Below are positions 1 through 64,000 of a stretch of 64,000 bases of DNA, piece after piece (position 1 is the first letter of the stretch; the number at the start of each line of letters is the position of its first letter). Below the pieces are notes generated by a model that was not told the origin of the DNA, did not search any database, and saw nothing but the letters and a program-made list of their open reading frames with translations. The position numbers were made by a program, and so were the translations under genes. Origin of the DNA: Candidatus Saccharimonadota bacterium (GTDB lineage Bacteria > Patescibacteriota > Saccharimonadia > Saccharimonadales > Saccharimonadaceae); NCBI GenBank assembly GCA_017545525.1, contig JAFWMT010000007.1, positions 62,001-126,000 on the forward strand, given 5' to 3'.

Positions 1-475
1 GACTTACTGGATTATCAACTTTATCTTCTACCGCGAACGGTACTTTTTTATTACCACCATACACCGACGAAGACGAAGCATACACTAAATTCTCTACTGG
101 ATAATGCCGACAAGCCTCCAATATATTGTAAAAACCAATCAAGTTTGATTCTATATAAGCGTCAGGATGATCAATCGAATACCTCACTCCAGCCTGCGCA
201 GCAAGATTAACTACGATTTCTGGATGGTATTTTTCAAACAACGCATTTACAGCTTCCTTGTCCGCTAAATTACCTTTAATAAAAATAAAATTAGGGTACT
301 TTTCTAACTCTTTGAGGCGATACTCTTTTAGTTTTACGTCATAATAATCATTAACGCTGTCGTAGCCAATAACTTTAGCTTTGGGGTTTTCTTCGCAAAA
401 ACGCTTAACCAGTGCCGAACCAATAAACCCCGCTGTACCGGTAACTAAAATTGTTTTTTTATCAAAATCAATCAT
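1..475 (-). CDS. UDP-glucuronate 4-epimerase-like NAD-dependent epimerase (3' part outside window)
   Basis: The gene begins at 475 and runs off the left edge; about 158 N-terminal residues are visible. They show a Rossmann NAD site (VTGTAGFIGSAL, near residue 10), the family signature NLAAQAGVRYSI near residue 90 and the catalytic-region motif YASSSSVYGG with KKVPF near residue 140. These are typical of the CapI/LpsL-type UDP-glucuronate 4-epimerases, short-chain dehydrogenase/reductase fold, which make UDP-galacturonate for surface glycans. The catalytic YxxxK lies outside the window. The start follows a TACAAT box by 7 bases, so the mRNA may be leaderless. It lies next to the glycan locus and probably feeds it. 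A related UDP-glucose epimerase cannot be excluded. Confidence 0.8.
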   Translation of the reverse strand, partial: MIDFDKKTILVTGTAGFIGSALVKRFCEENPKAKVIGYDSVNDYYDVKLKEYRLKELEKYPNFIFIKGNLADKEAVNALFEKYHPEIVVNLAAQAGVRYSIDHPDAYIESNLIGFYNILEACRHYPVENLVYASSSSVYGGNKKVPFAVEDKVDNPVS

Positions 476-482
476 AATGAAT

Positions 483-491
483 ATTGTACCA
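483..491 (-). promoter_or_regulatory. Extended -10 of the epimerase gene
   Basis: Minus strand reads TGGTACAAT, ending 7 bases before the start codon at 475. There is no room for a Shine-Dalgarno leader. Confidence 0.5.
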
Positions 492-562
492 TAAAAACCC
501 TATTATAATACACCATCGGCTCATATAAGATAACAAAAAATATAAGAAATCTACACCTATCA

Positions 563-571
563 TGCTATACT
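563..571 (+). promoter_or_regulatory. Extended -10 of the 578 gene
   Basis: TGCTATACT ends exactly 6 bases before the ATG at 578, the spacing seen at many other starts in this window. Confidence 0.6.
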
Positions 572-577
572 ATTAGC

Positions 578-1612
578 ATGAAATTTGTATTACTATATAA
601 TTGTCCACTAAAAAAATGCGACAAACTATGGCTGTATAACGGCCTTAAAAAATATGGCGACGTTAAAATAGTAGGCACCCTAACGAATAAGACATATTTC
701 AGGATCTCAAGATTCATACCCAAATTAAGAATAGGTAAAATATTGGTACTGATACTAATTTTTATACAAAGTATCCGAAGTATAGTTGTCTCCAATAAAG
801 ATGACATTATTATTACTTGGGCTAGCAAACAAGGTTGCATACTTAACAATATCTGCAATAAACTCCATATAAAAAGAAAAATTGTTTCTTTTATGTGGAT
901 CGCAATACCGTCCAAAAACAAAAAAATGATTTATCGCTCTTTTAATGATGATAACTTTTTGCCGATTATTAACAACGAGCTATTAAAGGGTCAGTTTATT
1001 AGTTTATTTAATTTAAAAAAATGGAATGGTTTATTTTTACCAGATGTATTCGACGACAGTCAATCCTTCAAAAAACCCGTATTTCAAACTGATAATAGAT
1101 TCGTTTTTTCCGGTGGTGTCAATAACAGGGATTGGGAAACATTGCTACGAGTCGCCCAAAAAACTCCAAATATTCAATATATAATCGTCAGCGACAAAAA
1201 CAAAATAAAGAATACTATACCAAAAAATGTGACACTCAGAGAAAACCTATCCGCCAAAGACTATTATTCCTTAATGGAAAAATCATTTATAACTATATGT
1301 CCACTCAAAGAAAATCGAACATCTGGACTTATAAATATACTCAAATCATCCCAATTTGGAATTCCATGCATAAGTGCTGAATTTGAAATTACTAAAACAT
1401 ATTATTCAACAAGCCTAATGAAGATTTTGCTCTACGAAAAATGCAACACAGAAGACCTAAAGCAAAAAGTGGAATACATATTTAATTTAAACAAAGACGG
1501 ATATCTCAAAATAGCAAGCAATTTTCAGAATAATATTCGCGAGAAGTTTAACCCAGAAAATAATATAAAAATGTTAATAAAAGAACTAAAAAATAGAAAT
1601 TGGCTCACGTAA
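578..1612 (+). CDS. Glycosyltransferase-like protein
   Basis: A 344-residue protein, probably cytoplasmic or membrane-associated. The C-terminal half resembles the GT-B donor-binding domain of family 4-like transferases: FSGGVNNRDWETLL near residue 175, then ITICPLKENRTSGLINIL and the region around GIPCISAEF near residue 260, which is the position of the usual nucleotide-sugar site. The N-terminal half is poorly conserved to my eye. It is transcribed toward the minus-strand glycan operon and ends 9 bases before that operon's last gene, so it is a separate unit of the same locus. Substrate unknown. The start is set by the extended -10 box 6 bases upstream. It is very AT-rich, like the rest of the glycan locus. 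Confidence 0.65.
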   Translation: MKFVLLYNCPLKKCDKLWLYNGLKKYGDVKIVGTLTNKTYFRISRFIPKLRIGKILVLILIFIQSIRSIVVSNKDDIIITWASKQGCILNNICNKLHIKRKIVSFMWIAIPSKNKKMIYRSFNDDNFLPIINNELLKGQFISLFNLKKWNGLFLPDVFDDSQSFKKPVFQTDNRFVFSGGVNNRDWETLLRVAQKTPNIQYIIVSDKNKIKNTIPKNVTLRENLSAKDYYSLMEKSFITICPLKENRTSGLINILKSSQFGIPCISAEFEITKTYYSTSLMKILLYEKCNTEDLKQKVEYIFNLNKDGYLKIASNFQNNIREKFNPENNIKMLIKELKNRNWLT

Positions 1613-1621
1613 GCAATCACT

Positions 1622-2488
1622 TTAAAGACTTATTAATTCGCCCAGCTTACCGTCCCACTCTTCTGGCACAAATTTTTCAAACCCAGATGCAGGGAAAAAA
1701 GTTATTTCACCAAAATAAACTTTATTATTTACAACATAAAAATCAGTCCGTACGAAAGGTATATTTTTAGATAAAGCTCTTGATAATTTTATCATTTCGC
1801 CTAATTTTTCAGGAGTTTTTATGTCGGTATCATTCAAATGACCACCCTCGACTATATCCAACTTTCTAAATTTTTCATCAAACCATGTTTCTCGTAAACC
1901 TATGCTGCGATTCGTGCAAACCAATATTATTTTTGGTTCACCATTAAAATTGAAAAACTTATAATCTGTTAGCTCATTGTCATTTTTGTTAACCATATAT
2001 TTTTCAATAATTATTCTAGGCTTTATATTCTTATAGGGCCATTCACGATTACCATAGTAATAATTTTTCTTTAATGATTTATTAATCCTTTTTCTGGCAG
2101 AAGCTATATCAAAACTATTCTTGTCTTTGCAAATTACCACCCCGCCAGAATCATGCGTACATTTAATTACAAATTGCTCGGGTAATTTGTCAAAATCAAT
2201 ATCGTCAAAATTATTATAAATTCCAATTGTTGGTATAATATGTTCTTTCCCGATAATTTTTGCCACATATTCCTTTGCTTCATTTTTATCTACCATTTTT
2301 ACATACTCTTCTTTTCTATCATTAATTTTTAACCACTGTAATTTTTCATTAAAAGTCTTCGGAGTTTTTAGGTTTAGATTTTTACCAGTTCTTAAATAAT
2401 ATCTGTATTTCAAATAGATATCATCCGGTACAAAACCGAAAAACTTTTTTCCCATTACGTGCAAAAATAATCTCTTTACATTATCCAC
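1622..2488 (-). CDS. TupA-like ATP-grasp protein (polysaccharide biosynthesis)
   Basis: A 288-residue protein with the pattern of the ATP-grasp TupA-like family, common in capsule and teichuronopeptide loci: KTPKTFNEKLQWLK near residue 40, a run of lysine-rich ATP-binding segments, FVIKCTHDSGG near residue 120, RIIIEKYM near 155 and a C-terminal FVRTDFYVVNNKVYFGEITFFPASG, where the acidic and Asn residues typical of ATP-grasp metal binding lie. Family members are thought to ligate amino acids or peptides to sugars, or act as accessory transferases. It starts with GTG inside an 8-base overlap (GTGGATAA) with the stop of the polymerase gene, so translation is coupled. Last gene of the operon; no clear terminator is seen before the convergent neighbour. 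Confidence 0.75.
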   Translation of the reverse strand: MDNVKRLFLHVMGKKFFGFVPDDIYLKYRYYLRTGKNLNLKTPKTFNEKLQWLKINDRKEEYVKMVDKNEAKEYVAKIIGKEHIIPTIGIYNNFDDIDFDKLPEQFVIKCTHDSGGVVICKDKNSFDIASARKRINKSLKKNYYYGNREWPYKNIKPRIIIEKYMVNKNDNELTDYKFFNFNGEPKIILVCTNRSIGLRETWFDEKFRKLDIVEGGHLNDTDIKTPEKLGEMIKLSRALSKNIPFVRTDFYVVNNKVYFGEITFFPASGFEKFVPEEWDGKLGELISL

Positions 2489-3845
2489 TTAAAGGTTCCT
2501 CTCTTTTTACACTTATAGCTTTATCGATCATTCTGGTAGATGTAAACTTTAAATTCAAAATTATTTTCCAGAAGAAAAATACATACCAGTGCGTAAAAAT
2601 AAAATACGATAAAGTACTAAAAGAAGCATTCATTATAGAAAAACGAAATAGAATTGCCGCCACAAACCATGCGAAAAAGATAAAACTAAGATCAATGTTA
2701 TTTTTTAATCTACGGCAGTTCAATTTCTCATACCAAATACCAAAAACCAATGCTAACATAATTTGAAAAAGTATAATTGAGCCGAACCCAAAATCATGAA
2801 TATAATCCCTATAACCGGTATAAATATTGCCGTAATTACCACTTACCGCTTTTCTAAATTCAAGAAAACTATTATCATTAATAGGTTTTTCAACTAAACC
2901 ATATTCAGACAATATCACCCTAGGCTGACGAAATAATTCTTCGCCAAACTGTTTTGGTTCAATTGGTTTTTTGATATATGCATCTAGAAATTCAATCGAA
3001 TTACCCATGTAATATGTAACACTATTCAACGCCGTCCTATTGTCCACTCTACCGAACAATCCTCGAGTCAAGCCAAAGAGTAAAAGAAAAATAACCACCA
3101 CCAGAGAACCTCTTCTTATATACTTGAAATTCATCTTCTCCGTAAACTGATATTTTCGGTTGAGCAATGAATATGCCACAAACAAGGCATCCATAAATGC
3201 AAGCAATATCGTAGTTCTTTGTGCCGTAAAAATAGAGGAGGTGAGATAAGAAACTATACAAACAAGCAACAAATAATTGCTTTTGTTTTTCTTATCAACT
3301 AGCAAATTGTTAATAAAAACATAGATCAAAACAAATACTCCTATATTCAACACGACACCAGTTTTAGTCAACCAACTAGGCAAACCACTCCCGTATTCAG
3401 CAGTTTCGCTTCTATAAGCATTCATGGCGGAAGAAAAATCGTCACTCTGATTCATATTTTTGACAGCCGACATACTCATGGCTGAAAAAACAACAGAAAA
3501 GGTGAGGTAAGCCATCGTTACAATAACCAAAATTGCCCGATAAATTTGAATATACTTTAAAGTTTCAGTCTTATCAGAACTGGATTCAAACCCCTTTCGT
3601 TTTTTCTTATAGAAAAAATGAACAATCGTCGAAGTCAACAAAAAAACTGTATTTCCACCCAAAATTACACTCAAAGTGGCAGGCTGAATATCAAAGTTGG
3701 AACCACTTATATTATAGATACAGGCCAAAGTACTTAATAAAAAAACTTCGCAAATAATCGCCGACGGAGAAAATAAATCTTTACGAAAAACACAATAACA
3801 ATAAATCAATTGCACAATTAGCCCAACCAACAGAATATAAATCAT
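2481..3845 (-). CDS. Wzy-like O-antigen/repeat-unit polymerase
   Basis: A 454-residue integral membrane protein with about ten to twelve hydrophobic segments, and a long polar loop around residues 270-350 containing a SGNYGNIYTGYRDYIHDFG-like segment. This layout, plus its place beside a flippase and transferases, fits an oligosaccharide repeat-unit polymerase that joins lipid-linked repeat units on the outer face of the membrane. Such polymerases are too divergent for a firm call from sequence alone. Its ATG overlaps the flippase stop (ATGA at 3842-3845), indicating a coupled operon. Confidence 0.7.
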   Translation of the reverse strand: MIYILLVGLIVQLIYCYCVFRKDLFSPSAIICEVFLLSTLACIYNISGSNFDIQPATLSVILGGNTVFLLTSTIVHFFYKKKRKGFESSSDKTETLKYIQIYRAILVIVTMAYLTFSVVFSAMSMSAVKNMNQSDDFSSAMNAYRSETAEYGSGLPSWLTKTGVVLNIGVFVLIYVFINNLLVDKKNKSNYLLLVCIVSYLTSSIFTAQRTTILLAFMDALFVAYSLLNRKYQFTEKMNFKYIRRGSLVVVIFLLLFGLTRGLFGRVDNRTALNSVTYYMGNSIEFLDAYIKKPIEPKQFGEELFRQPRVILSEYGLVEKPINDNSFLEFRKAVSGNYGNIYTGYRDYIHDFGFGSIILFQIMLALVFGIWYEKLNCRRLKNNIDLSFIFFAWFVAAILFRFSIMNASFSTLSYFIFTHWYVFFFWKIILNLKFTSTRMIDKAISVKREEPLSG

Positions 3846-5305
3846 TGCAACTTCTTCTTCCTATTTAAGCGCTTCATATACTTATATACTTCCAAAAATA
3901 GCATTTTGCAAGTGCTGAATTCAAACAATAAAGCGTTCAAAATCAAAAATGCAAGATAGCAACAAAAGCCAAGGGCGGCATCAAAATTTAAACCAAAAAC
4001 CACAAAAGCGGCGACATTCAACGTGAAAAATAAATAGTCTTTTAATTTTAAGGCATATTCCCTTAAGTCAATCTCACCAACAATAAACCAGATAATATTA
4101 GTAATAAATGTTGCTATAGCAATGGCCACCATATTCCTAAATAGCAAAAACATAATAGCATTTAACACTACGGACGCAAGAATAATGCAAAACATTATCT
4201 TAAAATACTTTTTTTGTTGCTTACGCGATTTGTATAAATTAACGTGAACGATTTTTACTATCATTGCCATGTATTGGGCAGCTATTAAGAAAAACAGCAC
4301 ACTGATAGACTCATTATATTTAGGAATCCAGTGTTCTATTACAAATTTCGCCGGGAAAATCAAAGACACGACAGCACCTGCAAGCAAAAGCGTATAATGT
4401 TTTATCTTCATTACTTTTTTATATCTTTTTTCACGACAAAAATAATTATACATAGTAGTAGAAATCGGTGTGACAAAAATATTTAATAAATTCTCTACGC
4501 TAACAGCAAAAGAATAGTAGGCAAATTCAGCCATACCAATCAGACCTTTTATAAAAAGTCTATCTATAGAAGTAAATATTACATTACAAAAATTGCCGGT
4601 CATCAAGAAAATACCCGATCGTACATCTTCTTCCAAATAACGCTTATCGAACTTTAAAGAACGCTTAGGCTTACCTAAAATCTTTCTCAACTCATGTTCA
4701 ATAAAAATCCAGTATATAAAATAAGCAACGATATATGCAATAATATACGCCAAATAGCAGTCGGTCTTTATAATGAACAACAAAATTACGTTTATTATAA
4801 AAATCATTATGGTATTAATATTCGTATACCGTGAATATCTCTTAAATTCACCAACTGCACCATAAAGACTTCTTACGTAATTTGAAACGCCAACAGGTAA
4901 AACAATCAATGAACACAGAAGCAAGATTTGATTATTTATAATCACTGATACTGCAGCAAGAAGGAGGCACATTACGATTTGGAAAATTTTGAACGTGTCA
5001 AATTCAACCTTTGCTTCTTTCCCATCCACTGCATAAATACTTTTTCCGCCAAATCTTAAATACATTCCATCAGCATAACCTAAATGTAGAATGCCCAAAT
5101 ATGTTACATACAAAGTAAAGAGTTTAATACTAGCATAAGTATCAACAGACAAGAATTTAGGAAGTAAAAAGGCGGTAAATAAATTTATTACCATATTTAT
5201 TACATTTGCGACAAAAACATAAACAATGCCTTTTTTTATACCAATGCTTGAAGGTGTTCTATCAACATTTACCGAAACAGAACTTTTCTTTTTTAGAATA
5301 TTCAT
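3842..5305 (-). CDS. Wzx-like oligosaccharide flippase (MOP superfamily)
   Basis: About 487 residues with twelve to fourteen predicted membrane helices and the features of the polysaccharide transporter branch of the MOP superfamily. The first helix (IVYVFVANVINMVINLFTA) is followed by a second with a FLPKFLS-type loop, and GNFCNVIFTSIDRLFIKG near residue 260 is the usual mid-protein signature. Such proteins flip undecaprenyl-linked oligosaccharides to the outer leaflet. I place the start at the ATG at 5305 because it forms an ATGA overlap with the upstream stop; an ATG at 5344 would add 13 charged residues and create a 43-base overlap. It sits between a transferase and the polymerase gene, the usual Wzx/Wzy order. 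Confidence 0.8.
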   Translation of the reverse strand: MNILKKKSSVSVNVDRTPSSIGIKKGIVYVFVANVINMVINLFTAFLLPKFLSVDTYASIKLFTLYVTYLGILHLGYADGMYLRFGGKSIYAVDGKEAKVEFDTFKIFQIVMCLLLAAVSVIINNQILLLCSLIVLPVGVSNYVRSLYGAVGEFKRYSRYTNINTIMIFIINVILLFIIKTDCYLAYIIAYIVAYFIYWIFIEHELRKILGKPKRSLKFDKRYLEEDVRSGIFLMTGNFCNVIFTSIDRLFIKGLIGMAEFAYYSFAVSVENLLNIFVTPISTTMYNYFCREKRYKKVMKIKHYTLLLAGAVVSLIFPAKFVIEHWIPKYNESISVLFFLIAAQYMAMIVKIVHVNLYKSRKQQKKYFKIMFCIILASVVLNAIMFLLFRNMVAIAIATFITNIIWFIVGEIDLREYALKLKDYLFFTLNVAAFVVFGLNFDAALGFCCYLAFLILNALLFEFSTCKMLFLEVYKYMKRLNRKKKLQ

Positions 5306-6204
5306 AACTCTAGACTTCTTCCCTTTTTCATCCTTTCCAACCAACTATCGTAGCTATAAAACTGGATCATATTCTTGTCCATACTCTTATAGGGTTTTTT
5401 CATAAATTCAGCCAGTTCATTTATATCATCATGGCCAATAAGAAATACGTTGTTTTTATTATAAAAATCATAGTTTACAATATCTTCATAATTTGTAACC
5501 AACTTTTTCCCATAGAATAATGCTTCTAGCGGTCTTCTAGTTAAACCACAATCCTGGCTAGAAACCAAATCGACCACACAATTAGCGTGAATGACGCTCT
5601 TGATATAATCCAAATAGCTGACTATATCTTTTTTTGATTTGACAACATGAAAATCACACGATAAACCTTGCGAAGTTGCGGCTTTTTTAATTCTTTGCAA
5701 AATCGCTTCTCTCCCTTTATCTAAACCAAGAAAAATCATATCGTTCTTAATTTCGCAACAATTCTCTGCCGGTATTAATAACCGATAAAATTGAGTGTTA
5801 TATTTTAGACCATATTTCCTAGCATCAAAAACATTATATGTCCAAACTTCATCAATATTCTTGTTCTTCACGATTTTTCCATGAAAAAAACTTAAAGGGT
5901 TCCAATACCAAAAAATAATCTTTAAATTCTGATTTTTTTTCTTCATATAATGTACTATCTTGTCTACATACTCATAGTCATTGTCAAAAAGTATTACAGC
6001 ATCACATTTTTCTAGTTCTTTCTTCCATTCACCATAAAAAATTGGTTCCAGAAATGATATCTTTAATTTTTTCATTATCTTACGGAAAACACGAATAAAC
6101 ATACTGTCAATACGGCAATAGTCGTATACATCATCAATTCCATCAAAAATCGATCTACCATTTCCCTTTATTATAATAACCCTATTTAATGCCCTATCAA
6201 TCAT
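5302..6204 (-). CDS. CgeB-like/GT-B glycosyltransferase
   Basis: A 300-residue protein whose C-terminal half has the shape of a GT-B donor domain: a motif region LVSSQDCGLTRRPLEALFYGKK near residue 215 carries the acidic residue (PLEAL) that contacts the nucleotide sugar, followed by NNVFLIGHDD. The N-terminal half has an FDNDYEYV...NLKIIFWYWNP pattern like acceptor domains of CgeB-type transferases. It likely adds one sugar to the lipid-linked repeat unit. Start and stop both lie in ATGA overlaps (6201-6204 and 5302-5305), so it is the third of six tightly coupled genes. Donor and acceptor are unknown. Confidence 0.65.
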   Translation of the reverse strand: MIDRALNRVIIIKGNGRSIFDGIDDVYDYCRIDSMFIRVFRKIMKKLKISFLEPIFYGEWKKELEKCDAVILFDNDYEYVDKIVHYMKKKNQNLKIIFWYWNPLSFFHGKIVKNKNIDEVWTYNVFDARKYGLKYNTQFYRLLIPAENCCEIKNDMIFLGLDKGREAILQRIKKAATSQGLSCDFHVVKSKKDIVSYLDYIKSVIHANCVVDLVSSQDCGLTRRPLEALFYGKKLVTNYEDIVNYDFYNKNNVFLIGHDDINELAEFMKKPYKSMDKNMIQFYSYDSWLERMKKGRSLEL

Positions 6205-7304
6205 CTTTCTTTGTCCATTAATCTGCTAAAATTTGTAAGCCATAAATCGCCAATCATCTTCACATTGTACCTATCGCGAACCGAAATATTATTTCTTCTC
6301 ATTTTTTTTCTTTCACCATCACTATTCATAATTTTGACTATAGCATTAGACATTGCATTCGCATCTCCAACTGGTACTAATATACCATTTCGTTTTTTTA
6401 TTAACTCCTTTGCTACTCCAGTATAAAAATCAGTGGAAATTACGGGTAGTCCTACAGCCATCGCTTCCAGAAGCACATTCGGAAACCCCTCATAGTCGGA
6501 TGACAAAACAAACAATGCTGAACTTTTAATCATGTCTAATACATTTTTAGAAGCCCCAACAAGCTCTATTCTGTTCCTTTTTTTCTCTCCATCAATCATC
6601 GTCTGAAGTTCTTCTTTTAAGGGTCCATCTCCATATATAACTAATTTGCTATCCTCCGGCAATTTATCAACAGACATAAGAAAACTCTTCACTAATAATT
6701 TAAAATTTTTTTGCTCAAACAATCTACCCACCGAAACAATATTATGATTATTTTCATTCAGTTCTGGCTTTGGTAACACTACGTCGTCCAGCATATTAGG
6801 AATAATAACCTTCTTATCAGCTGGGATACACGAATAATAATCAAATATTTTTTTACTTTGGCATACGAACATATCTGAAGTCTTATAAATATTCTTTAAT
6901 ATTATCTGCTTAACCTTATTTCTTCTGGTTGGATCGTTCCTTTCAGAGAAAACCCTTAAGACATCTTTATTCCTTTTAGCCGCCAGATATGTTAATATAT
7001 CTGTTTCAACTAAAAACGAAATTACACAATTAGGTTTAAATTCATTGATATTCTTTTTTATAAATTTTATCGATTTTGAAAAATATTTTATATAACATCT
7101 TAATGTAGAAAAAGAATTTTTCCTATTGATCATCAAATTTTGACCACAATGTTCAACTCTTCTATCCAAATCGTAAAATGATTTATCTGAAACAATTGAA
7201 ACTATCCTAACGTCGTTCTCACTACACCAATAATTACATAAATTAGCAGCTACTCTTTCCGCCCCTCCGCCAGCCATACTAGGAATTACAAACATTATTC
7301 TCAT
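6201..7304 (-). CDS. Glycosyltransferase family 4
   Basis: About 367 residues. The N-terminus MRIMFVIPSMAGGGAERVA is the classic GT4 acceptor-domain opening with its GGG loop; the C-terminal domain has VSVGRLFEQKNF, VIYGDGPLKEEL and the donor-site motif SSDYEGFPNVLLEAMAVGLP with the E-x7-E pattern. This is a retaining GT-B transferase that builds the surface glycan at the inner membrane face. I start it at 7304, which gives an ATGA overlap with the upstream GT2 gene and restores the canonical N-terminus; the longer reading frame from 7373 would add 23 unrelated residues. Confidence 0.88.
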   Translation of the reverse strand: MRIMFVIPSMAGGGAERVAANLCNYWCSENDVRIVSIVSDKSFYDLDRRVEHCGQNLMINRKNSFSTLRCYIKYFSKSIKFIKKNINEFKPNCVISFLVETDILTYLAAKRNKDVLRVFSERNDPTRRNKVKQIILKNIYKTSDMFVCQSKKIFDYYSCIPADKKVIIPNMLDDVVLPKPELNENNHNIVSVGRLFEQKNFKLLVKSFLMSVDKLPEDSKLVIYGDGPLKEELQTMIDGEKKRNRIELVGASKNVLDMIKSSALFVLSSDYEGFPNVLLEAMAVGLPVISTDFYTGVAKELIKKRNGILVPVGDANAMSNAIVKIMNSDGERKKMRRNNISVRDRYNVKMIGDLWLTNFSRLMDKER

Positions 7305-8131
7305 TTGACCTTCTCCCGCATAAATTTCTGGAATAAAGCTTTTCTCACTCCATTTGGTGCTATCGCCGAGCATAATCGTACAGATACTGCAGCCGCATAT
7401 TGCGGAACCGAAATAAACTTCTTTTTTCGCATTTTATCGTACAATTGTTTTTGAATTTTAAAATACTGCCATCCAGAACGCCTTTTAAACGTAGTTTTAT
7501 CCTCACGCATATATACTAAAATATCTTGTATATTATATAGTTGGTAACCATTCATCAATAAACTCGTCCATAAATACCAATCCTGGCACTTTCTCACTTC
7601 TGGATAATTACCTACCGCCAAAATGTCTTTCTTGCGAAACATTACTGACGGATGGTTCATCGGACTACGCCATTTCACAAACCTAATAATTTCTTCGTTC
7701 GTTTCTGGTACTCTGCGAATCGATTTTATTTCTTCGATAGTCACTGCAAATTCCCCAACCAATCCTCCTACTACACTAATTCCGGGATTATTCGCAAAAA
7801 TTTCTAACTCCCTTTCGCAACGATCCTTCCTGGAAATATCGTCCGAATCCATTCTTGCAATTAAATCATTCTTACACTCCGGTATACCAGTCCTTAAACA
7901 ATATCCCAATCCACGATTTTCTTCATGCCTAATCACGCGTAATCTCTTGCCAAATTTCTTCTGCATTTCGGAAATTACGTCATCCAGTCGCTTCGTTAAT
8001 GGTCCATCACAAACTAATACAAAATCATTAGTTGGTATAGTTTGATCAAAAATACTCTGCATACTTTGCCTCAAAATGCCAGACTTCTCATTTCTATATA
8101 CCGACATTAGTACTGAATAGTTTTTATTCAT
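7301..8131 (-). CDS. Glycosyltransferase family 2
   Basis: A 276-residue GT-A transferase. It opens with YSVLMSVYRNEKSGILRQS, carries the DXD-type metal motif in LIARMDSDDISRKDRCERE near residue 95, and the family-typical NHPSVMFRKKDILAVGNYPE and CQDWYLWTSLLMNGYQ segments (acceptor/catalytic region) around residues 155-195. It is the first gene of the six-gene minus-strand glycan operon and is read from the promoter at 8165-8194. Probable role: transfer of a sugar to the growing lipid-linked oligosaccharide. No priming phosphoglycosyl transferase is present in this window. Confidence 0.88.
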   Translation of the reverse strand: MNKNYSVLMSVYRNEKSGILRQSMQSIFDQTIPTNDFVLVCDGPLTKRLDDVISEMQKKFGKRLRVIRHEENRGLGYCLRTGIPECKNDLIARMDSDDISRKDRCERELEIFANNPGISVVGGLVGEFAVTIEEIKSIRRVPETNEEIIRFVKWRSPMNHPSVMFRKKDILAVGNYPEVRKCQDWYLWTSLLMNGYQLYNIQDILVYMREDKTTFKRRSGWQYFKIQKQLYDKMRKKKFISVPQYAAAVSVRLCSAIAPNGVRKALFQKFMREKVK

Positions 8132-8164
8132 TTATCAAAAAATCCACACATTATTCCACTTATA

Positions 8165-8194
8165 ATTATATCACAAAATTTTATCAAAAAACAA
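8165..8194 (-). promoter_or_regulatory. Promoter of the glycan operon
   Basis: On the minus strand TTGTTT (8194-8189) and TATAAT (8170-8165) are separated by 18 bases, with the -10 element preceded by a TG-A extension. The ATG of the GT2 gene lies 33 bases below the -10. Confidence 0.55.
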
Positions 8195-8240
8195 CCATGT
8201 AATGCTATTTTTAAAGCTCAAAAATCCCACCCTTTCTTAA

Positions 8241-8254
8241 CCCCCCCCCCCCCC
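8241..8254. repeat. C14/G14 homopolymer upstream of the glycan promoter
   Basis: Fourteen consecutive C on the plus strand, i.e. G14 when read with the glycan operon. It lies 46 bases above the putative -35 element and outside any gene. It is the only tract of this length in the window. Such tracts slip during replication and change promoter strength in several pathogens. Confidence 0.9.
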
Positions 8255-8318
8255 AACATTTGCCGCCATTATATCACGCCTGTCAAACAGGGGCAACGAT
8301 AAGCACTTTAAGAGAAAC

Positions 8319-8346
8319 AAAAAAGACCCCGTAGGGTCTTTTTTTA
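8319..8346 (-). terminator. Terminator of the ribosomal protein operon
   Basis: Minus strand: AAGACCC-TAC-GGGGTCTT stem followed by a T run, starting about 14 bases after the rpsH stop. The flanking A and T runs make it plausible in both directions. Confidence 0.85.
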
Positions 8347-8359
8347 CAAAGTCTTGCTA

Positions 8360-8761
8360 TTACCAAACTTTTACGAGTATTTCACCGCCTAAACGATTCT
8401 TCTTCGCTTCGCGTCCAGTCATTAAACCTTTAGAAGTTGATACAATAACCATACCTCGTCCAGATTTAATTGTTGGGATATCATCTGCCGATGAATAAAC
8501 CCGACGCCCCGGTTTCGAAACCTTTGTAATTTCATTAATTTTAGCATTATTACCAACTTCATTAATTACTACACGAAGCATTCCGCGTGGCGTTCCTTCG
8601 ACTACCTCGAAAGTAGATACGTAACCATTCTTCGCTAGAACTTCAACAATTCCTCTTTTAAGTTTAGAAGTAGGAACGAGAATTTCATTTTTCCCGACTA
8701 GAACTGCGTTACGAATTCGCGTAATTAAGTCAGCAATTTGGTCTGTAGATTGTAATGACAT
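8360..8761 (-). CDS. rpsH: 30S ribosomal protein uS8
   Basis: 133 residues, normal length. It has the uS8 start SLQSTDQIADLITRIRNAV, the central SKPGRRVYSS segment and the C-terminal GMVIVSTSKGLMTGREAKK, which contains the RNA-binding signature of the family. uS8 binds helix 21 of 16S rRNA in the platform and in many bacteria represses the spc operon. Here it is the last gene: a terminator follows directly, whereas rplF, rplR, rpsE and the rest normally come next. A Shine-Dalgarno GGAG-type sequence precedes the ATG in the 16-base gap from rpsN. Confidence 0.97.
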   Translation of the reverse strand: MSLQSTDQIADLITRIRNAVLVGKNEILVPTSKLKRGIVEVLAKNGYVSTFEVVEGTPRGMLRVVINEVGNNAKINEITKVSKPGRRVYSSADDIPTIKSGRGMVIVSTSKGLMTGREAKKNRLGGEILVKVW

Positions 8762-8777
8762 ATTTCTCTCCTTTCTC

Positions 8778-9047
8778 CTACCAGCTACTCTTTGTTACAC
8801 CAGGAATCTCGCCTTTGCTAGCTTTTTCCCGGAAATTAATACGACTAAGTCCAAACCGACGCATATAGCCACGTGGACGACCATCGAGCATGTCGCGGTT
8901 TTTGAGCCGTGTCGGCGAAGCGTTGCGTGGCAACTTTTGTAATCCCTCGAGATCGCCAGCCGCCTTTAATGCCGCTCGCTTTTCTTTATATTTTTCATTC
9001 ATCTTGCGCCGTTTTTCGTCGCGAAGTACTGCAGATTTCTTAGCCAT
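8778..9047 (-). CDS. rpsN: 30S ribosomal protein uS14 (zinc-free type)
   Basis: 89 residues. This is the longer C-minus form of uS14: it lacks the CxxC...CxxC zinc pattern and has the internal insertion ([20 protein letters not shown]) and the conserved end [25 protein letters not shown] with a C-terminal SSW. It sits in the 30S head. It starts one base after the rplE stop and so is probably translated by reinitiation. Confidence 0.97.
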
Positions 9048-9048
9048 A

Positions 9049-9678
9049 CTATTTCGCCTCCTTAGAAAACGGCATTCCGAAGAGTTCTAGCAATTTTAGA
9101 CTTCCTTCCTTTGAACCATTTTTAATAATAAACGTAACTTCTAGGCCATGCAAAACCGACGCATCCTCGAAAGTAATTTCCGGAAATACCGTCTGTTCCT
9201 TTAGACCTAAATTATAGTTTCCTTGTGCATCAAACGCCGTGCGTGAAACACCATGAAAATCTCGTACATGCGGTAGAGTAATGTTAATTAATCTATCCAC
9301 AAATTCGTACATCTTATCATTGCGAAGCGTTGTTAAATATCCAACCGGTGCGCCCATGCCTTTACGAATTTTAAAGGTCGCAATCGATTTTTTTGCTAAT
9401 CGCGAAGTCGCTTTTTGACCTGTAATCTTCGCAAGTGTGAGTTCTACCGTTTCGGTAAATCTCTTGTCTTCGCGTTTCTTACCTACGCCCGACGAAACAA
9501 TCACCTTCTTTAGTTCTGGAACTTGGTTAATGTTAGCTAACCCTAATTCCTTCTGGAGTTTCGCCTTTAACTCTTTATTATAGAGCTCTTTGAGACGTGG
9601 TTGTGCTTTAGCTTCAGCTTTTACCGCTTTTTTCGCAGTAGTCGCTTTCGCTTCGGCAGCCGTTTTCTTTTCCGCCAT
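9049..9678 (-). CDS. rplE: 50S ribosomal protein uL5 with N-terminal extension
   Basis: 209 residues, about 30 more than usual. Residues 1-29 are an Ala/Lys-rich extension ([18 protein letters not shown]). The uL5 core follows: [28 protein letters not shown]-type segment, [18 protein letters not shown] and the conserved [31 protein letters not shown]. uL5 binds 5S rRNA and the P-site tRNA in the central protuberance. The low-complexity extension resembles those on several other proteins of this operon and may contact rRNA. Its ATG overlaps the rplX stop by one base. Confidence 0.97.
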
Positions 9679-9977
9679 TACTTAGCTCCTTTCTTAACTT
9701 TTTTATCAGTCTCTTTGTCAACTTTTTTCACAGTAGACTTCACGTATTTTGAAGCCTCGACTAATTTCAAATTCGACAAATCAATTCCAACATGAATCGT
9801 CTTTTTCCCACCAGTAGGATTAATATAAGACTTTTTCATGTGGCGTTCAACTAATCCAATTCCTTCGAGCATCGCTTTACCAGCTCTGCAATCAATCTTT
9901 ACGATTTTAGCTTCTTTACCTTTGTGGTCTCCAGAAATTACTAAAACTTTGTCGTTAATCTTTAAGTTCTGTTTCAT
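9678..9977 (-). CDS. rplX: 50S ribosomal protein uL24
   Basis: 99 residues with the KOW motif NDKVLVISGDHKGKEAKIVK at the N-terminus and the family segment VERHMKKSYINPTGGKKTIHVGIDLSNLKLV. uL24 starts assembly of the 50S subunit by binding the 5' end of 23S rRNA near the exit tunnel. The last 25 residues are a lysine-rich tail (VKKVDKETDKKVKKGAK). It is directly abutted by rplN (no gap) and overlaps rplE by one base. Confidence 0.96.
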   Translation of the reverse strand: MKQNLKINDKVLVISGDHKGKEAKIVKIDCRAGKAMLEGIGLVERHMKKSYINPTGGKKTIHVGIDLSNLKLVEASKYVKSTVKKVDKETDKKVKKGAK

Positions 9978-10346
9978 TTAGAGTACCTCCGGTGCTAAGC
10001 TAATAATCTTCGTAAACCCAGCGTCACGTAGCTCCCTTGGAATTGGCCCGAATACACGTGTTCCGCGCGGAGTCTTGTCATCATTTACTAATACCGCCGC
10101 ATTTTCATCAAATCGGATGGTCGAACCATCTGGACGACGAATCGGCGCTACTGTTCTAACGATTACTGCGCGTACTACCGCTTTTTTCTTCACGTTCCCA
10201 GTCGGCGAAGCATCTTTAACCGAGCAAGTCACAATATCGCCTACCCTTGCATATCTCGCTCGAGTTCCGCCTAGTACCCGAATCACTCCAAGTTCTTTCG
10301 CACCTGAGTTATCTGCTACTTTTAATCTAGTTTCTTGCTGTATCAT
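9978..10346 (-). CDS. rplN: 50S ribosomal protein uL14
   Basis: 122 residues, the standard length. [27 protein letters not shown] is the conserved start and [25 protein letters not shown] the conserved end. uL14 lies at the subunit interface, contacts 16S rRNA, and is the docking site of the silencing factor RsfS. The start overlaps the rpsQ stop by one base. Confidence 0.98.
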
Positions 10347-10717
10347 TACGCTTCCTCCCCTTCCGACTTCTCAGCCTTTTCAGCTTCAGCAGCTCTTTTT
10401 GCTCGCGCAGCCTCATCTGCACCAACTTTCTTTTCCTCGACCACCGTGTTCACATCTTCCTTAAGTTCGACTGTGCCACGTGCCTTCTCTAATACTTTCA
10501 CTAGCGTGTAAGCTTTCGTCTTCGCAATCGGACGACTCATCGTAATTTCAACTCGATCTCCTACGTGCGCTTCATTTTTTTCGTCATGCGCTGTATATTT
10601 TCGAGTCTTCGTATATTGCTTCCGATAAAGCGGATGAGTTTCTCGACTTACAATCGAGACGGTAATGGTCTTATCACGCTTATCAGAGGTTACAATTCCT
10701 ATAAGTGAGTGTGCCAT
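10346..10717 (-). CDS. rpsQ: 30S ribosomal protein uS17 with acidic C-terminal tail
   Basis: 123 residues; the conserved uS17 core is about 80 ([65 protein letters not shown]). The remaining 40 residues are a Glu/Ala/Lys-rich tail. uS17 organises the 5' domain of 16S rRNA. It follows rplP with a single intervening base, so there is no rpmC (uL29) gene at its usual place, and the tail does not look like the two-helix uL29 fold. Confidence 0.96.
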
Positions 10718-10718
10718 C

Positions 10719-11138
10719 TTAAAACTCCTCTTTCTTGATTATTTTACATTTCACTGGCAACTTGTGTGAAGCGAGTCTAAGGGCTTCACGTGCCTGCTCT
10801 TCCGTTACGTCTGCAATTTCGAACATCACCGTTCCAGCTTTCACTTTCGCTACGTAAAACTGCGGTTCACCTTTACCGGAGCCCATTTTTACGTCTAACG
10901 GTTTTTTGGAAACTGGCGTATGAGGGAAAATTCGAATCCAAATTTTACCACCACGCTTAATATAACGTGTAATTGCTTGACGAGCCGCCTCAATTTGACG
11001 CGAAGTCACGCGTTCGTTATCAAGCGACATTAATCCGAAATCTCCGAACGCAACCGTATTACAGCGCGTTGCGACGCCTTCGTTTTTACCTTTACGTACC
11101 TTACGATGCGGTACTTTCTTCGGAACTAAAATAGCCAT
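10719..11138 (-). CDS. rplP: 50S ribosomal protein uL16
   Basis: 139 residues, normal length. Conserved segments include [25 protein letters not shown], the [26 protein letters not shown] helix-strand region, and [18 protein letters not shown], the loop near the A-site tRNA elbow. The usual modified Arg sits in this last area. It lies one base below rpsC and one base above rpsQ. Confidence 0.97.
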
Positions 11139-11139
11139 T

Positions 11140-11766
11140 TTACTTCTCCCCCTTATAAATCCAAACTTTAACTCCTACGATACCAGCAATAGTCGGTGCG
11201 TGATGACAATGAAAGTCAATATCCGCACGAAGCGTATGTAGAGGCACTGAACCCTCAATAAACTTCTCACGTCGTGACATTTCTGCTCCATTTAACCGAC
11301 CTGCGACCTCGATTCTTACCCCCTTCGCGCCAGCGTTCATCGTAGATTGGAGTGCCATTTTTACTGCTCGACGGAAATTCATCCGTTTCCCGAGCTGAAA
11401 ACCGATATTTTCTGCTACTAATTTTGCATTCAATTCCGGTTTCTTCACCTCTTCGACATTAATTCGAATCGGTCCTTCTACAATTTTTTCCAATTGTTTC
11501 TTTAATTCATTAATACCTGCACCCTGCTTCCCGATTACTGCACCTGCTTTTGCAGTTAAAATCGTAATCGTAGTAAGATTTGCGGAGCGCTCGATATTCA
11601 CCCGCGCAATCGTTGGACGCGCTTTGAAACGCTCCTCAATTGTCTTGCGGATTTTATCGTCCTCAACAAGCCAGCGTCGAAAATCTGCCTTACGAGTAAA
11701 CCATTTCGAAGACCAATCTTTGCTCACTTGGAGACGGTAAGAGATGGGATTAACCTTCTGACCCAT
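11140..11766 (-). CDS. rpsC: 30S ribosomal protein uS3
   Basis: 208 residues. It shows [12 protein letters not shown] at the start, the type-II KH domain with the GxxG loop in [24 protein letters not shown] near residue 75, and the conserved C-terminal domain [21 protein letters not shown] and [11 protein letters not shown]. uS3 lines the mRNA entry channel in the 30S head and contributes to helicase activity. Slightly short because it lacks the basic tail seen in some bacteria. Confidence 0.98.
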
Positions 11767-11767
11767 A

Positions 11768-12187
11768 TTACTTTTTCTCCTCTTTCGCTTCTGCCTTAGC
11801 TGGCTTTTCAGCCTTCTCGGCAGCTTTCTTTACTTTTTCTTCGCCTGCGACCTCAACAAATATGTTGGACGAAATTATTTCATACGGTAACGCACGACCT
11901 CTCGAAGCCGGTTTGTACCGACGCATTCGAGTTCCACTCGTGACAAAAATTCTTGCAATTCTAATCGTTTTCGGATCAATCGACACTTTCGCGTTATTTA
12001 ATAAATTCGCATTGGCCGATTCAACCGCCTTCAGTACCGCTCTTGCTGCTCGGCGTGGCGTGTGTTCTAAAATTACCACTGCATCCGATACGTATCGATC
12101 TCGTACCAACGCCGCCACGACATTCGTCTTTCTCGGCTGAGAATCGATTCCTTTTTCATATGCATGTGCAAAATATGTTTCCGCCAT
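11768..12187 (-). CDS. rplV: 50S ribosomal protein uL22 with Lys/Ala/Glu tail
   Basis: 139 residues; the core is about 110 (QPRKTNVVAALVRDRYVSDAVVILEHTPRRAARAVLKAVESANANLLNN, and the exit-tunnel hairpin near GTRMRRYKPASRGRALPYEIISSNIFVEV). The hairpin reaches the nascent-peptide tunnel, where macrolides act. The last 25 residues are a repeated KAEKPAKAEA-type tail. One base separates it from rpsC. Confidence 0.96.
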   Translation of the reverse strand: MAETYFAHAYEKGIDSQPRKTNVVAALVRDRYVSDAVVILEHTPRRAARAVLKAVESANANLLNNAKVSIDPKTIRIARIFVTSGTRMRRYKPASRGRALPYEIISSNIFVEVAGEEKVKKAAEKAEKPAKAEAKEEKK

Positions 12188-12190
12188 AGT

Positions 12191-12484
12191 TTATGCCTTT
12201 CCTTTCGCCGCTGCAGCTTCTGCAGCTTTCTTCCCACCATGGCGCTTAAATTTCCTCGTCGGCGCAAATTCACCAAGCTTATGACCAACCATATTTTCCG
12301 AAATAAATACTGGGACATGGACTTTGCCATTATGTACGGCAATCGTTCGACCTACCATTTCTGGCGAAATCGTAGATTGACGCGCCCAAGTCTTTACTAC
12401 GGTACGGTCTTCGCTGGAAAGCGCGGCGATTTTCTTCGCGAGTTTATAGTCCACAAACGGACCTTTCTTTAGACTCCTCGACAT
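12191..12484 (-). CDS. rpsS: 30S ribosomal protein uS19
   Basis: 97 residues. It has the conserved [50 protein letters not shown] and [20 protein letters not shown] segments. uS19 lies in the 30S head near the tRNA anticodon stem and pairs with uS13. An alanine-rich 14-residue tail follows the core. The start overlaps the rplB stop by one base. Confidence 0.97.
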
Positions 12485-13320
12485 TATTTCCTCTTTCCTT
12501 CGTGGCGACTGCGCACGATCATTTTATTAGTTTTCTTATTGTGACGGGTTCTATACCCTAACGTTAATTGACCCCACGGCGTTCTTGGTGCTTTACCCGA
12601 ACCATGACGACCACCATCACCACCACCATGTGGGTGATCCGTCGCGTTCATCACGACACCACGTACCGTTGGACGAATTCCTTTACGGCGCCTTCGACCA
12701 GCCGCGCCAACTTTCACATTCTGATGTTGTACGTTCGAAACTGTACCAATCGATGCGGTACATCCAACTAAAACTTTTCTCACTTCGCCCGATGGCATTC
12801 TTAAAGTAGCATAGCCATCTTCTTTTGCCATCAACTGAGCTTGCGCTCCCGCTGCACGTACCATTTGCGCTCCCTTACCAGGAGTCAATTCAACTGCATA
12901 GACAAATGTACCAACTGGGATATTCTCAAGCGGCATTCGGCTCGACTCTTCAACTTCAATTTCTTTACCAGTTTTAAAGGTCGTACCTTTCGCCATTTTC
13001 GTATCCGCAAGCACATAATAATATGCACCGTTGTTGTCTTTTACTCGAGCAATTCGTGCCGAGCGATTCGGATCGTATTCGATTTCTTCTACCGTGAAAG
13101 TTAAATCTTCTGGTAGTTTGTAGGTCAAAATTCGATAGTGACGCTTTACTCCGCCACCACGATGTCGAACCGTAATTCGACCCTGATTGTTTTTGCCCGC
13201 CTGCTGCTTTTTCGCTTTGAGGAGCGATTTCATCGGCTTATTCGTCGTAATCTGATCGTAATCTTCGGTCGTTTTCTGACGTTGTGCCGGCGTAATTGGG
13301 CGGTAAGCCTTAATAGCCAT
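12484..13320 (-). CDS. rplB: 50S ribosomal protein uL2
   Basis: 278 residues, full length. [37 protein letters not shown]-type segment (residues 43-64), and the C-terminal [32 protein letters not shown], which carries the conserved HGGG histidine near the peptidyl-transferase centre. uL2 is required for subunit association and for assembly of the catalytic centre. Abuts rplW with a one-base overlap. Confidence 0.98.
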
Positions 13321-13712
13321 TACTTCTTCTCCTTCCCTGCATTCTTGTCCGCCTTAGCCTTTTTCTCAGCTTTAGCTTCCTTTGCGCTGGTATTATTATT
13401 TTCTGGCTCTTCATCAAATACTCTGATTGAATTGCCCTTCTTTAATCTTACGTAAGCATATTTTTTATCTTGGCGATGCGTAATGCCAGGATAAGCATGC
13501 TTACCTTTACTAAATTTCGTTTTCTTACCATTGCGAATTAACGTTCGCACATCTGTAACCGTAACATTAAACTCGTCTTCAACCATCTTCGCAATCTCTT
13601 GCTTCGAAGCACTGCGCTTAACTGGGAAAACGTAAATACGATTCGTCTGTTCGAGATAACTCTTTTCCGTCGCACGTGGTTCTAACATATTCAATTTCAC
13701 TTTTTCCGCCAT
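13320..13712 (-). CDS. rplW: 50S ribosomal protein uL23
   Basis: 130 residues. The core has EPRATEKSYLEQTNRIYVFPVKRSASKQEIAKMVEDEFNVTVTDVRTL, then the basic loop KTKFSKGKHAYPGITHRQDKKYAYVRL, and a Lys/Ala-rich tail of about 30 residues after the conserved core. uL23 forms the docking platform for SRP and trigger factor at the tunnel exit. It is one base below rplD. Confidence 0.95.
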   Translation of the reverse strand: MAEKVKLNMLEPRATEKSYLEQTNRIYVFPVKRSASKQEIAKMVEDEFNVTVTDVRTLIRNGKKTKFSKGKHAYPGITHRQDKKYAYVRLKKGNSIRVFDEEPENNNTSAKEAKAEKKAKADKNAGKEKK

Positions 13713-13713
13713 T

Positions 13714-14313
13714 TTATTTCTCCTTTCCCATTAGCCACTCTTCAGTCGCCTTTAAAGATTTTTCCGAGAATAAAATCGCGTCCGCGTTCATGATATCAAA
13801 TACATTAAGGTAAGTCGCACGTACTAATTTTACATTCGGTAAATTGTTAGTCGAGCGTAAAGCTTCCGGAGTTTTCTCCGCCGCTACTGCTAATACGTTC
13901 TTACCTTCAAGTTTCAATTCTTTCAAAATCTTTACCGCATCTTTTGTTTTTCCGGTCAACTTCGCCTCTTTCTCTAAAACTACCACGGCTTTATCCGCAT
14001 TTTTCATCGATAAAGCTTGTCGTACTGCTAGAAGTTTCGACGATTTAGCAATTTTCTTCGTGAAATTTTCTTCACCAGTTCGTCCAAATGCTACACCACC
14101 ATGTCGCCAAATCGGGTTTCTCGTCGAACCAAATCGCGCTCGACCAGTACCTTTTTGTCGCCATGGTTTCTTTCCGCCACCTCTAACTTCGCCTCGCTTT
14201 AAGGTCTTTGCGTGCGAAGAACGAGAATTCGCAAGATACGCATCATAAGCTAACTTTACAAGCTCATGATTTTCCACCTTTAGACCAAATACATCTTTAT
14301 TAAGCGTCGCCAT
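13714..14313 (-). CDS. rplD: 50S ribosomal protein uL4
   Basis: 199 residues. The tunnel-loop signature SRSSHAKTLKRGEVRGGGKKPWRQKGTGRARFGSTRNPIWRHGGVAFG occupies residues 30-78, and the C-terminal globular domain ends with ILFSEKSLKATEEWL. In Escherichia coli this protein also represses its own operon by binding the S10 leader; an analogous role with the leader upstream of rplC here is only a possibility. One base below rplC. Confidence 0.97.
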   Translation of the reverse strand: MATLNKDVFGLKVENHELVKLAYDAYLANSRSSHAKTLKRGEVRGGGKKPWRQKGTGRARFGSTRNPIWRHGGVAFGRTGEENFTKKIAKSSKLLAVRQALSMKNADKAVVVLEKEAKLTGKTKDAVKILKELKLEGKNVLAVAAEKTPEALRSTNNLPNVKLVRATYLNVFDIMNADAILFSEKSLKATEEWLMGKEK

Positions 14314-14314
14314 C

Positions 14315-14935
14315 TTACTCCTTTCCCTCTACCGCTACAATGCCCTTATTTGGACCAGGCACTGCACCTTTAAGACCAATCAAATTTTTCTCCACATCAA
14401 TATAAGCGACTGTCAAGTTCTTTACAGTTACTTGCTCGTGTCCCATTCGACCAGGCATTTTCTTACCTTTGAACACTTTTTGTGGATACATCGAACCAAT
14501 CGAACCGACTCTACGAATGTTTCCTTTGAAACCATGCGTATTACGCGATTCGTTAAAGTTCCAACGCTTTACCGTACCAGCATACCCCTTACCTTTAGAA
14601 GTACCTGTTACAGTTACTTTATCTCCTAATTTGAAACTTTCAACGGTTAATTTATCGCCGAGCTTCGTTTCTTCCGCAATTTCCTCAACGCGAAATTCCT
14701 TCAGAACCTTAGGATTGATATTTTCACCGGCCTTTTTTACGTGACCGGAAACCGACTTGCTCAGATTCTTACCCTGACCGTAGCCCACTTGCACAGCATT
14801 ATAACCATCTTTTTCGACAGTCTTTATCTGAGTCACTATGCACGGACCGGCTTGTAGAATAGTCACTGGGGTGACTACGCCATCTTCACCGATAATCTGG
14901 GTCATACCAACTTTGGTGCCGAGAATGACTTGCAT
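14315..14935 (-). CDS. rplC: 50S ribosomal protein uL3
   Basis: 206 residues from the ATG at 14935, which begins with the canonical MQVILGTKVGMTQIIGEDGVV and is preceded by AAAGGAAAGGAATAGG as ribosome binding site. A longer frame from 15016 would add 27 residues from the leader and is rejected. The core has the central TGTSKGKGYAGTVKRWNF loop near the peptidyl-transferase centre and RRVGSIGSMYPQKVFKGKKMPGRMGHEQVT. uL3 is an assembly initiator for 23S rRNA. First gene of the operon; rpsJ, usually just upstream, is not in this window. Confidence 0.97.
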   Translation of the reverse strand: MQVILGTKVGMTQIIGEDGVVTPVTILQAGPCIVTQIKTVEKDGYNAVQVGYGQGKNLSKSVSGHVKKAGENINPKVLKEFRVEEIAEETKLGDKLTVESFKLGDKVTVTGTSKGKGYAGTVKRWNFNESRNTHGFKGNIRRVGSIGSMYPQKVFKGKKMPGRMGHEQVTVKNLTVAYIDVEKNLIGLKGAVPGPNKGIVAVEGKE

Positions 14936-15032
14936 CCTATTCCTTTCCTTTATTATTTTTTCTCCACGCGCCCTATAAGCGCAGTTTTTTGAATTTTGCC
15001 TCTGTACAACAAGCAAAATTGCACTATTAAAA

Positions 15033-15079
15033 CTAGACTTTTAGGCCGGTTTCCTTTAAGGACCTCACCTTATGTCTAG
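15033..15079 (-). promoter_or_regulatory. Structured leader of the ribosomal operon
   Basis: The roughly 150-base leader contains CTAGAC (15079-15074 on the minus strand) paired with GTCTAG (15038-15033), enclosing a smaller hairpin with GGTCCT, TAA, AGGAAACC. The arrangement is compatible with an autoregulatory r-protein site or a plain stabilising stem; neither is proven. Confidence 0.4.
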
Positions 15080-15090
15080 ATAATACGTTT

Positions 15091-15119
15091 ATTTTATCAC
15101 ACTTTTTCTATCTTTACAA
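15091..15119 (-). promoter_or_regulatory. Promoter of the rplC-rpsH operon
   Basis: Minus strand TTGTAA (15119-15114), 17 bases, TAAAAT (15096-15091). Transcription would begin about 150 bases before rplC. Confidence 0.6.
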
Positions 15120-15151
15120 CCCCTATTTATAGAAAATCATGGAAATTCATG

Positions 15152-15180
15152 AAAAAAGTCCCCGACCTTACGTCGGGGAC
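15152..15180 (-). terminator. Terminator of the 114-residue protein gene
   Basis: GTCCCCGAC stem, 5-base loop, GTCGGGGAC, then TTTTTT on the minus strand. A perfect 9-base-pair stem just after the stop codon. Confidence 0.93.
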
Positions 15181-15186
15181 GAAACT

Positions 15187-15531
15187 TCAAGCTATTCTTT
15201 TTTCTAATGTCCTTTGCAAGACGTGTTTCAGCTGCTTTAAAAATTTGTCATTTTTCCGCAGCTCAACGATTGACAGAATCGCGACATCCTTTACTCTGTC
15301 GCAGATGTCTCTCTCTGCCACGTCCATCATGTCGTAAACATAGCAAAGCGCATAATACTTTCTGTCCGGTTTTTTAGTATTATCTTTATGTAACGCTCCC
15401 CTTATTAGCTCCAGAGATTTTTTTGCCTGAGTTCGTGAGAGTTTTTCCAACTCTCGCCCTTCTGTCCTCAATAACGCATTTAAGAATCTTCTGGTTCTTT
15501 CTACTTCTTCTGGTGTCTGTTTTCTTTCCAT
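15187..15531 (-). CDS. Hypothetical protein, 114 residues
   Basis: Not recognised. A soluble, charged, largely helical protein without membrane segment or signal peptide; residues 1-60 are rich in Glu, Arg and Lys (PEEVERTRRFLNALLRTE), followed by PDRKYYALCYVYDMMDVAERDICDRVKD. It has its own extended -10 promoter (15595-15603), a leader of about 60 bases, a strong GGGGG ribosome binding site, and its own perfect terminator. Its composition is less AT-rich than the glycan genes. It is one of four such stand-alone small genes between 15187 and 18583, which suggests a set of individually regulated accessory proteins. Confidence 0.75.
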   Translation of the reverse strand: MERKQTPEEVERTRRFLNALLRTEGRELEKLSRTQAKKSLELIRGALHKDNTKKPDRKYYALCYVYDMMDVAERDICDRVKDVAILSIVELRKNDKFLKQLKHVLQRTLEKRIA

Positions 15532-15594
15532 AACATAACCCCCTTTACCTTTAGCTTTAAAGTTTCAAGCGACAAAAACTGCCACCATACCCTA

Positions 15595-15603
15595 ATTATA
15601 GCA
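15595..15603 (-). promoter_or_regulatory. Promoter -10 of the 114-residue protein gene
   Basis: TGCTATAAT on the minus strand, 63 bases above the ATG at 15531; the leader ends with AAAGGGGGTT as ribosome binding site. Confidence 0.65.
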
Positions 15604-15642
15604 CAAATACCCAAAAAAGTCAAGACTAACAGCTTGAAACCA

Positions 15643-15672
15643 AGAAAAACTCCGGCCTTAACGACCGGAGTT
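15643..15672 (-). terminator. Terminator overlapping the stop codon of the 255-residue protein gene
   Basis: Minus strand AACTCCGG, 9-base loop, CCGGAGTT, then TTTC. The TAA stop of the upstream gene lies inside the loop of the hairpin. Confidence 0.85.
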
Positions 15673-16425
15673 CATCAGATAAAATGGAATGTTCAGCATA
15701 TGTTCGACAATCTCTTCATTTATAACAAAATTTATAAACGCACTTAAAAGTAATGATTTTTCCGGTTCAGAAATATTCTTCCTTAAGAACTTACTCTTAA
15801 CCAACCAAAAAACCAATTCTTTTTGAGCCGGAGAAAACAGCTCTTCTAAAACCACTGCGATTCTTTCATCGAATTCATTAAAATCACTCGTCTCATACCA
15901 AACAGCACACTCTTGATCATAATAGCCACAGCGATATTCATTTAGCTTCCGATGCAGTTCCAGAAGCGGAGACGTCTTTTTATTGAATAAACTATAGGCC
16001 GCCCTACTTAAAACACTATTTTGTTCCTCTAGCTCTTTCATAAAGAACGGATCATTGCTCAAGTTCACGAAATAATGCAATATGCCCCATAGCAATTTGA
16101 AATTTTCCGTTTCCATGTCAAATCTTATGTAGTTGTTCTGCTCAAGTCCCGATACAATCTCAGAAGTTATTCTCTTGGCTCGAAGTTCATATTCTTCACG
16201 CCACAATCTTTCATACTCATTCTCAGATTCGTTCTTGACACGAAAATTATTTTTCCTGCAAATCATTCTGAAAATCATCTCTCTAAGCTCGGTACCATCA
16301 ATACGCCTCGCTAAACGGAGTATTATTCTAGGACTCACAAACTTAATTAAATCATAGGTTTCTTGATCAAGATCTAACCTAGATAGCTTCAAACCCCGCT
16401 CCCTTCTACAAAAAAACTCAGCCAT
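15658..16425 (-). CDS. Hypothetical protein, about 255 residues
   Basis: Not recognised. A soluble protein with a helical, charged sequence (FDMETENFKLLWGILHYFVNLSNDPFFMKELEEQ in the middle) and no transmembrane segment. I start it at 16425 because GGGAGGGTGACAAA just upstream is a good ribosome binding site; the frame from 16449 would put this site inside the gene. The promoter (16498-16526) is TTGACT-17-TATGAT and the leader can form a GAATCAT/ATGATTC stem. Own terminator, overlapping the stop codon. Belongs to the cluster of orphan single-gene units beside prfB. Confidence 0.7.
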   Translation of the reverse strand: MAEFFCRRERGLKLSRLDLDQETYDLIKFVSPRIILRLARRIDGTELREMIFRMICRKNNFRVKNESENEYERLWREEYELRAKRITSEIVSGLEQNNYIRFDMETENFKLLWGILHYFVNLSNDPFFMKELEEQNSVLSRAAYSLFNKKTSPLLELHRKLNEYRCGYYDQECAVWYETSDFNEFDERIAVVLEELFSPAQKELVFWLVKSKFLRKNISEPEKSLLLSAFINFVINEEIVEHMLNIPFYLMNSGR

Positions 16426-16497
16426 TTTGTCACCCTCCCTTTTTGGCATAGAATCATTCCATTTTTAAACAACGAGCTACTAAAAGCTATGATTCAT

Positions 16498-16526
16498 ATC
16501 ATAACATTAAAATATAACAAAGTCAA
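16498..16526 (-). promoter_or_regulatory. Promoter of the 255-residue protein gene
   Basis: TTGACT (16526-16521), 17 bases, TATGAT (16503-16498) with TG-T extension on the minus strand. It touches the prfB stop codon. Confidence 0.65.
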
Positions 16527-16527
16527 A

Positions 16528-17604
16528 CTAAACCATATTTTCTAGATAAGAATCAATAAACCCCTCAATTTTCCCGTCCAACACCGCCTCTGGATCAGTT
16601 TCTTCATAGCCTGTTCTCGTGTCTTTTACTAACTTATAAGGCTGTAAAACATAATTCCTGATCTGTTGACCCCAGCCTGCCGATTCGCCTGCCCTAAGTT
16701 CGCCAATCGTCTCCGCATGCTGCTCTAATTTCATCTGCACCAATTTCCCCCTTAAAATTTCCATCGCCTTCTCTTTATTTTGTAACTGCGACCGCTCATT
16801 CTGAATCGCCACAACCGTATTCGTCGGCAAATGTGTAATTCTTACCGCTGAATTTGTCGTATTAACCGACTGGCCTCCATGTCCTCCTGAATGATAAACG
16901 TCAATTCGTAAATCTTTATCGTCTATTTCTACCTCCGTGTCTGCCTTTATCACCGGCAAAACTTCAACTAACGCAAACGAAGTTTGGCGCAAATTATTCG
17001 CATTAAACGGCGACAGCCTTACTAACCGATGTACTCCGTGCTCCGATTTTAAAAGCCCATAAGCATTCATCCCTGTAATTTCATAAACTGCCGTCTTGAT
17101 CCCCGCTTCTTCGCCTTCGACTCGCTCTAAAGCCGTAACCTTAAAACCTTTTCGCTCAAAAAACCTCAAATACATCCGTTCCAATATCCCCGCCCAGTCC
17201 ATCGCCTCTGTTCCGCCTGCCCCTGACGTAATTCTTAAAATCGCATCATTCGCATCATATTCCCCCTGAAACCTCAAAGCTTTCTTCAACTCGCCTAGCT
17301 CTTTTTCCATCGCCGCTATCTGTTCACTAAATTCATCTTTCAAACTCTCGTCCGAAATCCCGATTAACTCCCTTAAATCTTCAATTTGCGTCTTTAATAG
17401 TACATACGGCGCAGTTTCATCCTGCAATTTTGCTAATTCCTGATTTTTCTCCGTCGCCTCTTTCACATCTCGCCAAATTTCCGGTTCCGCCACCTCTTTT
17501 TCCAACTTTTTTATCTTCCCTAACTTCTTCTCTATCTCCAATTTTTCATACACCTTTAAAAATTCCCCCGCGAGTTCAGTTAATTTTTTCTCTAATTCTT
17601 GCAT
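16528..17604 (-). CDS. prfB: Peptide chain release factor 2
   Basis: 358 residues. It has the peptidyl-hydrolysis motif in YHSGGHGGQSVNTTNSAVRITH (GGQ near residue 240) and the stop-codon reading tripeptide SPF in LVRLSPFNANNLRQTSF near 197, which is the RF2 signature for UGA and UAA. Its presence supports UGA being a true stop in this genome. Unlike many RF2 genes it reads through in one frame, with no programmed frameshift near codon 25. Its -10 element ends 8 bases before the ATG, so the mRNA is practically leaderless. Monocistronic; the downstream gene has its own promoter. Confidence 0.96.
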   Translation of the reverse strand: MQELEKKLTELAGEFLKVYEKLEIEKKLGKIKKLEKEVAEPEIWRDVKEATEKNQELAKLQDETAPYVLLKTQIEDLRELIGISDESLKDEFSEQIAAMEKELGELKKALRFQGEYDANDAILRITSGAGGTEAMDWAGILERMYLRFFERKGFKVTALERVEGEEAGIKTAVYEITGMNAYGLLKSEHGVHRLVRLSPFNANNLRQTSFALVEVLPVIKADTEVEIDDKDLRIDVYHSGGHGGQSVNTTNSAVRITHLPTNTVVAIQNERSQLQNKEKAMEILRGKLVQMKLEQHAETIGELRAGESAGWGQQIRNYVLQPYKLVKDTRTGYEETDPEAVLDGKIEGFIDSYLENMV

Positions 17605-17612
17605 CTTTTCTT

Positions 17613-17621
17613 ATTATAACA
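17613..17621 (-). promoter_or_regulatory. Extended -10 of prfB
   Basis: TGTTATAAT on the minus strand, 8 bases before the prfB start codon. Confidence 0.65.
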
Positions 17622-17627
17622 TAGAAA

Positions 17628-17655
17628 AATCCCCCCGGTTTAACCCGAAGGGATT
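17628..17655 (-). terminator. Terminator of the 163-residue protein gene
   Basis: Minus strand AATCCC...GGGATT enclosing CGG/CCG pairs, followed by TTTTC. It sits between the stop at 17682 and the prfB promoter. Confidence 0.75.
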
Positions 17656-17681
17656 AGATTAAAATTTGGAGTTACTTATAA

Positions 17682-18173
17682 TTACTGGACTTTGGCCCAG
17701 CAATATTTGACAATCATTTCGGCCTCATTCAGATAATGTCGGCAAGCTGTCTCGAACAAGCGAGTTTGACGCATCTTGTAATGCATCTCCTGTCCTAAGA
17801 CAATGCCCAGCATTACGCCGAACGGCCTCTCGGCTAGATAAAACCATTCCTCATCGGCATCTATATACCGATCTAAATCGGAAATAGTCAGTAGCCGACC
17901 ATAGTTCTGATACCAGAATTTCAGGTCTTTGCCCTTCAGTGAGCCAGGCTTGCCGATAGCATCGGTCCATTCTTTCTTGGCCCAATCCGGAGCATGATTC
18001 AACCATTTATAATACTGGCTGAAGAATTTTTCCTTATACTTCTTTGCGTCGACAGTGATATCCAAAAACTGCGGAATACCAGAGTCTACCACAAATAAAT
18101 ACGACTGTTCGGACATGTTTGAATTCGATAATTCAGCCAATAAGGCCCTTTCCTTCTCTTTGCTAATTTTCAT
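17682..18173 (-). CDS. Hypothetical protein, 163 residues
   Basis: Not recognised. A soluble protein with many aromatic residues (FFSQYYKWLNHAPDWAKKEW near residue 50, LKFWYQNYGRLLTISDLDRY near 85) and a Cys-containing C-terminal helix (RHYLNEAEMIVKYCWAKVQ). No signal peptide or membrane segment. Start at the ATG 18173, seven bases below a GGGGG ribosome binding site; the TTG one codon earlier is unlikely. It has an extended -10 promoter at 18277-18285, a leader of about 100 bases and its own terminator. Same architecture as its neighbours at 15531 and 18583. Confidence 0.72.
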   Translation of the reverse strand: MKISKEKERALLAELSNSNMSEQSYLFVVDSGIPQFLDITVDAKKYKEKFFSQYYKWLNHAPDWAKKEWTDAIGKPGSLKGKDLKFWYQNYGRLLTISDLDRYIDADEEWFYLAERPFGVMLGIVLGQEMHYKMRQTRLFETACRHYLNEAEMIVKYCWAKVQ

Positions 18174-18276
18174 CAAATAACCCCCTTAGCGATCTACAAA
18201 CTCCATTTTTCAAGTTACGACCTTCATGGCAAATACCACTCCAGTAAAAAAGCTAGAAAAACCCTAACCTCTCCTC

Positions 18277-18285
18277 ATTATATCA
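18277..18285 (-). promoter_or_regulatory. Promoter -10 of the 163-residue protein gene
   Basis: TGATATAAT on the minus strand, about 100 bases above the ATG. Confidence 0.6.
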
Positions 18286-18304
18286 TAAAATACAAAAAAA
18301 TGCA

Positions 18305-18331
18305 ATAGAAAAGGCCCTTTCGGGCCATTTC
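18305..18331 (-). terminator. Terminator of the 83-residue protein gene
   Basis: GGCCC-GAAA-GGGCC stem extended by AATAG/CTATT pairs and followed by TTTTC on the minus strand. Confidence 0.88.
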
Positions 18332-18583
18332 CTATTGTGTGAGGTGCCAGGAAAGGTCGCGCGAATTGAATTCGAGCGTCATTTTCTCCCGACCAACCAG
18401 AACGTCAAAGATGTGTAGAGCAACCTCACCTACAAACCGAATTTGGGTTTGTAACAGCTCTGTTATCTCTGTCTCGCTCTCGCCCCGCCGCCTGAAAGTA
18501 AGTGGCTGACACGGGGTCATTTCGTAACCGAAGAGCGCCATGACTTCGACTCGTTCTGTTTTATTTTTATTAAAGTTTTTCAT
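18332..18583 (-). CDS. Hypothetical protein, 83 residues
   Basis: Not recognised. A small soluble protein (GYEMTPCQPLTFRRRGESE, then FVGEVALHIFDVLVGREKM). It is noticeably richer in G and C than its neighbours, which hints at a different origin. The AAAGGAGTCTTTT ribosome binding site sets the start. Its leader of about 120 bases contains a GAGCC/GGCTC hairpin at about 18622-18640, and its promoter is TGCTATACT at 18709-18717. The terminator follows the stop directly. It is divergent from dusB. Confidence 0.65.
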   Translation of the reverse strand: MKNFNKNKTERVEVMALFGYEMTPCQPLTFRRRGESETEITELLQTQIRFVGEVALHIFDVLVGREKMTLEFNSRDLSWHLTQ

Positions 18584-18708
18584 AAAAGACTCCTTTAAAT
18601 TAAATTTATTAGAGCCATTTATGTGAGCCTATTTTTACGGCTCGTGGCTGCGAGGCCAAATGACAAATGCCTACACAGCTAAAAACTTTTCTCATTGCCA
18701 GTGACCGA

Positions 18709-18717
18709 AGTATAGCA
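18709..18717 (-). promoter_or_regulatory. Promoter -10 of the 83-residue protein gene
   Basis: TGCTATACT on the minus strand, about 125 bases above the start codon; the leader contains a GAGCC/GGCTC stem. Confidence 0.5.
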
Positions 18718-18744
18718 TGAGTAATTTAATTATAACATAAAAAA

Positions 18745-18753
18745 TGTTATAAT
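18745..18753 (+). promoter_or_regulatory. Extended -10 of dusB
   Basis: TGTTATAAT ends exactly 6 bases before the ATG at 18760, with no ribosome binding site between. Confidence 0.7.
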
Positions 18754-18759
18754 ATACCG

Positions 18760-19701
18760 ATGAACATATGGGATAATTTACCGAAACCATTTCTTATCCT
18801 CGCCCCTATGGAAGGCGTCACGGATATTATTTTTCGTCAAGTTATCGCCCATGCTAGCCGGCCTGATTTATTCTTTACAGAATTTACCAACGTCTCCTCT
18901 TATGCCTCTGAAAAAGGTCGCGCAAACGCTCTTGAACGCCTAGAAATTGCTCCGACCGATTCCCCTATTATCGCCCAAATCTGGGGCAAAAATCCAGAAC
19001 ATTTTTCGGAAACTGCAGAGGCACTTGCTTCGCTTGGCTTTTCAGGGATAGATCTGAATTTTGGTTGTCCCGATAAACACGTCAATAAAGCTGGTGGTGG
19101 CGCCGCTATGATTAAAACTCCTGAGCTCGCTGTCGCCTGTTTTCAAAACGCTGTTAATTCTACCTCTCTCCCCGTCTCAATTAAAACCCGTCTTGGCTGG
19201 TCCGACCCCGAGGAATTTAAGACTTGGCTACCCGTTCTTTTAACGCAACACCCCGCTGCCCTTACTGTTCATTTGCGTACTAAAAAAGAGATGAGTAAAG
19301 TTCTCGCCCATTTTGAACTTATCCCAGAAATTATTCAACTTCGCCATCAATTAAGTCCAGAAACCAGACTTATCATTAACGGAGATATCAAAGATAGAAA
19401 ACATGCTCTAGAAATACACAAACAATATCCCGAAATTGACGGTTTTATGATTGGCCGCGGCGTCTTCCAAAACCCCTATTGTTTCACCACCCACACCCCC
19501 ACCCGTGAAGAACTCATGGAGCTTTTAAAGTTGCATTTAGACCTATTCGAGAAGAACTATTCTCGTTTTCATAGTTACGAACCCTTAAAGCATTTCTTTA
19601 AAATCTACATCAACAACTTCCCCGGCGCAAAAGAACTAAGAGCTAAACTAATGGAAACCCATTCCATAGAAGAAGCCCGCGAGGTTTTAAAAGATGCGTA
19701 A
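18760..19701 (+). CDS. dusB: tRNA-dihydrouridine synthase
   Basis: 313 residues, TIM-barrel FMN flavoprotein that reduces uridine in the D-loop of tRNA using NADPH. Seen: ILAPMEGVTDIIFRQVIA at the start (FMN phosphate-side loop), DLNFGCPDKHVNKAGGGAAM near residue 100 with the catalytic cysteine of the Dus family, SIKTRLGW near 150, and GDIKDRKHALEIHKQYPEIDGFMIGRGVFQNPY near 225. The subfamily (DusA/B/C) cannot be fixed by eye; dusB is the usual bacterial single copy. It overlaps the next gene by 8 bases, so the two are coupled. Confidence 0.85.
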   Translation: MNIWDNLPKPFLILAPMEGVTDIIFRQVIAHASRPDLFFTEFTNVSSYASEKGRANALERLEIAPTDSPIIAQIWGKNPEHFSETAEALASLGFSGIDLNFGCPDKHVNKAGGGAAMIKTPELAVACFQNAVNSTSLPVSIKTRLGWSDPEEFKTWLPVLLTQHPAALTVHLRTKKEMSKVLAHFELIPEIIQLRHQLSPETRLIINGDIKDRKHALEIHKQYPEIDGFMIGRGVFQNPYCFTTHTPTREELMELLKLHLDLFEKNYSRFHSYEPLKHFFKIYINNFPGAKELRAKLMETHSIEEAREVLKDA

Positions 19702-20251
19702 TTATAAACTTTCTCAACATTTTCTACGCTCTCCTAGGCTCGCGCTAATTTTAATTGGCCATTCTAATCTTAAAAAACGTGATACTGTAGTAGAAATCGG
19801 CTCCGGTTCCGGCGTGATTACCAGCGCGCTAGCGCATCGTGTCTCTCATGTCATCGCCATCGAATCAGACCAAAAAACCGCCGAAAAACTCCGCGAAAAC
19901 TTGAAAAAACACGTAATTACAAATGTCACAATCATAGAAGAAGATTTTCGCAACTTCAACTTACCGACCGAACCTTATAAGGTTTTCGCTAATCCGCCTT
20001 TTTCTCTCAGTTCCGAAATCTTCCATAAACTCATCGAATCTGCTAATCCGCCAGAGTCAATTTATCTAATTCTGCAAAAACAATTCGCGCTCAAACTACT
20101 TAATAACACCCGCCATTACACTTCGCAACTTGGTTTTAAACTCACCAAAAATTATACAACCCGTATTCGTTTACCCTTAAAACCAACCGATTTTACCCCA
20201 CCACCAGCAGTACCCTGTGTATTTTTTGAAGCCAAACTTAAACAACCTTAA
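19694..20251 (+). CDS. Erm/RsmA-family rRNA adenine dimethyltransferase-like protein
   Basis: 185 residues. SAM-binding motif I is VVEIGSGSGVITSALA near residue 37, preceded by the substrate-side KLSQHFLRSP. The catalytic motif IV appears as NPPF rather than the NIPY/NIPF of RsmA or Erm, and FTPPPAVPCVFFE is the typical family end. The C-terminal RNA-binding domain of RsmA/Erm is missing, so the protein is about 80 residues short. A full RsmA is encoded at 28520, hence this is a second member, closest in layout to short Erm-type 23S rRNA methyltransferases. Such enzymes can give macrolide-lincosamide resistance; that role is inference. It overlaps murL at the 3' end by 14 bases. Confidence 0.65.
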   Translation: MRNYKLSQHFLRSPRLALILIGHSNLKKRDTVVEIGSGSGVITSALAHRVSHVIAIESDQKTAEKLRENLKKHVITNVTIIEEDFRNFNLPTEPYKVFANPPFSLSSEIFHKLIESANPPESIYLILQKQFALKLLNNTRHYTSQLGFKLTKNYTTRIRLPLKPTDFTPPPAVPCVFFEAKLKQP

Positions 20252-21413
20252 ACGGCAACTCGTCGTAACCAGGCAATCTATTTTTATAAGCAAACCGCAG
20301 CTCGTCAATACTTGCCACACATTCAAACGGTTTCATCACACCATCCACTCCGAGTAAACCCTTAAAAGTTTCAGTCAATTCCGGATCGCTAAACAAATCG
20401 TGGCCAAATATTTTTACCTGCTCACTTTTTGGCACAAAAGGAGCAAACAATAGATACGAATTAGCACATTTTGCGCATTTACCGCACCACTTTAATTTAG
20501 CATTATCAGTTCCTTGCCTATAATTTGCTACATTACAAGAAGAAAACTTATCGCCATATTTTTCCCAACATTTTTCCGCAAATAACTTAGCAATCTCTAA
20601 CTCGTTATAATCTTTCAAAAGCGAATCGATTTTTATATCTGGCGTTATATAATCATTAATATACTCATTCATCAAACTCTGCGCTTCGGCAGTTTTTGCC
20701 CATTGATGATTTACTGGCAAATCGCCAATCCACGCATGTGGCTCTAAACCTTCTTTACCAATACCAAATTCCACTTTTGAAAAACCAATCAAAATTGCTT
20801 GGATTAACGCTAAAGCCTGGTTAATAATTGTTACTGGTACATGACCATTAAAACCACCCGCTAATTTAAGATTTTCTTTGTCAACCGTCCGACGAATAAT
20901 AATTGGCTTACCAAATTCATTAATTATCTCTGGATAATTTTCTTGCGACGTAATATAACCGACTTTATATTTTACGCCACTATCCCTCGTCATTTCAACC
21001 ATCAGCAAAGAATCCTTCCCGCCACTCACCATCACCAAACTACCGTCGCCAGTAATTTCCAACGCACTTTTACTAATGCCTTCTCCTTTAAAACTAGCCA
21101 AATTATCTCGCGCTAAATTATTTTCAAAAGCAAATTGGCTCATCCCTTCTTGGTAAATTTTATTAAAAATCTCCGCCTGGCGAGCATCAATTTTATAACT
21201 AAGCTCTACATTTTTACCAGCATGAACTTTATAATAGGAAGTTCCAATTACTATAAAAGCTAAAAATAAAGCTTTATCTAAAACATCCTGATTATAATTA
21301 ACCGCATTAGCAGTAGAAAATTGCACTTTCTCAGTGAAAACTACTTCTTCGCTCTGATAACGAAAAGTCGCCAAACCATTCTCAAAATTATAATCTAGAA
21401 ATTTAAAATTCAT
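20238..21413 (-). CDS. murL: MurL-like UDP-MurNAc-L-Ala-L-Glu epimerase
   Basis: 391 residues. Central VMVSGGKDSLLMVEM near residue 130 is an adenylating PP-loop-like site, and WCGKCAKCANSYLLFAPFVP near 320 has a Cys cluster; EFGIGKEGLEPHAWIGDLPVNHQW lies between them. This combination matches the MurL family, which epimerises the L-Glu of UDP-MurNAc-L-Ala-L-Glu to D-Glu using ATP. The neighbour murD starts first, and the two overlap by four bases (ATGA), so the ligase and epimerase are coupled. This is the pairing described in Xanthomonas, where a MurD2 adds L-Glu. If right, this cell needs no glutamate racemase for its wall. Assigned from motifs, context and recollection of the family, not a search. 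Confidence 0.7.
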   Translation of the reverse strand: MNFKFLDYNFENGLATFRYQSEEVVFTEKVQFSTANAVNYNQDVLDKALFLAFIVIGTSYYKVHAGKNVELSYKIDARQAEIFNKIYQEGMSQFAFENNLARDNLASFKGEGISKSALEITGDGSLVMVSGGKDSLLMVEMTRDSGVKYKVGYITSQENYPEIINEFGKPIIIRRTVDKENLKLAGGFNGHVPVTIINQALALIQAILIGFSKVEFGIGKEGLEPHAWIGDLPVNHQWAKTAEAQSLMNEYINDYITPDIKIDSLLKDYNELEIAKLFAEKCWEKYGDKFSSCNVANYRQGTDNAKLKWCGKCAKCANSYLLFAPFVPKSEQVKIFGHDLFSDPELTETFKGLLGVDGVMKPFECVASIDELRFAYKNRLPGYDELPFKVV

Positions 21414-22648
21414 TTTAACTCCTGCACTAAAGCTTTAAATTGGTCGCCACGATCATAAAAATCTTTAAACATATCAAAACTAGCTGCGCCTGGACTAAGC
21501 AATACTACCGGTTTTAATTCCGGATTTACCTTTTCAGCTTCTTTTCTCGCGTTTTCTACCGCTTCTTCTAACGAATTTACTAAGATAAATTTCTCCGCGT
21601 CTTCATTTTTGGCTAAATCCGCACTCGTTTCACCCATTAATATCACTTTTTGCAAATTATCCGCATCAAATATCGCTCGTTTCATAGGAGCTAAATCTAA
21701 ACCACGATCCTTCCCGCCAGCAATCAAAATCACCGGACGAGCATTGAAAGTTTTTATCGCTACTTCTAACGAAGGGTAAGAAGCCGAGAAACTATCGTCA
21801 TAGTAATCTACGCCATGAATATTTCTCACAAATTCAATATGATGCGGCAAACCCTTAAATTTAGCCAGCGCCTCACGAATAATATCACTATTTTTCTTAA
21901 TCAATTCTTCGAGGGAAACGCCCAGAAACTCTGCCACAGCAAGTAACGCCGCCTCAGCATTTTCCTTATTATGCTCACCAGGCACACCTAGAGAATTCAA
22001 AATTTCGTCTAATCCAGCCGGTTTTTTCTTTAGAGGATATTCAGCTCGATGCTCAGCCTTACTTTTATTCGCAATCCTAACTGACCACTCATTCTCGCTA
22101 AAATACACAATCGAATCTTCCGGATTTTGGTATTCAGCAATATGTCCCTTAGCATTAACATAGTCGTCAAAATCATAATGGACGTTTAAATGATCCGCTT
22201 CAATCCTTAAAATCACTGCTACTTGTGGCGATTTTTTTAGGTCCCAAAGCTGAAAACTGCTCATCTCATATACTACAACATCATCTGGCGTCAATTCATC
22301 CAGCACGTCAATTGATGGATTTCCAATATTTCCCACTAAATACACTTTTTTACCAAGCGCAGTTAAAATCGTCTCTATCAAAGAGCATGTAGTACCCTTA
22401 CCCTTAGTACCAGTTACACCGATAATTGGCGCCTTAGCATGATCGAAAAAGTATTTCGTCATGCTCGAAAAACCATCTCTCGGTCTGACCGAAGGACTTC
22501 TTAAAATTAAATCGTATCCATCAAGATTAATAGTATCAAGTTCTGCCTCTGTAAAATTATCAATGACTTTTATTTCAGCATTATGCTGAGCAAAATACCT
22601 CTCGGCAGCTTTGCCCTCTTTACCATAACCCAAAATTGCAATTTTCAT
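21410..22648 (-). CDS. murD: UDP-N-acetylmuramoyl-L-alanine-glutamate ligase (MurD family)
   Basis: 412 residues. N-terminal Rossmann UDP-binding domain (MKIAILGYGKEGKAAERYF), Mur ligase ATP loop in GVTGTKGKGTTCSLIETIL near residue 105, EMSSFQLWDL near 145, ADHLNVHYDFDDYVNAK near 168 with the His-Asn of the central domain, and C-terminal VDYYDDSFSASYPSL and PVILIAGGKDRGLDL. It adds glutamate to UDP-MurNAc-L-Ala. Coupling to murL suggests that the substrate may be L-Glu rather than D-Glu, i.e. a MurD2-type enzyme; no residue seen proves this. The start is only 6 bases below a TGATATAAT box. Confidence 0.85.
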   Translation of the reverse strand: MKIAILGYGKEGKAAERYFAQHNAEIKVIDNFTEAELDTINLDGYDLILRSPSVRPRDGFSSMTKYFFDHAKAPIIGVTGTKGKGTTCSLIETILTALGKKVYLVGNIGNPSIDVLDELTPDDVVVYEMSSFQLWDLKKSPQVAVILRIEADHLNVHYDFDDYVNAKGHIAEYQNPEDSIVYFSENEWSVRIANKSKAEHRAEYPLKKKPAGLDEILNSLGVPGEHNKENAEAALLAVAEFLGVSLEELIKKNSDIIREALAKFKGLPHHIEFVRNIHGVDYYDDSFSASYPSLEVAIKTFNARPVILIAGGKDRGLDLAPMKRAIFDADNLQKVILMGETSADLAKNEDAEKFILVNSLEEAVENARKEAEKVNPELKPVVLLSPGAASFDMFKDFYDRGDQFKALVQELK

Positions 22649-22654
22649 GATTCA

Positions 22655-22663
22655 ATTATATCA
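22655..22663 (-). promoter_or_regulatory. Extended -10 of murD-murL
   Basis: TGATATAAT on the minus strand, 6 bases before the murD start. Confidence 0.7.
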
Positions 22664-23935
22664 TTAAAAGTTTAGATGCGTACCAAGTTCTGAAATTACA
22701 GCCTTTTCTACATTAGACACAGTTACGAAGCCTTTAATTCCCGACCCCGCAAATTCTCTTGCAAGTTCAATCATCTTAAATTTATCTATTTCTTTTATCA
22801 AATTCGGCACATTATCATATTTTTCGATCGTTTCATTCGTAAAATAGTGATCCGCATAATAATCCGCAATCTGCCCCACCGTTTGCGCTCCCATCTGGAA
22901 ACGACCCAGTGCATAAGATTTTGCTGCCAAAAAGTCCATATCTAAAATTTCGCCATTCAAAGTTTTCATTAATTCTGTCTGAATCAATTCAAACAAATTT
23001 TCCGCATTTTCAACATTCACTTCACCATCAAAATCCCAATACGAATTATGCGCATTACTCGCCACCGACGAACCCATCCCGTAAACTAACCCTCTTTTTC
23101 TCGCTGCTCCAAAAATTTTCGAGTTCATCGTCCCATTTAAAATATGGTTCAAACAATTCATTGAGAAAACTTCGCTCGGACTTAAATGTCTCGGCGTTAC
23201 TAACGAGAAACCAAACGTAATATTCGAAGCGTCTTTTCTTCGAATCGAAACCGCTTCCGAAGCATGCAAATCTGACGGCGGAATTTCAAACTTCCGCCCT
23301 TCTTTCAATTCCCATTCCTCAAGCATCTTAATAATCTTATGTTTTCGCCCCTTTATCTTCCCTGCGATGATAAACAACATGTTTTTCGCCGTATGCGTCC
23401 TACGGTAATGCTCTTTTATATCCTTTAATTCAATATTTTGAATCGTCTTAATTCGTTCCTGCAAATCTAAAATATCTTCACCTACCGCTTGCTGTACCCT
23501 CGGCCATAACAACCGATAATAATCATTCATATAACCAGTTAATTCTGATTTTACGTTCGCTTTTTCCGATTTTAATTCTTCTTCATTAAACCGTGGACTA
23601 CAAATCGAAACCCTCTGCAACTCCATGATTCTTTCCCACTCAAAATCTGCACATTCTGTCTCGTAACAAACCGATATATCCGACGTCCAAGCGTTATGAT
23701 AAGCTCCATTTTTCGTAAATTCCGCCTCAAAAGCCTGCTCATCCTGAAACTTCGCGTTCGCCCCAAAAGCTAAATGTTCAACAATATGCGGGATTTCATA
23801 TACTTCTTTGTTTTTTGCATACATCATCCCCGCCCGGAACTGAATCCGCGTCGACATCACACTCGCACCTGGAACATCTATTAATAACCCCTTTGCCCCG
23901 TTTTTTAACGTAATTTCCTCTACTGAATGTTTCAT
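22664..23935 (-). CDS. M16-family zinc metallopeptidase
   Basis: 423 residues. The inverted zinc motif HxxEH appears as HIVEHLAFGANA near residue 49, with the second-shell Glu in EEELKSEKANVKSELTGY about 75 residues later; the C-terminal M16 domain carries RGLVYGMGSSVASNAHNSYW. Pitrilysin-type enzymes degrade peptides or process precursors; the substrate here is unknown. No signal peptide. It starts in a 45-base gap after secA, with AAGTGAGGTAAAAAG upstream as a weak ribosome binding site, and may be co-transcribed with secA or use a TATATCAT-type box. Confidence 0.85.
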   Translation of the reverse strand: MKHSVEEITLKNGAKGLLIDVPGASVMSTRIQFRAGMMYAKNKEVYEIPHIVEHLAFGANAKFQDEQAFEAEFTKNGAYHNAWTSDISVCYETECADFEWERIMELQRVSICSPRFNEEELKSEKANVKSELTGYMNDYYRLLWPRVQQAVGEDILDLQERIKTIQNIELKDIKEHYRRTHTAKNMLFIIAGKIKGRKHKIIKMLEEWELKEGRKFEIPPSDLHASEAVSIRRKDASNITFGFSLVTPRHLSPSEVFSMNCLNHILNGTMNSKIFGAARKRGLVYGMGSSVASNAHNSYWDFDGEVNVENAENLFELIQTELMKTLNGEILDMDFLAAKSYALGRFQMGAQTVGQIADYYADHYFTNETIEKYDNVPNLIKEIDKFKMIELAREFAGSGIKGFVTVSNVEKAVISELGTHLNF

Positions 23936-23980
23936 AAACTTGACTTTTTACCTCACTTATGATATAATAAAAAGACTAGA

Positions 23981-26794
23981 CTATCGTCTCTTTGATTTCT
24001 TCTTTGAACCAGATCTGTTCTTCTTCGAACCAGATTTCTTTTTCTTTGCGCTCGTTTTTACCGTCGCTCGGCTTGTCGTTTTACCATTAGAAGATTTTTT
24101 CTTGAACTCATCATCCAGATTTCTCTCTCCCTTCGAAATCTCGTTTACTCCCCTTTCTGTCTGACTCTCTGCCATCTTCGTTAACTCTGATTCATATTCC
24201 TCGCCATCCATTGCATTATCTTCCGCTGCTTCTGCCGGCGTAATCGAAAGCAAAATCTTCAATACTTCTTCTCTTAAATTCCTCTGTAAGCCATCAAACA
24301 ATTTTTGCGACTCACTTCGGTATTCTACTAACGGGTCTCTTTGGCCAACTGACCGCCAATGAATCCCCTCACGCAAATGTTGCATATTTTCAAGATGTTG
24401 CATCCATAAAGTATCCAGCACCTTAAGATAAACTTCGCGTTCCACTTTTCGCATCGTCTCTGATCCGAATTCTGCTTCTTTCTTTGCGTACGCTTCCTCT
24501 ACCGCCTCTAATGCCAACTTCTCACGCTCTTTTTCTTTTCGTTTAAGCCCAATACCATGAATTAAATCATCGTCAAAATCAAACACCGCTTTAAATTCTT
24601 CATCAAAGTTCTTATTTACTCGTGACGAAAACTCCGTCAACGCGTTAACTTCCTCACGCATTAACCGTTTAATTTCCGGATAAATGTCGTCCCCTTCAAG
24701 AATTTTTCGCCTCATCATGTAAACTACTTTACGATGACGGTTAATTACGTTATCGTATTGCACAACATTTTTTCGTGAATCAAAGTTGAACCCTTCAATT
24801 CGTTTTTGCGCCGCTTCCAGGGTTTTTGAAATCGCTTTCGTCTGAATCGGCGTATCCTCGTCTACTCCAAGTCGCGTCATCAGCATCTTCACTCTATCTC
24901 CCTGGAAAATTCGCATCAAATCATCTTCACAAGAAACAAAGAATTGCGTCGTTCCAGGATCGCCTTGGCGTCCACCACGTCCACGCAACTGATTGTCTAC
25001 ACGCCTAGAATCATGTCTTTCCGAACCAATTACGACTAACCCACCTAATTCTCTCACTCCTTCGCCTAGCTTAATATCCGTACCTCGTCCAGCCATGTTC
25101 GTTGCCAGCGTAATTGCACCTTTTTCGCCCGCTTTCGCAATAATCGCCGCTTCCCGCTCGTTATTTTTCGCGTTCAAAATCTCGTAAGGCAAGCCAAATT
25201 GATCAAGATAACGTGCAATTTCCTCGTTATTCGCAATCGAACCCGAACCAACTAGCACCGGCTGGCCTTTTTCATGATATTTCTGAATTTCTTCCGCAAT
25301 CGCCTTTAATTTACCTGCTTTCGTCTTGTAAATTAAGTCATCCTTATCCACACGCGCAATCGGCTTATTCGGCGGAATCTGAATTACGTCTAATGCATAA
25401 ATCTGTTGAAATTCCTCCGCTTCCGTAAACGCCGTACCAGTCATACCAGACAACTTCTTGTATAATCTAAAGAAATTCTGGAAGGAAATTGTTGCTAACG
25501 TCATCGATTCCTGCTTTACCGCTACTCCTTCTTTCGCCTCAATCGCTTGGTGCAAGCCCTCGTTATAACGTCGACCTTGCATCAATCGTCCCGTATGTTC
25601 ATCTACGATAATTACCTCACCCGAATTCGTCACCACATAATCCTTATCACGTTTAAAGATAATTTCCGCTCTAATCGCCTGTTCCAGATGATAAACTAAC
25701 GCCGTATGTTTTGTCGAATAAAGATTATCTACCCCTAAAATTTCCTGTACTTTTTCAATTCCTTTGTCCGTTAAAGTCACCGAACGCCTTTTTTCGTCGA
25801 AAATATAATCTTCAGGCACTAATCTTGCCGCTACTTTTGCAAATTGATAATATTGTTCCGGATTATCTCCCGCCGGCGCCGAAATAATTAATGGCGTTCT
25901 CGCTTCATCAATCAAAATCGAATCTACCTCATCTACAATCGCAAAGTTCAACTCTCTCTGTCTCAAATATTGCACTTCGCTCGTCATATTATCGCGTAAA
26001 TAGTCAAACCCGAACTCATTGTTCGTCCCATAAGTAACATCTGCCGCATATGCCTCTTTTCTCGTACACGGCTTCAAATGTCGAAATCTTTCGTCATCAT
26101 GTCCTTCATTTTCATATTCCGCATCATAGATAAACGAAGCCTCGTTAATAATTACACCGACACTTAGCCCAAGAAAATCATAAATCGGACCATTCCAGCC
26201 CGCATCACGTTGCGCAAGATAATCGTTCACCGTTACCACATGCACCCCTCGTCCAGTCAAACCATTAAGATAAGCCGGCAACATCGCTACCAAAGTCTTA
26301 CCTTCACCAGTTTTCATCTCCGCCACCGCGCCTTCATGTAACACCATACCTCCGATTAACTGCACGTCATACGGCCTTAGCCCCAAAATTCGCTTCGATG
26401 CTTCTCTTGCTACCGCAAATACCTCTGGTAAAAGTTCATTCAGAATTTTTTTATCATCAACCGGCGGTCGTTTCTTACCAGTCTTGTTAATTCCTTGTTC
26501 CGCTCGCGCTACTTTTAAAGCTTTCTCAATTTTAACCCTGAAATTCTCTGTCTGTTCCTTTAGTTCTTCATCGCTCATCGCCTCATATTTTGGCTCTAAT
26601 TTCGTAATCTCCTGCGCTCTCTTCCATAATCTTTTTAGAGTTCGTTTTTGCGCATCCCCAAACACCCCCTGTAAAAATTTCGTCAAAGCCGTCTTATCGG
26701 CTAATTTATCAGTCGGTTTCTTCTCTTTTCGAACTTTCGGTTTTTTCACATTAGCTTTATCGGCCTTCTCGGTTTTTTTCACAATTGCCTCCAT
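23981..26794 (-). CDS. secA: Preprotein translocase ATPase SecA
   Basis: 937 residues, the motor that drives proteins through SecYEG. Walker A in AVAEMKTGEGKTLVAML near residue 155, DEAD-like AIVDEVDSILIDEARTPLIIS near 285, TYGTNNEFGFDYLRDNM near 250, and LATNMAGRGTDIKL and HDSRRVDNQLRGRGGRQGDPG in the second helicase domain. Two oddities: a lysine-rich N-terminal extension of about 35 residues, and a C-terminus that ends in a long Lys/Ser/Arg tail instead of the usual CxCx8CH zinc finger, so SecB binding is not expected. Preceded by hpf, a common neighbour. Confidence 0.96.
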   Translation of the reverse strand: MEAIVKKTEKADKANVKKPKVRKEKKPTDKLADKTALTKFLQGVFGDAQKRTLKRLWKRAQEITKLEPKYEAMSDEELKEQTENFRVKIEKALKVARAEQGINKTGKKRPPVDDKKILNELLPEVFAVAREASKRILGLRPYDVQLIGGMVLHEGAVAEMKTGEGKTLVAMLPAYLNGLTGRGVHVVTVNDYLAQRDAGWNGPIYDFLGLSVGVIINEASFIYDAEYENEGHDDERFRHLKPCTRKEAYAADVTYGTNNEFGFDYLRDNMTSEVQYLRQRELNFAIVDEVDSILIDEARTPLIISAPAGDNPEQYYQFAKVAARLVPEDYIFDEKRRSVTLTDKGIEKVQEILGVDNLYSTKHTALVYHLEQAIRAEIIFKRDKDYVVTNSGEVIIVDEHTGRLMQGRRYNEGLHQAIEAKEGVAVKQESMTLATISFQNFFRLYKKLSGMTGTAFTEAEEFQQIYALDVIQIPPNKPIARVDKDDLIYKTKAGKLKAIAEEIQKYHEKGQPVLVGSGSIANNEEIARYLDQFGLPYEILNAKNNEREAAIIAKAGEKGAITLATNMAGRGTDIKLGEGVRELGGLVVIGSERHDSRRVDNQLRGRGGRQGDPGTTQFFVSCEDDLMRIFQGDRVKMLMTRLGVDEDTPIQTKAISKTLEAAQKRIEGFNFDSRKNVVQYDNVINRHRKVVYMMRRKILEGDDIYPEIKRLMREEVNALTEFSSRVNKNFDEEFKAVFDFDDDLIHGIGLKRKEKEREKLALEAVEEAYAKKEAEFGSETMRKVEREVYLKVLDTLWMQHLENMQHLREGIHWRSVGQRDPLVEYRSESQKLFDGLQRNLREEVLKILLSITPAEAAEDNAMDGEEYESELTKMAESQTERGVNEISKGERNLDDEFKKKSSNGKTTSRATVKTSAKKKKSGSKKNRSGSKKKSKRR

Positions 26795-26833
26795 ACCAGC
26801 ATTAACAGCTTTATTTCCCCCTATTTTACCACA

Positions 26834-27196
26834 TTATCCTCTCTTGCGAAAGAGGTTTTTCAGACTTCGCTTCTGACGATGCGGTTGAACTTCTAATTTA
26901 TATCTTCGAATCTGGCCCATCAACTTCGCTTCAACTAAATCAACACCCGCAAAAACGTTCGAGCATTCATCCCGCGCTGCAATTACTTTTCCTCCCGTAA
27001 GCTCCATCGCTGCCGAAATCTCATATTTTTCCGTCTTACCTTTACCAATCCCATTTACTACTACTTTACAAATTACATCTTTTTTCGCGCCTCTTGGTAA
27101 ATATTTATCTAATTTACCGATTCTTTTATCGACATATTTCCGAAATGATTCTTCGACTTTATAGTCATTCCCGTTGATGTCAATCTTTTCAATCAT
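26834..27196 (-). CDS. hpf: Ribosome hibernation promoting factor, short form
   Basis: 120 residues. It has the beta-alpha-beta-beta-beta-alpha core of the HPF/RaiA family: VEESFRKYVDKRIGKLDKYLP, KTEKYEISAAMELTGGKVIAARDECSNVFAGVDLVEAKL, then a basic tail RRYKLEVQPHRQKRSLKNLFRKRG. The long C-terminal dimerisation domain of gram-positive HPF is absent. It binds the 30S decoding region and stalls ribosomes in resting cells. Strong AAGGAG ribosome binding site at the 27200 region. It lies between serS and secA on the same strand, so co-transcription is likely. Confidence 0.9.
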   Translation of the reverse strand: MIEKIDINGNDYKVEESFRKYVDKRIGKLDKYLPRGAKKDVICKVVVNGIGKGKTEKYEISAAMELTGGKVIAARDECSNVFAGVDLVEAKLMGQIRRYKLEVQPHRQKRSLKNLFRKRG

Positions 27197-27237
27197 TTTT
27201 ACTCCTTATTTTTACCTTTCATCATTTGATAAACTTT

Positions 27238-28482
27238 TTAAATTTCTTCTTTTCCGTCCAAATACGGTCTTAATACTTCCGGCACTGTCAACTTTCCACC
27301 TTCTTTCGCATAATTTTCTAGTATTACCACTAATGCTCTCGCTAACGGAATTGCTGTTCCATTCAATGTATGTACAAACTCAACCGTGCCATCTTTCCGT
27401 CGCACCCGACAATTCACCGCTCTCGCCTGAAAGTCAGTACAGTTCGAACAAGAAGTAATTTCCTGATATTTTTGGTTCACTGGCGACCAGTACTCCATAT
27501 CATATTTCTTCGCCGCCGGCGCACCTAAATCGCCCGCTGCGATATTTATCACATGATAAGGAATCCCTAGCCCCTGCCAAATCTCTTCCTCAATCGCTAA
27601 AATCTTCTCATGAATCTCTTTACTTTGTTCTGGTAGACAAAAAACGTACATCTCTAGCTTATTAAACTGATGCACTCTGAATAATCCTCTCGTATATTTT
27701 CCGTAAGTCCCCGCCTCTTTTCTAAAACATGCCGAATATCCTGCATAAAACAGCGGCAATTTTTCCTCATCAATTATTTCATCCATATGATAACCAGTCA
27801 AAGGCATTTCCGCCGTCGCAATCATCGCCAAATCTTCATTTTCAATGTAATATTCATCTGATTGCTCACTCGTCCGTGGATTGAATCCGCATCCCTCCAA
27901 CACTCGCGAAGAAACCATATCCGGTACCGTCATAAACGTAAAGCCATGCTCTAATACTTTCTTTAAGCCATATTGAAGCAAAGCATTCTCCAGTAACGCC
28001 AACTCCCCCTTAAGATAATAAAACTTCGCCCCCGCAACTTTCGCTCCTCGCTCAAAATCTACCCAATCTCGGCTCACTGCATAGTCTAAATGATCTACGC
28101 CGGTCTTATGATTATCACCCCATTTTTTCACCTCTACAGAACATTCCTCTCCCCCTAGCGGCACATCCTCAAAAATCACATTCGGTATCTGTTTTAAGAG
28201 GTTTTGTAGTTTTTCTTCTTCCAAGGCCAGCGCCTGTTCTTTTTCCGACAATTCCTCCTTAATTTTCTTCCCCCGCGCAATCAATTCCTCCGACGGCTTC
28301 CCGCCTTTCATCTTACTCGCTACTTCATTCCGTTCTCGTCTTAAATCTTCGACTTTTACTAACTCCTTCTTTCTTTTCTCGTCTAAATCTAAGACCTCCT
28401 GAACGTTAATTTTATAGCCTTTTTCCTTCGCCGATTTCTCGACCAGCTTAAAATTCTCTCGAATAAATTTTACGTCTAACAT
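27238..28482 (-). CDS. serS: Serine-tRNA ligase
   Basis: 414 residues, class II synthetase with an N-terminal coiled-coil arm (residues 1-105: LDLDEKRKKELVKVEDLRRERNEV). Motif 2 is FRKEAGTYGKYTRGLFRVHQFNKLEMYVF near 265, with TAEMPLTGYHMDE before it, and motif 3 is NGTAIPLARALVVILENY near 375. It loads serine on tRNA-Ser in the cytoplasm and may also make selenocysteine precursors. Own promoter with the -10 box 9 bases before the start. Confidence 0.97.
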   Translation of the reverse strand: MLDVKFIRENFKLVEKSAKEKGYKINVQEVLDLDEKRKKELVKVEDLRRERNEVASKMKGGKPSEELIARGKKIKEELSEKEQALALEEEKLQNLLKQIPNVIFEDVPLGGEECSVEVKKWGDNHKTGVDHLDYAVSRDWVDFERGAKVAGAKFYYLKGELALLENALLQYGLKKVLEHGFTFMTVPDMVSSRVLEGCGFNPRTSEQSDEYYIENEDLAMIATAEMPLTGYHMDEIIDEEKLPLFYAGYSACFRKEAGTYGKYTRGLFRVHQFNKLEMYVFCLPEQSKEIHEKILAIEEEIWQGLGIPYHVINIAAGDLGAPAAKKYDMEYWSPVNQKYQEITSCSNCTDFQARAVNCRVRRKDGTVEFVHTLNGTAIPLARALVVILENYAKEGGKLTVPEVLRPYLDGKEEI

Positions 28483-28491
28483 ATTATCCCC

Positions 28492-28500
28492 ATTATACCA
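28492..28500 (-). promoter_or_regulatory. Extended -10 of serS
   Basis: TGGTATAAT on the minus strand, 9 bases before the ATG at 28482. Confidence 0.6.
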
Positions 28501-28519
28501 CGTTTCCCATACATGAGTA

Positions 28520-29344
28520 TTAATATATTTTCTTATACAATTTTGCCCACGCTTCTAAACTCAAATCGCCCGCTCTTACGTCTGTTGAAAGCTCAATCTC
28601 CTTAAAAATCTCCTCTAACTCCTCTTTCGATTTCAACCCAGCTAAATTATGCACTAATTTCTTTCTCGGCGCCAAAAAACCAACCTTGATCAATTTAAAT
28701 ACCTCGTCAGACACTAAAGGCTTCAAAAACGGTTCAAACACCACCACTTCCGAATCCACTTTTGGTGGTGGCGTAAATTCGCGCGCTGGAACTTCAGCCC
28801 CTCGAAAAACCTTAGCCCGATTTTTCACAAACAGTGACAACATTGTCTCTTTTTCGTCTAAAATTCGCTCCGCCACCTCTTTTTGGACCAATAAAACTAC
28901 CCGCCTCGGTAAAACCTTTAAAGTCAAAATCTTCTCTATAATTGGGCTCGTAATATAATACGGAATATTTCCCGCAATCACATATTCATTAGGCTGTGAA
29001 AAAACTTGCTCGAAATCAAACTTCAAAATATCCTCGTTCACTACCTCTAAATTTTTCCCAGGGAACGATTTTGGCAACTTCTCCGCTAGCTCCTTATCAT
29101 ATTCTACTGCCACCACTTTTTCAAACCTCTTTAAAAGCGAAGAGGTTAAAAATCCTAACCCAGGTCCAATCTCGACGCAAGCCGGCAGCTTTTCGTCATC
29201 TACCCCTGTTTTTTCGGAGGAATCGTAGGCGCTTTCTTCCGTATCCGCATCAATAAAAACTCCAAATCTCGCCTCATCCGCAATTTCCTCTAAAATCTCC
29301 CGATTTTTCAGCCAATGCTGTCCTAAAGCCTTCTTATTCTTCAT
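28520..29344 (-). CDS. rsmA: 16S rRNA adenine dimethyltransferase RsmA (KsgA)
   Basis: 274 residues. Family start KALGQHWLKNREILEEIADE, SAM motif I CVEIGPGLGFLTSSLL near residue 60, catalytic GNIPYYITSPIIEKIL near 130 (NIPY), FTPPPKVDSEVVVF near 205 and a C-terminal helical domain. It dimethylates A1518 and A1519 of 16S rRNA during 30S maturation. Odd: about 25 residues of acidic, Ser/Asp-rich sequence are inserted between the N-terminal motif and the SAM loop (residues 30-52). It starts 3 bases below the Rpf-like gene stop and shares that gene's transcript. Confidence 0.92.
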   Translation of the reverse strand: MKNKKALGQHWLKNREILEEIADEARFGVFIDADTEESAYDSSEKTGVDDEKLPACVEIGPGLGFLTSSLLKRFEKVVAVEYDKELAEKLPKSFPGKNLEVVNEDILKFDFEQVFSQPNEYVIAGNIPYYITSPIIEKILTLKVLPRRVVLLVQKEVAERILDEKETMLSLFVKNRAKVFRGAEVPAREFTPPPKVDSEVVVFEPFLKPLVSDEVFKLIKVGFLAPRKKLVHNLAGLKSKEELEEIFKEIELSTDVRAGDLSLEAWAKLYKKIY

Positions 29345-29347
29345 CTT

Positions 29348-30385
29348 CTAGTACCATCCGTGCGCGTACCAGAAATTGAGCGCCCCCTGCCAACCACCAT
29401 ACCTACTTACATATCCTGCCATCCAACGAATCTGTGTTACCGGATTAGTCTCCCAATCCGCTCCCGCTGAAGCCATCTTCGAACCAGGCAAAGCCTGCGG
29501 AATTCCATACGCCCCTGAACTTGCGTTTCTTGCGTTCACTCTACAACCGCTCTCATGATAGATTAAATCAATCGCTGCACTTAAATCTGCCTCTGACACA
29601 CCCGCTGCTCGCGCCCATTCCGCACAAACCTCTGAATTGGGCGGTAATGACTTCTTTACCCCAATCGCCACTATCCTCTTAACCGGCTCTCTTACCATCT
29701 CTTCCGATACCACTTCTCTAGACACTTCAACATTATCGATATAATAAACATTGTAATTTACTCGCTTTAGCCCCACCTCGCCTAATTGTCTTACCTCAGA
29801 TTTACCCGCCTCAAGACTCGCATCTCTTACTGTTTCCTCCGTAAAGGCAACTTCCACTTCCTCTGTTACCGTCCTTCCGCCATTTCTTTTAATCTCATAA
29901 GTATTTACCGCTCCCGCCTCTAGAAAATCCGTATTAAAGACCATCGCTATCTCATCGCCATCATAAACTGTTATCCCCGCCTCTTTTGCAATCGTTTTTA
30001 CATCATAACTAGCTGTCATCAAATATTTTTCAACCAAACCATCTTTTAAAATCACCGGTCTCGCCCGATAGATATTAATAAAGAAATTATCTGCGTTTAT
30101 CTCTGTCTCTAACTTCGGTTCAACTATATCTCCATCGTTTATTATTATTTCTGCCCTCTCTAATGCCTCTTTTACTGTCTTCGCATCAGTTTTTACCGTC
30201 AATTTCTCCCCATTATCATAAAAGTTCACATATTTTGAACCCTCAGTTTCAAATGCAAAAACCTCGTCTTCCCCTTCTGCGAAAGTCACGTTTCTATCTA
30301 TTTTGATTAAACACGCAAAAAGCACTGCTATAACAACAGCACCACAGATAATTAAAGCTTTATCGATATTCTTCGAAAGCCTCAT
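29348..30385 (-). CDS. Rpf/YabE-like secreted protein: G5 plus transglycosylase-like domain
   Basis: 345 residues. One N-terminal membrane anchor or signal (ALIICGAVVIAVLFACLI), two ubiquitin-like DUF348-type modules (about 55-165), a G5 domain (about 165-245) and a C-terminal lysozyme/transglycosylase domain with the catalytic Glu in LIYHESGCRVNARNASSGAYGIPQALPG near residue 275, and a final TQIRWMAGYVSRYGG. The order is that of resuscitation-promoting factors and YabE proteins, which cut peptidoglycan outside the membrane. Here it would remodel the wall, possibly also during contact with a host cell (inference). TATAAT ends 6 bases before the start. Confidence 0.85.
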   Translation of the reverse strand: MRLSKNIDKALIICGAVVIAVLFACLIKIDRNVTFAEGEDEVFAFETEGSKYVNFYDNGEKLTVKTDAKTVKEALERAEIIINDGDIVEPKLETEINADNFFINIYRARPVILKDGLVEKYLMTASYDVKTIAKEAGITVYDGDEIAMVFNTDFLEAGAVNTYEIKRNGGRTVTEEVEVAFTEETVRDASLEAGKSEVRQLGEVGLKRVNYNVYYIDNVEVSREVVSEEMVREPVKRIVAIGVKKSLPPNSEVCAEWARAAGVSEADLSAAIDLIYHESGCRVNARNASSGAYGIPQALPGSKMASAGADWETNPVTQIRWMAGYVSRYGGWQGALNFWYAHGWY

Positions 30386-30391
30386 GCTTAC

Positions 30392-30400
30392 ATTATATCA
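30392..30400 (-). promoter_or_regulatory. Extended -10 of the Rpf-like gene
   Basis: TGATATAAT on the minus strand, 6 bases before the ATG. It sits right after the T run of the ncRNA terminator. Confidence 0.7.
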
Positions 30401-30410
30401 CACTTCTATA

Positions 30411-30438
30411 AAAATAAAAACTCGTTTTCAACCGAGTT
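30411..30438 (-). terminator. Terminator of the candidate ncRNA
   Basis: Minus strand AACTCG, GTTGAAAA loop, CGAGTT, then TTTTTATTTTT. Confidence 0.85.
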
Positions 30439-30630
30439 CTTATTAACTAATTTCTAGGTGGAAAACAGTCTCTAACCAAAACAGCTCTACACTCTCCACC
30501 CTCACTGTCCTGCTAACATGATCTTCAATCACGTGCAGATGGTCCTTTAATTTAGCCCTTATCGCCTTTAACGATACGCTTCACATCTCCCGGCTCAGAC
30601 CCCTTTCAACGTTGGATTCGGCCCGAACCT
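30412..30630 (-). ncRNA. Candidate stand-alone structured RNA, about 220 nt, family unknown
   Basis: A 220-base stretch without an open reading frame, flanked by a consensus promoter and an intrinsic terminator on the minus strand. Folds that can be read directly: CTGC-ACGTGAT loop ATCATGT-TA-GCAG (about 30545-30517), TATCG loop CGATA (about 30578-30562), GGGTGGA...TCCACCT (about 30510-30455), and AGGT at the 5' end pairing with ACCT at 30459-30456, which would close the molecule. I checked by eye for the hallmarks of RNase P, tmRNA, SRP RNA and 6S RNA and did not find them, although a divergent 6S-like or other housekeeping RNA is possible. Coordinates are limits inferred from promoter and terminator. 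Confidence 0.7.
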
Positions 30631-30636
30631 ACTTTC

Positions 30637-30664
30637 ATTTTAGCATAGCCGTAAAGCTTGTCAA
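30637..30664 (-). promoter_or_regulatory. Consensus promoter of the candidate ncRNA
   Basis: TTGACA (30664-30659), 16 bases, TAAAAT (30642-30637) preceded by TGC. No start codon with ribosome binding site follows within 200 bases. Confidence 0.8.
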
Positions 30665-30745
30665 TCTTGTTTTTTCAAAATCTTTATGTTATAATAATTT
30701 TTCACTATAACAGGGGTAAAAAGCCAAAAACCGAACAAACTTTTA

Positions 30746-30775
30746 TTGACAAATAAACAACTTATGATTTATAAT
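30746..30775 (+). promoter_or_regulatory. Consensus promoter of the CPTCG membrane protein gene
   Basis: TTGACA (30746-30751), 18 bases, TATAAT (30770-30775). The ATG at 30782 begins 6 bases after the -10. Confidence 0.85.
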
Positions 30776-30781
30776 AAATCC

Positions 30782-31411
30782 ATGAATTGGAGGAAATGGC
30801 TCGACGAATTCGTCCTAGCCGGAAAAAGTATTTTGCTCGCCACCAAAGAAAAACGCTTTTGGTATGGCTTTATTCCTAGTTTTTTATTTTTCGGCCTTTT
30901 AATTAACTTGCTCCAAGGTGGATTTTCAAAGTTCGAGCTTATGGGCGCTCTCGGCTTCCCCCAAAGTCTAAAAATAATCCTTGATAGCTTTCTTGCCATC
31001 TTCGGTATTAATCAACCTTTTCTCGACTGGCTTCCAACCTTTTTTATCTCTCTCTTACAGGGTATTTTAATCGGCTTGATCACACTGCTTTGGAAAAAGA
31101 AACAGGAACAAAACTCCGCCAACCTCGAAAAAGCCGGTATTATCACCGGGCTAATTGCTCTCGGCGCTGGCTGCCCGACTTGCGGAACTACTCTGCTCAC
31201 TCCTCTAATTGGCGCAATTTTTAGCACCGGTAGCCTCGCTATTGCTGGAACCATTTCTACTATTGTTACTATTTTAGCTATCGTTATCGCAGTTTTGTCC
31301 ATCAAGCGTCTCGGCGAAGAAACCTATGTTATAATGGTAAATGAAAGATATCTCGCACGTCATGCGAAGAAAGAGAAGGGAGAAAAAAAGAATCATGAAA
31401 AAAGCCTTTAG
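30782..31411 (+). CDS. Membrane protein with CPTCG motif, next to a DsbA-like protein
   Basis: About 209 residues starting MNWRKWLDEFV. The start at 30782 is set by the consensus promoter; the TTG at 30746, which would give a longer protein, is itself the -35 element. Roughly five hydrophobic segments (FIPSFLFFGLLINLL, TFFISLLQGILIGLITLL, AGIITGLIALGAG and two more). The conserved GAGCPTCGTTLLTPLIGA lies at the end of one of them, with two cysteines in a CxxC arrangement, as in membrane redox proteins. Its 3' end overlaps the next gene. I infer a role in thiol-disulfide transfer; the family itself I cannot name. Confidence 0.7.
   Translation: MNWRKWLDEFVLAGKSILLATKEKRFWYGFIPSFLFFGLLINLLQGGFSKFELMGALGFPQSLKIILDSFLAIFGINQPFLDWLPTFFISLLQGILIGLITLLWKKKQEQNSANLEKAGIITGLIALGAGCPTCGTTLLTPLIGAIFSTGSLAIAGTISTIVTILAIVIAVLSIKRLGEETYVIMVNERYLARHAKKEKGEKKNHEKSL
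31327..31335 (+). promoter_or_regulatory. Possible internal extended -10 before the DsbA-like gene
   Basis: TGTTATAAT inside the upstream gene, ending 5 bases before the ATG at 31341. It would give a leaderless mRNA for the thioredoxin-like gene. Confidence 0.4.
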
Positions 31412-32084
31412 AATCATCGGCATTATCGTCGTAGTCGTTGCCATCATTGCCGCAATCGTCGCCAGCATGAGTGCCAAACCATCCAACGCTGAAAAAGTCT
31501 GGGATACTGAAATGACCCTAGGTAACCCTGAAGCGAAAAACTACTTTATTATCTATTCGGACTTAGTTTGCCCATATTGTATTGCTTTTGAAAACGCTGT
31601 CGTCGAAAACGAAGAAGCTTTCAGAAAATATATCGAAGAAAACGACATCCTTTACGAAGTTCGCCTCTCCGACTTTCTTTACGAATATGGCGAAACTAAC
31701 CCAATTAACTCTCGTTACTCTGCTGTCGCTACTTATTGCGCGAAAAACGAAGGGAAATTCTGGGATTATTACGATTTAGCTATCACAACTGTCTGGAACA
31801 ATTATTTTAAAGAAGCCGGCAAATCCGCCGTTTCTAAAATGTCTAAACTCGGAAAAGAATATTGGAAAAAAATCGGCCACCAAATCGGGCTTGGCGAAAC
31901 TTTCGATACCTGTGTCGACAACGACGAACCTCTTGCTGAAATTGAAAAAAATGCCACCAAAACCGCCAAAATTGCCAACGGCATGCCTTACTTTAAGCTA
32001 AATAATTACACCAGCTCCGGTTTTGATCTCTCTTGGGGCTGGGAATACGTCCAGATGTATTTCCAAGCTGGTTTAGAGAGTTGA
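31341..32084 (+). CDS. Membrane-anchored DsbA-like thioredoxin-fold protein
   Basis: A 247-residue protein if it starts at 31341; the ATG at 31395 (MKKAFRIIGI) gives 229 residues and has a GGGAG-like ribosome binding site, so both starts are possible. One N-terminal membrane helix (IIGIIVVVVAIIAAIVASM) with a basic cytoplasmic end, then a thioredoxin domain with the active site CPYC in IYSDLVCPYCIAFENAVV, followed by a helical insertion (FWDYYDLAITTVW) and a C-terminal GMPYFKLNNYT, where the cis-Pro of thioredoxins lies. Family: DsbA/BdbD-type oxidoreductases that make disulfides outside the membrane. It pairs with the upstream CPTCG membrane protein. The last 12 bases overlap rarA on the opposite strand. 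Confidence 0.8.
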   Translation: MKDISHVMRRKRREKKRIMKKAFRIIGIIVVVVAIIAAIVASMSAKPSNAEKVWDTEMTLGNPEAKNYFIIYSDLVCPYCIAFENAVVENEEAFRKYIEENDILYEVRLSDFLYEYGETNPINSRYSAVATYCAKNEGKFWDYYDLAITTVWNNYFKEAGKSAVSKMSKLGKEYWKKIGHQIGLGETFDTCVDNDEPLAEIEKNATKTAKIANGMPYFKLNNYTSSGFDLSWGWEYVQMYFQAGLES

Positions 32085-33257
32085 TTTAAAAATCTTCTCG
32101 TCTTTAATTACGTCCGGTAAATAATTTTTATCAAGATGAAATCCGGACACCCACTTCTGTCCTTTACCATACCCTAAATCTTTCATTAACTTGGTCGGCG
32201 CATTCCTTAGCCAAACTGGTACCGGCTCATTCAAAGTTTTTCTTGCTAAACCTTGCGCCTTAAACCACGCATCCGCCGAATCTCGGTTTTTCTTTGACTT
32301 CGATAGAGCTATACAAGTATGTGCCAAGATCAAACCTGATTCCGGCATTCCTACTCTTTCTACTGCCTGGAAACACGCCGTAGCGAGACTTAAAGCTCCA
32401 TTTCCCGCCAGCCCAATATCTTCCGAAGCAAATATCACCATCCTTCTGGCTACGAATTTCGGATCTTCTCCTCCTTCCAGCATCCGCGCCAAATAATAAA
32501 GCGCAGCATCCGTATCCGAACCTCGCATCGATTTAATAAACGCCGAAATCGTATCATAATGTTTATCGCCCTTTTTATCATAATGCGATACTTTCCTCCC
32601 CGCCGCTTCCATTACCACTTTTTCATCTACTTTATCCGCTAAAGACAGAGCTAACTCTAAATCCCCCAACGCCGACCGCGCATCTCCTCCCGACAACTCC
32701 GCAATTAAATCTAACGCCTTTTTCGTCACTCGTTTCGATACTTTTTCCGCCTTCACTGCCCTTTTTAGAACTTCTAAAATTGCATCTTTACTTAGTGGTG
32801 CAATTACTACCACTCGCGATCTAGAAAGTAACGGCGAAATTACCTCAAACGAAGGATTTTCCGTCGTCGCCCCGATTAACGTAATTAGTCCCGATTCTAC
32901 ATGTGGCAAAAACGCATCTTGTTGTGCTTTATTAAACCTATGAATTTCATCTACGAACAAAACTGTCCGTGTCTTTAAATTCCAGTTCACTTTCGCCCGT
33001 GCAACTACTTCCTCAACATCTTTCTTTCCCGCCGTCACCGCCGAAATTTCTACAAAATCCGCTTTAAACTCATGTGCCAAAATCCGCGCCAAAGTCGTTT
33101 TACCCGTCCCCGGCGGCCCCCAAAAAATCAAATTGACCGGCTCACCTTTTCTGACGATCTCCGTCAAAATTTTTCCTTCGCCGATAATCTCTTCTTGTCC
33201 TAGTACTTCAGACAATTTAGATGGTCTCATTCTCTCCGCTAATGGTACTCTGTTCAT
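32073..33257 (-). CDS. rarA: Replication-associated recombination protein A
   Basis: 394 residues of the AAA+ RarA/MgsA/WRNIP1 family: Walker A IFWGPPGTGKTTLARIL near residue 47, Walker B VLFVDEIHRFNKAQQDAFLPHVE near 98, sensor 1 IGATTENPSFEVISPLLSRSRVV near 130, and the tetramerisation domain SALGDLELAL through GMPESGLILAHTCIALS. It acts at stalled replication forks beside the clamp and SSB. The -10 box lies 7 bases before the start, so its mRNA may be leaderless. Convergent overlap with the DsbA-like gene. Confidence 0.94.
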   Translation of the reverse strand: MNRVPLAERMRPSKLSEVLGQEEIIGEGKILTEIVRKGEPVNLIFWGPPGTGKTTLARILAHEFKADFVEISAVTAGKKDVEEVVARAKVNWNLKTRTVLFVDEIHRFNKAQQDAFLPHVESGLITLIGATTENPSFEVISPLLSRSRVVVIAPLSKDAILEVLKRAVKAEKVSKRVTKKALDLIAELSGGDARSALGDLELALSLADKVDEKVVMEAAGRKVSHYDKKGDKHYDTISAFIKSMRGSDTDAALYYLARMLEGGEDPKFVARRMVIFASEDIGLAGNGALSLATACFQAVERVGMPESGLILAHTCIALSKSKKNRDSADAWFKAQGLARKTLNEPVPVWLRNAPTKLMKDLGYGKGQKWVSGFHLDKNYLPDVIKDEKIFKSTL

Positions 33258-33264
33258 ACTATAT

Positions 33265-33270
33265 ATTATA
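33265..33270 (-). promoter_or_regulatory. -10 of rarA
   Basis: TATAAT on the minus strand, 7 bases before the rarA ATG, in an AT-only stretch. Confidence 0.5.
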
Positions 33271-33343
33271 TATAATATAAGTTGTTTTTATCAAACATAA
33301 CCACTTTTCCACAGCCAAAATCTTTACAAAATAAATTTTTTTA

Positions 33344-33352
33344 TGCTACAAT
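33344..33352 (+). promoter_or_regulatory. Extended -10 of the 151-residue membrane protein gene
   Basis: TGCTACAAT about 30 bases above the ATG at 33382, which has an AAAGGAG ribosome binding site. Confidence 0.5.
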
Positions 33353-33381
33353 TAAGCTAATATAACATAAAGGAGTTACAA

Positions 33382-33837
33382 ATGTTAAACTTTGCATATA
33401 CCAGTAGTTATTATGACTATGACTACGATTCCCTTTTGGGTGACTACGGCTCAGCAGCCTCAACTGCCCAAGGAGTTGGTATTTGGATGATTATTGCAGC
33501 CATCCTAGCCATCGTCGGTGGTATTCTCGTTTACTTCCTCTTCGTCAGGAGTAAGAACGAACCGAAAGGCAAATTCTGGAAATGGCTCAAAGATTTTCTT
33601 GCTTTCAAGGTCATGTGGATTGAACCTATCTTAAAAGTCGTTTATTACATTGCAACTATTTATGTCATTCTCTTCTCATTCTCGTTCTTAGCAGCAGGCG
33701 GAATGGGCGTACTCTACTTCTTCATATGTCTCATTCTTGGCCCTATCATCGTTCGTTTGGCCTATGAAATGACCATGATGTTCATCATGATTTGGCACAA
33801 CACTAGAGACATTGCCGAGAATACTAAGAAGAAATAA
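33382..33837 (+). CDS. Hypothetical membrane protein, 151 residues
   Basis: An N-terminal Tyr/Asp/Ser-rich stretch (YDYDYDSLLGDYGS), then one strong helix (GIWMIIAAILAIVGGILVYFLFV), a basic WKWLKDFLAFK segment, and two more hydrophobic segments ending in HNTRDIAENTKKK. The second half resembles small DUF4282-like membrane proteins but that is uncertain. It has a normal AAAGGAG ribosome binding site and a strong terminator right after the stop, so it is a single-gene unit. Function unknown. Confidence 0.75.
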   Translation: MLNFAYTSSYYDYDYDSLLGDYGSAASTAQGVGIWMIIAAILAIVGGILVYFLFVRSKNEPKGKFWKWLKDFLAFKVMWIEPILKVVYYIATIYVILFSFSFLAAGGMGVLYFFICLILGPIIVRLAYEMTMMFIMIWHNTRDIAENTKKK

Positions 33838-33851
33838 TCATTCTTAACGAG

Positions 33852-33879
33852 AAAACCCCTCCATAAAGGAGGGGTTTTT
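33852..33879 (+). terminator. Terminator of the 151-residue membrane protein gene
   Basis: CCCCTCC, 5-base loop, GGAGGGG, TTTTTG; A run on the other side makes it usable from the minus strand, too. Confidence 0.92.
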
Positions 33880-33894
33880 GATGTTAACTATTTT

Positions 33895-34257
33895 TTAATT
33901 TGGGAAGAAGGCAATTCGACCCTTACGGGTCTTAGCGTTATAGTAAGCTCTGAACCTATATGATTCATAAGCCACAGTAACTCCTCTAGGAGAGTATAAG
34001 TCTACTCTGCAATAACCGCAGAGATTAAAGCTCTCACCGGAACTGTCTTCGTGCTCAATTCCGGAAATAATAATATCCGTAATTGACATTGGAAGGCATG
34101 CACAACCCGGATCGCTTTTCGGCGCTGTGTAGCCGAGAGCGACTTTAAAGTCGACGTCAAGTTTAACGTTTTTATCGTACGCGTACTTGAACGCATCGAG
34201 GAGCCTGTCCTTATTAGGACCAGAAACTATGTCAAAATGCTTCTTCATGGTATTCAT
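33895..34257 (-). CDS. Hypothetical protein, 120 residues
   Basis: Not recognised. A soluble, mostly beta-type sequence with YAYDKNVKLDVDFKVALGYTA, a DPGCACLP segment and FNLCGYCRVDLYSPRGVTVAYESYRFRAYYN near the end; the four cysteines could bind metal. Its promoter is a perfect TTGACA-17-TATAAT (34342-34370), followed by a leader of about 80 bases and an optimal AAAGGAGGT ribosome binding site 6 bases before the ATG. The signals suggest strong expression. Same architecture as the orphan genes near 15-18 kb. Composition is less AT-rich than the neighbours. Confidence 0.7.
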   Translation of the reverse strand: MNTMKKHFDIVSGPNKDRLLDAFKYAYDKNVKLDVDFKVALGYTAPKSDPGCACLPMSITDIIISGIEHEDSSGESFNLCGYCRVDLYSPRGVTVAYESYRFRAYYNAKTRKGRIAFFPN

Positions 34258-34341
34258 ACGAATACCTCCTTTCTTAAAGTACTACCCAGATACATACGCA
34301 AATGGGCTATCACCTTAGCCCCCTATTAGGCTAATACCCTC

Positions 34342-34370
34342 ATTATATCACACTTTCACCATTTTGTCAA
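34342..34370 (-). promoter_or_regulatory. Consensus promoter of the 120-residue protein gene
   Basis: TTGACA (34370-34365), 17 bases, TATAAT (34347-34342) with TG-A extension on the minus strand. Confidence 0.85.
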
Positions 34371-34412
34371 TAACACTGACAATTTATAAAAAACTATAGG
34401 AAAGTCACATCA

Positions 34413-34421
34413 TGTTATAAT
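34413..34421 (+). promoter_or_regulatory. Extended -10 of the 329-residue protein gene
   Basis: TGTTATAAT, about 31 bases above the ATG at 34453, with GGAAAGGA as ribosome binding site between. Confidence 0.6.
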
Positions 34422-34452
34422 AAAAACATAAATATTATGGAAAGGAAATTAA

Positions 34453-35442
34453 ATGGAACAAAATATAGATACTAGCGCACCAGTGACACCAGCAACACCA
34501 GTCGTAGATAATAAGCAGAAAAATAACAACGGGCTAAAAATCACCACTGCCATTGCATGTGTTTTAGCCGCCTGTGGTATTGGATTCGGCGTTTACGGTA
34601 TGATGCATATGAATAATATCCCTTCCCCCGAACCTCATGCCGATCCTCAAACGGAAATATCTGATAATTCCGACGAACAAACATTAAATATTTATGAAAT
34701 AAATGATTTAAAAAATAAGACCCTTCGTTTACTTGGCTCTCGTAATGGTTTATCTAAAATGGAATATTATGATAGTGACTCCGGCAATTTTACAGTTCCT
34801 AGCGATTATATGCCAATCACTAAATTAATAACCAATCAATTAGATGATGCCTCAAAAATATATATAACTCTGGAAACTACAATGTTAGACAAAGAGAAAT
34901 ATTGTACTTACCAATGGACCGATGGAGTAAAGGCAGATATTGATGCGGCACTAGGCGAAAAAGCCTCTAATATTTCATTTAGCGAGTTTGGCTTAGACTG
35001 TATCTCCTACGATAGAGCAAACGATGATCACTATAGTTTATGGGGTGAAGATTTGCCAAAGATAAATGCCATATCTAATACCGATAATGGCGATTTCGCA
35101 TATGGCTCTAATCTAGATACTTATTATTATCACATCATCGGCGGAAGAGGCGGAACTTGTTCAGAAGATATAGTAGGAAAAATTACAGAAATCAACAAAA
35201 GCCAGGACAATGCTTATGTAAATATAAATGCGGGCTCTTTTGGCATCTGTGCTTCGAATGACGGAAAATTATATTCAGATATCGAAAGAGGAGAATTATA
35301 TAAAACTATCGACCAAAATGATATAGACCAGAAAGGATTCGGATTGACGGACATTGATTATGAATCACTCCAATCCTATCGCTTCACATTTAAGAAAAAT
35401 TCTAATGGCATTTATTCCTTTTCATCTGTTGAAAAAATATAA
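34453..35442 (+). CDS. Anchored extracytoplasmic protein with GIGFGVYGMM helix
   Basis: 329 residues, no family recognised. A polar N-terminal tail (APVTPATPVVDNKQKNN) precedes one membrane helix (ITTAIACVLAACGIGFGVYGMM); the rest, about 265 residues, is polar and would lie outside the cell. The helix end GIGFGVYGMM closely matches GIGFGVWAMM in the protein at 51817-52524, which also has a polar tail in front, so the two share an anchor module. An LGSRNGLSKMEYYDS segment and cysteine pairs appear in the outer part. The next gene, an EEP-fold hydrolase, starts 36 bases downstream. Confidence 0.75.
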   Translation: MEQNIDTSAPVTPATPVVDNKQKNNNGLKITTAIACVLAACGIGFGVYGMMHMNNIPSPEPHADPQTEISDNSDEQTLNIYEINDLKNKTLRLLGSRNGLSKMEYYDSDSGNFTVPSDYMPITKLITNQLDDASKIYITLETTMLDKEKYCTYQWTDGVKADIDAALGEKASNISFSEFGLDCISYDRANDDHYSLWGEDLPKINAISNTDNGDFAYGSNLDTYYYHIIGGRGGTCSEDIVGKITEINKSQDNAYVNINAGSFGICASNDGKLYSDIERGELYKTIDQNDIDQKGFGLTDIDYESLQSYRFTFKKNSNGIYSFSSVEKI

Positions 35443-35477
35443 TTTTATCTAGAATAAGCCGTCAAAGGAGATAATAC

Positions 35478-36245
35478 ATGAAAATTGCAACTTGGAATAT
35501 CAATGAGTGCGTAGGTATTACTTGCGATTTAGATAATCAGAAAATAGGCGAGATAAATAAAGATAATATGGGGGAGATAGTTAGAAAGATTAATGAATAT
35601 GATTTTGATGTTGTTTGTTTTCAAGAATATCCCGTATTAATTAATGGAGAAGAAACCTTGACTAATCAAATAATAGAACAGACTTCATTAAAAAATAGTT
35701 ACACTTATGACACATACGAATCCTATTTATTCAACGGTGGAAGAGTCGGAGTTGCCATTTTCTCAAAATACAAGTTAGAAAATAAAAATCATACTTTATT
35801 TGGCAACCCGAATATGACAAAGGTAAGTTCTAGTGGTGCGATTTATCATTCATTCGATAAGGGTATTCTTAAGGTAGATATTGATATCGACAAAAAAGAT
35901 TACACCATTATTACTGGCCATGCTATGGCTTTTGCTCCATTTGATAAAACTGAATTTGATTATCCTGAGTCATATAAACCTCTTGAAGAGTTAATAAGCA
36001 ATAATTTGGATAGCAATCTAGTCGTTTTAGGCGATTTTAATTCCGAAGAGGCTTTTAAGTTGATGCCAACAATAAAAGATAAGCTAAAGGATGTCATTGA
36101 TGGGCCTACGACCAAGGAATATTATGAGAAACGCGGAGAAGTCCAGATGGATTATATTCTCATCAATAAAAATATTAAGCTGAACGATACTTACAAATTA
36201 GATAATTTTTCCGATCATTATATAATCGGTGCCGACATATCATAG
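35478..36245 (+). CDS. Endonuclease/exonuclease/phosphatase (EEP) family hydrolase
   Basis: 255 residues with the EEP-fold landmarks in order: MKIATWNINECVG (metal-side Asn), VVCFQEYP (catalytic Glu) near residue 50, VLGDFNSEEAF (Asp-Asn) near 185 and FSDHYIIGADIS (Asp-His) at the C-terminus. Members cleave DNA, RNA, phospholipids or phosphoinositides; the substrate here cannot be told. No signal peptide. AAAGGAGATAATAC precedes the ATG as ribosome binding site. It is AT-richer than hisS and glyS, similar to its upstream neighbour, which is probably in the same transcript. Confidence 0.82.
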   Translation: MKIATWNINECVGITCDLDNQKIGEINKDNMGEIVRKINEYDFDVVCFQEYPVLINGEETLTNQIIEQTSLKNSYTYDTYESYLFNGGRVGVAIFSKYKLENKNHTLFGNPNMTKVSSSGAIYHSFDKGILKVDIDIDKKDYTIITGHAMAFAPFDKTEFDYPESYKPLEELISNNLDSNLVVLGDFNSEEAFKLMPTIKDKLKDVIDGPTTKEYYEKRGEVQMDYILINKNIKLNDTYKLDNFSDHYIIGADIS

Positions 36246-36321
36246 TCTTAACCAAATTGCTTAGGGTATCAACAGAAAAATACTACTAAAAATCGGCCGA
36301 ATTGCCGACTCATATATAATC

Positions 36322-36332
36322 TGGTGGCGCCG
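36322..36332. repeat. Second copy of the tRNA-Phe 3' end
   Basis: TGGTGGCGCCG, identical to the 3' end region of the tRNA-Phe at 36419-36429, 97 bases away in the same orientation. It also forms an inverted repeat with GGCGCCAC at 36355-36362. Confidence 0.7.
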
Positions 36333-36374
36333 CCCGCCGCGAAGCGGTGGAAGAGGCGCCACTTTTTGTGAAAC

Positions 36375-36401
36375 AAAAAGCACGAGACTTCAGTCTCGTG
36401 C
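36375..36401 (-). terminator. Terminator of tRNA-Phe
   Basis: GCACGAGACT, 2-base loop, AGTCTCGTGC, TTTTTG on the minus strand, 18 bases below the tRNA 3' end. Confidence 0.92.
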
Positions 36402-36418
36402 CAATTTACGAAGTAATT

Positions 36419-36494
36419 TGGTGGCGCCGACTGGACTTGAACCAGTGACACAAGGCTCTTCAGGCCTCTGCTCTACCAACTGAGCTACAGCGCC
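36419..36494 (-). tRNA. tRNA-Phe (GAA)
   Basis: 76 bases including an encoded CCA. The acceptor stem GGCGCTG/CGGCGCC, D-arm GCTCAGTTGGTAGAGC, anticodon stem GAGGC/GCCTT with loop CTGAAGA (anticodon GAA) and T-arm CTGGTTCAAGTCCAG are all readable on the minus strand. It is divergent from hisS, whose promoter begins 25 bases away. Confidence 0.97.
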
Positions 36495-36518
36495 GTGATA
36501 GATATTATAGCATAGTTG

Positions 36519-36527
36519 TGCTATAAT
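36519..36527 (+). promoter_or_regulatory. Extended -10 of hisS
   Basis: TGCTATAAT ends 7 bases before the ATG at 36535. Confidence 0.7.
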
Positions 36528-36534
36528 TTAAAGT

Positions 36535-37875
36535 ATGAAAAAAATTAACACTTCGCCGATTTCTGGCACACAAGAGCTTCTACCTTTAGCTCAAAGCACT
36601 TTTAACAATTTAAAAACCAAAATCTTTGAAACCTACCGTAAACATGGTTATGCTAATGTTGAAACTCCGAGTATTGAACGTACAGAAATCTTATTAGCTA
36701 AAGCCGGTGGCGAAACTGAAAAACAAATTTACAATGTCTTTAAAACCGGTGGTACCGCCGAAAAATCGACCGAAGCCTTGCGTTTTGACCATACCGTTCC
36801 GCTCGCCCGTTATGTTGTCGAACATGAAAATGATCTTCTTTTTCCGTTAAAAGTCAGCCAACTTGGTCTAAACTTCCGCGGCGAACGTGCCCAGAAAGGT
36901 CGCTTCCGTGAATTCTATCAATGCGATATTGACGTCATCGGCCGCGAAAGGTTAAATCTTGCTTACGACGCCGACGTTATTTCTACTTTACTCGAAACCT
37001 TTAATTCTTTTGAGTTAAAAACTCCGGTCCTCGCGAGAATTAATAATCGTAAAATCCTATCCGGACTTTTAAAAAGCCTCGAGCTAAACGAAAAAGCTAA
37101 AGAAATATACAATATTATCGATCACTCTGAAAAGGTTGCTCCCGAAAAAACTAAACTTGACCTCGAAGAACTCGGGCTTGATGAAAAGAACGTAAAAAAG
37201 ATTCTCGCCTTTATCAATCTCCATGGCGCTCGCTCTTTTGTCATTAAAGAGCTAAATAATCTCGAAATTGGCAACGAAACTTATCAAGAAGGCGTTAAAG
37301 AACTTGACGAAGTCTTATATCTGCTCGAGTCTGCTGATTTGACTGAAGAAATCGAAGCCGACATGAAAATTGTGCGCGGTCTCGATTATTATACCGGTAC
37401 CGTTTTTGAGTTTATCTTACCTGAATATAAAAACCTCGGTTCCGTCGCCGGCGGTGGTCGTTACGAAAACTTAACTTCATATTTCGCCGAGAAGTCCTTC
37501 CCTGGCGTTGGCGGCTCAATCGGTCTTACTCGTCTCTTCTACTGCCTAAACGAAAATGGTCTACTCGAAGCTAACGACGAAGATTTATTAGACTACGCCA
37601 TCATTCCAGTTTCCGAGCATGAATTTGATGAAGCCTTCAGCGTTGCTAAAAAACTACGTGAAAAAAGTTACACTACAACTATTGTCCTAACGAACAAAAA
37701 ACTCGATAATAAAATGACCTATGCCACTAAAATCGCTAGAAATGGTATCGTCATTGGCGAAGAAGAAGTTAACTCTAAAGTTCTTAAATCGAAAAATTTC
37801 CAAACTGGCGAAACTAGCGAAGTTAATATCGAAGTTATCTCAAACCCTGAAGATTTCTGGGCCGATGAAGCTTAA
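36535..37875 (+). CDS. hisS: Histidine-tRNA ligase
   Basis: 446 residues, class II synthetase. SGTQELLP motif near residue 7, motif 2 LNFRGERAQKGRFREFYQCDIDVIG near 110, the histidine A motif GLDYYTGTVFEFI near 280, and motif 3 AGGGRYENLTSYF, GVGGSIGLTRL near 325, with a C-terminal anticodon domain. It loads histidine on tRNA-His. Followed by glyS with a 33-base gap that holds that gene's own promoter. Leaderless start by the -10 rule. Confidence 0.96.
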   Translation: MKKINTSPISGTQELLPLAQSTFNNLKTKIFETYRKHGYANVETPSIERTEILLAKAGGETEKQIYNVFKTGGTAEKSTEALRFDHTVPLARYVVEHENDLLFPLKVSQLGLNFRGERAQKGRFREFYQCDIDVIGRERLNLAYDADVISTLLETFNSFELKTPVLARINNRKILSGLLKSLELNEKAKEIYNIIDHSEKVAPEKTKLDLEELGLDEKNVKKILAFINLHGARSFVIKELNNLEIGNETYQEGVKELDEVLYLLESADLTEEIEADMKIVRGLDYYTGTVFEFILPEYKNLGSVAGGGRYENLTSYFAEKSFPGVGGSIGLTRLFYCLNENGLLEANDEDLLDYAIIPVSEHEFDEAFSVAKKLREKSYTTTIVLTNKKLDNKMTYATKIARNGIVIGEEEVNSKVLKSKNFQTGETSEVNIEVISNPEDFWADEA

Positions 37876-37892
37876 ACCGAGCCCATCATCTA

Positions 37893-37901
37893 TGCTATAA
37901 T
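37893..37901 (+). promoter_or_regulatory. Extended -10 of glyS
   Basis: TGCTATAAT ends 7 bases before the ATG at 37909. Confidence 0.7.
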
Positions 37902-37908
37902 ATATATT

Positions 37909-39252
37909 ATGAATAGTTTAGATAATATCGTAAGTTTATGTAAACGCCGTGGTTTTATTTTTCCCGGTTCTGATGTCTATGGTGGCATGGCTGGAACTTG
38001 GGACTTTGGTCCACTCGGCGTTATGTTAAAGAAAAACCTAATGGATGCTTGGTGGAAATTTTTCGTCGAAGATCGTGATGATATGTACGGCATCGACGCT
38101 GCCATTATCATGAACCCTCGTACTTGGGTCGCTAGCGGCCATACCGCTACTTTCGCCGATCCACTCGTCGAATGTAAAGAATGTAAATCCCGCTTCCGTG
38201 CCGATAAAATTGCCAAAGATATTAACGAATCTGTTACGACCGATGAATTCCTAGAAACTCATACTAAATGCCCAAATTGTGGTAAAGAAAATTGGGGCCC
38301 AATCCGTAAATTTAATATGATGTTTTCTACCCATGTCGGAGCAGTTCTTCCCGATGATAACGAAGAATTAGCCAATAAGAATATCGCCTATCTTCGTCCC
38401 GAAACCGCCCAAGGTATTTTCGTAAACTATAAAAACGTTGTTGACACTTTTTATCCAGACCTTCCCTTCGGCCTTGCTCAACAAGGCAAAGCTTTCCGTA
38501 ACGAAATTAGCCCACGCGACTTTATTCTTCGCGATCGTGAATGCTCTCAAATGGAAATCGAATATTTTGTCGCTCCCGAAACTTGGTCAGAAAACTTCGA
38601 ACTCATGCGTAGTCTACAACATGAATTTCTTGAAGAAATTTTAAGTCTGCCTAAAGATAAAATCCACGAACTCGAAGTTCCTGAAGCCGACCGGGCTCAT
38701 TATAGTAAGCGTACTATCGACTTCATGTTCGACTATCCGAATGGCGAAGAAGAATTAATGGGTCTTGCCTATCGTACTGACTTCGATCTACAAAATATCG
38801 CCCGCGAATCCGGCAAATCTATGGAATATCGCGACAAAACTACTAATGAGACATTTGTCCCGCACGTCATCGAGCCTTCAATTGGCGTCGAACGACTCTT
38901 CCTCGCTATCCTCTCTTCCGCTTATACCGAAGACGAAATCAATGGCGAAAAGCGCGTAGTCTTAAAACTCCCCGAAAATCTCGCGCCTTATCGTTTCTGC
39001 GTTTCCCCGCTCTTGAAGAATAAACCTGAACTCGTCGAAAAAGCCAGAGAAGTTTATGAAAAGTTAAAACAGAAATATGGCAACATTACTTGGGACGATT
39101 CTGGCAATATCGGTAAACGATATCGCAAACAAGACGAAATTGGTACTCCGAAATGTATCGTTATTGATTTCGAAACTCTCGAGAATCATACCGTGACTAT
39201 TCGCGACCGTGATACTACTGAACAAATTCGCGAAGACATTGCTAACTTATAA
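37909..39252 (+). CDS. glyS: Glycine-tRNA ligase (alpha2 type)
   Basis: 447 residues. SLCKRRGFIFPGSDVYGGMAGTWDFGPLG is the eukaryote/archaea-like one-subunit GlyRS opening; RPETAQGIFVNYKNVV and QQGKAFRNEISPRDFILRDRECSQMEIEYF (motif 2) follow near residues 160-220, and GVERLFLAILS is motif 3. A zinc-like set CKECKSRF ... CPNCGKENWG lies in the insertion near residues 87-127. It charges tRNA-Gly; this form is used by many Actinobacteria and Firmicutes and by Saccharibacteria. The symbol glyS is used in the one-chain sense (glyQS). Confidence 0.94.
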   Translation: MNSLDNIVSLCKRRGFIFPGSDVYGGMAGTWDFGPLGVMLKKNLMDAWWKFFVEDRDDMYGIDAAIIMNPRTWVASGHTATFADPLVECKECKSRFRADKIAKDINESVTTDEFLETHTKCPNCGKENWGPIRKFNMMFSTHVGAVLPDDNEELANKNIAYLRPETAQGIFVNYKNVVDTFYPDLPFGLAQQGKAFRNEISPRDFILRDRECSQMEIEYFVAPETWSENFELMRSLQHEFLEEILSLPKDKIHELEVPEADRAHYSKRTIDFMFDYPNGEEELMGLAYRTDFDLQNIARESGKSMEYRDKTTNETFVPHVIEPSIGVERLFLAILSSAYTEDEINGEKRVVLKLPENLAPYRFCVSPLLKNKPELVEKAREVYEKLKQKYGNITWDDSGNIGKRYRKQDEIGTPKCIVIDFETLENHTVTIRDRDTTEQIREDIANL

Positions 39253-39295
39253 TTATTATGCTAATATATAAATATACAAAAGGAGATTATTTAAT

Positions 39296-39874
39296 ATGGC
39301 TGAAAAAACTAAAGACAAGAAAAATATTATTATTGGAATCTGCGTTCTAGCGATTGTTGTTGTCGCCCTCGTTGTTACTTTTATACTCATGTCTCGTCGT
39401 GGCGGGCTTGGCGGGCTTAACGATGCTTTCTTTACTTCCGACGGAACCAAATATGTCTTGACCCTCGACGGTAGTAAAATGGTTTTTGATGATGAAGCCT
39501 ATGCCCCAGTTAAAACCCACACCGTCTACTATTACTCTGGCGATAAAATCACCGGCAAAGAAGTTTATTACGAATATGAAGACGAAGAGGCCGCAAAAAC
39601 CGCCGCTACTTATTACAAAAATATCAATGACAATGAATATTACAAAGAAATCAAATCAGACGGTAAATATGTAATTATGGTTGCTAACGAATCTCTCTAT
39701 GAAAACTCGACTACCACTGACGTCAAAGAATACATTGAATCCATACAATCTCAAAATACAACCGAAGAAGCTCCAACCGAAGAATCCGAAAACTCCGACA
39801 CTGAAGGAATAATTATTGAAGATGCAAGTGACGAAGATGGTGATAATGAAGAAGATCAAATAACCGAAGAATAA
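39296..39874 (+). CDS. Hypothetical anchored protein with acidic tail, 192 residues
   Basis: No family recognised. One N-terminal helix (NIIIGICVLAIVVVALVVTFILM), then an outer domain of about 100 residues (SDGTKYVLTLDGSKMVFDDEAYAPV and a repeated Tyr/Lys pattern) and a very acidic Glu/Ser/Asp-rich tail (about residues 150-192). AAAAGGAGATTATTTAAT is the ribosome binding site. Terminator right after the stop. The pattern helix plus acidic tail suggests an outer-face protein anchored in the membrane. Confidence 0.7.
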   Translation: MAEKTKDKKNIIIGICVLAIVVVALVVTFILMSRRGGLGGLNDAFFTSDGTKYVLTLDGSKMVFDDEAYAPVKTHTVYYYSGDKITGKEVYYEYEDEEAAKTAATYYKNINDNEYYKEIKSDGKYVIMVANESLYENSTTTDVKEYIESIQSQNTTEEAPTEESENSDTEGIIIEDASDEDGDNEEDQITEE

Positions 39875-39883
39875 AAAATCACC

Positions 39884-39916
39884 AAAAAACGCTCCTAAAT
39901 TAGGAGCGTTTTTTTA
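39884..39916 (+). terminator. Terminator between the 192-residue protein gene and ppa
   Basis: AACGCTCCTAA/TTAGGAGCGTT inverted repeat with T run on the plus side and A run on the other; serves both convergent genes. Confidence 0.92.
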
Positions 39917-39927
39917 AAAAAAGCTTA

Positions 39928-40458
39928 TTATTTATCTGAATATCTTTTAATTGCCGCCTTAATTATTTTCTTCGCCGATTCTTTATCTTCAAATGCTTTC
40001 ACTTCCGTCGTTCCAGGCTTCTTTAAATCTTTGTAGTGATTAAAATGATATTCGATTTGCTTCAAAGTCTGCTTTGGTAAATCCTCAAGCGAATTATAAG
40101 CATCGCCATTATTTCGGTCATCTGCTGGTACGCAGATAATTTTATCATCAACTTCACCACCATCAACAAACTTCATCACCCCAAGAATTTTTGCCTTCAT
40201 CCAAATTCCAGTCGCCAAAGGTTGTTCCGTAATCATCAAAACATCCAGTTCATCACCATCTTCATCCAAAGTTTGCGGAATAAAACCATAATTACATGGC
40301 TTCGCGAACGCCATCGGTTCTACTCGGTCTAGCATAAAGCACGCGTGTTCTCGATCCCACTCAATCTTATGATTCGAACCTGTCGGGATTTCAATTACTA
40401 CATTCAGCTCACCTTTTTCATAATCCCCAGGCGTTAGAACTTTGTTAAAATCTGCCAT
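39928..40458 (-). CDS. ppa: Inorganic pyrophosphatase (family I)
   Basis: 176 residues. Family I core: VVIEIPTGSNHKIEWD (residues 20-35), NYGFIPQTLDEDGDELDVLMI (acidic metal-site cluster near residue 70), and KIICVPADDRNN with the further Asp residues near 110. It hydrolyses pyrophosphate and pulls biosynthetic reactions forward. AAAAGGAGATATTTTTT is a good ribosome binding site, below a TGATATAAT box at 40484-40492. Confidence 0.96.
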   Translation of the reverse strand: MADFNKVLTPGDYEKGELNVVIEIPTGSNHKIEWDREHACFMLDRVEPMAFAKPCNYGFIPQTLDEDGDELDVLMITEQPLATGIWMKAKILGVMKFVDGGEVDDKIICVPADDRNNGDAYNSLEDLPKQTLKQIEYHFNHYKDLKKPGTTEVKAFEDKESAKKIIKAAIKRYSDK

Positions 40459-40483
40459 AAAAAATATCTCCTTTTATTCCCCT

Positions 40484-40492
40484 ATTATATCA
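40484..40492 (-). promoter_or_regulatory. Extended -10 of ppa
   Basis: TGATATAAT on the minus strand, 25 bases above the start, leaving room for a short leader with AAAAGGAG. Confidence 0.6.
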
Positions 40493-40496
40493 TATA

Positions 40497-41192
40497 TTAC
40501 ACTCTTGCAACTACCTTAATCAATCTTAAATTTTTCAATATCATCTCTCCGCCTACTTTTATTTTTCTAACCATCCCTAAGTCTAATTTCGACATCAGAC
40601 GCAACATCTTAATCTCGTCTTCTCCATATTCACCGTTTTCATTTTCGAAGAAAACTCCTTCGCTTCCATCCCAATCGTATCTCTTTTCCGATTTTAATTT
40701 TTCTCCATTTCTATCACGATATAAGTTCATCTCCTCTCCCATCGTCCTAAGCAAATTAATTAAAAACCACCCTTCAACTAAATCGTTGTTCGCTTCTTCA
40801 TTTAATGCCTTCAAACTCTGATCCACCAATTTAAAATATTCTGGGTTGTCTGAACTTTCCGCCACAGCACTAATTTTTTTCAAAATCATTCCTGCAATTT
40901 CCATTCTCCTAAAATCTTTCACTATTTTATCGTAATATTCTATCATCTTTACTCCCGTCACAACCCCAAATTCGCCTTTTCCTAAATGTATATTAAAATC
41001 TGAAAGTGAGAACATCTCGATCCCACCCGCCAATTTCGACTTTTCTTTCCTTACCCCCCTTGCTATCACCGCCATTTTTCCTATTGGTGTAATTAGATTC
41101 AAAATTCGATCCGCTTCGCCATAATTCGTTCGTCTCAATACATAACCCAATGTTCGTACATCTTTATTTGCTGTATCTCTCTGCATACTCAT
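40497..41192 (-). CDS. recO: DNA repair protein RecO
   Basis: About 231 residues. The N-terminal OB-fold is recognisable: RTLGYVLRRTNYGEADRILNLITPIGKMAVIARGVRKEKSKLAGGIEMFSLSDFNI, matching RecO's typical start. The C-terminal helical domain lacks the CxxC zinc cysteines of many RecO proteins. RecO loads RecA on SSB-coated gaps. The start is uncertain: GTG at 41201, ATG at 41192 or ATG at 41186; I take 41192. Any of them overlaps the response-regulator stop (41164), so recO is the last gene of a signalling operon. Confidence 0.8.
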   Translation of the reverse strand: MSMQRDTANKDVRTLGYVLRRTNYGEADRILNLITPIGKMAVIARGVRKEKSKLAGGIEMFSLSDFNIHLGKGEFGVVTGVKMIEYYDKIVKDFRRMEIAGMILKKISAVAESSDNPEYFKLVDQSLKALNEEANNDLVEGWFLINLLRTMGEEMNLYRDRNGEKLKSEKRYDWDGSEGVFFENENGEYGEDEIKMLRLMSKLDLGMVRKIKVGGEMILKNLRLIKVVARV

Positions 41193-41511
41193 AAATCTCA
41201 CTAGGTAACATTTTTTCTTTTTCCAAAATTCCTACCACTCCATATTCCGATAAATCTCTACCCGAAAAATCTAATGACGAAATTATTACTACTGGAATTT
41301 TTGCCGTATCAGAATAGGATACTAACTCGTTTAAAAAAGTAAATCCATCCGGACCATCTAACAAAATATCTAGGAAAATTAAATCTGGAACTAATCCTTC
41401 ATTGATTGCTGTCATCGCCATAATTGCATTGCTAAATATTTGCGCTTTCTTTTTGCAATTCAGCGCAATCGCTTCCGCCATTATTTCATCATCATCAATT
41501 ACAAAAATCAT
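41164..41511 (-). CDS. Single-domain response regulator
   Basis: 115 residues, receiver domain only: MIFVIDDDEIMAEAIALN has the acidic pocket, LIFLDILLDGPDGF the phospho-acceptor Asp near residue 49, VVIISSLDFSG the Ser/Thr switch, and a conserved Lys in LEKEKMLPSE. No DNA-binding or enzyme output domain, as in CheY/Spo0F types. It overlaps the histidine kinase stop by four bases (ATGA), so both are made from one mRNA. Output unknown. Confidence 0.88.
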   Translation of the reverse strand: MIFVIDDDEIMAEAIALNCKKKAQIFSNAIMAMTAINEGLVPDLIFLDILLDGPDGFTFLNELVSYSDTAKIPVVIISSLDFSGRDLSEYGVVGILEKEKMLPSEIYEYAERYSK

Positions 41512-42194
41512 ACTGAAAATAAACTCGCTTGTTTAGAAATTGGCAATGTCACATAAAGGCTCGTTCCATCGCGATGCCTTACCGCTCCAACTTCCGCATT
41601 CATATAACGCGAAAACCTTGATGCAATAAAAAGCCCTAACCCTGAAGAACCCGGACGCATCGCAATCGAAGTTGGTTTTTCCACCCACCCTCTTTTCATT
41701 TCTCGCCACACATCAATCGGCAAAGTCGGCCCAAAATCCCTCACTATAATCTTCACTGCATCTCGAAAATCTTTTACTACCAGCTCAGCTCTCGTCTCAT
41801 CGCCCGAATAGTGCATCGCATTAAGCAAAAAATTATAAATTACGCTATATAATAAATCTCGATTTGCCGTCACTAACCTCGCCCGATTACTATACCTTAC
41901 ATTTAAATCTCGTCGATTATATTTAAATAAATACTCTAACTCTCGCGAAACCGCATCGCAAACTTCTCGCACCGCTACCGGCTCCATCTTAAATAACCCG
42001 TCATCTAATCTTCTTATTTTCGTTAAATCATTTACTTGTTTGATTGCTCGTTCCGAAACACTCACCATCTCGCTACGTATATGTTCGCCACCAAAATCCA
42101 TTTCCGGAAGCGACAGGGCTAGTTGTCGCATCACTGCAAGTGGCGCCTTTAGCTCATGCGCCGCCACCAAAATCCCATCAACCTCCTTTTCCAT
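41508..42194 (-). CDS. Soluble sensor-less histidine kinase
   Basis: 228 residues. It begins directly with the dimerisation/phospho-acceptor region: VAAHELKAPLAVMRQLALSLPE (His near residue 13), then the N box VIYNFLLNAMHYSG, G1 VRDFGPTLP and G2 GSSGLGLFIASRFSRYM in the ATPase domain. There is no transmembrane or sensor part, so the signal must come from a partner. Leaderless start 7 bases below a -10 box. It is followed by a receiver protein and by recO. Confidence 0.88.
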   Translation of the reverse strand: MEKEVDGILVAAHELKAPLAVMRQLALSLPEMDFGGEHIRSEMVSVSERAIKQVNDLTKIRRLDDGLFKMEPVAVREVCDAVSRELEYLFKYNRRDLNVRYSNRARLVTANRDLLYSVIYNFLLNAMHYSGDETRAELVVKDFRDAVKIIVRDFGPTLPIDVWREMKRGWVEKPTSIAMRPGSSGLGLFIASRFSRYMNAEVGAVRHRDGTSLYVTLPISKQASLFSV

Positions 42195-42201
42195 ACCCCC
42201 T

Positions 42202-42210
42202 ATTATATCA
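42202..42210 (-). promoter_or_regulatory. Extended -10 of the histidine kinase operon
   Basis: TGATATAAT on the minus strand, 7 bases before the ATG at 42194. Confidence 0.65.
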
Positions 42211-42214
42211 TAAA

Positions 42215-42955
42215 CTATTCGTTAAACGTCACTGTACCGAGCAACTTATCAAAATCATCCTTAAATAACACCGAATCGGTCTGTAAAATTACAGTTTTAT
42301 CTCTAATCTTGAAGATTACAATCGAACCAGACAGGTTAGTATTTGGTATCTTCCCATTATAACGATTTGCCGTAGTTTGTCCTTCTTTGCCAATTGTAGC
42401 TATCTCCATTGTTAAGCCAGAATCTCTCGATTCCATCGCTCGCTGATATTCTGCTACAACCTCATCAAAATTCTTATCCCTAATCACCACTCTTAATGCA
42501 TTAATAGTATCTTTCCCAACCGCATCAACTTGTATCGGGTTAAAGTAGGCATTAAAATCTCCACCCGTTGTCGCTGCTGCTGCTATATATGCACTCCAAG
42601 TTTTCGGATATTCAAAGGTTAATTGCCCATAATCTACCGGCCCGCTAAAAGTCCTATACGGATATTTTTCGCGCTCTGAAAATTCCGCTTCTAGTTTTTT
42701 CGTCTGCTCATCTTTTGCCTCCGCTACCGCAATATCAATCTTTCCTTGCAAATCACTTGACGCATCTTTATATTGCAAAAACATCCATATAAATAATCCG
42801 ATAAACGTTACCGCAATTAACGACAAAATAATTATTACTATCGTCTTAATTAAACTAGATGTATTTTTACTTCTTGACAAAGCCTGTGCCTGCTCAACCG
42901 CAACCATCTGTTGCGTCGGCACTAAAGGTGGCATATTAGCATTAGAATTATCCAT
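42215..42955 (-). CDS. Hypothetical anchored protein, 246 residues
   Basis: A Met/Pro/Ala-rich cytoplasmic tail (NMPPLVPTQQMVAVEQAQALSR), one helix (LIKTIVIIILSLIAVTFIGLFIWMFL), a coiled-coil stretch (residues 68-95) and an outer domain that starts RTFSGPVDYGQLTFEYPKTW. The last part resembles small PsbP/DUF-type lipid or sugar binding domains, but I cannot name the family. The -10 lies 6 bases above the ATG. Stop 4 bases above the histidine-kinase promoter, so it may be in a tandem with it. Confidence 0.7.
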   Translation of the reverse strand: MDNSNANMPPLVPTQQMVAVEQAQALSRSKNTSSLIKTIVIIILSLIAVTFIGLFIWMFLQYKDASSDLQGKIDIAVAEAKDEQTKKLEAEFSEREKYPYRTFSGPVDYGQLTFEYPKTWSAYIAAAATTGGDFNAYFNPIQVDAVGKDTINALRVVIRDKNFDEVVAEYQRAMESRDSGLTMEIATIGKEGQTTANRYNGKIPNTNLSGSIVIFKIRDKTVILQTDSVLFKDDFDKLLGTVTFNE

Positions 42956-42961
42956 AGTTTT

Positions 42962-42970
42962 ATTATATCA
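42962..42970 (-). promoter_or_regulatory. Extended -10 of the 246-residue protein gene
   Basis: TGATATAAT on the minus strand, 6 bases before the ATG at 42955. Confidence 0.7.
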
Positions 42971-42972
42971 CA

Positions 42973-43170
42973 TTATTTACTAAAATCTTCTGTTAAAACT
43001 TCGATTTCATTTTTCAGCTCTACTAAATCTTTTTCAATCTCTTTTGCCAAAGTTATCGCTTCTTTATATTTAGTAGTTGCCTCTTCTAGTTTAAATTCAT
43101 CAGAATAGAACCATTCCACTTCCCCATCTAATTTTTCAATCTTCTGATTTAAATTTAATTTTTCACTCAT
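42973..43170 (-). CDS. xseB: Exonuclease VII small subunit
   Basis: 65 residues, one amphipathic coiled-coil with the XseB pattern IEKLDGEVEWFYSDEFKLEEATTKYKEA, shorter than many homologues. It starts two bases below the xseA stop and has an AAAGGAAATAAGA ribosome binding site. XseB forms the regulatory part of exonuclease VII, which trims single-stranded DNA ends. Confidence 0.88.
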   Translation of the reverse strand: MSEKLNLNQKIEKLDGEVEWFYSDEFKLEEATTKYKEAITLAKEIEKDLVELKNEIEVLTEDFSK

Positions 43171-43172
43171 TC

Positions 43173-44324
43173 TTATTTCCTTTCTTTAACTTCTTTGACT
43201 TCCGCTGAAATTTCCGACCCAACTGTCGTAATTTCAATTATTTCTCCAGGCGAGATTTTTCCCGCAATAATCGCATAACCCTGACTTAAAACTTTTTCTG
43301 GATTTAGAACTTCTAGTAATTTTAATTTCTGTTCAATCTGACTTTCGGTTTCCAAAAATCGCACCCGTATTTTTTCTAAACATTCGCCGATTTTTTCTCG
43401 ATTATTTTCAAGCAACGCCTGAACCCCACTTAACATTTTCTTAGATATATTTTTCACTAATTCATAGTTTCGTTCTCTTTCACGCTCAATCTTTTGCAAA
43501 ACAACTTGCTCCATTCGACTCATTGTCTTTATAATTTTAGCTCTCTCTTCCGTTCGATTCCGTGTCAACATTTCCGCGACGTTCGATGGCGTCGACGCTC
43601 TTACGTCCGCCGCAAGATCCGCTAAACTTTCATCTACTTCGTGCCCAATACCCGTAATAACCGGTATCTTCGACGACGCAATTTCCCTTACCAATTTTTC
43701 ATCATTAAAACAGGACAAATCATCCGCACTCCCTCCTCCACGCAAAATTGCAATTGCTTCTACCTCTCCTCTTTCATTAAAATATTTTAAAGCCTTGATA
43801 ATTTGATCTGGCGCGTCTAAACCTTGAACTTGCGTATGTGCAACTGAAATTTTTATTCCGCCCCATCTCGCATTCATAATTTTTATAAAATCTGCATACC
43901 CCGCTGCGCCAGTCGAAGAAATCACTCCTATCCTCGTTAAATCTTTCGATATCGGACGTTTCTTCTCTGGATTGAATAACCCTTCTTCTGTTAATTTTTT
44001 CTTTAACAACTCATAAGCCTTCTTTAAACTCCCCTCGCCCGTTGGACGCACCGCCGAAACCGTAAAAGAAAATTTTCCCCACTTCGTTACTTTCGGCGTC
44101 CCCCTTACTACTACCTTCATACCGTCTTCAAGCGGAGTCCTTAAATCCCACAACGCCATAAAACACGACACGCTAGATTCTTCATCCTTTAAATCAAAAA
44201 ATACCCATTTTCCTTGATTAACTTTAAAACTCGCCACCTCGCCTGTAATTAAAACTGAACTATACGCATAGTCAAGTGTTTGATTCACTACATTTAAAAA
44301 TTCTGTCGGAGTAAAACTATCCAC
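43173..44324 (-). CDS. xseA: Exonuclease VII large subunit
   Basis: 383 residues from the GTG at 44324. N-terminal OB fold (TPTEFLNVVNQTLDYAYSSVLITGEVASFKVNQGKWVFFDLKDE), catalytic core with RIGVISSTGAAGYADFIKI near residue 130, AIAILRGGGSADDLSCFNDE and ITGIGHEVDESLADLAADVRASTPSNVAEM, then a coiled-coil that binds XseB. GTG is preferred because AAAGGAAAAGAAC precedes it and it gives an 8-base overlap (GTGGATAG) with the upstream stop; a longer frame from 44372 would overlap by 56 bases. Cuts single-stranded DNA from both ends. Confidence 0.93.
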   Translation of the reverse strand: MDSFTPTEFLNVVNQTLDYAYSSVLITGEVASFKVNQGKWVFFDLKDEESSVSCFMALWDLRTPLEDGMKVVVRGTPKVTKWGKFSFTVSAVRPTGEGSLKKAYELLKKKLTEEGLFNPEKKRPISKDLTRIGVISSTGAAGYADFIKIMNARWGGIKISVAHTQVQGLDAPDQIIKALKYFNERGEVEAIAILRGGGSADDLSCFNDEKLVREIASSKIPVITGIGHEVDESLADLAADVRASTPSNVAEMLTRNRTEERAKIIKTMSRMEQVVLQKIERERERNYELVKNISKKMLSGVQALLENNREKIGECLEKIRVRFLETESQIEQKLKLLEVLNPEKVLSQGYAIIAGKISPGEIIEITTVGSEISAEVKEVKERK

Positions 44325-45363
44325 GTTCTTTTCCTTTAATAGCTCTATAATACGGAATCGAACCCGAAGCAATTGTGAATAAAAGAGTAATTACTCGCGT
44401 CATTACCGTGATAATAGTCGCCGTTGGAAAATCTACGCCCAACGCAATCATCACGCCCGCCATGCCTAACTCATAAAGTCCATACGGCACAATCCCGTCA
44501 AACACTGAGCCAATCGCTTCTCCAACCATAATAAACGGTAAAAGTTCCCATCTTCCCAACGAAATTGCCACAATCCAATATGTCCCAATCTCACAAAAAC
44601 TATACACAAATCCCCAAAACGTCGGCCCTTTTAAATATCTTTTATTCTCTTTCGCGATTTTCACGCTTTCATGAATATCTTGGAAATAATTACTAATCTT
44701 TTCGTCATCAATCATACTTTTTTTCCGTCCGAACGTAAAAATTCTCGCAAACAAATTAGTAATTTTAGAAATAAACCGCGAGAAAAATTCTATTCTTTTT
44801 TCGCTAATTGCTATAAATATCACAAACCACAAGAAAAAGAACACCGCCATGTTCATCATTAAGGCGACCGGAATCACCCACATTGCATCCTCTGGAATAA
44901 AATGCAATGCCAACAATACGATAATCGCAATTAGAGCTTGCACATAATTAATAACTGTCGTAATCGCATATCTGAAAAGATACAAGAAACTCGCTTGCCC
45001 TGCCGAAACTCCAAAAGGCATTAAACGATAGGTTAAAAACGCTAATCCCCCCACTCCCCCCGCCGGTACAGCATGATTCACAAAATTAAGTTCAGTCGAA
45101 ATCGTTAAAACTTCTTTCGACGAAAACTTTTTTACATTTTTACGATTTCTTAAATATGAGAAAAAAATTTGTCCACAAGCATAATACATAAACAGTTGTT
45201 CTGGAATCAAGAGTATTAAAACAAACCCATTCGCTTCGTCCAATCGATTCAATGTTTCTAAAATATCCGGCCAATTCTTATAAACTACATACCCAACTAA
45301 TATCGCCGTCAAAAACACCAAAATCGTTCGAAAAGAAATCCACCTTCGCTTTTTCTCCGTCAT
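44317..45363 (-). CDS. YbhN/UPF0104-type membrane protein (lysylphosphatidylglycerol synthase TM-like)
   Basis: 348 residues with eight or so membrane helices. The conserved stretch FVNHAVPAGGVGGLAFLTYRLM near residue 95 and the C-terminal VGEAIGSVFDGIVPYGLYELGMAGVMIALGVDFPTATIITVMTRV belong to the flippase-like domain shared by MprF's transmembrane part and YbhN proteins. It probably handles lipids or lipid-linked sugars; the aminoacyl transferase domain is absent. It shares a divergent promoter with the methyltransferase gene: 36 bases separate the start codons. Confidence 0.8.
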   Translation of the reverse strand: MTEKKRRWISFRTILVFLTAILVGYVVYKNWPDILETLNRLDEANGFVLILLIPEQLFMYYACGQIFFSYLRNRKNVKKFSSKEVLTISTELNFVNHAVPAGGVGGLAFLTYRLMPFGVSAGQASFLYLFRYAITTVINYVQALIAIIVLLALHFIPEDAMWVIPVALMMNMAVFFFLWFVIFIAISEKRIEFFSRFISKITNLFARIFTFGRKKSMIDDEKISNYFQDIHESVKIAKENKRYLKGPTFWGFVYSFCEIGTYWIVAISLGRWELLPFIMVGEAIGSVFDGIVPYGLYELGMAGVMIALGVDFPTATIITVMTRVITLLFTIASGSIPYYRAIKGKERG

Positions 45364-45369
45364 GATTAA

Positions 45370-45393
45370 ATTATATCACGTCTGTGCTATAAT
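45370..45393. promoter_or_regulatory. Compact divergent promoter with two extended -10 elements
   Basis: Minus-strand TGATATAAT ends with TATAAT at 45375-45370; plus-strand TGCTATAAT has TATAAT at 45388-45393. Each ends exactly 6 bases before its start codon (45363 minus, 45400 plus). The two promoters overlap. Confidence 0.75.
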
Positions 45394-45399
45394 TTAATC

Positions 45400-46497
45400 A
45401 TGATTTATCTCGCTATACTCGGACGTCAACCAGAAATTTCTATAGCCGAACTCGAAGCGCTTTTTTCTCATGTTAAAAAAATCGATCTTAGTTTAGCCGA
45501 ATTCGAGTCAAAAACTCCCCCAAATATCGATCGACTCGGCGGTAGTTTAAAAATTGCCGAAAAGCTCGCGATAAGTCCGCTCGAACTATTTAAAGATTTA
45601 CCTAACGGAAAAATTACCATCGGTCTTTCCGATTTTTCTCATCATGCCTCAAAAAAATCCGCTTCAAGCGAAGCTCTAAAATTAAAGAAAATTCTTGTCC
45701 GTCATGGCCGTTCTGTTAGAGTCGTTGAAAATAAAACTTCAGTTCTTTCTACCGCTACCTCGCTTCATAACGGTTTATCTGGAAAAAATCCACGTAAAAT
45801 TGAATTAATTAAAGTCGATAATGATTGGTACCGAGTTATTGGTATACAAGACATCGATGCTTACACTAAACGCGATCAAGCTCGTCCTGCTCGTGATGCC
45901 AAAGTTGGTATGCTCCCACCTAAACTCGCCCAAGTTTTAATTAACCTTTGCGGTCCCCTAAAACCCGGTTCTACAGTTTTAGATCCCTTTTGTGGCACCG
46001 GCGTAGTTTTACAAGAAGCTCTCCTCATGGATTACCGCGCCTATGGCACCGATATCAATCCTCGTATGGTAGAATACAGCGAAAAAAACTTAAAATGGCT
46101 TCCGCACCCCGAAAAAAAATCTTTCCAAGTTACGGTAGGCGATGCGACAATTATCCAATGGCAAACCCCTATCGACGCCGTCGCTTGTGAAGGCTATCTT
46201 GGCAAACCTTTTTCAAAAATTCCGCCCATAATCGAGTTAAAAGAACAAATTGAAATTTGCCAAACCATTATCTTAGATTTTCTCAATAATCTCTCTAAAC
46301 AAATTAATCCTCATACTCCTGTCGTAATCGCCATTCCTGCCTGGCTCCGCGAAGATGGCGAGTATCAACGCCTCGAAGTCGTTGACAAGATTAGCGATAT
46401 GGGGTATAATGTTAATAATAAAACGCGCGAGGGGCTTCTTTATTGTCGTGAAGGGCAAATCGTTGCAAGAGATATATTAATTTTAAGGAAAAAATAG
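45400..46497 (+). CDS. TRM11/TrmG10-type SAM methyltransferase
   Basis: 365 residues. N-terminal THUMP-like/PRTase-type region (YLAILGRQPEISIAELEALF) then a Rossmann methyltransferase with SAM motif I VLDPFCGTGVVLQEALLMDYRAYGTDINPRMVEYSEKNLKWL near residue 195. Its motif IV appears as ACEGYLGKPF, not the usual DPPYG, though the YLGK pattern occurs in TrmG10-like proteins. Such proteins methylate N2 of G10 in tRNA. The stop codon is directly followed by the ATG of rpmA. Leaderless by the -10 rule. Confidence 0.75.
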   Translation: MIYLAILGRQPEISIAELEALFSHVKKIDLSLAEFESKTPPNIDRLGGSLKIAEKLAISPLELFKDLPNGKITIGLSDFSHHASKKSASSEALKLKKILVRHGRSVRVVENKTSVLSTATSLHNGLSGKNPRKIELIKVDNDWYRVIGIQDIDAYTKRDQARPARDAKVGMLPPKLAQVLINLCGPLKPGSTVLDPFCGTGVVLQEALLMDYRAYGTDINPRMVEYSEKNLKWLPHPEKKSFQVTVGDATIIQWQTPIDAVACEGYLGKPFSKIPPIIELKEQIEICQTIILDFLNNLSKQINPHTPVVIAIPAWLREDGEYQRLEVVDKISDMGYNVNNKTREGLLYCREGQIVARDILILRKK

Positions 46498-46770
46498 ATG
46501 TCACATGTTAAAGCTGGCGGTACCGCCAAAAATGTTCATAATAATGCTGGCCAGCGCCTCGGCGTGAAACGCTTTGGTGGCCAAAAAGTCAAAAACGGCG
46601 AAGTTTTAGTCCGCCAAACTGGTGCGACCAAGATTGCTGGTCCGGGGACTTACATGTCGAAAAACTTTACCATCCACGCTGCGAAAGATGGAGTTGTTAC
46701 TTTTGTCAAAACCAAAAAGACCCACTTTTCTGGTAGATCCCTCCCTCGTATTCGTGTAGAAGTTCGTTAA
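46498..46770 (+). CDS. rpmA: 50S ribosomal protein bL27
   Basis: 90 residues. MSHVKAGGTAKNVHNNAGQRLGVKRFGGQKV is the conserved start (AGG near the peptidyl-transferase centre), and VRQTGATKIAGPGTYMSKNFTIHAAKDGVV the core. It has no extra cleavable N-terminal segment of the Firmicutes kind. The usual partner rplU (bL21) is not next to it; it is instead attached, without any gap, to the methyltransferase gene. AAGGAAAAAATAG precedes the ATG. Confidence 0.95.
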   Translation: MSHVKAGGTAKNVHNNAGQRLGVKRFGGQKVKNGEVLVRQTGATKIAGPGTYMSKNFTIHAAKDGVVTFVKTKKTHFSGRSLPRIRVEVR

Positions 46771-46798
46771 AAAATAATCCCCGCGGGGATTATTTTTT
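46771..46798. terminator. Shared terminator of rpmA and tyrS
   Basis: AATAATCCCC, GC loop, GGGGATTATT with T run on the plus side and A run on the other; it closes both convergent genes. Confidence 0.92.
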
Positions 46799-48051
46799 TA
46801 TTTTATGACTAAGAATTTATTTTTACCTTTTTTCACAATTGCAGTTTGATTCAATTCAACATCATCTGAAACTTTTACGCCATTGATTGTAATTGCGCCT
46901 TGCGCGATGAATTCACGCGCCTTCTTTTTCGATTCTGCCAAACCATTCGAAACTAAAGCGTCTACTAGCATTACACCTTTTTCTTCCACCGGAAGATATT
47001 TACTAAATTCTAATATTTCGTCTTCGCTAAAACTCGTAAAATCGGTCTCGCGGTTAAATAATAAGATATTCAAATTTTCTATCGCTTCTACATTTTCCCG
47101 ACCATGTACTACTTCCGTCACGCCTCGCGCTAATGCTCTTTGAGCAATTCTTTCTTCCGGTTTTTCCGCATGCTGTCTCAAAATCTCTTCAATCTCATTC
47201 GGCTCTAACAACGTATAAATTTTAATTAAATACTCTACCGACTCATCCGACTGATTCAACCAGAATTGATAGAAATCGAAAATCGAAGTATAGTTTCCGC
47301 CGCCATTATCAGACGCAGCAAGCCAAATCGCATTTCCTTCCGATTTCCCAAATTTTCGTCCCGTTACCGGATCAATTACGAGCGGCGTTGACCATACATC
47401 AGCTTCCCCATTCTCTAAACGCTTTATCAAATGAATACCCGAGGTACAATTTCCATATTGATCCGCTCCGCAAAGCTGCAATGAGACACCATGCTCACGA
47501 TAAAGATGCAAGAAATCATATCCCTGAATCAAAGTATACGAAAATTCCGCATACGATATTCCCGAACCACCTTCACCAATCCGATTCTGGACAAATTGCC
47601 GGTCTAAAAGCTGGGTCATCGAAAACGCTTTTCCTACTTCTCGCAAGAAATCTAAATATTTCATCTCACGGAACCAATCGTTATTGTCCACCATCGTCAC
47701 ATCTACGCTCGTGTCCCCATCACCCGCATTAATCACTCTCTCAATTTGTTCTTTAATACAATTTTTATTATGCTCCACCTCATCTAACGATTTTAGTTCA
47801 CGCTCGCCATTCTCCTTCGGGTCACCAATTTGCCCCGTCGCTCCACCAACCAAAAGGTACGGCTGATATCCGTGCCTAACGAAGCACGCGCACATCATCA
47901 TCGCCGCCAAATTTCCAATCGTCAACGAATCTGCCGATGGGTCTGCGCCCCAATAAAACTTTTTCGATTCTCTATTATCTAGTACCGACGGATCTTCGAT
48001 TGTCGTCTCCGCCTTAAACCCCCGATATATTAATTCTTCAGATAATTTCAT
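46798..48051 (-). CDS. tyrS: Tyrosine-tRNA ligase
   Basis: 417 residues. Class I core: WGADPSADSLTIGNLAAMMM near residue 35 (HIGH region, here TIGN), VGGATGQIGDPKENGE near 70, YAEFSYTLIQGYDFLHLYREHG near 165 with QLCGADQYGN, and GRKFGKSEGNAIWLA (KMSKS loop) near 235; the C-terminal S4 RNA-binding domain ends the protein. The two histidines of the HIGH tetrad appear replaced by Thr and Asn, which is unusual; the SxxIGN pattern recurs in some divergent TyrRS. Leaderless start 6 bases below TGATATAAT. Confidence 0.93.
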   Translation of the reverse strand: MKLSEELIYRGFKAETTIEDPSVLDNRESKKFYWGADPSADSLTIGNLAAMMMCACFVRHGYQPYLLVGGATGQIGDPKENGERELKSLDEVEHNKNCIKEQIERVINAGDGDTSVDVTMVDNNDWFREMKYLDFLREVGKAFSMTQLLDRQFVQNRIGEGGSGISYAEFSYTLIQGYDFLHLYREHGVSLQLCGADQYGNCTSGIHLIKRLENGEADVWSTPLVIDPVTGRKFGKSEGNAIWLAASDNGGGNYTSIFDFYQFWLNQSDESVEYLIKIYTLLEPNEIEEILRQHAEKPEERIAQRALARGVTEVVHGRENVEAIENLNILLFNRETDFTSFSEDEILEFSKYLPVEEKGVMLVDALVSNGLAESKKKAREFIAQGAITINGVKVSDDVELNQTAIVKKGKNKFLVIK

Positions 48052-48057
48052 GCCCTT

Positions 48058-48066
48058 ATTATATCA
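48058..48066 (-). promoter_or_regulatory. Extended -10 of tyrS
   Basis: TGATATAAT on the minus strand, 6 bases before the tyrS start, immediately below the rnhA stop. Confidence 0.7.
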
Positions 48067-48068
48067 TA

Positions 48069-48503
48069 TTAACTATCTAACTGATAACCTTCGCGCGCCT
48101 TATTCGCCCACTCATCCGCCATCTCATTTAGTTCCGTTCCAACATGCCCCCGCACCCACACTATTTTTACCTCATGAGTCTTATATAATTCATATAATTC
48201 TTTGACAATATCAAGATTTTTAATTTCGCCCTTAGCTTTCTTCCAACCATTTTCTTCCCACTTCGACGCCCATTTCGTTAAAACATTAATCCAAAACTAA
48301 GAATCACTATGAATCTCGCAAGCCTCCTCGCCTGCATACTTTATCGCAGCAATCATCGCTAACCCTTCCATTCGGATATTTGTCGTATCTTTTTCTCGTC
48401 CTAAAACTACCGGACTACCAACCCCGTCAACAACCTCAATCACCGCAAACCCTCCGGGACCAGGATTCGGCGAAGCACTCCCATCAGTCCAAAGTATTTT
48501 CAT
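48069..48503 (-). pseudogene. rnhA: Ribonuclease HI interrupted by an in-frame TAG
   Basis: The 145-codon frame encodes an otherwise complete RNase HI. The first part (MKILWTDGSASPNPGPGG ... RMEGLAMIAAI ... EIHSDS) carries the catalytic Asp, Glu and second Asp; then TAG (48299-48297), and the frame continues FWINVLTKWASKWEENGWKKAKG ... WVRGHVGTELNEMADEWANKA with the final His and Asp, ending at TAA. The TAG takes the place of the Gln in the usual DSQYV motif, one base change from CAG. No other lesion is seen. It could be a recent nonsense mutation, stop-codon readthrough or a sequence error. RNase HI removes RNA in hybrids, so loss would need a backup (RNase HII). Confidence 0.9.
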
Positions 48504-48510
48504 ACTATAT

Positions 48511-48516
48511 ATTATA
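48511..48516 (-). promoter_or_regulatory. -10 of rnhA
   Basis: TATAAT on the minus strand, 7 bases before the ATG at 48503. Confidence 0.45.
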
Positions 48517-48518
48517 TA

Positions 48519-49100
48519 CTATTTAATGATTTCGTCGATAATTCCATACTTTTTTGCCTCTTCCGCACTCATCCAATTATCCCGATCCATATCCTTCTCC
48601 ACTGTCTTCAAATCCTTACCCGTATTTTTCGCAAAAATCTCCGCTAATCGCTTCTTTAAAAACACCCCTTCGCGTAGCATAATTTCCTGGTCCGTAATTT
48701 TCCCTTCCGTACCAGACGACGGTTGATGAATCATAATCCTTGCATTCGGAAGACAATATCTTTTGCCCTTTGCGCCAGACGACAACAGCATCGCCCCCAT
48801 CGACGCCTGCAAACCAATCCCAATCGTCTCCACATCCGGCTCAATATAATTCATCGTATCGATAATCGCGAGACCATCATACACCGAACCCCCAGGAGAA
48901 TTAATATAAAGTTTAATTGGTTTCTTCGCATCTTCGTGCGCTAAATATAATAATTGCGCGATTACCAGATTCGCTGTATGCGGGTTTACATCCTCGCCCA
49001 AAAACACAATCCTATCATTCAAAAGCCTCGAATAAATATCGTAAGCTCTCTCGCCTTTATTCGTTTCTTCTACGACTGTTGGTACTAAATAATTTTTCAT
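48519..49100 (-). CDS. clpP: ATP-dependent Clp protease proteolytic subunit
   Basis: 193 residues from the ATG at 49100 ([21 protein letters not shown]). Catalytic Ser in [19 protein letters not shown] near residue 98, catalytic His in [12 protein letters not shown] near 123, and the Asp near residue 173. The ATG at 49121 would add 7 residues and probably lies on the promoter; GGAAAGGA precedes 49100. ClpP forms a 14-mer barrel that works with the neighbouring ClpC; the clpC gene is upstream on the same strand. Confidence 0.95.
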
Positions 49101-49176
49101 ACTATGTTTTTTCCTTTCCATACTATAATTATTTTCCTCTCTGTTAAATCCTCAACTATGTTTTTAAAACTTAATA

Positions 49177-51648
49177 TTATGATTCTTTAACTAACTTTAA
49201 TTTCTTATTCACATACTTTAGTGTTGGAATATCTCCTTTTTTTAAATTCTCTGCAATTATTTCTTCGGAAAGCAATGATTCGACCTCATCTTCGATTTTC
49301 CTTCTCAGCGGTCTCGCTCCATTTTTCGGATCATATCCTTCGCGAATCAAATAATCCTTCGCTTTTTCATCAACTTTCAAACCAATCCCTTTCGCCGCCA
49401 ACCGCTTCTTTAAATCATTGATCAAATTATCGAAAATCTTCTCTACATTTTTTCGCGTTAAGGCATGGAATACTAAAATATTGTCCAACCGATTTATAAG
49501 CTCCGGTCGCATTACCTTCTTCAGCGCCTTCATTGCATACGATTTATTTTCTTCATATTCCTCTTCCAACGCCTTTTTGTCCTTCGCCGTTTTTGCAGTA
49601 AAGCCTAACTCGCTTTCCCGATACATATCCGCCGAACCTAAATTAGAAGTTAAAATCACAATCGTATTATTAAATTTAATTTTATTGCCCTGTCCATCCG
49701 TCAAAACACCATCCTCTAAAATCTGAAGCAACAAATTAAATACATCCGGATGTGCCTTTTCAATTTCATCAAACAAAATCACCGAATAAGGTTTTCGCCT
49801 CACTGCTTCAGTCAACTTCCCACCATCATCATATCCGATATACCCCGCTGGCGCCCCCACTAAACGCGATACATTATGTTTTTCACCAAACTCGCTCATA
49901 TCAATCTTCACTAACGCATTTTCCCCGCCAAACACTTCCCTCGCAATTACTCGCGCTAGCTCCGTTTTCCCTACACCAGTCGGACCCATAAACAGGAACG
50001 AGCCAATCGGCCGACGAGAATCCGTAATTCCGCTACGCCCTCGCCGAATCGCCTTCGCTACCGCATTAATTGCCTCATCCTGGCCAATTACCGACTGCTT
50101 TAATTCTTCTTCAAGATTAAGCAGCATCTTCATTTCGTTACCATGTACTTTCGCGACCGGAATTCCCGTCTTTAAGGACACCGCCGTCGCCAAGTTTTCT
50201 TCCGTCAGTCTCGGGTTTACTTTTTCCTTCACACCCGCCTTTTCTAACTTTTTAATTTCTTTTTCTAGTTTCGCGAGCTCCGTCTTATACTCCGCCGCCT
50301 TTTCATAATTTTCCGCTTCCGCCGCTTCAGCAATTTTATCTTCCAGCGTCGTCTTTTCAATTTTCATTTTCTTATATTTACTGCCACCTTTTTTGTCCGC
50401 CGCCACTTTACAAATCGCCGACGCTTCATCAATAATATCAATCACTTTATCTGGCATGAATCGATCATTAATATATCTTTGGCCCATTGTAATCGCCGTT
50501 TCTAAAATCGTATCCGGAATAATCACACCATGATGTTTTTCATAATGACTCTTAATTCCTTTCAAAATTCTTAAAGTTACCGCATTAGACGGTTCCTCTA
50601 CCATTACCGTCTGAAACCTTCTCGCTAATGCCTTATCTTTTTCAATAGTTTTTCTATATTCATCTAAAGTTGTTGCCCCGATTAAATTAATCGTGTTGCG
50701 CGCCAACGCTGGCTTTAGAATATTCGCCGCGTCCATCGAACCCTCAGAAGAACCCGCTCCGCATAATAAATGAATTTCATCAATAAATAATAGGATCGAA
50801 TCATCGCCCACCGCTTCATCAATCACGCCTTTAATTCGCTCTTCAAATTCGCCTCGAAACTTCGTTCCTGCAACTAGCGATGAAAGATCTACCTGATAAA
50901 TATGTTTACCGATCAAATTCCCCGGTACTTCCATCTTCGCAATTCGCGTTGCTAGTCCTTCAACAATCGCCGTCTTACCTACCCCAGCCTCACCAATTAA
51001 AACCGGATTCGACTTCGTTCGCCTAGATAATACCGTCACTACTCGCTCAATTTCGCTTTCTCGCCCAATCACCGTATCTAAATGACCTTGCCTCGCTTCC
51101 TCCGTCAAATCTTTTCCGTAACGCGTCAAAAACTTCAACTGCTTTTTGTTTAAATATTTCGCTCTTTCGGCTTTCGTCTTTTCGTCTTTCGTCTGTTCCT
51201 CTACTAGCTTCTCAACTTCATCTAATACTTTTTCATTATCCACTTTCAAACCAGACAAAATCAACGACGCCCGCGAATTCGGCTGCGACAGAAGTGCGTA
51301 TAAAATATGTTCCGTACCAATAAAAGTTAAACCCTGTTCGCGTGTATAGTTTTGAGCCATCCTGAGCGTTAAAATTACCGCTTCCGATAGCGACATCATT
51401 GCCATATCGCTACCAGGCACTTCTACCGCTACCTTATTCAAAGCTTTTTCAACTTCATCGGTCGTTACACCATTTTCTCGTAACATTTTCGCACCAGTCG
51501 AATTATCCATCGACATAATACCAAGTAGCAAATGCTCGGTCCCCATATAACCGTTATTATATCTTTTACTATAAAAATCCGCTTTCTGAAGTGCAAACCG
51601 TGCATTTTCAGACAATTTGTTCATAATTTCACTAAATTCTGCTTGCAT
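49177..51648 (-). CDS. clpC: ATP-dependent Clp protease ATPase subunit ClpC
   Basis: 823 residues from the ATG at 51648 ([20 protein letters not shown]); the frame from 51672 would start inside the promoter. N domain with two Clp repeats, AAA1 Walker [17 protein letters not shown] near residue 225, Walker B and [30 protein letters not shown], a UVR-like coiled-coil (residues 415-460, [32 protein letters not shown]), and AAA2 [16 protein letters not shown] near 560. Member of the Hsp100 chaperones that unfold substrates for ClpP. A CIRCE element covers its promoter, so HrcA control is likely. Confidence 0.94.
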
Positions 51649-51654
51649 ACCTCT

Positions 51655-51683
51655 ATCATAGCAAATTAGCACTCCAACGTCAA
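51655..51683 (-). promoter_or_regulatory. clpC promoter
   Basis: TTGACG (51683-51678), 17 bases, TATGAT (51660-51655) with TGC in front; TATGAT ends 6 bases before the ATG. Confidence 0.75.
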
Positions 51684-51692
51684 GAGTGCCAG
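51666..51692. promoter_or_regulatory. CIRCE-type operator at clpC
   Basis: TTAGCACTC, N9 spacer, GAGTGCCAG; the consensus is TTAGCACTC-N9-GAGTGCTAA, so 7 of 9 bases of the right arm match. It covers the -35 and spacer of the clpC promoter. The known binder is the repressor HrcA. Confidence 0.8.
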
Positions 51693-51698
51693 CTCACA

Positions 51699-51781
51699 CT
51701 GGCACTCTCTGTTCGCTGGGCGTCGCCTCGGAAAATGATAAATCATTTTCACTCGGCTCCTACAGCGAGCAAGAGTGCTAA
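51699..51781. repeat. Imperfect nested inverted repeat next to CIRCE
   Basis: CTGGCACTC at 51699-51707 and GAGTGCTAA at 51773-51781 are further CIRCE-like half sites that flank a nested palindrome; the core is GAAAATGAT-AA-ATCATTTTC. The first half site also pairs perfectly with AGAGTGCCAG at 51683-51692. Confidence 0.6.
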
Positions 51782-51816
51782 TTCACAGTTGCTATCTTGC
51801 TTCTTAAATCTTCACA

Positions 51817-52524
51817 CTAAAAACTCGAGAAAGCATCCGATGTATTCATCTCATTCAAGAACGAGCTTTCTAACAATTCAAGATTGCTACCTTGCATTAA
51901 ATATGCGTAATCATAATTACCAATAGTCGTAATATACTTAGAACAACTCTGCAAACATCCTTCAAAATCCACCGTGCCCTTTTCACTACGACTAATCATC
52001 AAATCATTGACAGAATTCCAATCAACTTCTTGACCATAAGTATAATTTTTCCCAGAATCAAGTATTTCGAGATAGTCCTCGGCGCTAAATAAATAGCTAA
52101 CCTCACTAGATTTTCCTTCCGGAATCTTAATCTTAATCCCCCACTCTCCCACATAAATATAATCTGCTGTATTCACGTTTAAAGTCGTAGTTTCATCTGT
52201 AGTGTTACTACCACTTCCAGCGGCACCCAACTTATCCATCAATTCATTGTTTTGCGTCTTTAATGTATTAATTTGTTCATTCAACTGTTCCTTCTGCGCA
52301 TTTCCATCCATCATCGCCCAAACACCAAAGCCAATTCCACCTGCAGCTAGTATCGCAAACAAAACCATACCTAGTATCATCCCGCCACTTTTCTTCGGTT
52401 TATCGTTAAAAACAATGTCACTCTTCACTGGCTCATTAGCTATCGGCCTAGCTTCTACTTCAGTGACTTCCTTAACCGCAGTTTCTAATCTCTGTCCTTC
52501 CGGACCATTATTTTCTGGTTGCAT
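51817..52524 (-). CDS. Anchored protein with GIGFGVWAMM helix, 235 residues
   Basis: No family recognised. A polar N-terminal tail (about 50 residues, PIANEPVKSDIVFNDKPKKSG), one helix (MILGMVLFAILAAGGIGFGVWAMM), a coiled-coil (QKEQLNEQINTLKTQNNELMDKL) and an outer domain of about 130 residues (YLFSAEDYLEILDSGKNYTYG) with two cysteines. The helix end matches that of the protein at 34453, so both belong to one anchor family. AAAGGA is the ribosome binding site. It lies between clpC and the large surface protein. Confidence 0.72.
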   Translation of the reverse strand: MQPENNGPEGQRLETAVKEVTEVEARPIANEPVKSDIVFNDKPKKSGGMILGMVLFAILAAGGIGFGVWAMMDGNAQKEQLNEQINTLKTQNNELMDKLGAAGSGSNTTDETTTLNVNTADYIYVGEWGIKIKIPEGKSSEVSYLFSAEDYLEILDSGKNYTYGQEVDWNSVNDLMISRSEKGTVDFEGCLQSCSKYITTIGNYDYAYLMQGSNLELLESSFLNEMNTSDAFSSF

Positions 52525-52582
52525 AAAAAATCCTTTCCACTTATGTTTTCATAATAACACAAAACAATCACTAAATAAAGAT

Positions 52583-55500
52583 TTAAAACTTCATTTTTTT
52601 CTTAAATAAGTAACGTCTTCCTAAAAATCCCAAAACTACTACCACTGGAGCTACTACTAACAAAACGTTCATCACTGTCACGCTGCTATCCCTATCGCCC
52701 GTATTATAGCCAGTATCTGGATTTTTCGGTGTTCCATCCTCATTATATTCTTCACTTTGTTCATCAACCGGATCATCCCATTCATCTTCTTCGCTCTCTT
52801 CATCTTCGCCTTCCGGCTCATCACTACCACCACGCCCATCCGAAATAGTAAATGTTGTACTAGCTATTGCACCATTATCATAAACTGCTTGCAAAGTATG
52901 CGAACCAATCTCCAAAGTATCTGCATATTCACTACTTAAAGTAATTACCGTACTGCCCGAGCTTAATTCATAATTACTCTCATCAACTACCGCATCATCA
53001 ATCTTCAGCAACGCAAAACCTTCCAACGGATATCCAATTTCTACAATCATATCAGTTTCAGAACCAACCTCGTAATCCTGCGCCTGTTGCCATTCGATTT
53101 CCCCACTAGCCCAAATCGCATATAACGTAACATTTAGCACTTCTCCAGAAAATACATAGTCATCACCCGGCAAATATTCCGGTACACTCATTTCATCACT
53201 AGTTGCCCATCCGAAGAATTCCTTTCCTTCCTGGCTAGGTCTCGTTAAACTAATTTTTACCGTGCAAGTACCATTATTTAAATCTATCGGATGACAGCTC
53301 GAGTTATTCACTGTTCCACTCCCGCCGTTCAAATCAAATTGAAGTGTATAAATCGGCGACCATATTCCTATAACCGACACACTATTATTTATAGTATATG
53401 AATTTCCTGGTACATAAACTACTGTTTTCTTATCTGCGTTAAGACCATAGCCCATGAAGACATAGCCTTCCTTCGTCGGCACATCCGTTGGCACGCTCAC
53501 TCCACATTCATCCGGATTTTCCGCAGTAGTAGTACAACTCACCGCATTCGGAAAACCAGTTTCACCCTCATCCGCATCAAAATTCATATAGAAAGTTTTT
53601 ATTTCCGGTTCTTCCGGCGCCGGCGAAGTAACTGCTCTATACGTTACTACTATATTCAAATCATTTTCCCCAGCCATCACTACTAATTTATTACCGGAAA
53701 CTTCTGTCACTTCATTATTTACTTTCACATTATCAATCTCATAACCGTTAGCAGGCGTAAACGAAATTGTTACTTTTTTGCCTGCTTCAATGTTAGTCAT
53801 CGACGCCGTAATTTTACCGCCAGTTCCATTTACCGAAGTATTGATATTAATTAATTTCTTCCAAACCGCATAAAGCTTCTTGTCGGCCTTCATCGTCATC
53901 GCATCGCCAGCATTATAACTACTTTTGGTCGCGCTAGCACTCGTACTCCATCCTAAGAATTTGTACGAACTGCGTGTCGGCGTGCCACTTTTAACTTTTA
54001 TACTACAACTTTCGCCAATTTTACTAGGATTACAAGTCTGGCTTGCTGGCGCACTCGTGCCACCATTTGCATCATAACTTAATGTATAGATCGGCAACCA
54101 TACTGCATAAATCGTTTTATCACTAGATAACGAAAGCTTACTTCCTCCCGCATATGTTGCGGTCTTCGCACTAGCGCTATCTCCCCATCCTGCAAACTTA
54201 TACCCGCTTTTTGTCGGCTTCTCACTAGAAACTTTTACACTACAAGAAGAAACCACCAAACAAGATTGCCCTGCAATACTGCCACTTCCTCCGTTCAAAT
54301 TATAAGTTAAATTATTCGTCTTAATTTCACTATATCCACATTTAGTTTTTCCATTGCTCACTATCGTACAATAGACACCCTCACCTTTTTTATACCCAGA
54401 ATAAAACCCGTTAGCACTAGACCCTTCTTTTACGACATTACTAAAAGTATAATCATACGTCCTACGACCAAAAATATCAACCCGATTTTTCATTGTGACA
54501 CCTCGATTCACTACGACATAAATATCCTTACGATTTGCTCCCAATATATCAATAGCGTCCGGCGCATTATTGATTCCGTGATGAGAAGCTTGAAAGATTA
54601 CTAAATCTTTTTTATTATCGCTGCCAATTTTATCCATCACCTCAAATGCTACTTTTGTCTCTGAATAAGTCTTATTTTGATTTTTTATCAGTTTTTTATT
54701 ATAGATATCGTTAAAATCAGTACTTGCATATAGCTCCTTCAGACCGTTACCATACACTTTGTGGTTTTTGACGGTCACATTTTTCCCGCTTTGCGTACTA
54801 TAATAAGTTACATTTTCAGTAGTTGGCAAAATACCGTAACCAGAATTATCTATATCATTCGAAAAATAAGCATACTTATTTCCAACATCAGTTTTAATTT
54901 CCGCTAGAACACCATACGCATTAGGATTAGATGAGCAGGAAGAGACTTTTTTAAAGCTACCATCATCATTTCTGATGATATAAGCATAATAATAATTATT
55001 AAAACTCCTTTCCCCAGTCGTCTTAAGCTCTTTAGTTTTTTCAACTTTGACATTCGGATAATCACCATTAGAATTATCAATCCGAAGATAATTTCCTTTC
55101 GAATCTTTCAACAATCTTTTCACAGAATCCTCACTCATACTACGGGTGAAATTAACTACGTATCCATTTTCACAAGTTTTCCCACTAAACGCATCTTTCG
55201 TGTTATAAAAATATAAATTTAAATAATTACCAACCTTTATTACCGCATTCCCCGTTCCTTCAGTGTTCATTTTCACATAGTGTGCATACTTTTGTACCTC
55301 TTCACCATCCACTTTATAGCTAGTCCCATTCGTATAAAGTGTTGCACCTTCTTTTTTCAAAGCCCTAAAGATGTTATCAAAAGCGTTTTTATCTTTTTCT
55401 ACAAATGCCATAGTAGTCCCCTCATATTTCATAATTACATTTTTAACTTTTATATTCTTATCATTAATTAAATCGGCCGCATTCCCAAAGTGGTCAGCAT

Positions 55501-55930
55501 CCAAATGCGAAATTATCAAATAGTCTATCACTACTGAACCGCTGTTACCACCATTTTGATAATTATCTAAAGCTCCTTTTATAACTTTCCTAATACCAGC
55601 ATTTTTACTTCCAGTATCAATCAATACATACTTATTATCGATAGTCCTAATTAAATTAGATTCCCTTATCGCACTTACATTATCTATCTCTGCATTATTA
55701 TGTACATTCAAGAATCTAATGTCTACCACTCCCCTACTCGAACCGCTATCCGCAAACGACTCTTTCTCACTAGAATGCAAAGCTACTGGAATTATAATTG
55801 TCAAAAATAAAGCCATCACCATTAAGCCACAAACGATCCGAAAACCAGACCATCTCCTCGCCGTACCAAAAATAGCATTTCTTGCCCCACCTATACAAAA
55901 TTTTTTATTTTTATTTAAAAAACTTTTCAT
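52583..55930 (-). CDS. Large surface protein: ComEC-like metallo-beta-lactamase domain, InlB-type repeats, C-terminal anchor
   Basis: About 1115 residues from the ATG at 55930 (55987 is an alternative in the promoter region). Order: basic cytoplasmic end and one helix (GFRIVCGLMVMALFLTIIIPVAL) as signal or anchor; metallo-beta-lactamase fold with LIISHLDADHFGNAADL near residue 140 and FQASHHGINNAPDAIDIL near 450, the ComEC-type metal motifs; then four to five InlB/Listeria-Bacteroides-type repeats of about 75 residues (e.g. YNLNGGSGSIAGQSC ... GYKFAGW ... KTIYAVW), an Ig-like X2-type module (SGSTVITLSSEYADTLEIGSHTLQAVYDNG), an acidic linker, PDTG, a helix and a KKK tail. Probably a cell-surface hydrolase; substrate unknown. 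Confidence 0.85.
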   Translation of the reverse strand: MKSFLNKNKKFCIGGARNAIFGTARRWSGFRIVCGLMVMALFLTIIIPVALHSSEKESFADSGSSRGVVDIRFLNVHNNAEIDNVSAIRESNLIRTIDNKYVLIDTGSKNAGIRKVIKGALDNYQNGGNSGSVVIDYLIISHLDADHFGNAADLINDKNIKVKNVIMKYEGTTMAFVEKDKNAFDNIFRALKKEGATLYTNGTSYKVDGEEVQKYAHYVKMNTEGTGNAVIKVGNYLNLYFYNTKDAFSGKTCENGYVVNFTRSMSEDSVKRLLKDSKGNYLRIDNSNGDYPNVKVEKTKELKTTGERSFNNYYYAYIIRNDDGSFKKVSSCSSNPNAYGVLAEIKTDVGNKYAYFSNDIDNSGYGILPTTENVTYYSTQSGKNVTVKNHKVYGNGLKELYASTDFNDIYNKKLIKNQNKTYSETKVAFEVMDKIGSDNKKDLVIFQASHHGINNAPDAIDILGANRKDIYVVVNRGVTMKNRVDIFGRRTYDYTFSNVVKEGSSANGFYSGYKKGEGVYCTIVSNGKTKCGYSEIKTNNLTYNLNGGSGSIAGQSCLVVSSCSVKVSSEKPTKSGYKFAGWGDSASAKTATYAGGSKLSLSSDKTIYAVWLPIYTLSYDANGGTSAPASQTCNPSKIGESCSIKVKSGTPTRSSYKFLGWSTSASATKSSYNAGDAMTMKADKKLYAVWKKLININTSVNGTGGKITASMTNIEAGKKVTISFTPANGYEIDNVKVNNEVTEVSGNKLVVMAGENDLNIVVTYRAVTSPAPEEPEIKTFYMNFDADEGETGFPNAVSCTTTAENPDECGVSVPTDVPTKEGYVFMGYGLNADKKTVVYVPGNSYTINNSVSVIGIWSPIYTLQFDLNGGSGTVNNSSCHPIDLNNGTCTVKISLTRPSQEGKEFFGWATSDEMSVPEYLPGDDYVFSGEVLNVTLYAIWASGEIEWQQAQDYEVGSETDMIVEIGYPLEGFALLKIDDAVVDESNYELSSGSTVITLSSEYADTLEIGSHTLQAVYDNGAIASTTFTISDGRGGSDEPEGEDEESEEDEWDDPVDEQSEEYNEDGTPKNPDTGYNTGDRDSSVTVMNVLLVVAPVVVVLGFLGRRYLFKKKMKF

Positions 55931-56023
55931 ATGTTTATTTTGACCTTTATACCTTATATAATACCACTTATGTTTAATTTTTGTCAATATTTTTTCCTAA
56001 ATATTTAAATTCAATCTTCTGTG

Positions 56024-56032
56024 TGCTATAAT
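56024..56032 (+). promoter_or_regulatory. Extended -10 of the adenylate-forming ligase gene
   Basis: TGCTATAAT, 22 bases above the ATG at 56055, with a GCGAGG ribosome binding site between. Confidence 0.6.
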
Positions 56033-56054
56033 CAACCCAAGAAAGCGAGGTATT

Positions 56055-57758
56055 ATGCTAAAAATCAAAGGTCAGAAACATGACCCATTTGTTCCACCCA
56101 TCAGTATATCAGCCTTATTTAACTTATCTAGTTCTCGTCATTGGGATGACGTCGTTATCAACCAAAAAGAGCTTGATTTTACTCGTCGCGAACTAAAAGA
56201 AGATATAAAAACTCTATCTAAAGCTTTTTTACAACTTGGTATTAAGAAGAAAGACATTATCACCGTCGCAACTGGTCGTTCCATGTACGAAAACGTCCTC
56301 ATTTTTCTTGCTGCCAATCGTCTTGGCGCCGTCGTTAGTTTTCTTGACGAAAAAACCGCCCGTGATACTTTGATTCATTATCTCGAAGAATTTAATTCTA
56401 AACTACTTATTACTTATAAGGCTAGCGAAAAACGTATCAAAGATTTGAAAAAAGATGCCAGTTCAGTTAAATATATTATTAATCTCGATGGTCGTACCGT
56501 TGACGAAGCTGGCCCCGATGAAGAACAAGAAGAGGACATCGAATTCCACGCTCTCGACGGTTTTTGGTTAAATCATAAACCCATTACTGAAATCGCCGCA
56601 AAACATCGCGGCCATATTCCTAAAAATACTTTCAAGCCAAACAACGAAGCTCTTATTTCTTTCACCTCCGGTTCCACTTCCGGCCCAAAACCCATGGTCT
56701 TCACCAACAAAAACCTCATTGCTTCCGCCATCTATTCCAAAGTTGCCAGCGAAGTAAAGATGTGGGATAAAAATCTTCACACTTGGATGGACTATGTTAA
56801 ATTCGATTGCCCTTACGGTTTCGTCGTTTCTACTCTCGCTCCTATCTGCGGTGGCGGCGAAGTCATTCTTACACCAGATATTAACGACGATAATCTTGAT
56901 TACTACATTGGTAAAAATGCTAACACCATTTTCGGCATCCCGCCTTTACTTGAAGCTATGTCAACCTTAAAAGACACGACCGACATTAGTAATCTTAAAA
57001 TGTTTGCTTCTGGCGGAGAACGTCTCGAAAAATCCGCTTCCCTCTCTGCTCTTGAATTCTTTAAATCTCGCGGTATCGAAAATGTTAAAATTAGCAACGG
57101 CTATGGCGTCGGCGAAGCTCTTGGCCTTATCTCTACCGCCGTTGGTGGTTCCGCCTATAATCCCGACTCAGTCGGCATCGTTCCCGCTGGCGTTCACGTC
57201 ATGGTCCTCGATCCCGAAACCGGCGAAGAACTAAATTTCGGCAAAACCGGTATCCTTTACGCAACCGGCAAACATATTTTAAATCGTTATTATAATCGTC
57301 CCGAACTTGACGACGAAAAAATCATCAAAGTTCATGGCAAAAAATTCATTAAAACCGGCGACCTCGCCTACGTTACTCCTTCTGGTTATGTTACTTTAGT
57401 CGGACGTGCTACTTTCTTCATTAATAATCTCCCTGCTAAAGTCTATTACGAAGTTGTTCGTACTGCTGTCAGCAAATCCGAACTAATTGATAAATGTTAC
57501 GTCGTCAAAGGCCCCGATCCAAAGTTGAAACTCGCCCCTTACGCCTTCGTCGTCACAAAACCAGACGTTCCCCATAACGAAAATACCCGTCAACAAATCC
57601 GCAAAACCGCCAGTGAGCCATTTAATCTTGGTCGCCGTCGCATTGCTTTAAAGTCTTACGAACTTCCTACTAAAATCATCTTCCTAGATGAACTCCCCTT
57701 AACTCGCGCCAATAAAACTGATTTTAGAAAACTTGAAAAAATGGCTCGCGAAATGTAA
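56055..57758 (+). CDS. AMP-forming acyl-CoA synthetase-like ligase
   Basis: 567 residues of the ANL superfamily. The P-loop-like motif is ISFTSGSTSGPKPMVFTNKN near residue 205; ISNGYGVGEALGLIS near 350 and FIKTGDLAYVTPSGYVTLVGRATFF near 435 are the other adenylate and hinge motifs, and LPLTRANKTDFRKLEK near 555 holds the C-terminal Lys. Family members activate fatty, aryl or amino acids as acyl-AMP. No acyl-CoA metabolism is visible nearby and the substrate is open. Regulated by its own promoter; followed by gpmI. Confidence 0.85.
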   Translation: MLKIKGQKHDPFVPPISISALFNLSSSRHWDDVVINQKELDFTRRELKEDIKTLSKAFLQLGIKKKDIITVATGRSMYENVLIFLAANRLGAVVSFLDEKTARDTLIHYLEEFNSKLLITYKASEKRIKDLKKDASSVKYIINLDGRTVDEAGPDEEQEEDIEFHALDGFWLNHKPITEIAAKHRGHIPKNTFKPNNEALISFTSGSTSGPKPMVFTNKNLIASAIYSKVASEVKMWDKNLHTWMDYVKFDCPYGFVVSTLAPICGGGEVILTPDINDDNLDYYIGKNANTIFGIPPLLEAMSTLKDTTDISNLKMFASGGERLEKSASLSALEFFKSRGIENVKISNGYGVGEALGLISTAVGGSAYNPDSVGIVPAGVHVMVLDPETGEELNFGKTGILYATGKHILNRYYNRPELDDEKIIKVHGKKFIKTGDLAYVTPSGYVTLVGRATFFINNLPAKVYYEVVRTAVSKSELIDKCYVVKGPDPKLKLAPYAFVVTKPDVPHNENTRQQIRKTASEPFNLGRRRIALKSYELPTKIIFLDELPLTRANKTDFRKLEKMAREM

Positions 57759-57785
57759 TAATTCGCTCACGAATCATAATCGTTA

Positions 57786-57794
57786 TGCTATAAT
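57786..57794 (+). promoter_or_regulatory. Extended -10 of gpmI
   Basis: TGCTATAAT ends 6 bases before the ATG at 57801. Confidence 0.7.
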
Positions 57795-57800
57795 TAACTT

Positions 57801-59447
57801 ATGAGTCAATTATCGTATGATGGGCCGATAGTTTTGGCAATCTTAGACGGAGTGGGATTAGCTCCAGACGGACCGGGTAATGCCGTTGCGAGAGCTCGCA
57901 CGCCTTTTCTAGGCCAAGCCTCGACCATCTATCCCCACATCGCCCTCGAGGCTTCCGGCGAACACGTCGGTTTACTCCCAAACCAAATGGGCAATTCTGA
58001 AGTCGGCCATAATACTATGGGCTGTGGCCGCATTATTAAACAAGGTATTGCTCATATTGAAGAAGCTTTTGTGACTGGTAAAGTTTTTTCCTCTGATGCC
58101 TGGAAGGGCGCAATTACTAGGGTCCTTAGTGAAAACAGAGGTAAACTTGACAATTCTAACGATGTGTGGTATAATGAAAAGATAGCGCCTGCTACTCTAC
58201 ATTTCGCAGGAATCTTTTCTGATGGTGGTGTTCATAGTCACATCTCTCATCTCGAACAAATGGTTGAACAAGCTTACAACGAAGGCGTAAGACGAATTAG
58301 AGTTCATGCCGTTTTTGATGGACGCGATGTTCCGCCTCAAGCTGAACCGAAATTTATTAAAAGATTCGAAGAATTTGCTCAACGTTTTCCTGATGCTGAT
58401 ATCAAAATTGCTTCCGGCGGGGGGCGCATGGTTTGTATTGCTGACCGCTACGAAAATGATTGGTCGGTAGTTGAACGTGGTTTTAAAATGATGGTTGACG
58501 GAGAAGCAGATTATTATTTCCATTCTGCCGAAGAGGGGATTTCTATATTACGTCGTATCAATCCCGAAGTCCAAGATCAATATCTCCCACCTTTCGTCGT
58601 CGTAGATACGAATGAACAGCCTTTAGGTAAAATCGAAAAAGGCGACGCCCTTATTTATTTCGATTTCCGCGCCGATCGCGCCATTGAAATTGCTATGGCT
58701 TTCACTTACTGGGATTTCCCTTACTTTAATCGTGGCGCCTATTCTCCTCTCGATGTATATTTCGTCGGCATGACCGAATATAATTCTGATACTCACGTTC
58801 CTGAACACCGGCTCGTCGAACCTGTTCATATCAATGAAACCTTAAGTGAATTCCTTGGCTCAAAAAATATCTCGGAACTAGCTGTCAGCGAAACTGTTAA
58901 ATTCGGCCATATTACTTACTACTTTAACGGTAATAGCTACGAGAACGCCCCCGGCGAAGAATCCATTAAAATAGAATCGTACACTGAACCGTTTGAGACT
59001 AGACCATGGATGCGCTGCGCTGAAATTACGGATGCTGTTTTAGATAATCTGGACAAATATAAATTCGTCCGCGTTAATTACCCAGGCGGAGACATGGTTG
59101 GACATACCGCCGATATCGACGCAACCATCATCGCCATGGAATCTATCGATCTAAGCTTAAAACGCATTTACGACCAAGTCAAAACTCTTGGTGGGGCACT
59201 CATTATCGTTGCAGACCATGGCAACGCTGAAGAATTATTAGATGAATACGGGAAACCAAAAACTGCCCATACTACTAATAAAGTTCCCTGTATTATTTGC
59301 GATGATACTGATAACCGCGGAAAATACCAATTATCACATTTCGAAAAACCAGGACTAGCTAATCTAGCCCCGACTATCGCTTTCTTACTTGGACAAACCG
59401 ATTATCCAGAATCTTGGTCTAATTCATTACTCGAATTTAAAGATTAA
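57801..59447 (+). CDS. gpmI: 2,3-bisphosphoglycerate-independent phosphoglycerate mutase
   Basis: 548 residues. Conserved metal and Ser site: IVLAILDGVGLAPDGPGNAVARA near residue 10 and LLPNQMGNSEVGHNTMGCGRII near 60 (catalytic Ser in GNSEVGH); ASGGGRMVCIADRYENDW near 205, YFDFRADRAIEIAMAF, and VADHGNAEELLDEYGKPKTAHTTNKVPCII near 465. It interconverts 3- and 2-phosphoglycerate in glycolysis with two Mn ions. Stop overlaps the galU stop by 4 bases; the two genes are convergent. Confidence 0.96.
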   Translation: MSQLSYDGPIVLAILDGVGLAPDGPGNAVARARTPFLGQASTIYPHIALEASGEHVGLLPNQMGNSEVGHNTMGCGRIIKQGIAHIEEAFVTGKVFSSDAWKGAITRVLSENRGKLDNSNDVWYNEKIAPATLHFAGIFSDGGVHSHISHLEQMVEQAYNEGVRRIRVHAVFDGRDVPPQAEPKFIKRFEEFAQRFPDADIKIASGGGRMVCIADRYENDWSVVERGFKMMVDGEADYYFHSAEEGISILRRINPEVQDQYLPPFVVVDTNEQPLGKIEKGDALIYFDFRADRAIEIAMAFTYWDFPYFNRGAYSPLDVYFVGMTEYNSDTHVPEHRLVEPVHINETLSEFLGSKNISELAVSETVKFGHITYYFNGNSYENAPGEESIKIESYTEPFETRPWMRCAEITDAVLDNLDKYKFVRVNYPGGDMVGHTADIDATIIAMESIDLSLKRIYDQVKTLGGALIIVADHGNAEELLDEYGKPKTAHTTNKVPCIICDDTDNRGKYQLSHFEKPGLANLAPTIAFLLGQTDYPESWSNSLLEFKD

Positions 59448-60274
59448 TTCCTGCACACTACATTATTCGCGTGCAGCCACCCTTCAACCGAACCACCATC
59501 TAAATATTCGCCTTTTGTTGTCGCAATTCTCATCACACCACCATCCTTAATATACTCATCAATCGGGTCAGTTACCATGTATTCTTGGTCCTTTGGACCA
59601 AAATCATGCTCATTCACATATTTCACAATTCTTTTCAACAGTTCCGACGACATAATATATTTCGAAACATTAATTAAATTACTCAGCGCTTCTTCCGGCG
59701 TCGGTTTTTCTACTACATCAACCAACTTTCCGTCTTTTTCAGAAAGCACACCATATTTCTCAACTTTTTCTTTTTCAATCTCTACTCCCAAAATCGCCGA
59801 ATCCGTTTCGTTTTTAACTGCCTTAATCAAAGCTTTTGAAGCCGACTCACCGCCCGGATTCCAAATAAAATCATCACCCATAAAAACTAGCACCGGTTCG
59901 TCCAAACTATATTCCTCAACTACCATTGCAATCGGTACCGCTGTGCCATATTTTCCCGCCGGATCCTGCACGGTATAATGAATCGTCACATCATCCGGCA
60001 AAGTCTTTGCTAATTTTAATCTATCTTCTTTTCCTCGTTCAATTAAGTACTGATTTAAAGCCAAATTGTCTTTATAGAATTCCCTCACTTGACATGGTTC
60101 AACATTAGAAATCACCATGTAAATATCCTTGATTCCAGATTCAATTAATTCCTGCACCGAATAATCAACCAAAGGACGATTACCTACCGGCAACATTGAT
60201 TTTTCAATAATTTTCGTAATCGGTAGTCTTCTTGTTCCCCAACCCGCTACCGGAATAATAGCTTTCGTAATCAT
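59444..60274 (-). CDS. galU: UTP-glucose-1-phosphate uridylyltransferase
   Basis: 276 residues. Nucleotidyltransferase start IIPVAGWGTRRLPITKIIEKSMLPVGNRPLVDYSVQELIESGI, then VQDPAGKYGTAVPIAMV, VFMGDDFIWNPGGESA (metal Asp) and a C-terminal GEYLDGGSVEGWLHANNVV. It makes UDP-glucose, precursor of the glucuronate/galacturonate donors used by the glycan locus. The -10 lies 9 bases above the start. It is shorter than the E. coli enzyme but typical of Gram-positive GalU. Confidence 0.92.
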   Translation of the reverse strand: MITKAIIPVAGWGTRRLPITKIIEKSMLPVGNRPLVDYSVQELIESGIKDIYMVISNVEPCQVREFYKDNLALNQYLIERGKEDRLKLAKTLPDDVTIHYTVQDPAGKYGTAVPIAMVVEEYSLDEPVLVFMGDDFIWNPGGESASKALIKAVKNETDSAILGVEIEKEKVEKYGVLSEKDGKLVDVVEKPTPEEALSNLINVSKYIMSSELLKRIVKYVNEHDFGPKDQEYMVTDPIDEYIKDGGVMRIATTKGEYLDGGSVEGWLHANNVVCRN

Positions 60275-60283
60275 AATACGAAA

Positions 60284-60292
60284 ATTATACCA
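60284..60292 (-). promoter_or_regulatory. Extended -10 of galU
   Basis: TGGTATAAT on the minus strand, 9 bases before the ATG at 60274. Confidence 0.6.
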
Positions 60293-60317
60293 AATCGCTT
60301 AGTAATTTGTCAAAAGA

Positions 60318-60352
60318 CAAAAATGAGTTGGACTTACATCCAACTCATTTTT
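60318..60352. terminator. Terminator of the arginine operon carrier gene
   Basis: ATGAGTTGGA, 6-base loop, TCCAACTCAT with A and T runs on both sides (60323-60348). It lies between the carrier stop and the galU promoter. Confidence 0.92.
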
Positions 60353-60366
60353 TCTATCTCTTATTA

Positions 60367-62145
60367 TTATATTGAGAATAGACAAAGTACAATAATGTTC
60401 ACCACCGCGATACACGCTACTACTCGAATGCCCCACTTGAACCAAGTTGAGTAATCGACTTTAGCAAGCGCAAGACCAGCCATAATTGCACCACAAGTCG
60501 GCGTAATTAAGTTGACCAAACCATTTGCTGCAACAATTGTCATTGCTGCTACATTGGTACTGTAGCCAAGATTGGCTGCCACCGGCGCAATAATCGGCGT
60601 CGAAAGCGTAGCAAGACCAGATGATGATGGCACCAATACTGATAACACTACATGTAATATATAGTTTAGCGGTACAAACGCCATTTCCGGCAAAGTTGCC
60701 AAGAAATCTGACGCGTTGTAGATGATGAAGTTATCTAATGACGTTTGGGCCATCAATACTGATGCACCTCGCGCCACCGCGATTACCAATACCACGCCAA
60801 TCATATCATCCGCCCCATCGATAAATGTATCGATGAAGCCATGTTCACCTTGACGATTAACAATTGCTAATAGGATTGAAGCTAACAAGAACCACAATGC
60901 TGCTTCATAGAACCACCAGGCTCCGAGCGGCGCACCCGTCAACCATCCAGTCCATGAATCAAAGAATGTAATTCCAAAATCGCCCCATGGGATAAACCCA
61001 ATAATCATCACAAGGAACGTTAGCCCAAAGATAATCAACGAGGCAATCTGTGTTCCAGTTAATTTTAGAGCTTCTTCTTTAGCATTCAAGAAATTCGAAT
61101 ATTTCTTTTCTGCAGCTGCCTGTTCACGCAATGAAAGGAATGTCGAACCCTTATCACGTTGTACTTTCTTCGCATATTTTACTACAAAGAACGCCGAAAT
61201 TGCGAGTGTTGTTAACCATAATACTGTCGCAATCAAAATAACCGTACCCTGGTTAAATTCAATCCCCGCGTCTTTCATTGCTGAAACCGCTACACCAGTT
61301 GCAAATGGGTTAATCGTAGACCCAAGCACACCAGAACCAGCGCCTAGCAAAATCGTAGCAACACCTACGAGCGGATCTAGCCCCGCCGCGAACATAGTTG
61401 CCGCAATTAATACATAAAAACCTACGCTTTCTTCAAGGAACCCGTAAGTAGTACCTAGAATCGAGAAGATAAACATTAGCGCCAAGATAAGCAAATATTC
61501 TTTACCATGCATCTTCTTTACTAAAATCTTAATCCCCGTTTCCAAGGCTTTAGTCTTAGCCATCATAGCTAAGAACCCACCAAGTACCATTACGAAGATA
61601 CAGACATCAATGGCATTCTCAAAACCGAGAATCGGTGCCATCAGAATTTGGTAAAGCGCAGCTCCTTCTACACCAGAACCATCTTTGATTACACAACCAT
61701 CTTCGCCATAGACTTCTTCGCAAGCTTCCAAAGACTCGAAAGTTTCTGATTCAGTTTCTTCCTCAGCCCCAATCGTTTCTACAGCTTCAGCCTCAGTTTC
61801 ATCTTCAGCTTCTTTTTCAGCATCTAATGAAGAGATTACCATCGCATCTTCATCATCGGCATCCTCTTCATCTAGAACTGGTTCTTCATCCCCTACTGTC
61901 GGTTCAACAGCTTCACCTGTTGACAAATTTAATACTTCGTCTTCACTTGCCGGGACTTCACCTTCCCATTCTCCAGGACCAACTTCAACGGATTCATCCG
62001 TTTCGTCAACCGGCGCCATCACATATTGTGCTTTCGGCAATACATGCGACAAAATACCAAGGAGAATGATCAAAATCATAATAATCGAGTATGCAGAGAG
62101 CATCGCTCGACTACGTTTCTTGCTTCGATTTTTCTTCCTAAACAT
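60367..62145 (-). CDS. YfcC/ArcD-like basic amino acid carrier with acidic extracytoplasmic insert
   Basis: 592 residues, DcuC/YfcC family. Basic N-terminus, first helix (AYSIIMILIILLGILSHVL), then an unusual loop of about 120 residues (roughly 40-160) that is extremely rich in Glu and Asp (e.g. LDEEDADDEDAMVISS) and contains one Cys pair; next ten to twelve helices with ATILLGAGSGVLGSTINPFATG near 270 and SLDNFIIYNASDFLATLPEM and VLVPSSSGLATLSTPIIAPVA near 500. Next to arcA/arcB it most likely exchanges arginine for ornithine. AAAAGGATTTAAA is the ribosome binding site. Confidence 0.85.
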   Translation of the reverse strand: MFRKKNRSKKRSRAMLSAYSIIMILIILLGILSHVLPKAQYVMAPVDETDESVEVGPGEWEGEVPASEDEVLNLSTGEAVEPTVGDEEPVLDEEDADDEDAMVISSLDAEKEAEDETEAEAVETIGAEEETESETFESLEACEEVYGEDGCVIKDGSGVEGAALYQILMAPILGFENAIDVCIFVMVLGGFLAMMAKTKALETGIKILVKKMHGKEYLLILALMFIFSILGTTYGFLEESVGFYVLIAATMFAAGLDPLVGVATILLGAGSGVLGSTINPFATGVAVSAMKDAGIEFNQGTVILIATVLWLTTLAISAFFVVKYAKKVQRDKGSTFLSLREQAAAEKKYSNFLNAKEEALKLTGTQIASLIIFGLTFLVMIIGFIPWGDFGITFFDSWTGWLTGAPLGAWWFYEAALWFLLASILLAIVNRQGEHGFIDTFIDGADDMIGVVLVIAVARGASVLMAQTSLDNFIIYNASDFLATLPEMAFVPLNYILHVVLSVLVPSSSGLATLSTPIIAPVAANLGYSTNVAAMTIVAANGLVNLITPTCGAIMAGLALAKVDYSTWFKWGIRVVACIAVVNIIVLCLFSI

Positions 62146-62146
62146 T

Positions 62147-62290
62147 TTAAATCCTTTTAACGTTAATATTTTCCCCCGCTAGACTTATCCCCCTTACTAC
62201 CATCAGATTAATCGTTCGAATTGCCTTACAGTCAATTCTTCTCACTTCTCTGACGTCTATCCTTTTTCTTTCTTTTATGTTAATTTTCAT
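62147..62290 (-). CDS. Possible small basic protein between arcA and the carrier (47 residues)
   Basis: MKINIKERKRIDVREVRR ... NINVKRI, a basic 47-residue frame on the minus strand with AAAAGG upstream and a stop 1 base above the carrier start region. It fills most of the 206-base gap between arcA and the carrier. No family, weak evidence; could be an untranslated spacer. Confidence 0.25.
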   Translation of the reverse strand: MKINIKERKRIDVREVRRIDCKAIRTINLMVVRGISLAGENINVKRI

Positions 62291-62351
62291 TTTTTTCCTT
62301 TTATTTAGAAATTTTATTTTTGTCTCTCAACTTTTTTCAATCTACCTCCCG

Positions 62352-63581
62352 CTACGCCTCCTCTCTGACGAGCGCCATCGTCATACAATGCGTTCCGCCT
62401 CGGCCTCTAGAAAGTTCAGAACTAGGAATTTCAATAACTCTAATTCCGTGTCTTCTAAGAGCTTCATTCGTCACAAAATTTCGATCATACGCTGTCACCA
62501 CTCCAGGTTTTACGCAGAACAAATTCACTCCATCGCTCCATTGTTCGCGCTCTGCATCAATTCTTCTGCCATTTCCACATTTGATTAATTCTACTTTATT
62601 AAGATGAAGATATTTCTCTAAGACTTTCTGTAAGCCTTGATGGATTTCTACAATATCTAATTCCCCGCCTGCACCTTTAGTAATTTCATAAATCGTCGAG
62701 ATATCCATAATCGCATCTTGCACTGCAAATTTATCTACATCAATTCTCGTCATCACTGTATCAAGATGCATAAAGCTTCTCTCATCCGGGATATCAATCG
62801 CCAATACATACTTAAATGTATTGTTCTTATCTTTAAACAAATTCTTCGCAAATGTCGCAATTGCATCCGGCTCAGTCCTCTGCGAAATTCCAATGGCAAT
62901 CACTTCTTTCGATAATACTTGGATATCTCCACCTTCAATTGAATATGGTTCAGTCCGATCATAATATAATTTTATATCATCATAAAATGGATGATATTTG
63001 AACACATAATCAAAGAACATTGACTCACGATTACGCGTAGCTGCCCACATTTTATGTAGTGTCGCACCATGTCCAATCGTCGAAATCGGATCTCTCGGAC
63101 AATAAATATTTGGAATCGGATCAAGAATCATCTTCCCAATATCACGTGTCGCATAAAAACCTGAAACATTTCTCAACTTCTTCAATTCAGTAATATCCGT
63201 ACCAGCAATGCATTTTTTCACTAAATCACGGTTGTCTTTATAGCTATTCAAGAAATCAAAACAATGTTTTGCTAATTTAGCCGAAGTCACTCCGGCCTCG
63301 GCAATAAATTGCTCAATAAATTTTCGTCGTACTGTCCTTCCACCAGCATCTAAAGCTTCCGCTATTAAATCCGTTACATAAACTACCTCTACTCCTTCTT
63401 CTCTTAATGCATTCGCAAAAGCGTCGTGTTCTTGTTGAGCCACCTTTAAGTAGGGTATTTCATCGAACAACAATCGATTAAGTGAATTAGGTGTTAAATT
63501 CAAGAACTCGTCTCCGGGCCGATGTAATAACACCTTTTTTAATGGTGCAATTTCACAGAAATTGCAAATTGCGTTCCGCAT
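62352..63581 (-). CDS. arcA: Arginine deiminase
   Basis: 409 residues. Conserved residues: CEIAPLKKVLLHRPGDEFLNLTPNSL at the start, FYATRDIGKMILDPIPNIYCPRDPISTIG near 145, YSIEGGDIQVLSKEVIAIGISQRTEP (Glu-Gly-Gly-Asp) near 215, HLDTVMTRID near 275 and the nucleophile Cys in RGRGGTHCMTMALVREE at the very end. It converts arginine to citrulline and ammonia, the first step of the ADI pathway. It starts in the overlap TAATG with the arcB stop and has a strong AGGAGG ribosome binding site. Confidence 0.97.
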   Translation of the reverse strand: MRNAICNFCEIAPLKKVLLHRPGDEFLNLTPNSLNRLLFDEIPYLKVAQQEHDAFANALREEGVEVVYVTDLIAEALDAGGRTVRRKFIEQFIAEAGVTSAKLAKHCFDFLNSYKDNRDLVKKCIAGTDITELKKLRNVSGFYATRDIGKMILDPIPNIYCPRDPISTIGHGATLHKMWAATRNRESMFFDYVFKYHPFYDDIKLYYDRTEPYSIEGGDIQVLSKEVIAIGISQRTEPDAIATFAKNLFKDKNNTFKYVLAIDIPDERSFMHLDTVMTRIDVDKFAVQDAIMDISTIYEITKGAGGELDIVEIHQGLQKVLEKYLHLNKVELIKCGNGRRIDAEREQWSDGVNLFCVKPGVVTAYDRNFVTNEALRRHGIRVIEIPSSELSRGRGGTHCMTMALVREEA

Positions 63582-64000
63582 TATTTTTCCTCCTTTTTAT
63601 ATAATGTTAAGAACATCACTGCTTTAATTGTATGCATTCTATTTTCTGCTTCATCAAATACAATTGAACGTTCTGATTCGAATACTTCATTCGTTACTTC
63701 CATCTCGCTAATTCCAAATTTTTCATTTACGTCTCGCGCCACTGAAGTGCTTAAATCATGAAAAGATGGCAACGCATGCAAGAACACCGCTGTCGGCTTC
63801 GCTCGATTCATTAATTCCATATTTACTTGGTAAGGCTTCAGTTGCTCAATTCTCTCACCCCATTTTTCTTTATCTTCGCCCATCGATAGCCATACATCTG
63901 CATAAATCGCATCCGCCTTTCCATCCAATTCCGCCAAATCATCCGTTATCGTAATTGTGCAGCCATTTTTTTCTGCAATCGGCATACATTGTGCAACAAT
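63581..64000 (-). CDS. arcB: Ornithine carbamoyltransferase, C-terminal part (start outside window)
   Basis: The visible 139 codons are the C-terminal half of an ornithine carbamoyltransferase. They include DAIYADVWLSMGEDKEK (the DVWxSMG motif), a region corresponding to ornithine binding, and FLHALPSFHD, where the usual HCLP has Ala in place of the catalytic-site Cys. The end EVFESERSIVFDEAENRMHTIKAVM is canonical. The catabolic enzyme makes carbamoyl phosphate from citrulline; a carbamate kinase (arcC) should follow or precede but is not within this window. It is the first visible gene of the minus-strand arc operon. Confidence 0.93.
   Translation of the reverse strand: MVAQCMPIAEKNGCTITITDDLAELDGKADAIYADVWLSMGEDKEKWGERIEQLKPYQVNMELMNRAKPTAVFLHALPSFHDLSTSVARDVNEKFGISEMEVTNEVFESERSIVFDEAENRMHTIKAVMFLTLYKKEEK

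Follow-up and report, generated by a model that had tools for sequence, protein, structure and literature searches.

The window, that is, the whole 64,000-nucleotide stretch of DNA analyzed here, encodes a small RNA, denoted RNA-A, that is interpreted as a trans-acting small RNA (sRNA) of one Saccharibacteria genus, acting mainly as a sponge of a second sRNA, RNA-B. The gene for RNA-B resides on another contig and is not visible from the window alone. That RNA-B is a real, conserved RNA gene can be regarded as virtually beyond doubt, and the same conclusion for RNA-A is nearly as secure. Pairing of the two RNAs in vivo is highly probable, in the absence of transcript data. The sponge role itself is favored only slightly: its direction is inferred solely from the phylogenetic distribution of the two RNAs, and the effect in vivo is likewise an inference.

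RNA-A: promoter, terminator and structure

RNA-A appears to be a stand-alone, non-coding, structured RNA encoded on the minus strand, with transcription inferred. Its promoter (30664-30637, minus strand) consists of TTGACA (30664-30659), a 16-nt spacer and the extended −10 element TATGC-TAAAAT (30642-30637), matches the consensus at 11 of 12 positions and is nearly invariant at orthologous loci, in agreement with the preliminary description of a TTGACA-16-TAAAAT promoter with a TGC extension. The transcript, deduced from the promoter and the terminator without transcript data, would comprise approximately 222 nt (30410-30631, minus strand), with the transcription start at about 30631/30630. 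At its 3' end, the intrinsic terminator reported previously is indeed present (30444-30411, minus strand), in the form of a 12-bp hairpin, AATAAGAACTCG-loop-CGAGTTTTTATT, followed by a T-run, and none of 200 shuffled sequences was equally stable (z = -5.3). Most relatives have a terminator at the equivalent position, with an unrelated sequence. The claim that the RNA is structured also holds: none of 200 dinucleotide shuffles of the 228-nt RNA folded as stably (z = -3.2). The interior of RNA-A is GC-rich and contains neither an obvious coding frame nor a conserved ORF.

Among the RNA-A orthologues, the promoter, the 5' hairpin, an inner segment of about 25 nt and CCACCTAGAAATTA are kept, along with the terminator in most. 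The conserved core, which is matched by models R1 (derived from RNA-A) and R3 (built from a diverse set of RNA-A sequences), is only about 105-120 nt long, plus the terminator. The 5' hairpin, P1 (30592-30629, minus strand), is formed by GGTTCGGGCC (30629-30620) and GGTCTGAGCC (30601-30592). Changes on both sides were detected in 7 of its 10 pairs in an alignment of 26 sequences and in 8 of 10 among 31 more diverse sequences; the compensatory cells outnumber those in all 500 shuffles, and the signal drops once the partner is slid. The P1 loop carries the motif CGTTGAAAG (30603-30611, minus strand), which reads CGTTGARAG in relatives and occupies near-invariant columns.

The 3' hairpin, P2 (30456-30501, minus strand), pairs GGGTGGA (30501-30495) with TCCACCT (30462-30456) and presents in its loop the most strongly conserved inner part of RNA-A, the segment AGAGTGTAGAGCTGTTTTGGTTAGA (30471-30495, minus strand), which is complementary to the RNA-B linker, as supported by a genome pattern search, co-variation with RNA-B and cofolding. 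In P2, 85% of the cells are paired, mostly with invariant bases, and the support is weaker (67%) in the broader sequence set. P2 is followed by a conserved tail, CCTAGAAATTA (30448-30458, minus strand), in which CCTAG is invariant. This arrangement revises the earlier proposal of a chain of hairpins closed by AGGT/ACCT. The closing pairing can literally be read in the sequence, yet it lacks any covariation and up to 5 of 26 sequences disrupt it; ACCT pairs instead with GGGTGG in the 3' hairpin. The middle hairpins of the chain do exist; the region that contains them (30591-30502, minus strand) is, however, a variable, lineage-specific insert that is missing or different in most relatives. One hairpin of the insert (30577-30560, ATCGTTAAAGGCGAT) resembles those of the RNA-A from genome G163 (locus L157), which has its own, longer insert with about four similar hairpins and (U)UUAAGG-like loops. 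A repeated hairpin module thus seems to expand and contract inside RNA-A. A resemblance of TAGAGCTGTTTTGG to CRISPR tracr rests on general similarity only and was set aside.

No covariance model of Rfam 15 matched RNA-A at the gathering score, and a permissive scan of the region to E = 10 yielded nothing near the cut-off of any family; cmscan of the whole window detected one tRNA and nothing else. The suggestion that RNA-A is none of the common housekeeping RNAs is in line with these results, and the genes for RNase P RNA and tmRNA lie at other places in the genome.

Genomic context and distribution of RNA-A

RNA-A is located upstream of a G5/DUF348 gene (Pfam), on the same strand, in 25 of the 32 loci that carry relatives of the encoded protein; all named relatives come from Saccharibacteria, e.g. 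Ca. Nanosyncoccus alces. Across genomes, the neighbors of RNA-A differ and include the G5-domain gene, tRNA genes and others. The downstream gene in the window has its own −10 box (30392-30397, minus strand, in the context TGTGATATAAT), with the start codon at 30385, and is apparently leaderless. This extended −10, some 7 nt before the ATG, is retained even where RNA-A is missing, e.g. at L035. Given this promoter element and the varied genomic contexts, RNA-A is most likely a separate gene and not a leader.

The entire 395-base intergenic gap was initially attributed to the RNA; positions 30665-30781 are the promoter region of the divergent gene. Within this region, a conserved element, ACAGgGGTAA...AAAAACCGAACA (30710-30745, plus strand), directly precedes the TTGACA-TATAAT of the divergent gene (30746-30775) and recurs in most orthologous loci; it may serve the divergent membrane-protein/thioredoxin-type operon as an operator or UP-type site. 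In both the 29348-30385 (minus strand) and 30746-31411 (plus strand) genes, a TATAAT box is found about 6-7 nt before the ATG, which suggests that leaderless transcripts are common in the genome from which the window derives. In genome G001, a copy of RNA-A without a terminator (L002/L266) reads into a ribosome binding site and an ORF that begins with MCTGIRFNGADGGMYFGRNLDW and, by eye, resembles choloylglycine hydrolase; this copy may have turned into an mRNA leader.

Model R3 identified RNA-A in 61 of the 74 sampled genomes of its Saccharibacteria genus, not in the remaining 13, and in none of the other 60 genera of the family. The preliminary description had put forward a lineage-specific regulatory or housekeeping RNA, to be checked against Rfam and by covariation at orthologous loci. 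The restriction to one genus, the lack of an Rfam family, the compensatory changes and the several genomic contexts all support the regulatory variant. The term 'regulatory' suits RNA-A better than 'housekeeping' because RNase P RNA and tmRNA are found elsewhere, because RNA-A was not found in 13 of 74 genomes and because the core shows complementarity to another sRNA.

A second conserved RNA encoded beside tmRNA

In addition to RNA-A, model R1 matches a site adjoining tmRNA in most genomes of the genus. This match was rejected as another copy of RNA-A: the site has a promoter and a terminator on the strand opposite to the R1 match, and the promoter points to transcription from that opposite strand. 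The RNA encoded there, RNA-B, is approximately 115 nt long and maps, in the window's genome (G000), to contig 2, 12207-12091 (minus strand), a contig other than that of RNA-A, behind a perfect TTGACA-17-TATAAT promoter. RNA-B consists of a 5' hairpin with compensatory changes (GCUUUUGAAUAA/UUAUUCAAAAGC), an A-rich linker, CAAAAAUAAAAA, that holds the core AAAACUCCAC, a further segment, UUUAGCCAAAAUAACUCCACACUCUAC, and a terminator hairpin, whose stem also shows compensatory changes and whose loop, UUUCCUCGCAG, includes the conserved CUCGCA. The same CUCGCA loop occurs in the RNA-A terminators of L156 (genome G089), L017, L018 and L028, and in G089 it coincides with loss of the site that pairs with RNA-B. 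A kissing interaction of the RNA-A P1 loop with the RNA-B terminator loop was considered and rejected (-7.1 kcal/mol vs -7.4 kcal/mol for shuffles).

A model built from RNA-B, R2, detects this RNA in 265 of 295 genomes of the family, including 194 of the 206 good ones, and in 55 of 61 genera. In other genera, the linker is shortened to AAAACUCCAC(A), and the terminator loop and the promoter are retained; the AAAACUCCAC core is kept in most genera looked at, with G027 lacking it. RNA-B-like loci with a promoter, a hairpin, an A-rich linker and a UCUCGCA terminator loop are present in G324 and G440, which represent two further families of the order. Weak R1 or R2 matches in other families (G306, G465, G424, G466, G397, G320 and others) were dismissed as chance-like where inspected. 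Two genomes have RNA-A and no clear RNA-B, which is absent in G163 and near-absent in G210; neither assembly contains an above-cut-off tmRNA. In these searches, tmRNA was detected by Infernal and not by ARAGORN. RNA-B had no match to any family in Rfam 15, and the RsaE/RoxS family model was not among its matches to E = 10.

In the window's genome, the genes for RNA-B, tmRNA and RNase P RNA are clustered in a stretch of about 5.5 kb (G000 contig 2, 11699-17098), interspersed with genes that by eye are YifB/ComM-like, infC-like and rplT-like. About 60 bases upstream of RNA-B, ahead of the promoter, a conserved TGTGGAAAAC, close to the complement of a DnaA box, is found in most genomes (L082-L141).

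Being genus-specific, RNA-A is apparently the younger of the two RNAs. With RNA-B spread through the family and RNA-A confined to one genus, the latter can be inferred to have arisen as a partner atop an older sRNA.

Complementarity and co-variation of the two RNAs

A search for the 22-mer GAGTGTNGAGYTNTTTTGGCTA with up to 3 mismatches returned 2 sites in the 721-kb genome, one in RNA-A (sense) and the other in RNA-B (antisense), compared with 0 for a control pattern. The RNA-B linker of this genome is predicted to be unpaired with a probability of 0.89-0.97, and cofolding of the two RNAs gives ddG = -21.6 kcal/mol. In the 44 genomes that possess the site, the duplex with the cognate partner has a mean energy of -31.1 kcal/mol vs -29.4 kcal/mol for permuted partners, a difference reached in 0 of 20,000 permutations; the means for the controls are -14.6 kcal/mol (shuffled sites) and -4.7 kcal/mol (reverse complement).

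Co-variation was assessed on 35 distinct concatenated RNA-A-RNA-B pairs. Changes on both sides were observed in 14 cells vs 3.8 expected, and the covariation score was 0.104 vs 0.069 in shuffles, with none of 500 shuffles as high in either case. All 14 compensatory cells fall within the three variable columns of RNA-B, and when the alignment is slid by 1-3 bases, no more than 45% of the cells remain paired, compared with 83% in register. After GGCTA, A or G in RNA-A is found opposite U in RNA-B, and U in RNA-A opposite A in RNA-B. Such A-U to U-A swaps between two distantly encoded RNAs, observed at site columns 25-26, are hard to explain otherwise than by pairing. The duplex is never perfect, with site positions 9 and 13 often mismatched, and the permutation and shuffle tests leave in shared ancestry, which inflates them.

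In at least 6-7 genomes (G089, G169, G213, G216, G257, G281 and probably G134), RNA-A lacks the site and RNA-B is present; the duplex energies of such copies with RNA-B are no better than those of shuffles. These copies still keep P1 and its loop. Because the site is lost in some copies although RNA-B is present, RNA-A must have a further role, presumably exerted through P1 and the loop.

Proposed function

The layout of RNA-B is that of a trans-acting sRNA: the accessible linker and the terminator loop are both C/U-rich and complementary to ribosome binding sites of the GGAG type. Judged by this layout, action of RNA-B on ribosome binding sites is reasonably likely. A genome-wide search for the complement of the RNA-B seed gave 34 sites vs 34 in the control, and without an excess of target-like sites, no mRNA target of RNA-B has been demonstrated. 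Two matches at start codons, in genes for a 436-aa surface-type protein (L336) and an acyl-CoA-ligase-like ORF (L347), are mere candidates.

Under the sponge model, RNA-B would normally be an antisense regulator that hides the Shine-Dalgarno-like GUGGAGU of mRNAs. RNA-A would pair in trans with the RNA-B linker through a loop segment of about 25 nt and cover the ACUCCAC segment of RNA-B, as a sponge or a partner RNA. When RNA-A is made, RNA-B would be titrated, or the duplex would be cut by RNase III, and the targets of RNA-B would be relieved. The criterion for a sponge, namely, independent transcription combined with complementarity to the pairing region of an sRNA, is met by RNA-A at the sequence level, with transcription inferred.

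The pairing evidence is symmetric, so the relationship could run in reverse, with RNA-A as the effector, by way of its P1 loop (CGUUGARAG) or of a protein that it binds, under antisense control by RNA-B. Conservation of P1 and the loop in RNA-A copies devoid of the pairing site, which implies another function of RNA-A, fits this scheme. RNA-B with its ACUCCAC core is nonetheless kept in most of the RNA-A-less genera looked at, which indicates that RNA-B has older targets, and we consider the reverse direction unlikely, without discounting it. Still less probable is a stable two-RNA particle, in which the two would make up a bipartite structural or guide RNA that proteins may bind or RNase III may process. 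The long co-evolved duplex, the strongly conserved flanking hairpins of both RNAs and the CUCGCA loop of RNA-B, which is conserved on a covarying stem and recurs in some RNA-A terminators, would all be expected of such a particle; against it, other genera manage with RNA-B alone, some genomes retain an RNA-A that lacks the site, and no protein gene was seen travelling with RNA-A. Equally improbable is an independent role of RNA-A as a housekeeping or protein-binding RNA, e.g. 6S-like, with only secondary complementarity to RNA-B. In favor of this role, the promoter is strong and looks constitutive, and a hairpin is well conserved, with a loop that hardly varies, but RNA-A matches neither 6S nor other Rfam models, the genome encodes RNase P RNA and tmRNA elsewhere, 13 of the 74 genomes of the genus yielded no RNA-A, and the core site of RNA-A co-varies with RNA-B. 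Finally, RNA-A could be a cis-acting leader (a riboswitch or attenuator, e.g. a c-di-AMP switch) that controls the G5/DUF348 cell-wall gene downstream, as suggested by the position of RNA-A directly upstream on the same strand, ended by a terminator, in 25 of 32 loci and by the read-through copy in G001. This reading is very improbable in view of the leaderless −10 that the gene itself has beyond the terminator and that is conserved even where RNA-A is missing, the location of RNA-A next to tRNA and other genes elsewhere, and the lack of a match to any riboswitch model, including c-di-AMP (ydaO).

The sponge model remains the preferred reading. A more far-reaching version, in which the two undescribed families form a co-evolving RNA pair in Patescibacteria, with RNA-B as a global translational regulator in a lineage of minimal genomes and P1 of RNA-A recruiting an unknown factor, is speculative. 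In either form, one RNA family runs through almost the whole family of ultra-small episymbionts, and the other is a co-evolving genus-level partner. The two RNAs provide testable evidence that episymbionts with 0.7-Mb genomes may keep layered sRNA-sponge regulation, and the covariance models, the seed and the co-varying positions predict which compensatory swaps should matter. If true, this would be the first sRNA circuit described in Patescibacteria, as far as the literature was searched, or possibly a two-RNA particle.

Comparison with known systems

In the loci looked at, tmRNA (RF00023) lies next to RNA-B and points the same way; RNA-B differs in having a separate promoter and lies outside the model match (L079, 1104-1460 vs approximately 1502-1620 for RNA-B). 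Like 6S RNA (RF00013), RNA-A is stand-alone, about 200 nt long and endowed with a strong promoter, but it has no match to the 6S model and, instead of a long single hairpin with a central bubble, forms two separate hairpins. RNA-A shares GGA motifs and the logic of titration with the titrating RNAs of the Csr/Rsm type; the partner titrated by RNA-A is, however, an RNA with a co-varying complement and not a GGA-binding protein.

In the limited set of publications that was searched for small RNAs of Saccharibacteria and CPR bacteria, including the TM7x transcriptome (PMC10768705), no small regulatory RNA is mentioned. The closest parallels come from Staphylococcus aureus, where RsaI sponges RsaE (PMC9217828), and Bacillus subtilis, where RosA sponges RoxS (PMC8216469); RoxS, like FsrA, targets Shine-Dalgarno sequences with C-rich single-stranded regions (PMC10433868). 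In both pairs, as proposed here, a conserved sRNA with single-stranded C-rich motifs is blocked by a separately transcribed pairing sRNA. The pair described here belongs to a different phylum, has no detected sequence or structural homology to these systems and lacks a demonstrated mRNA target. RNA-B carries the motifs ACUCCAC and UUCCUCGC instead of the UCCCC of RsaE/RoxS, and RNA-A, unlike RsaI and RosA, presents one long hairpin-loop site. Thus, the combination of an sRNA with its sponge is of a known kind, and the RNA-A and RNA-B families of Patescibacteria, both absent from Rfam 15, are new.
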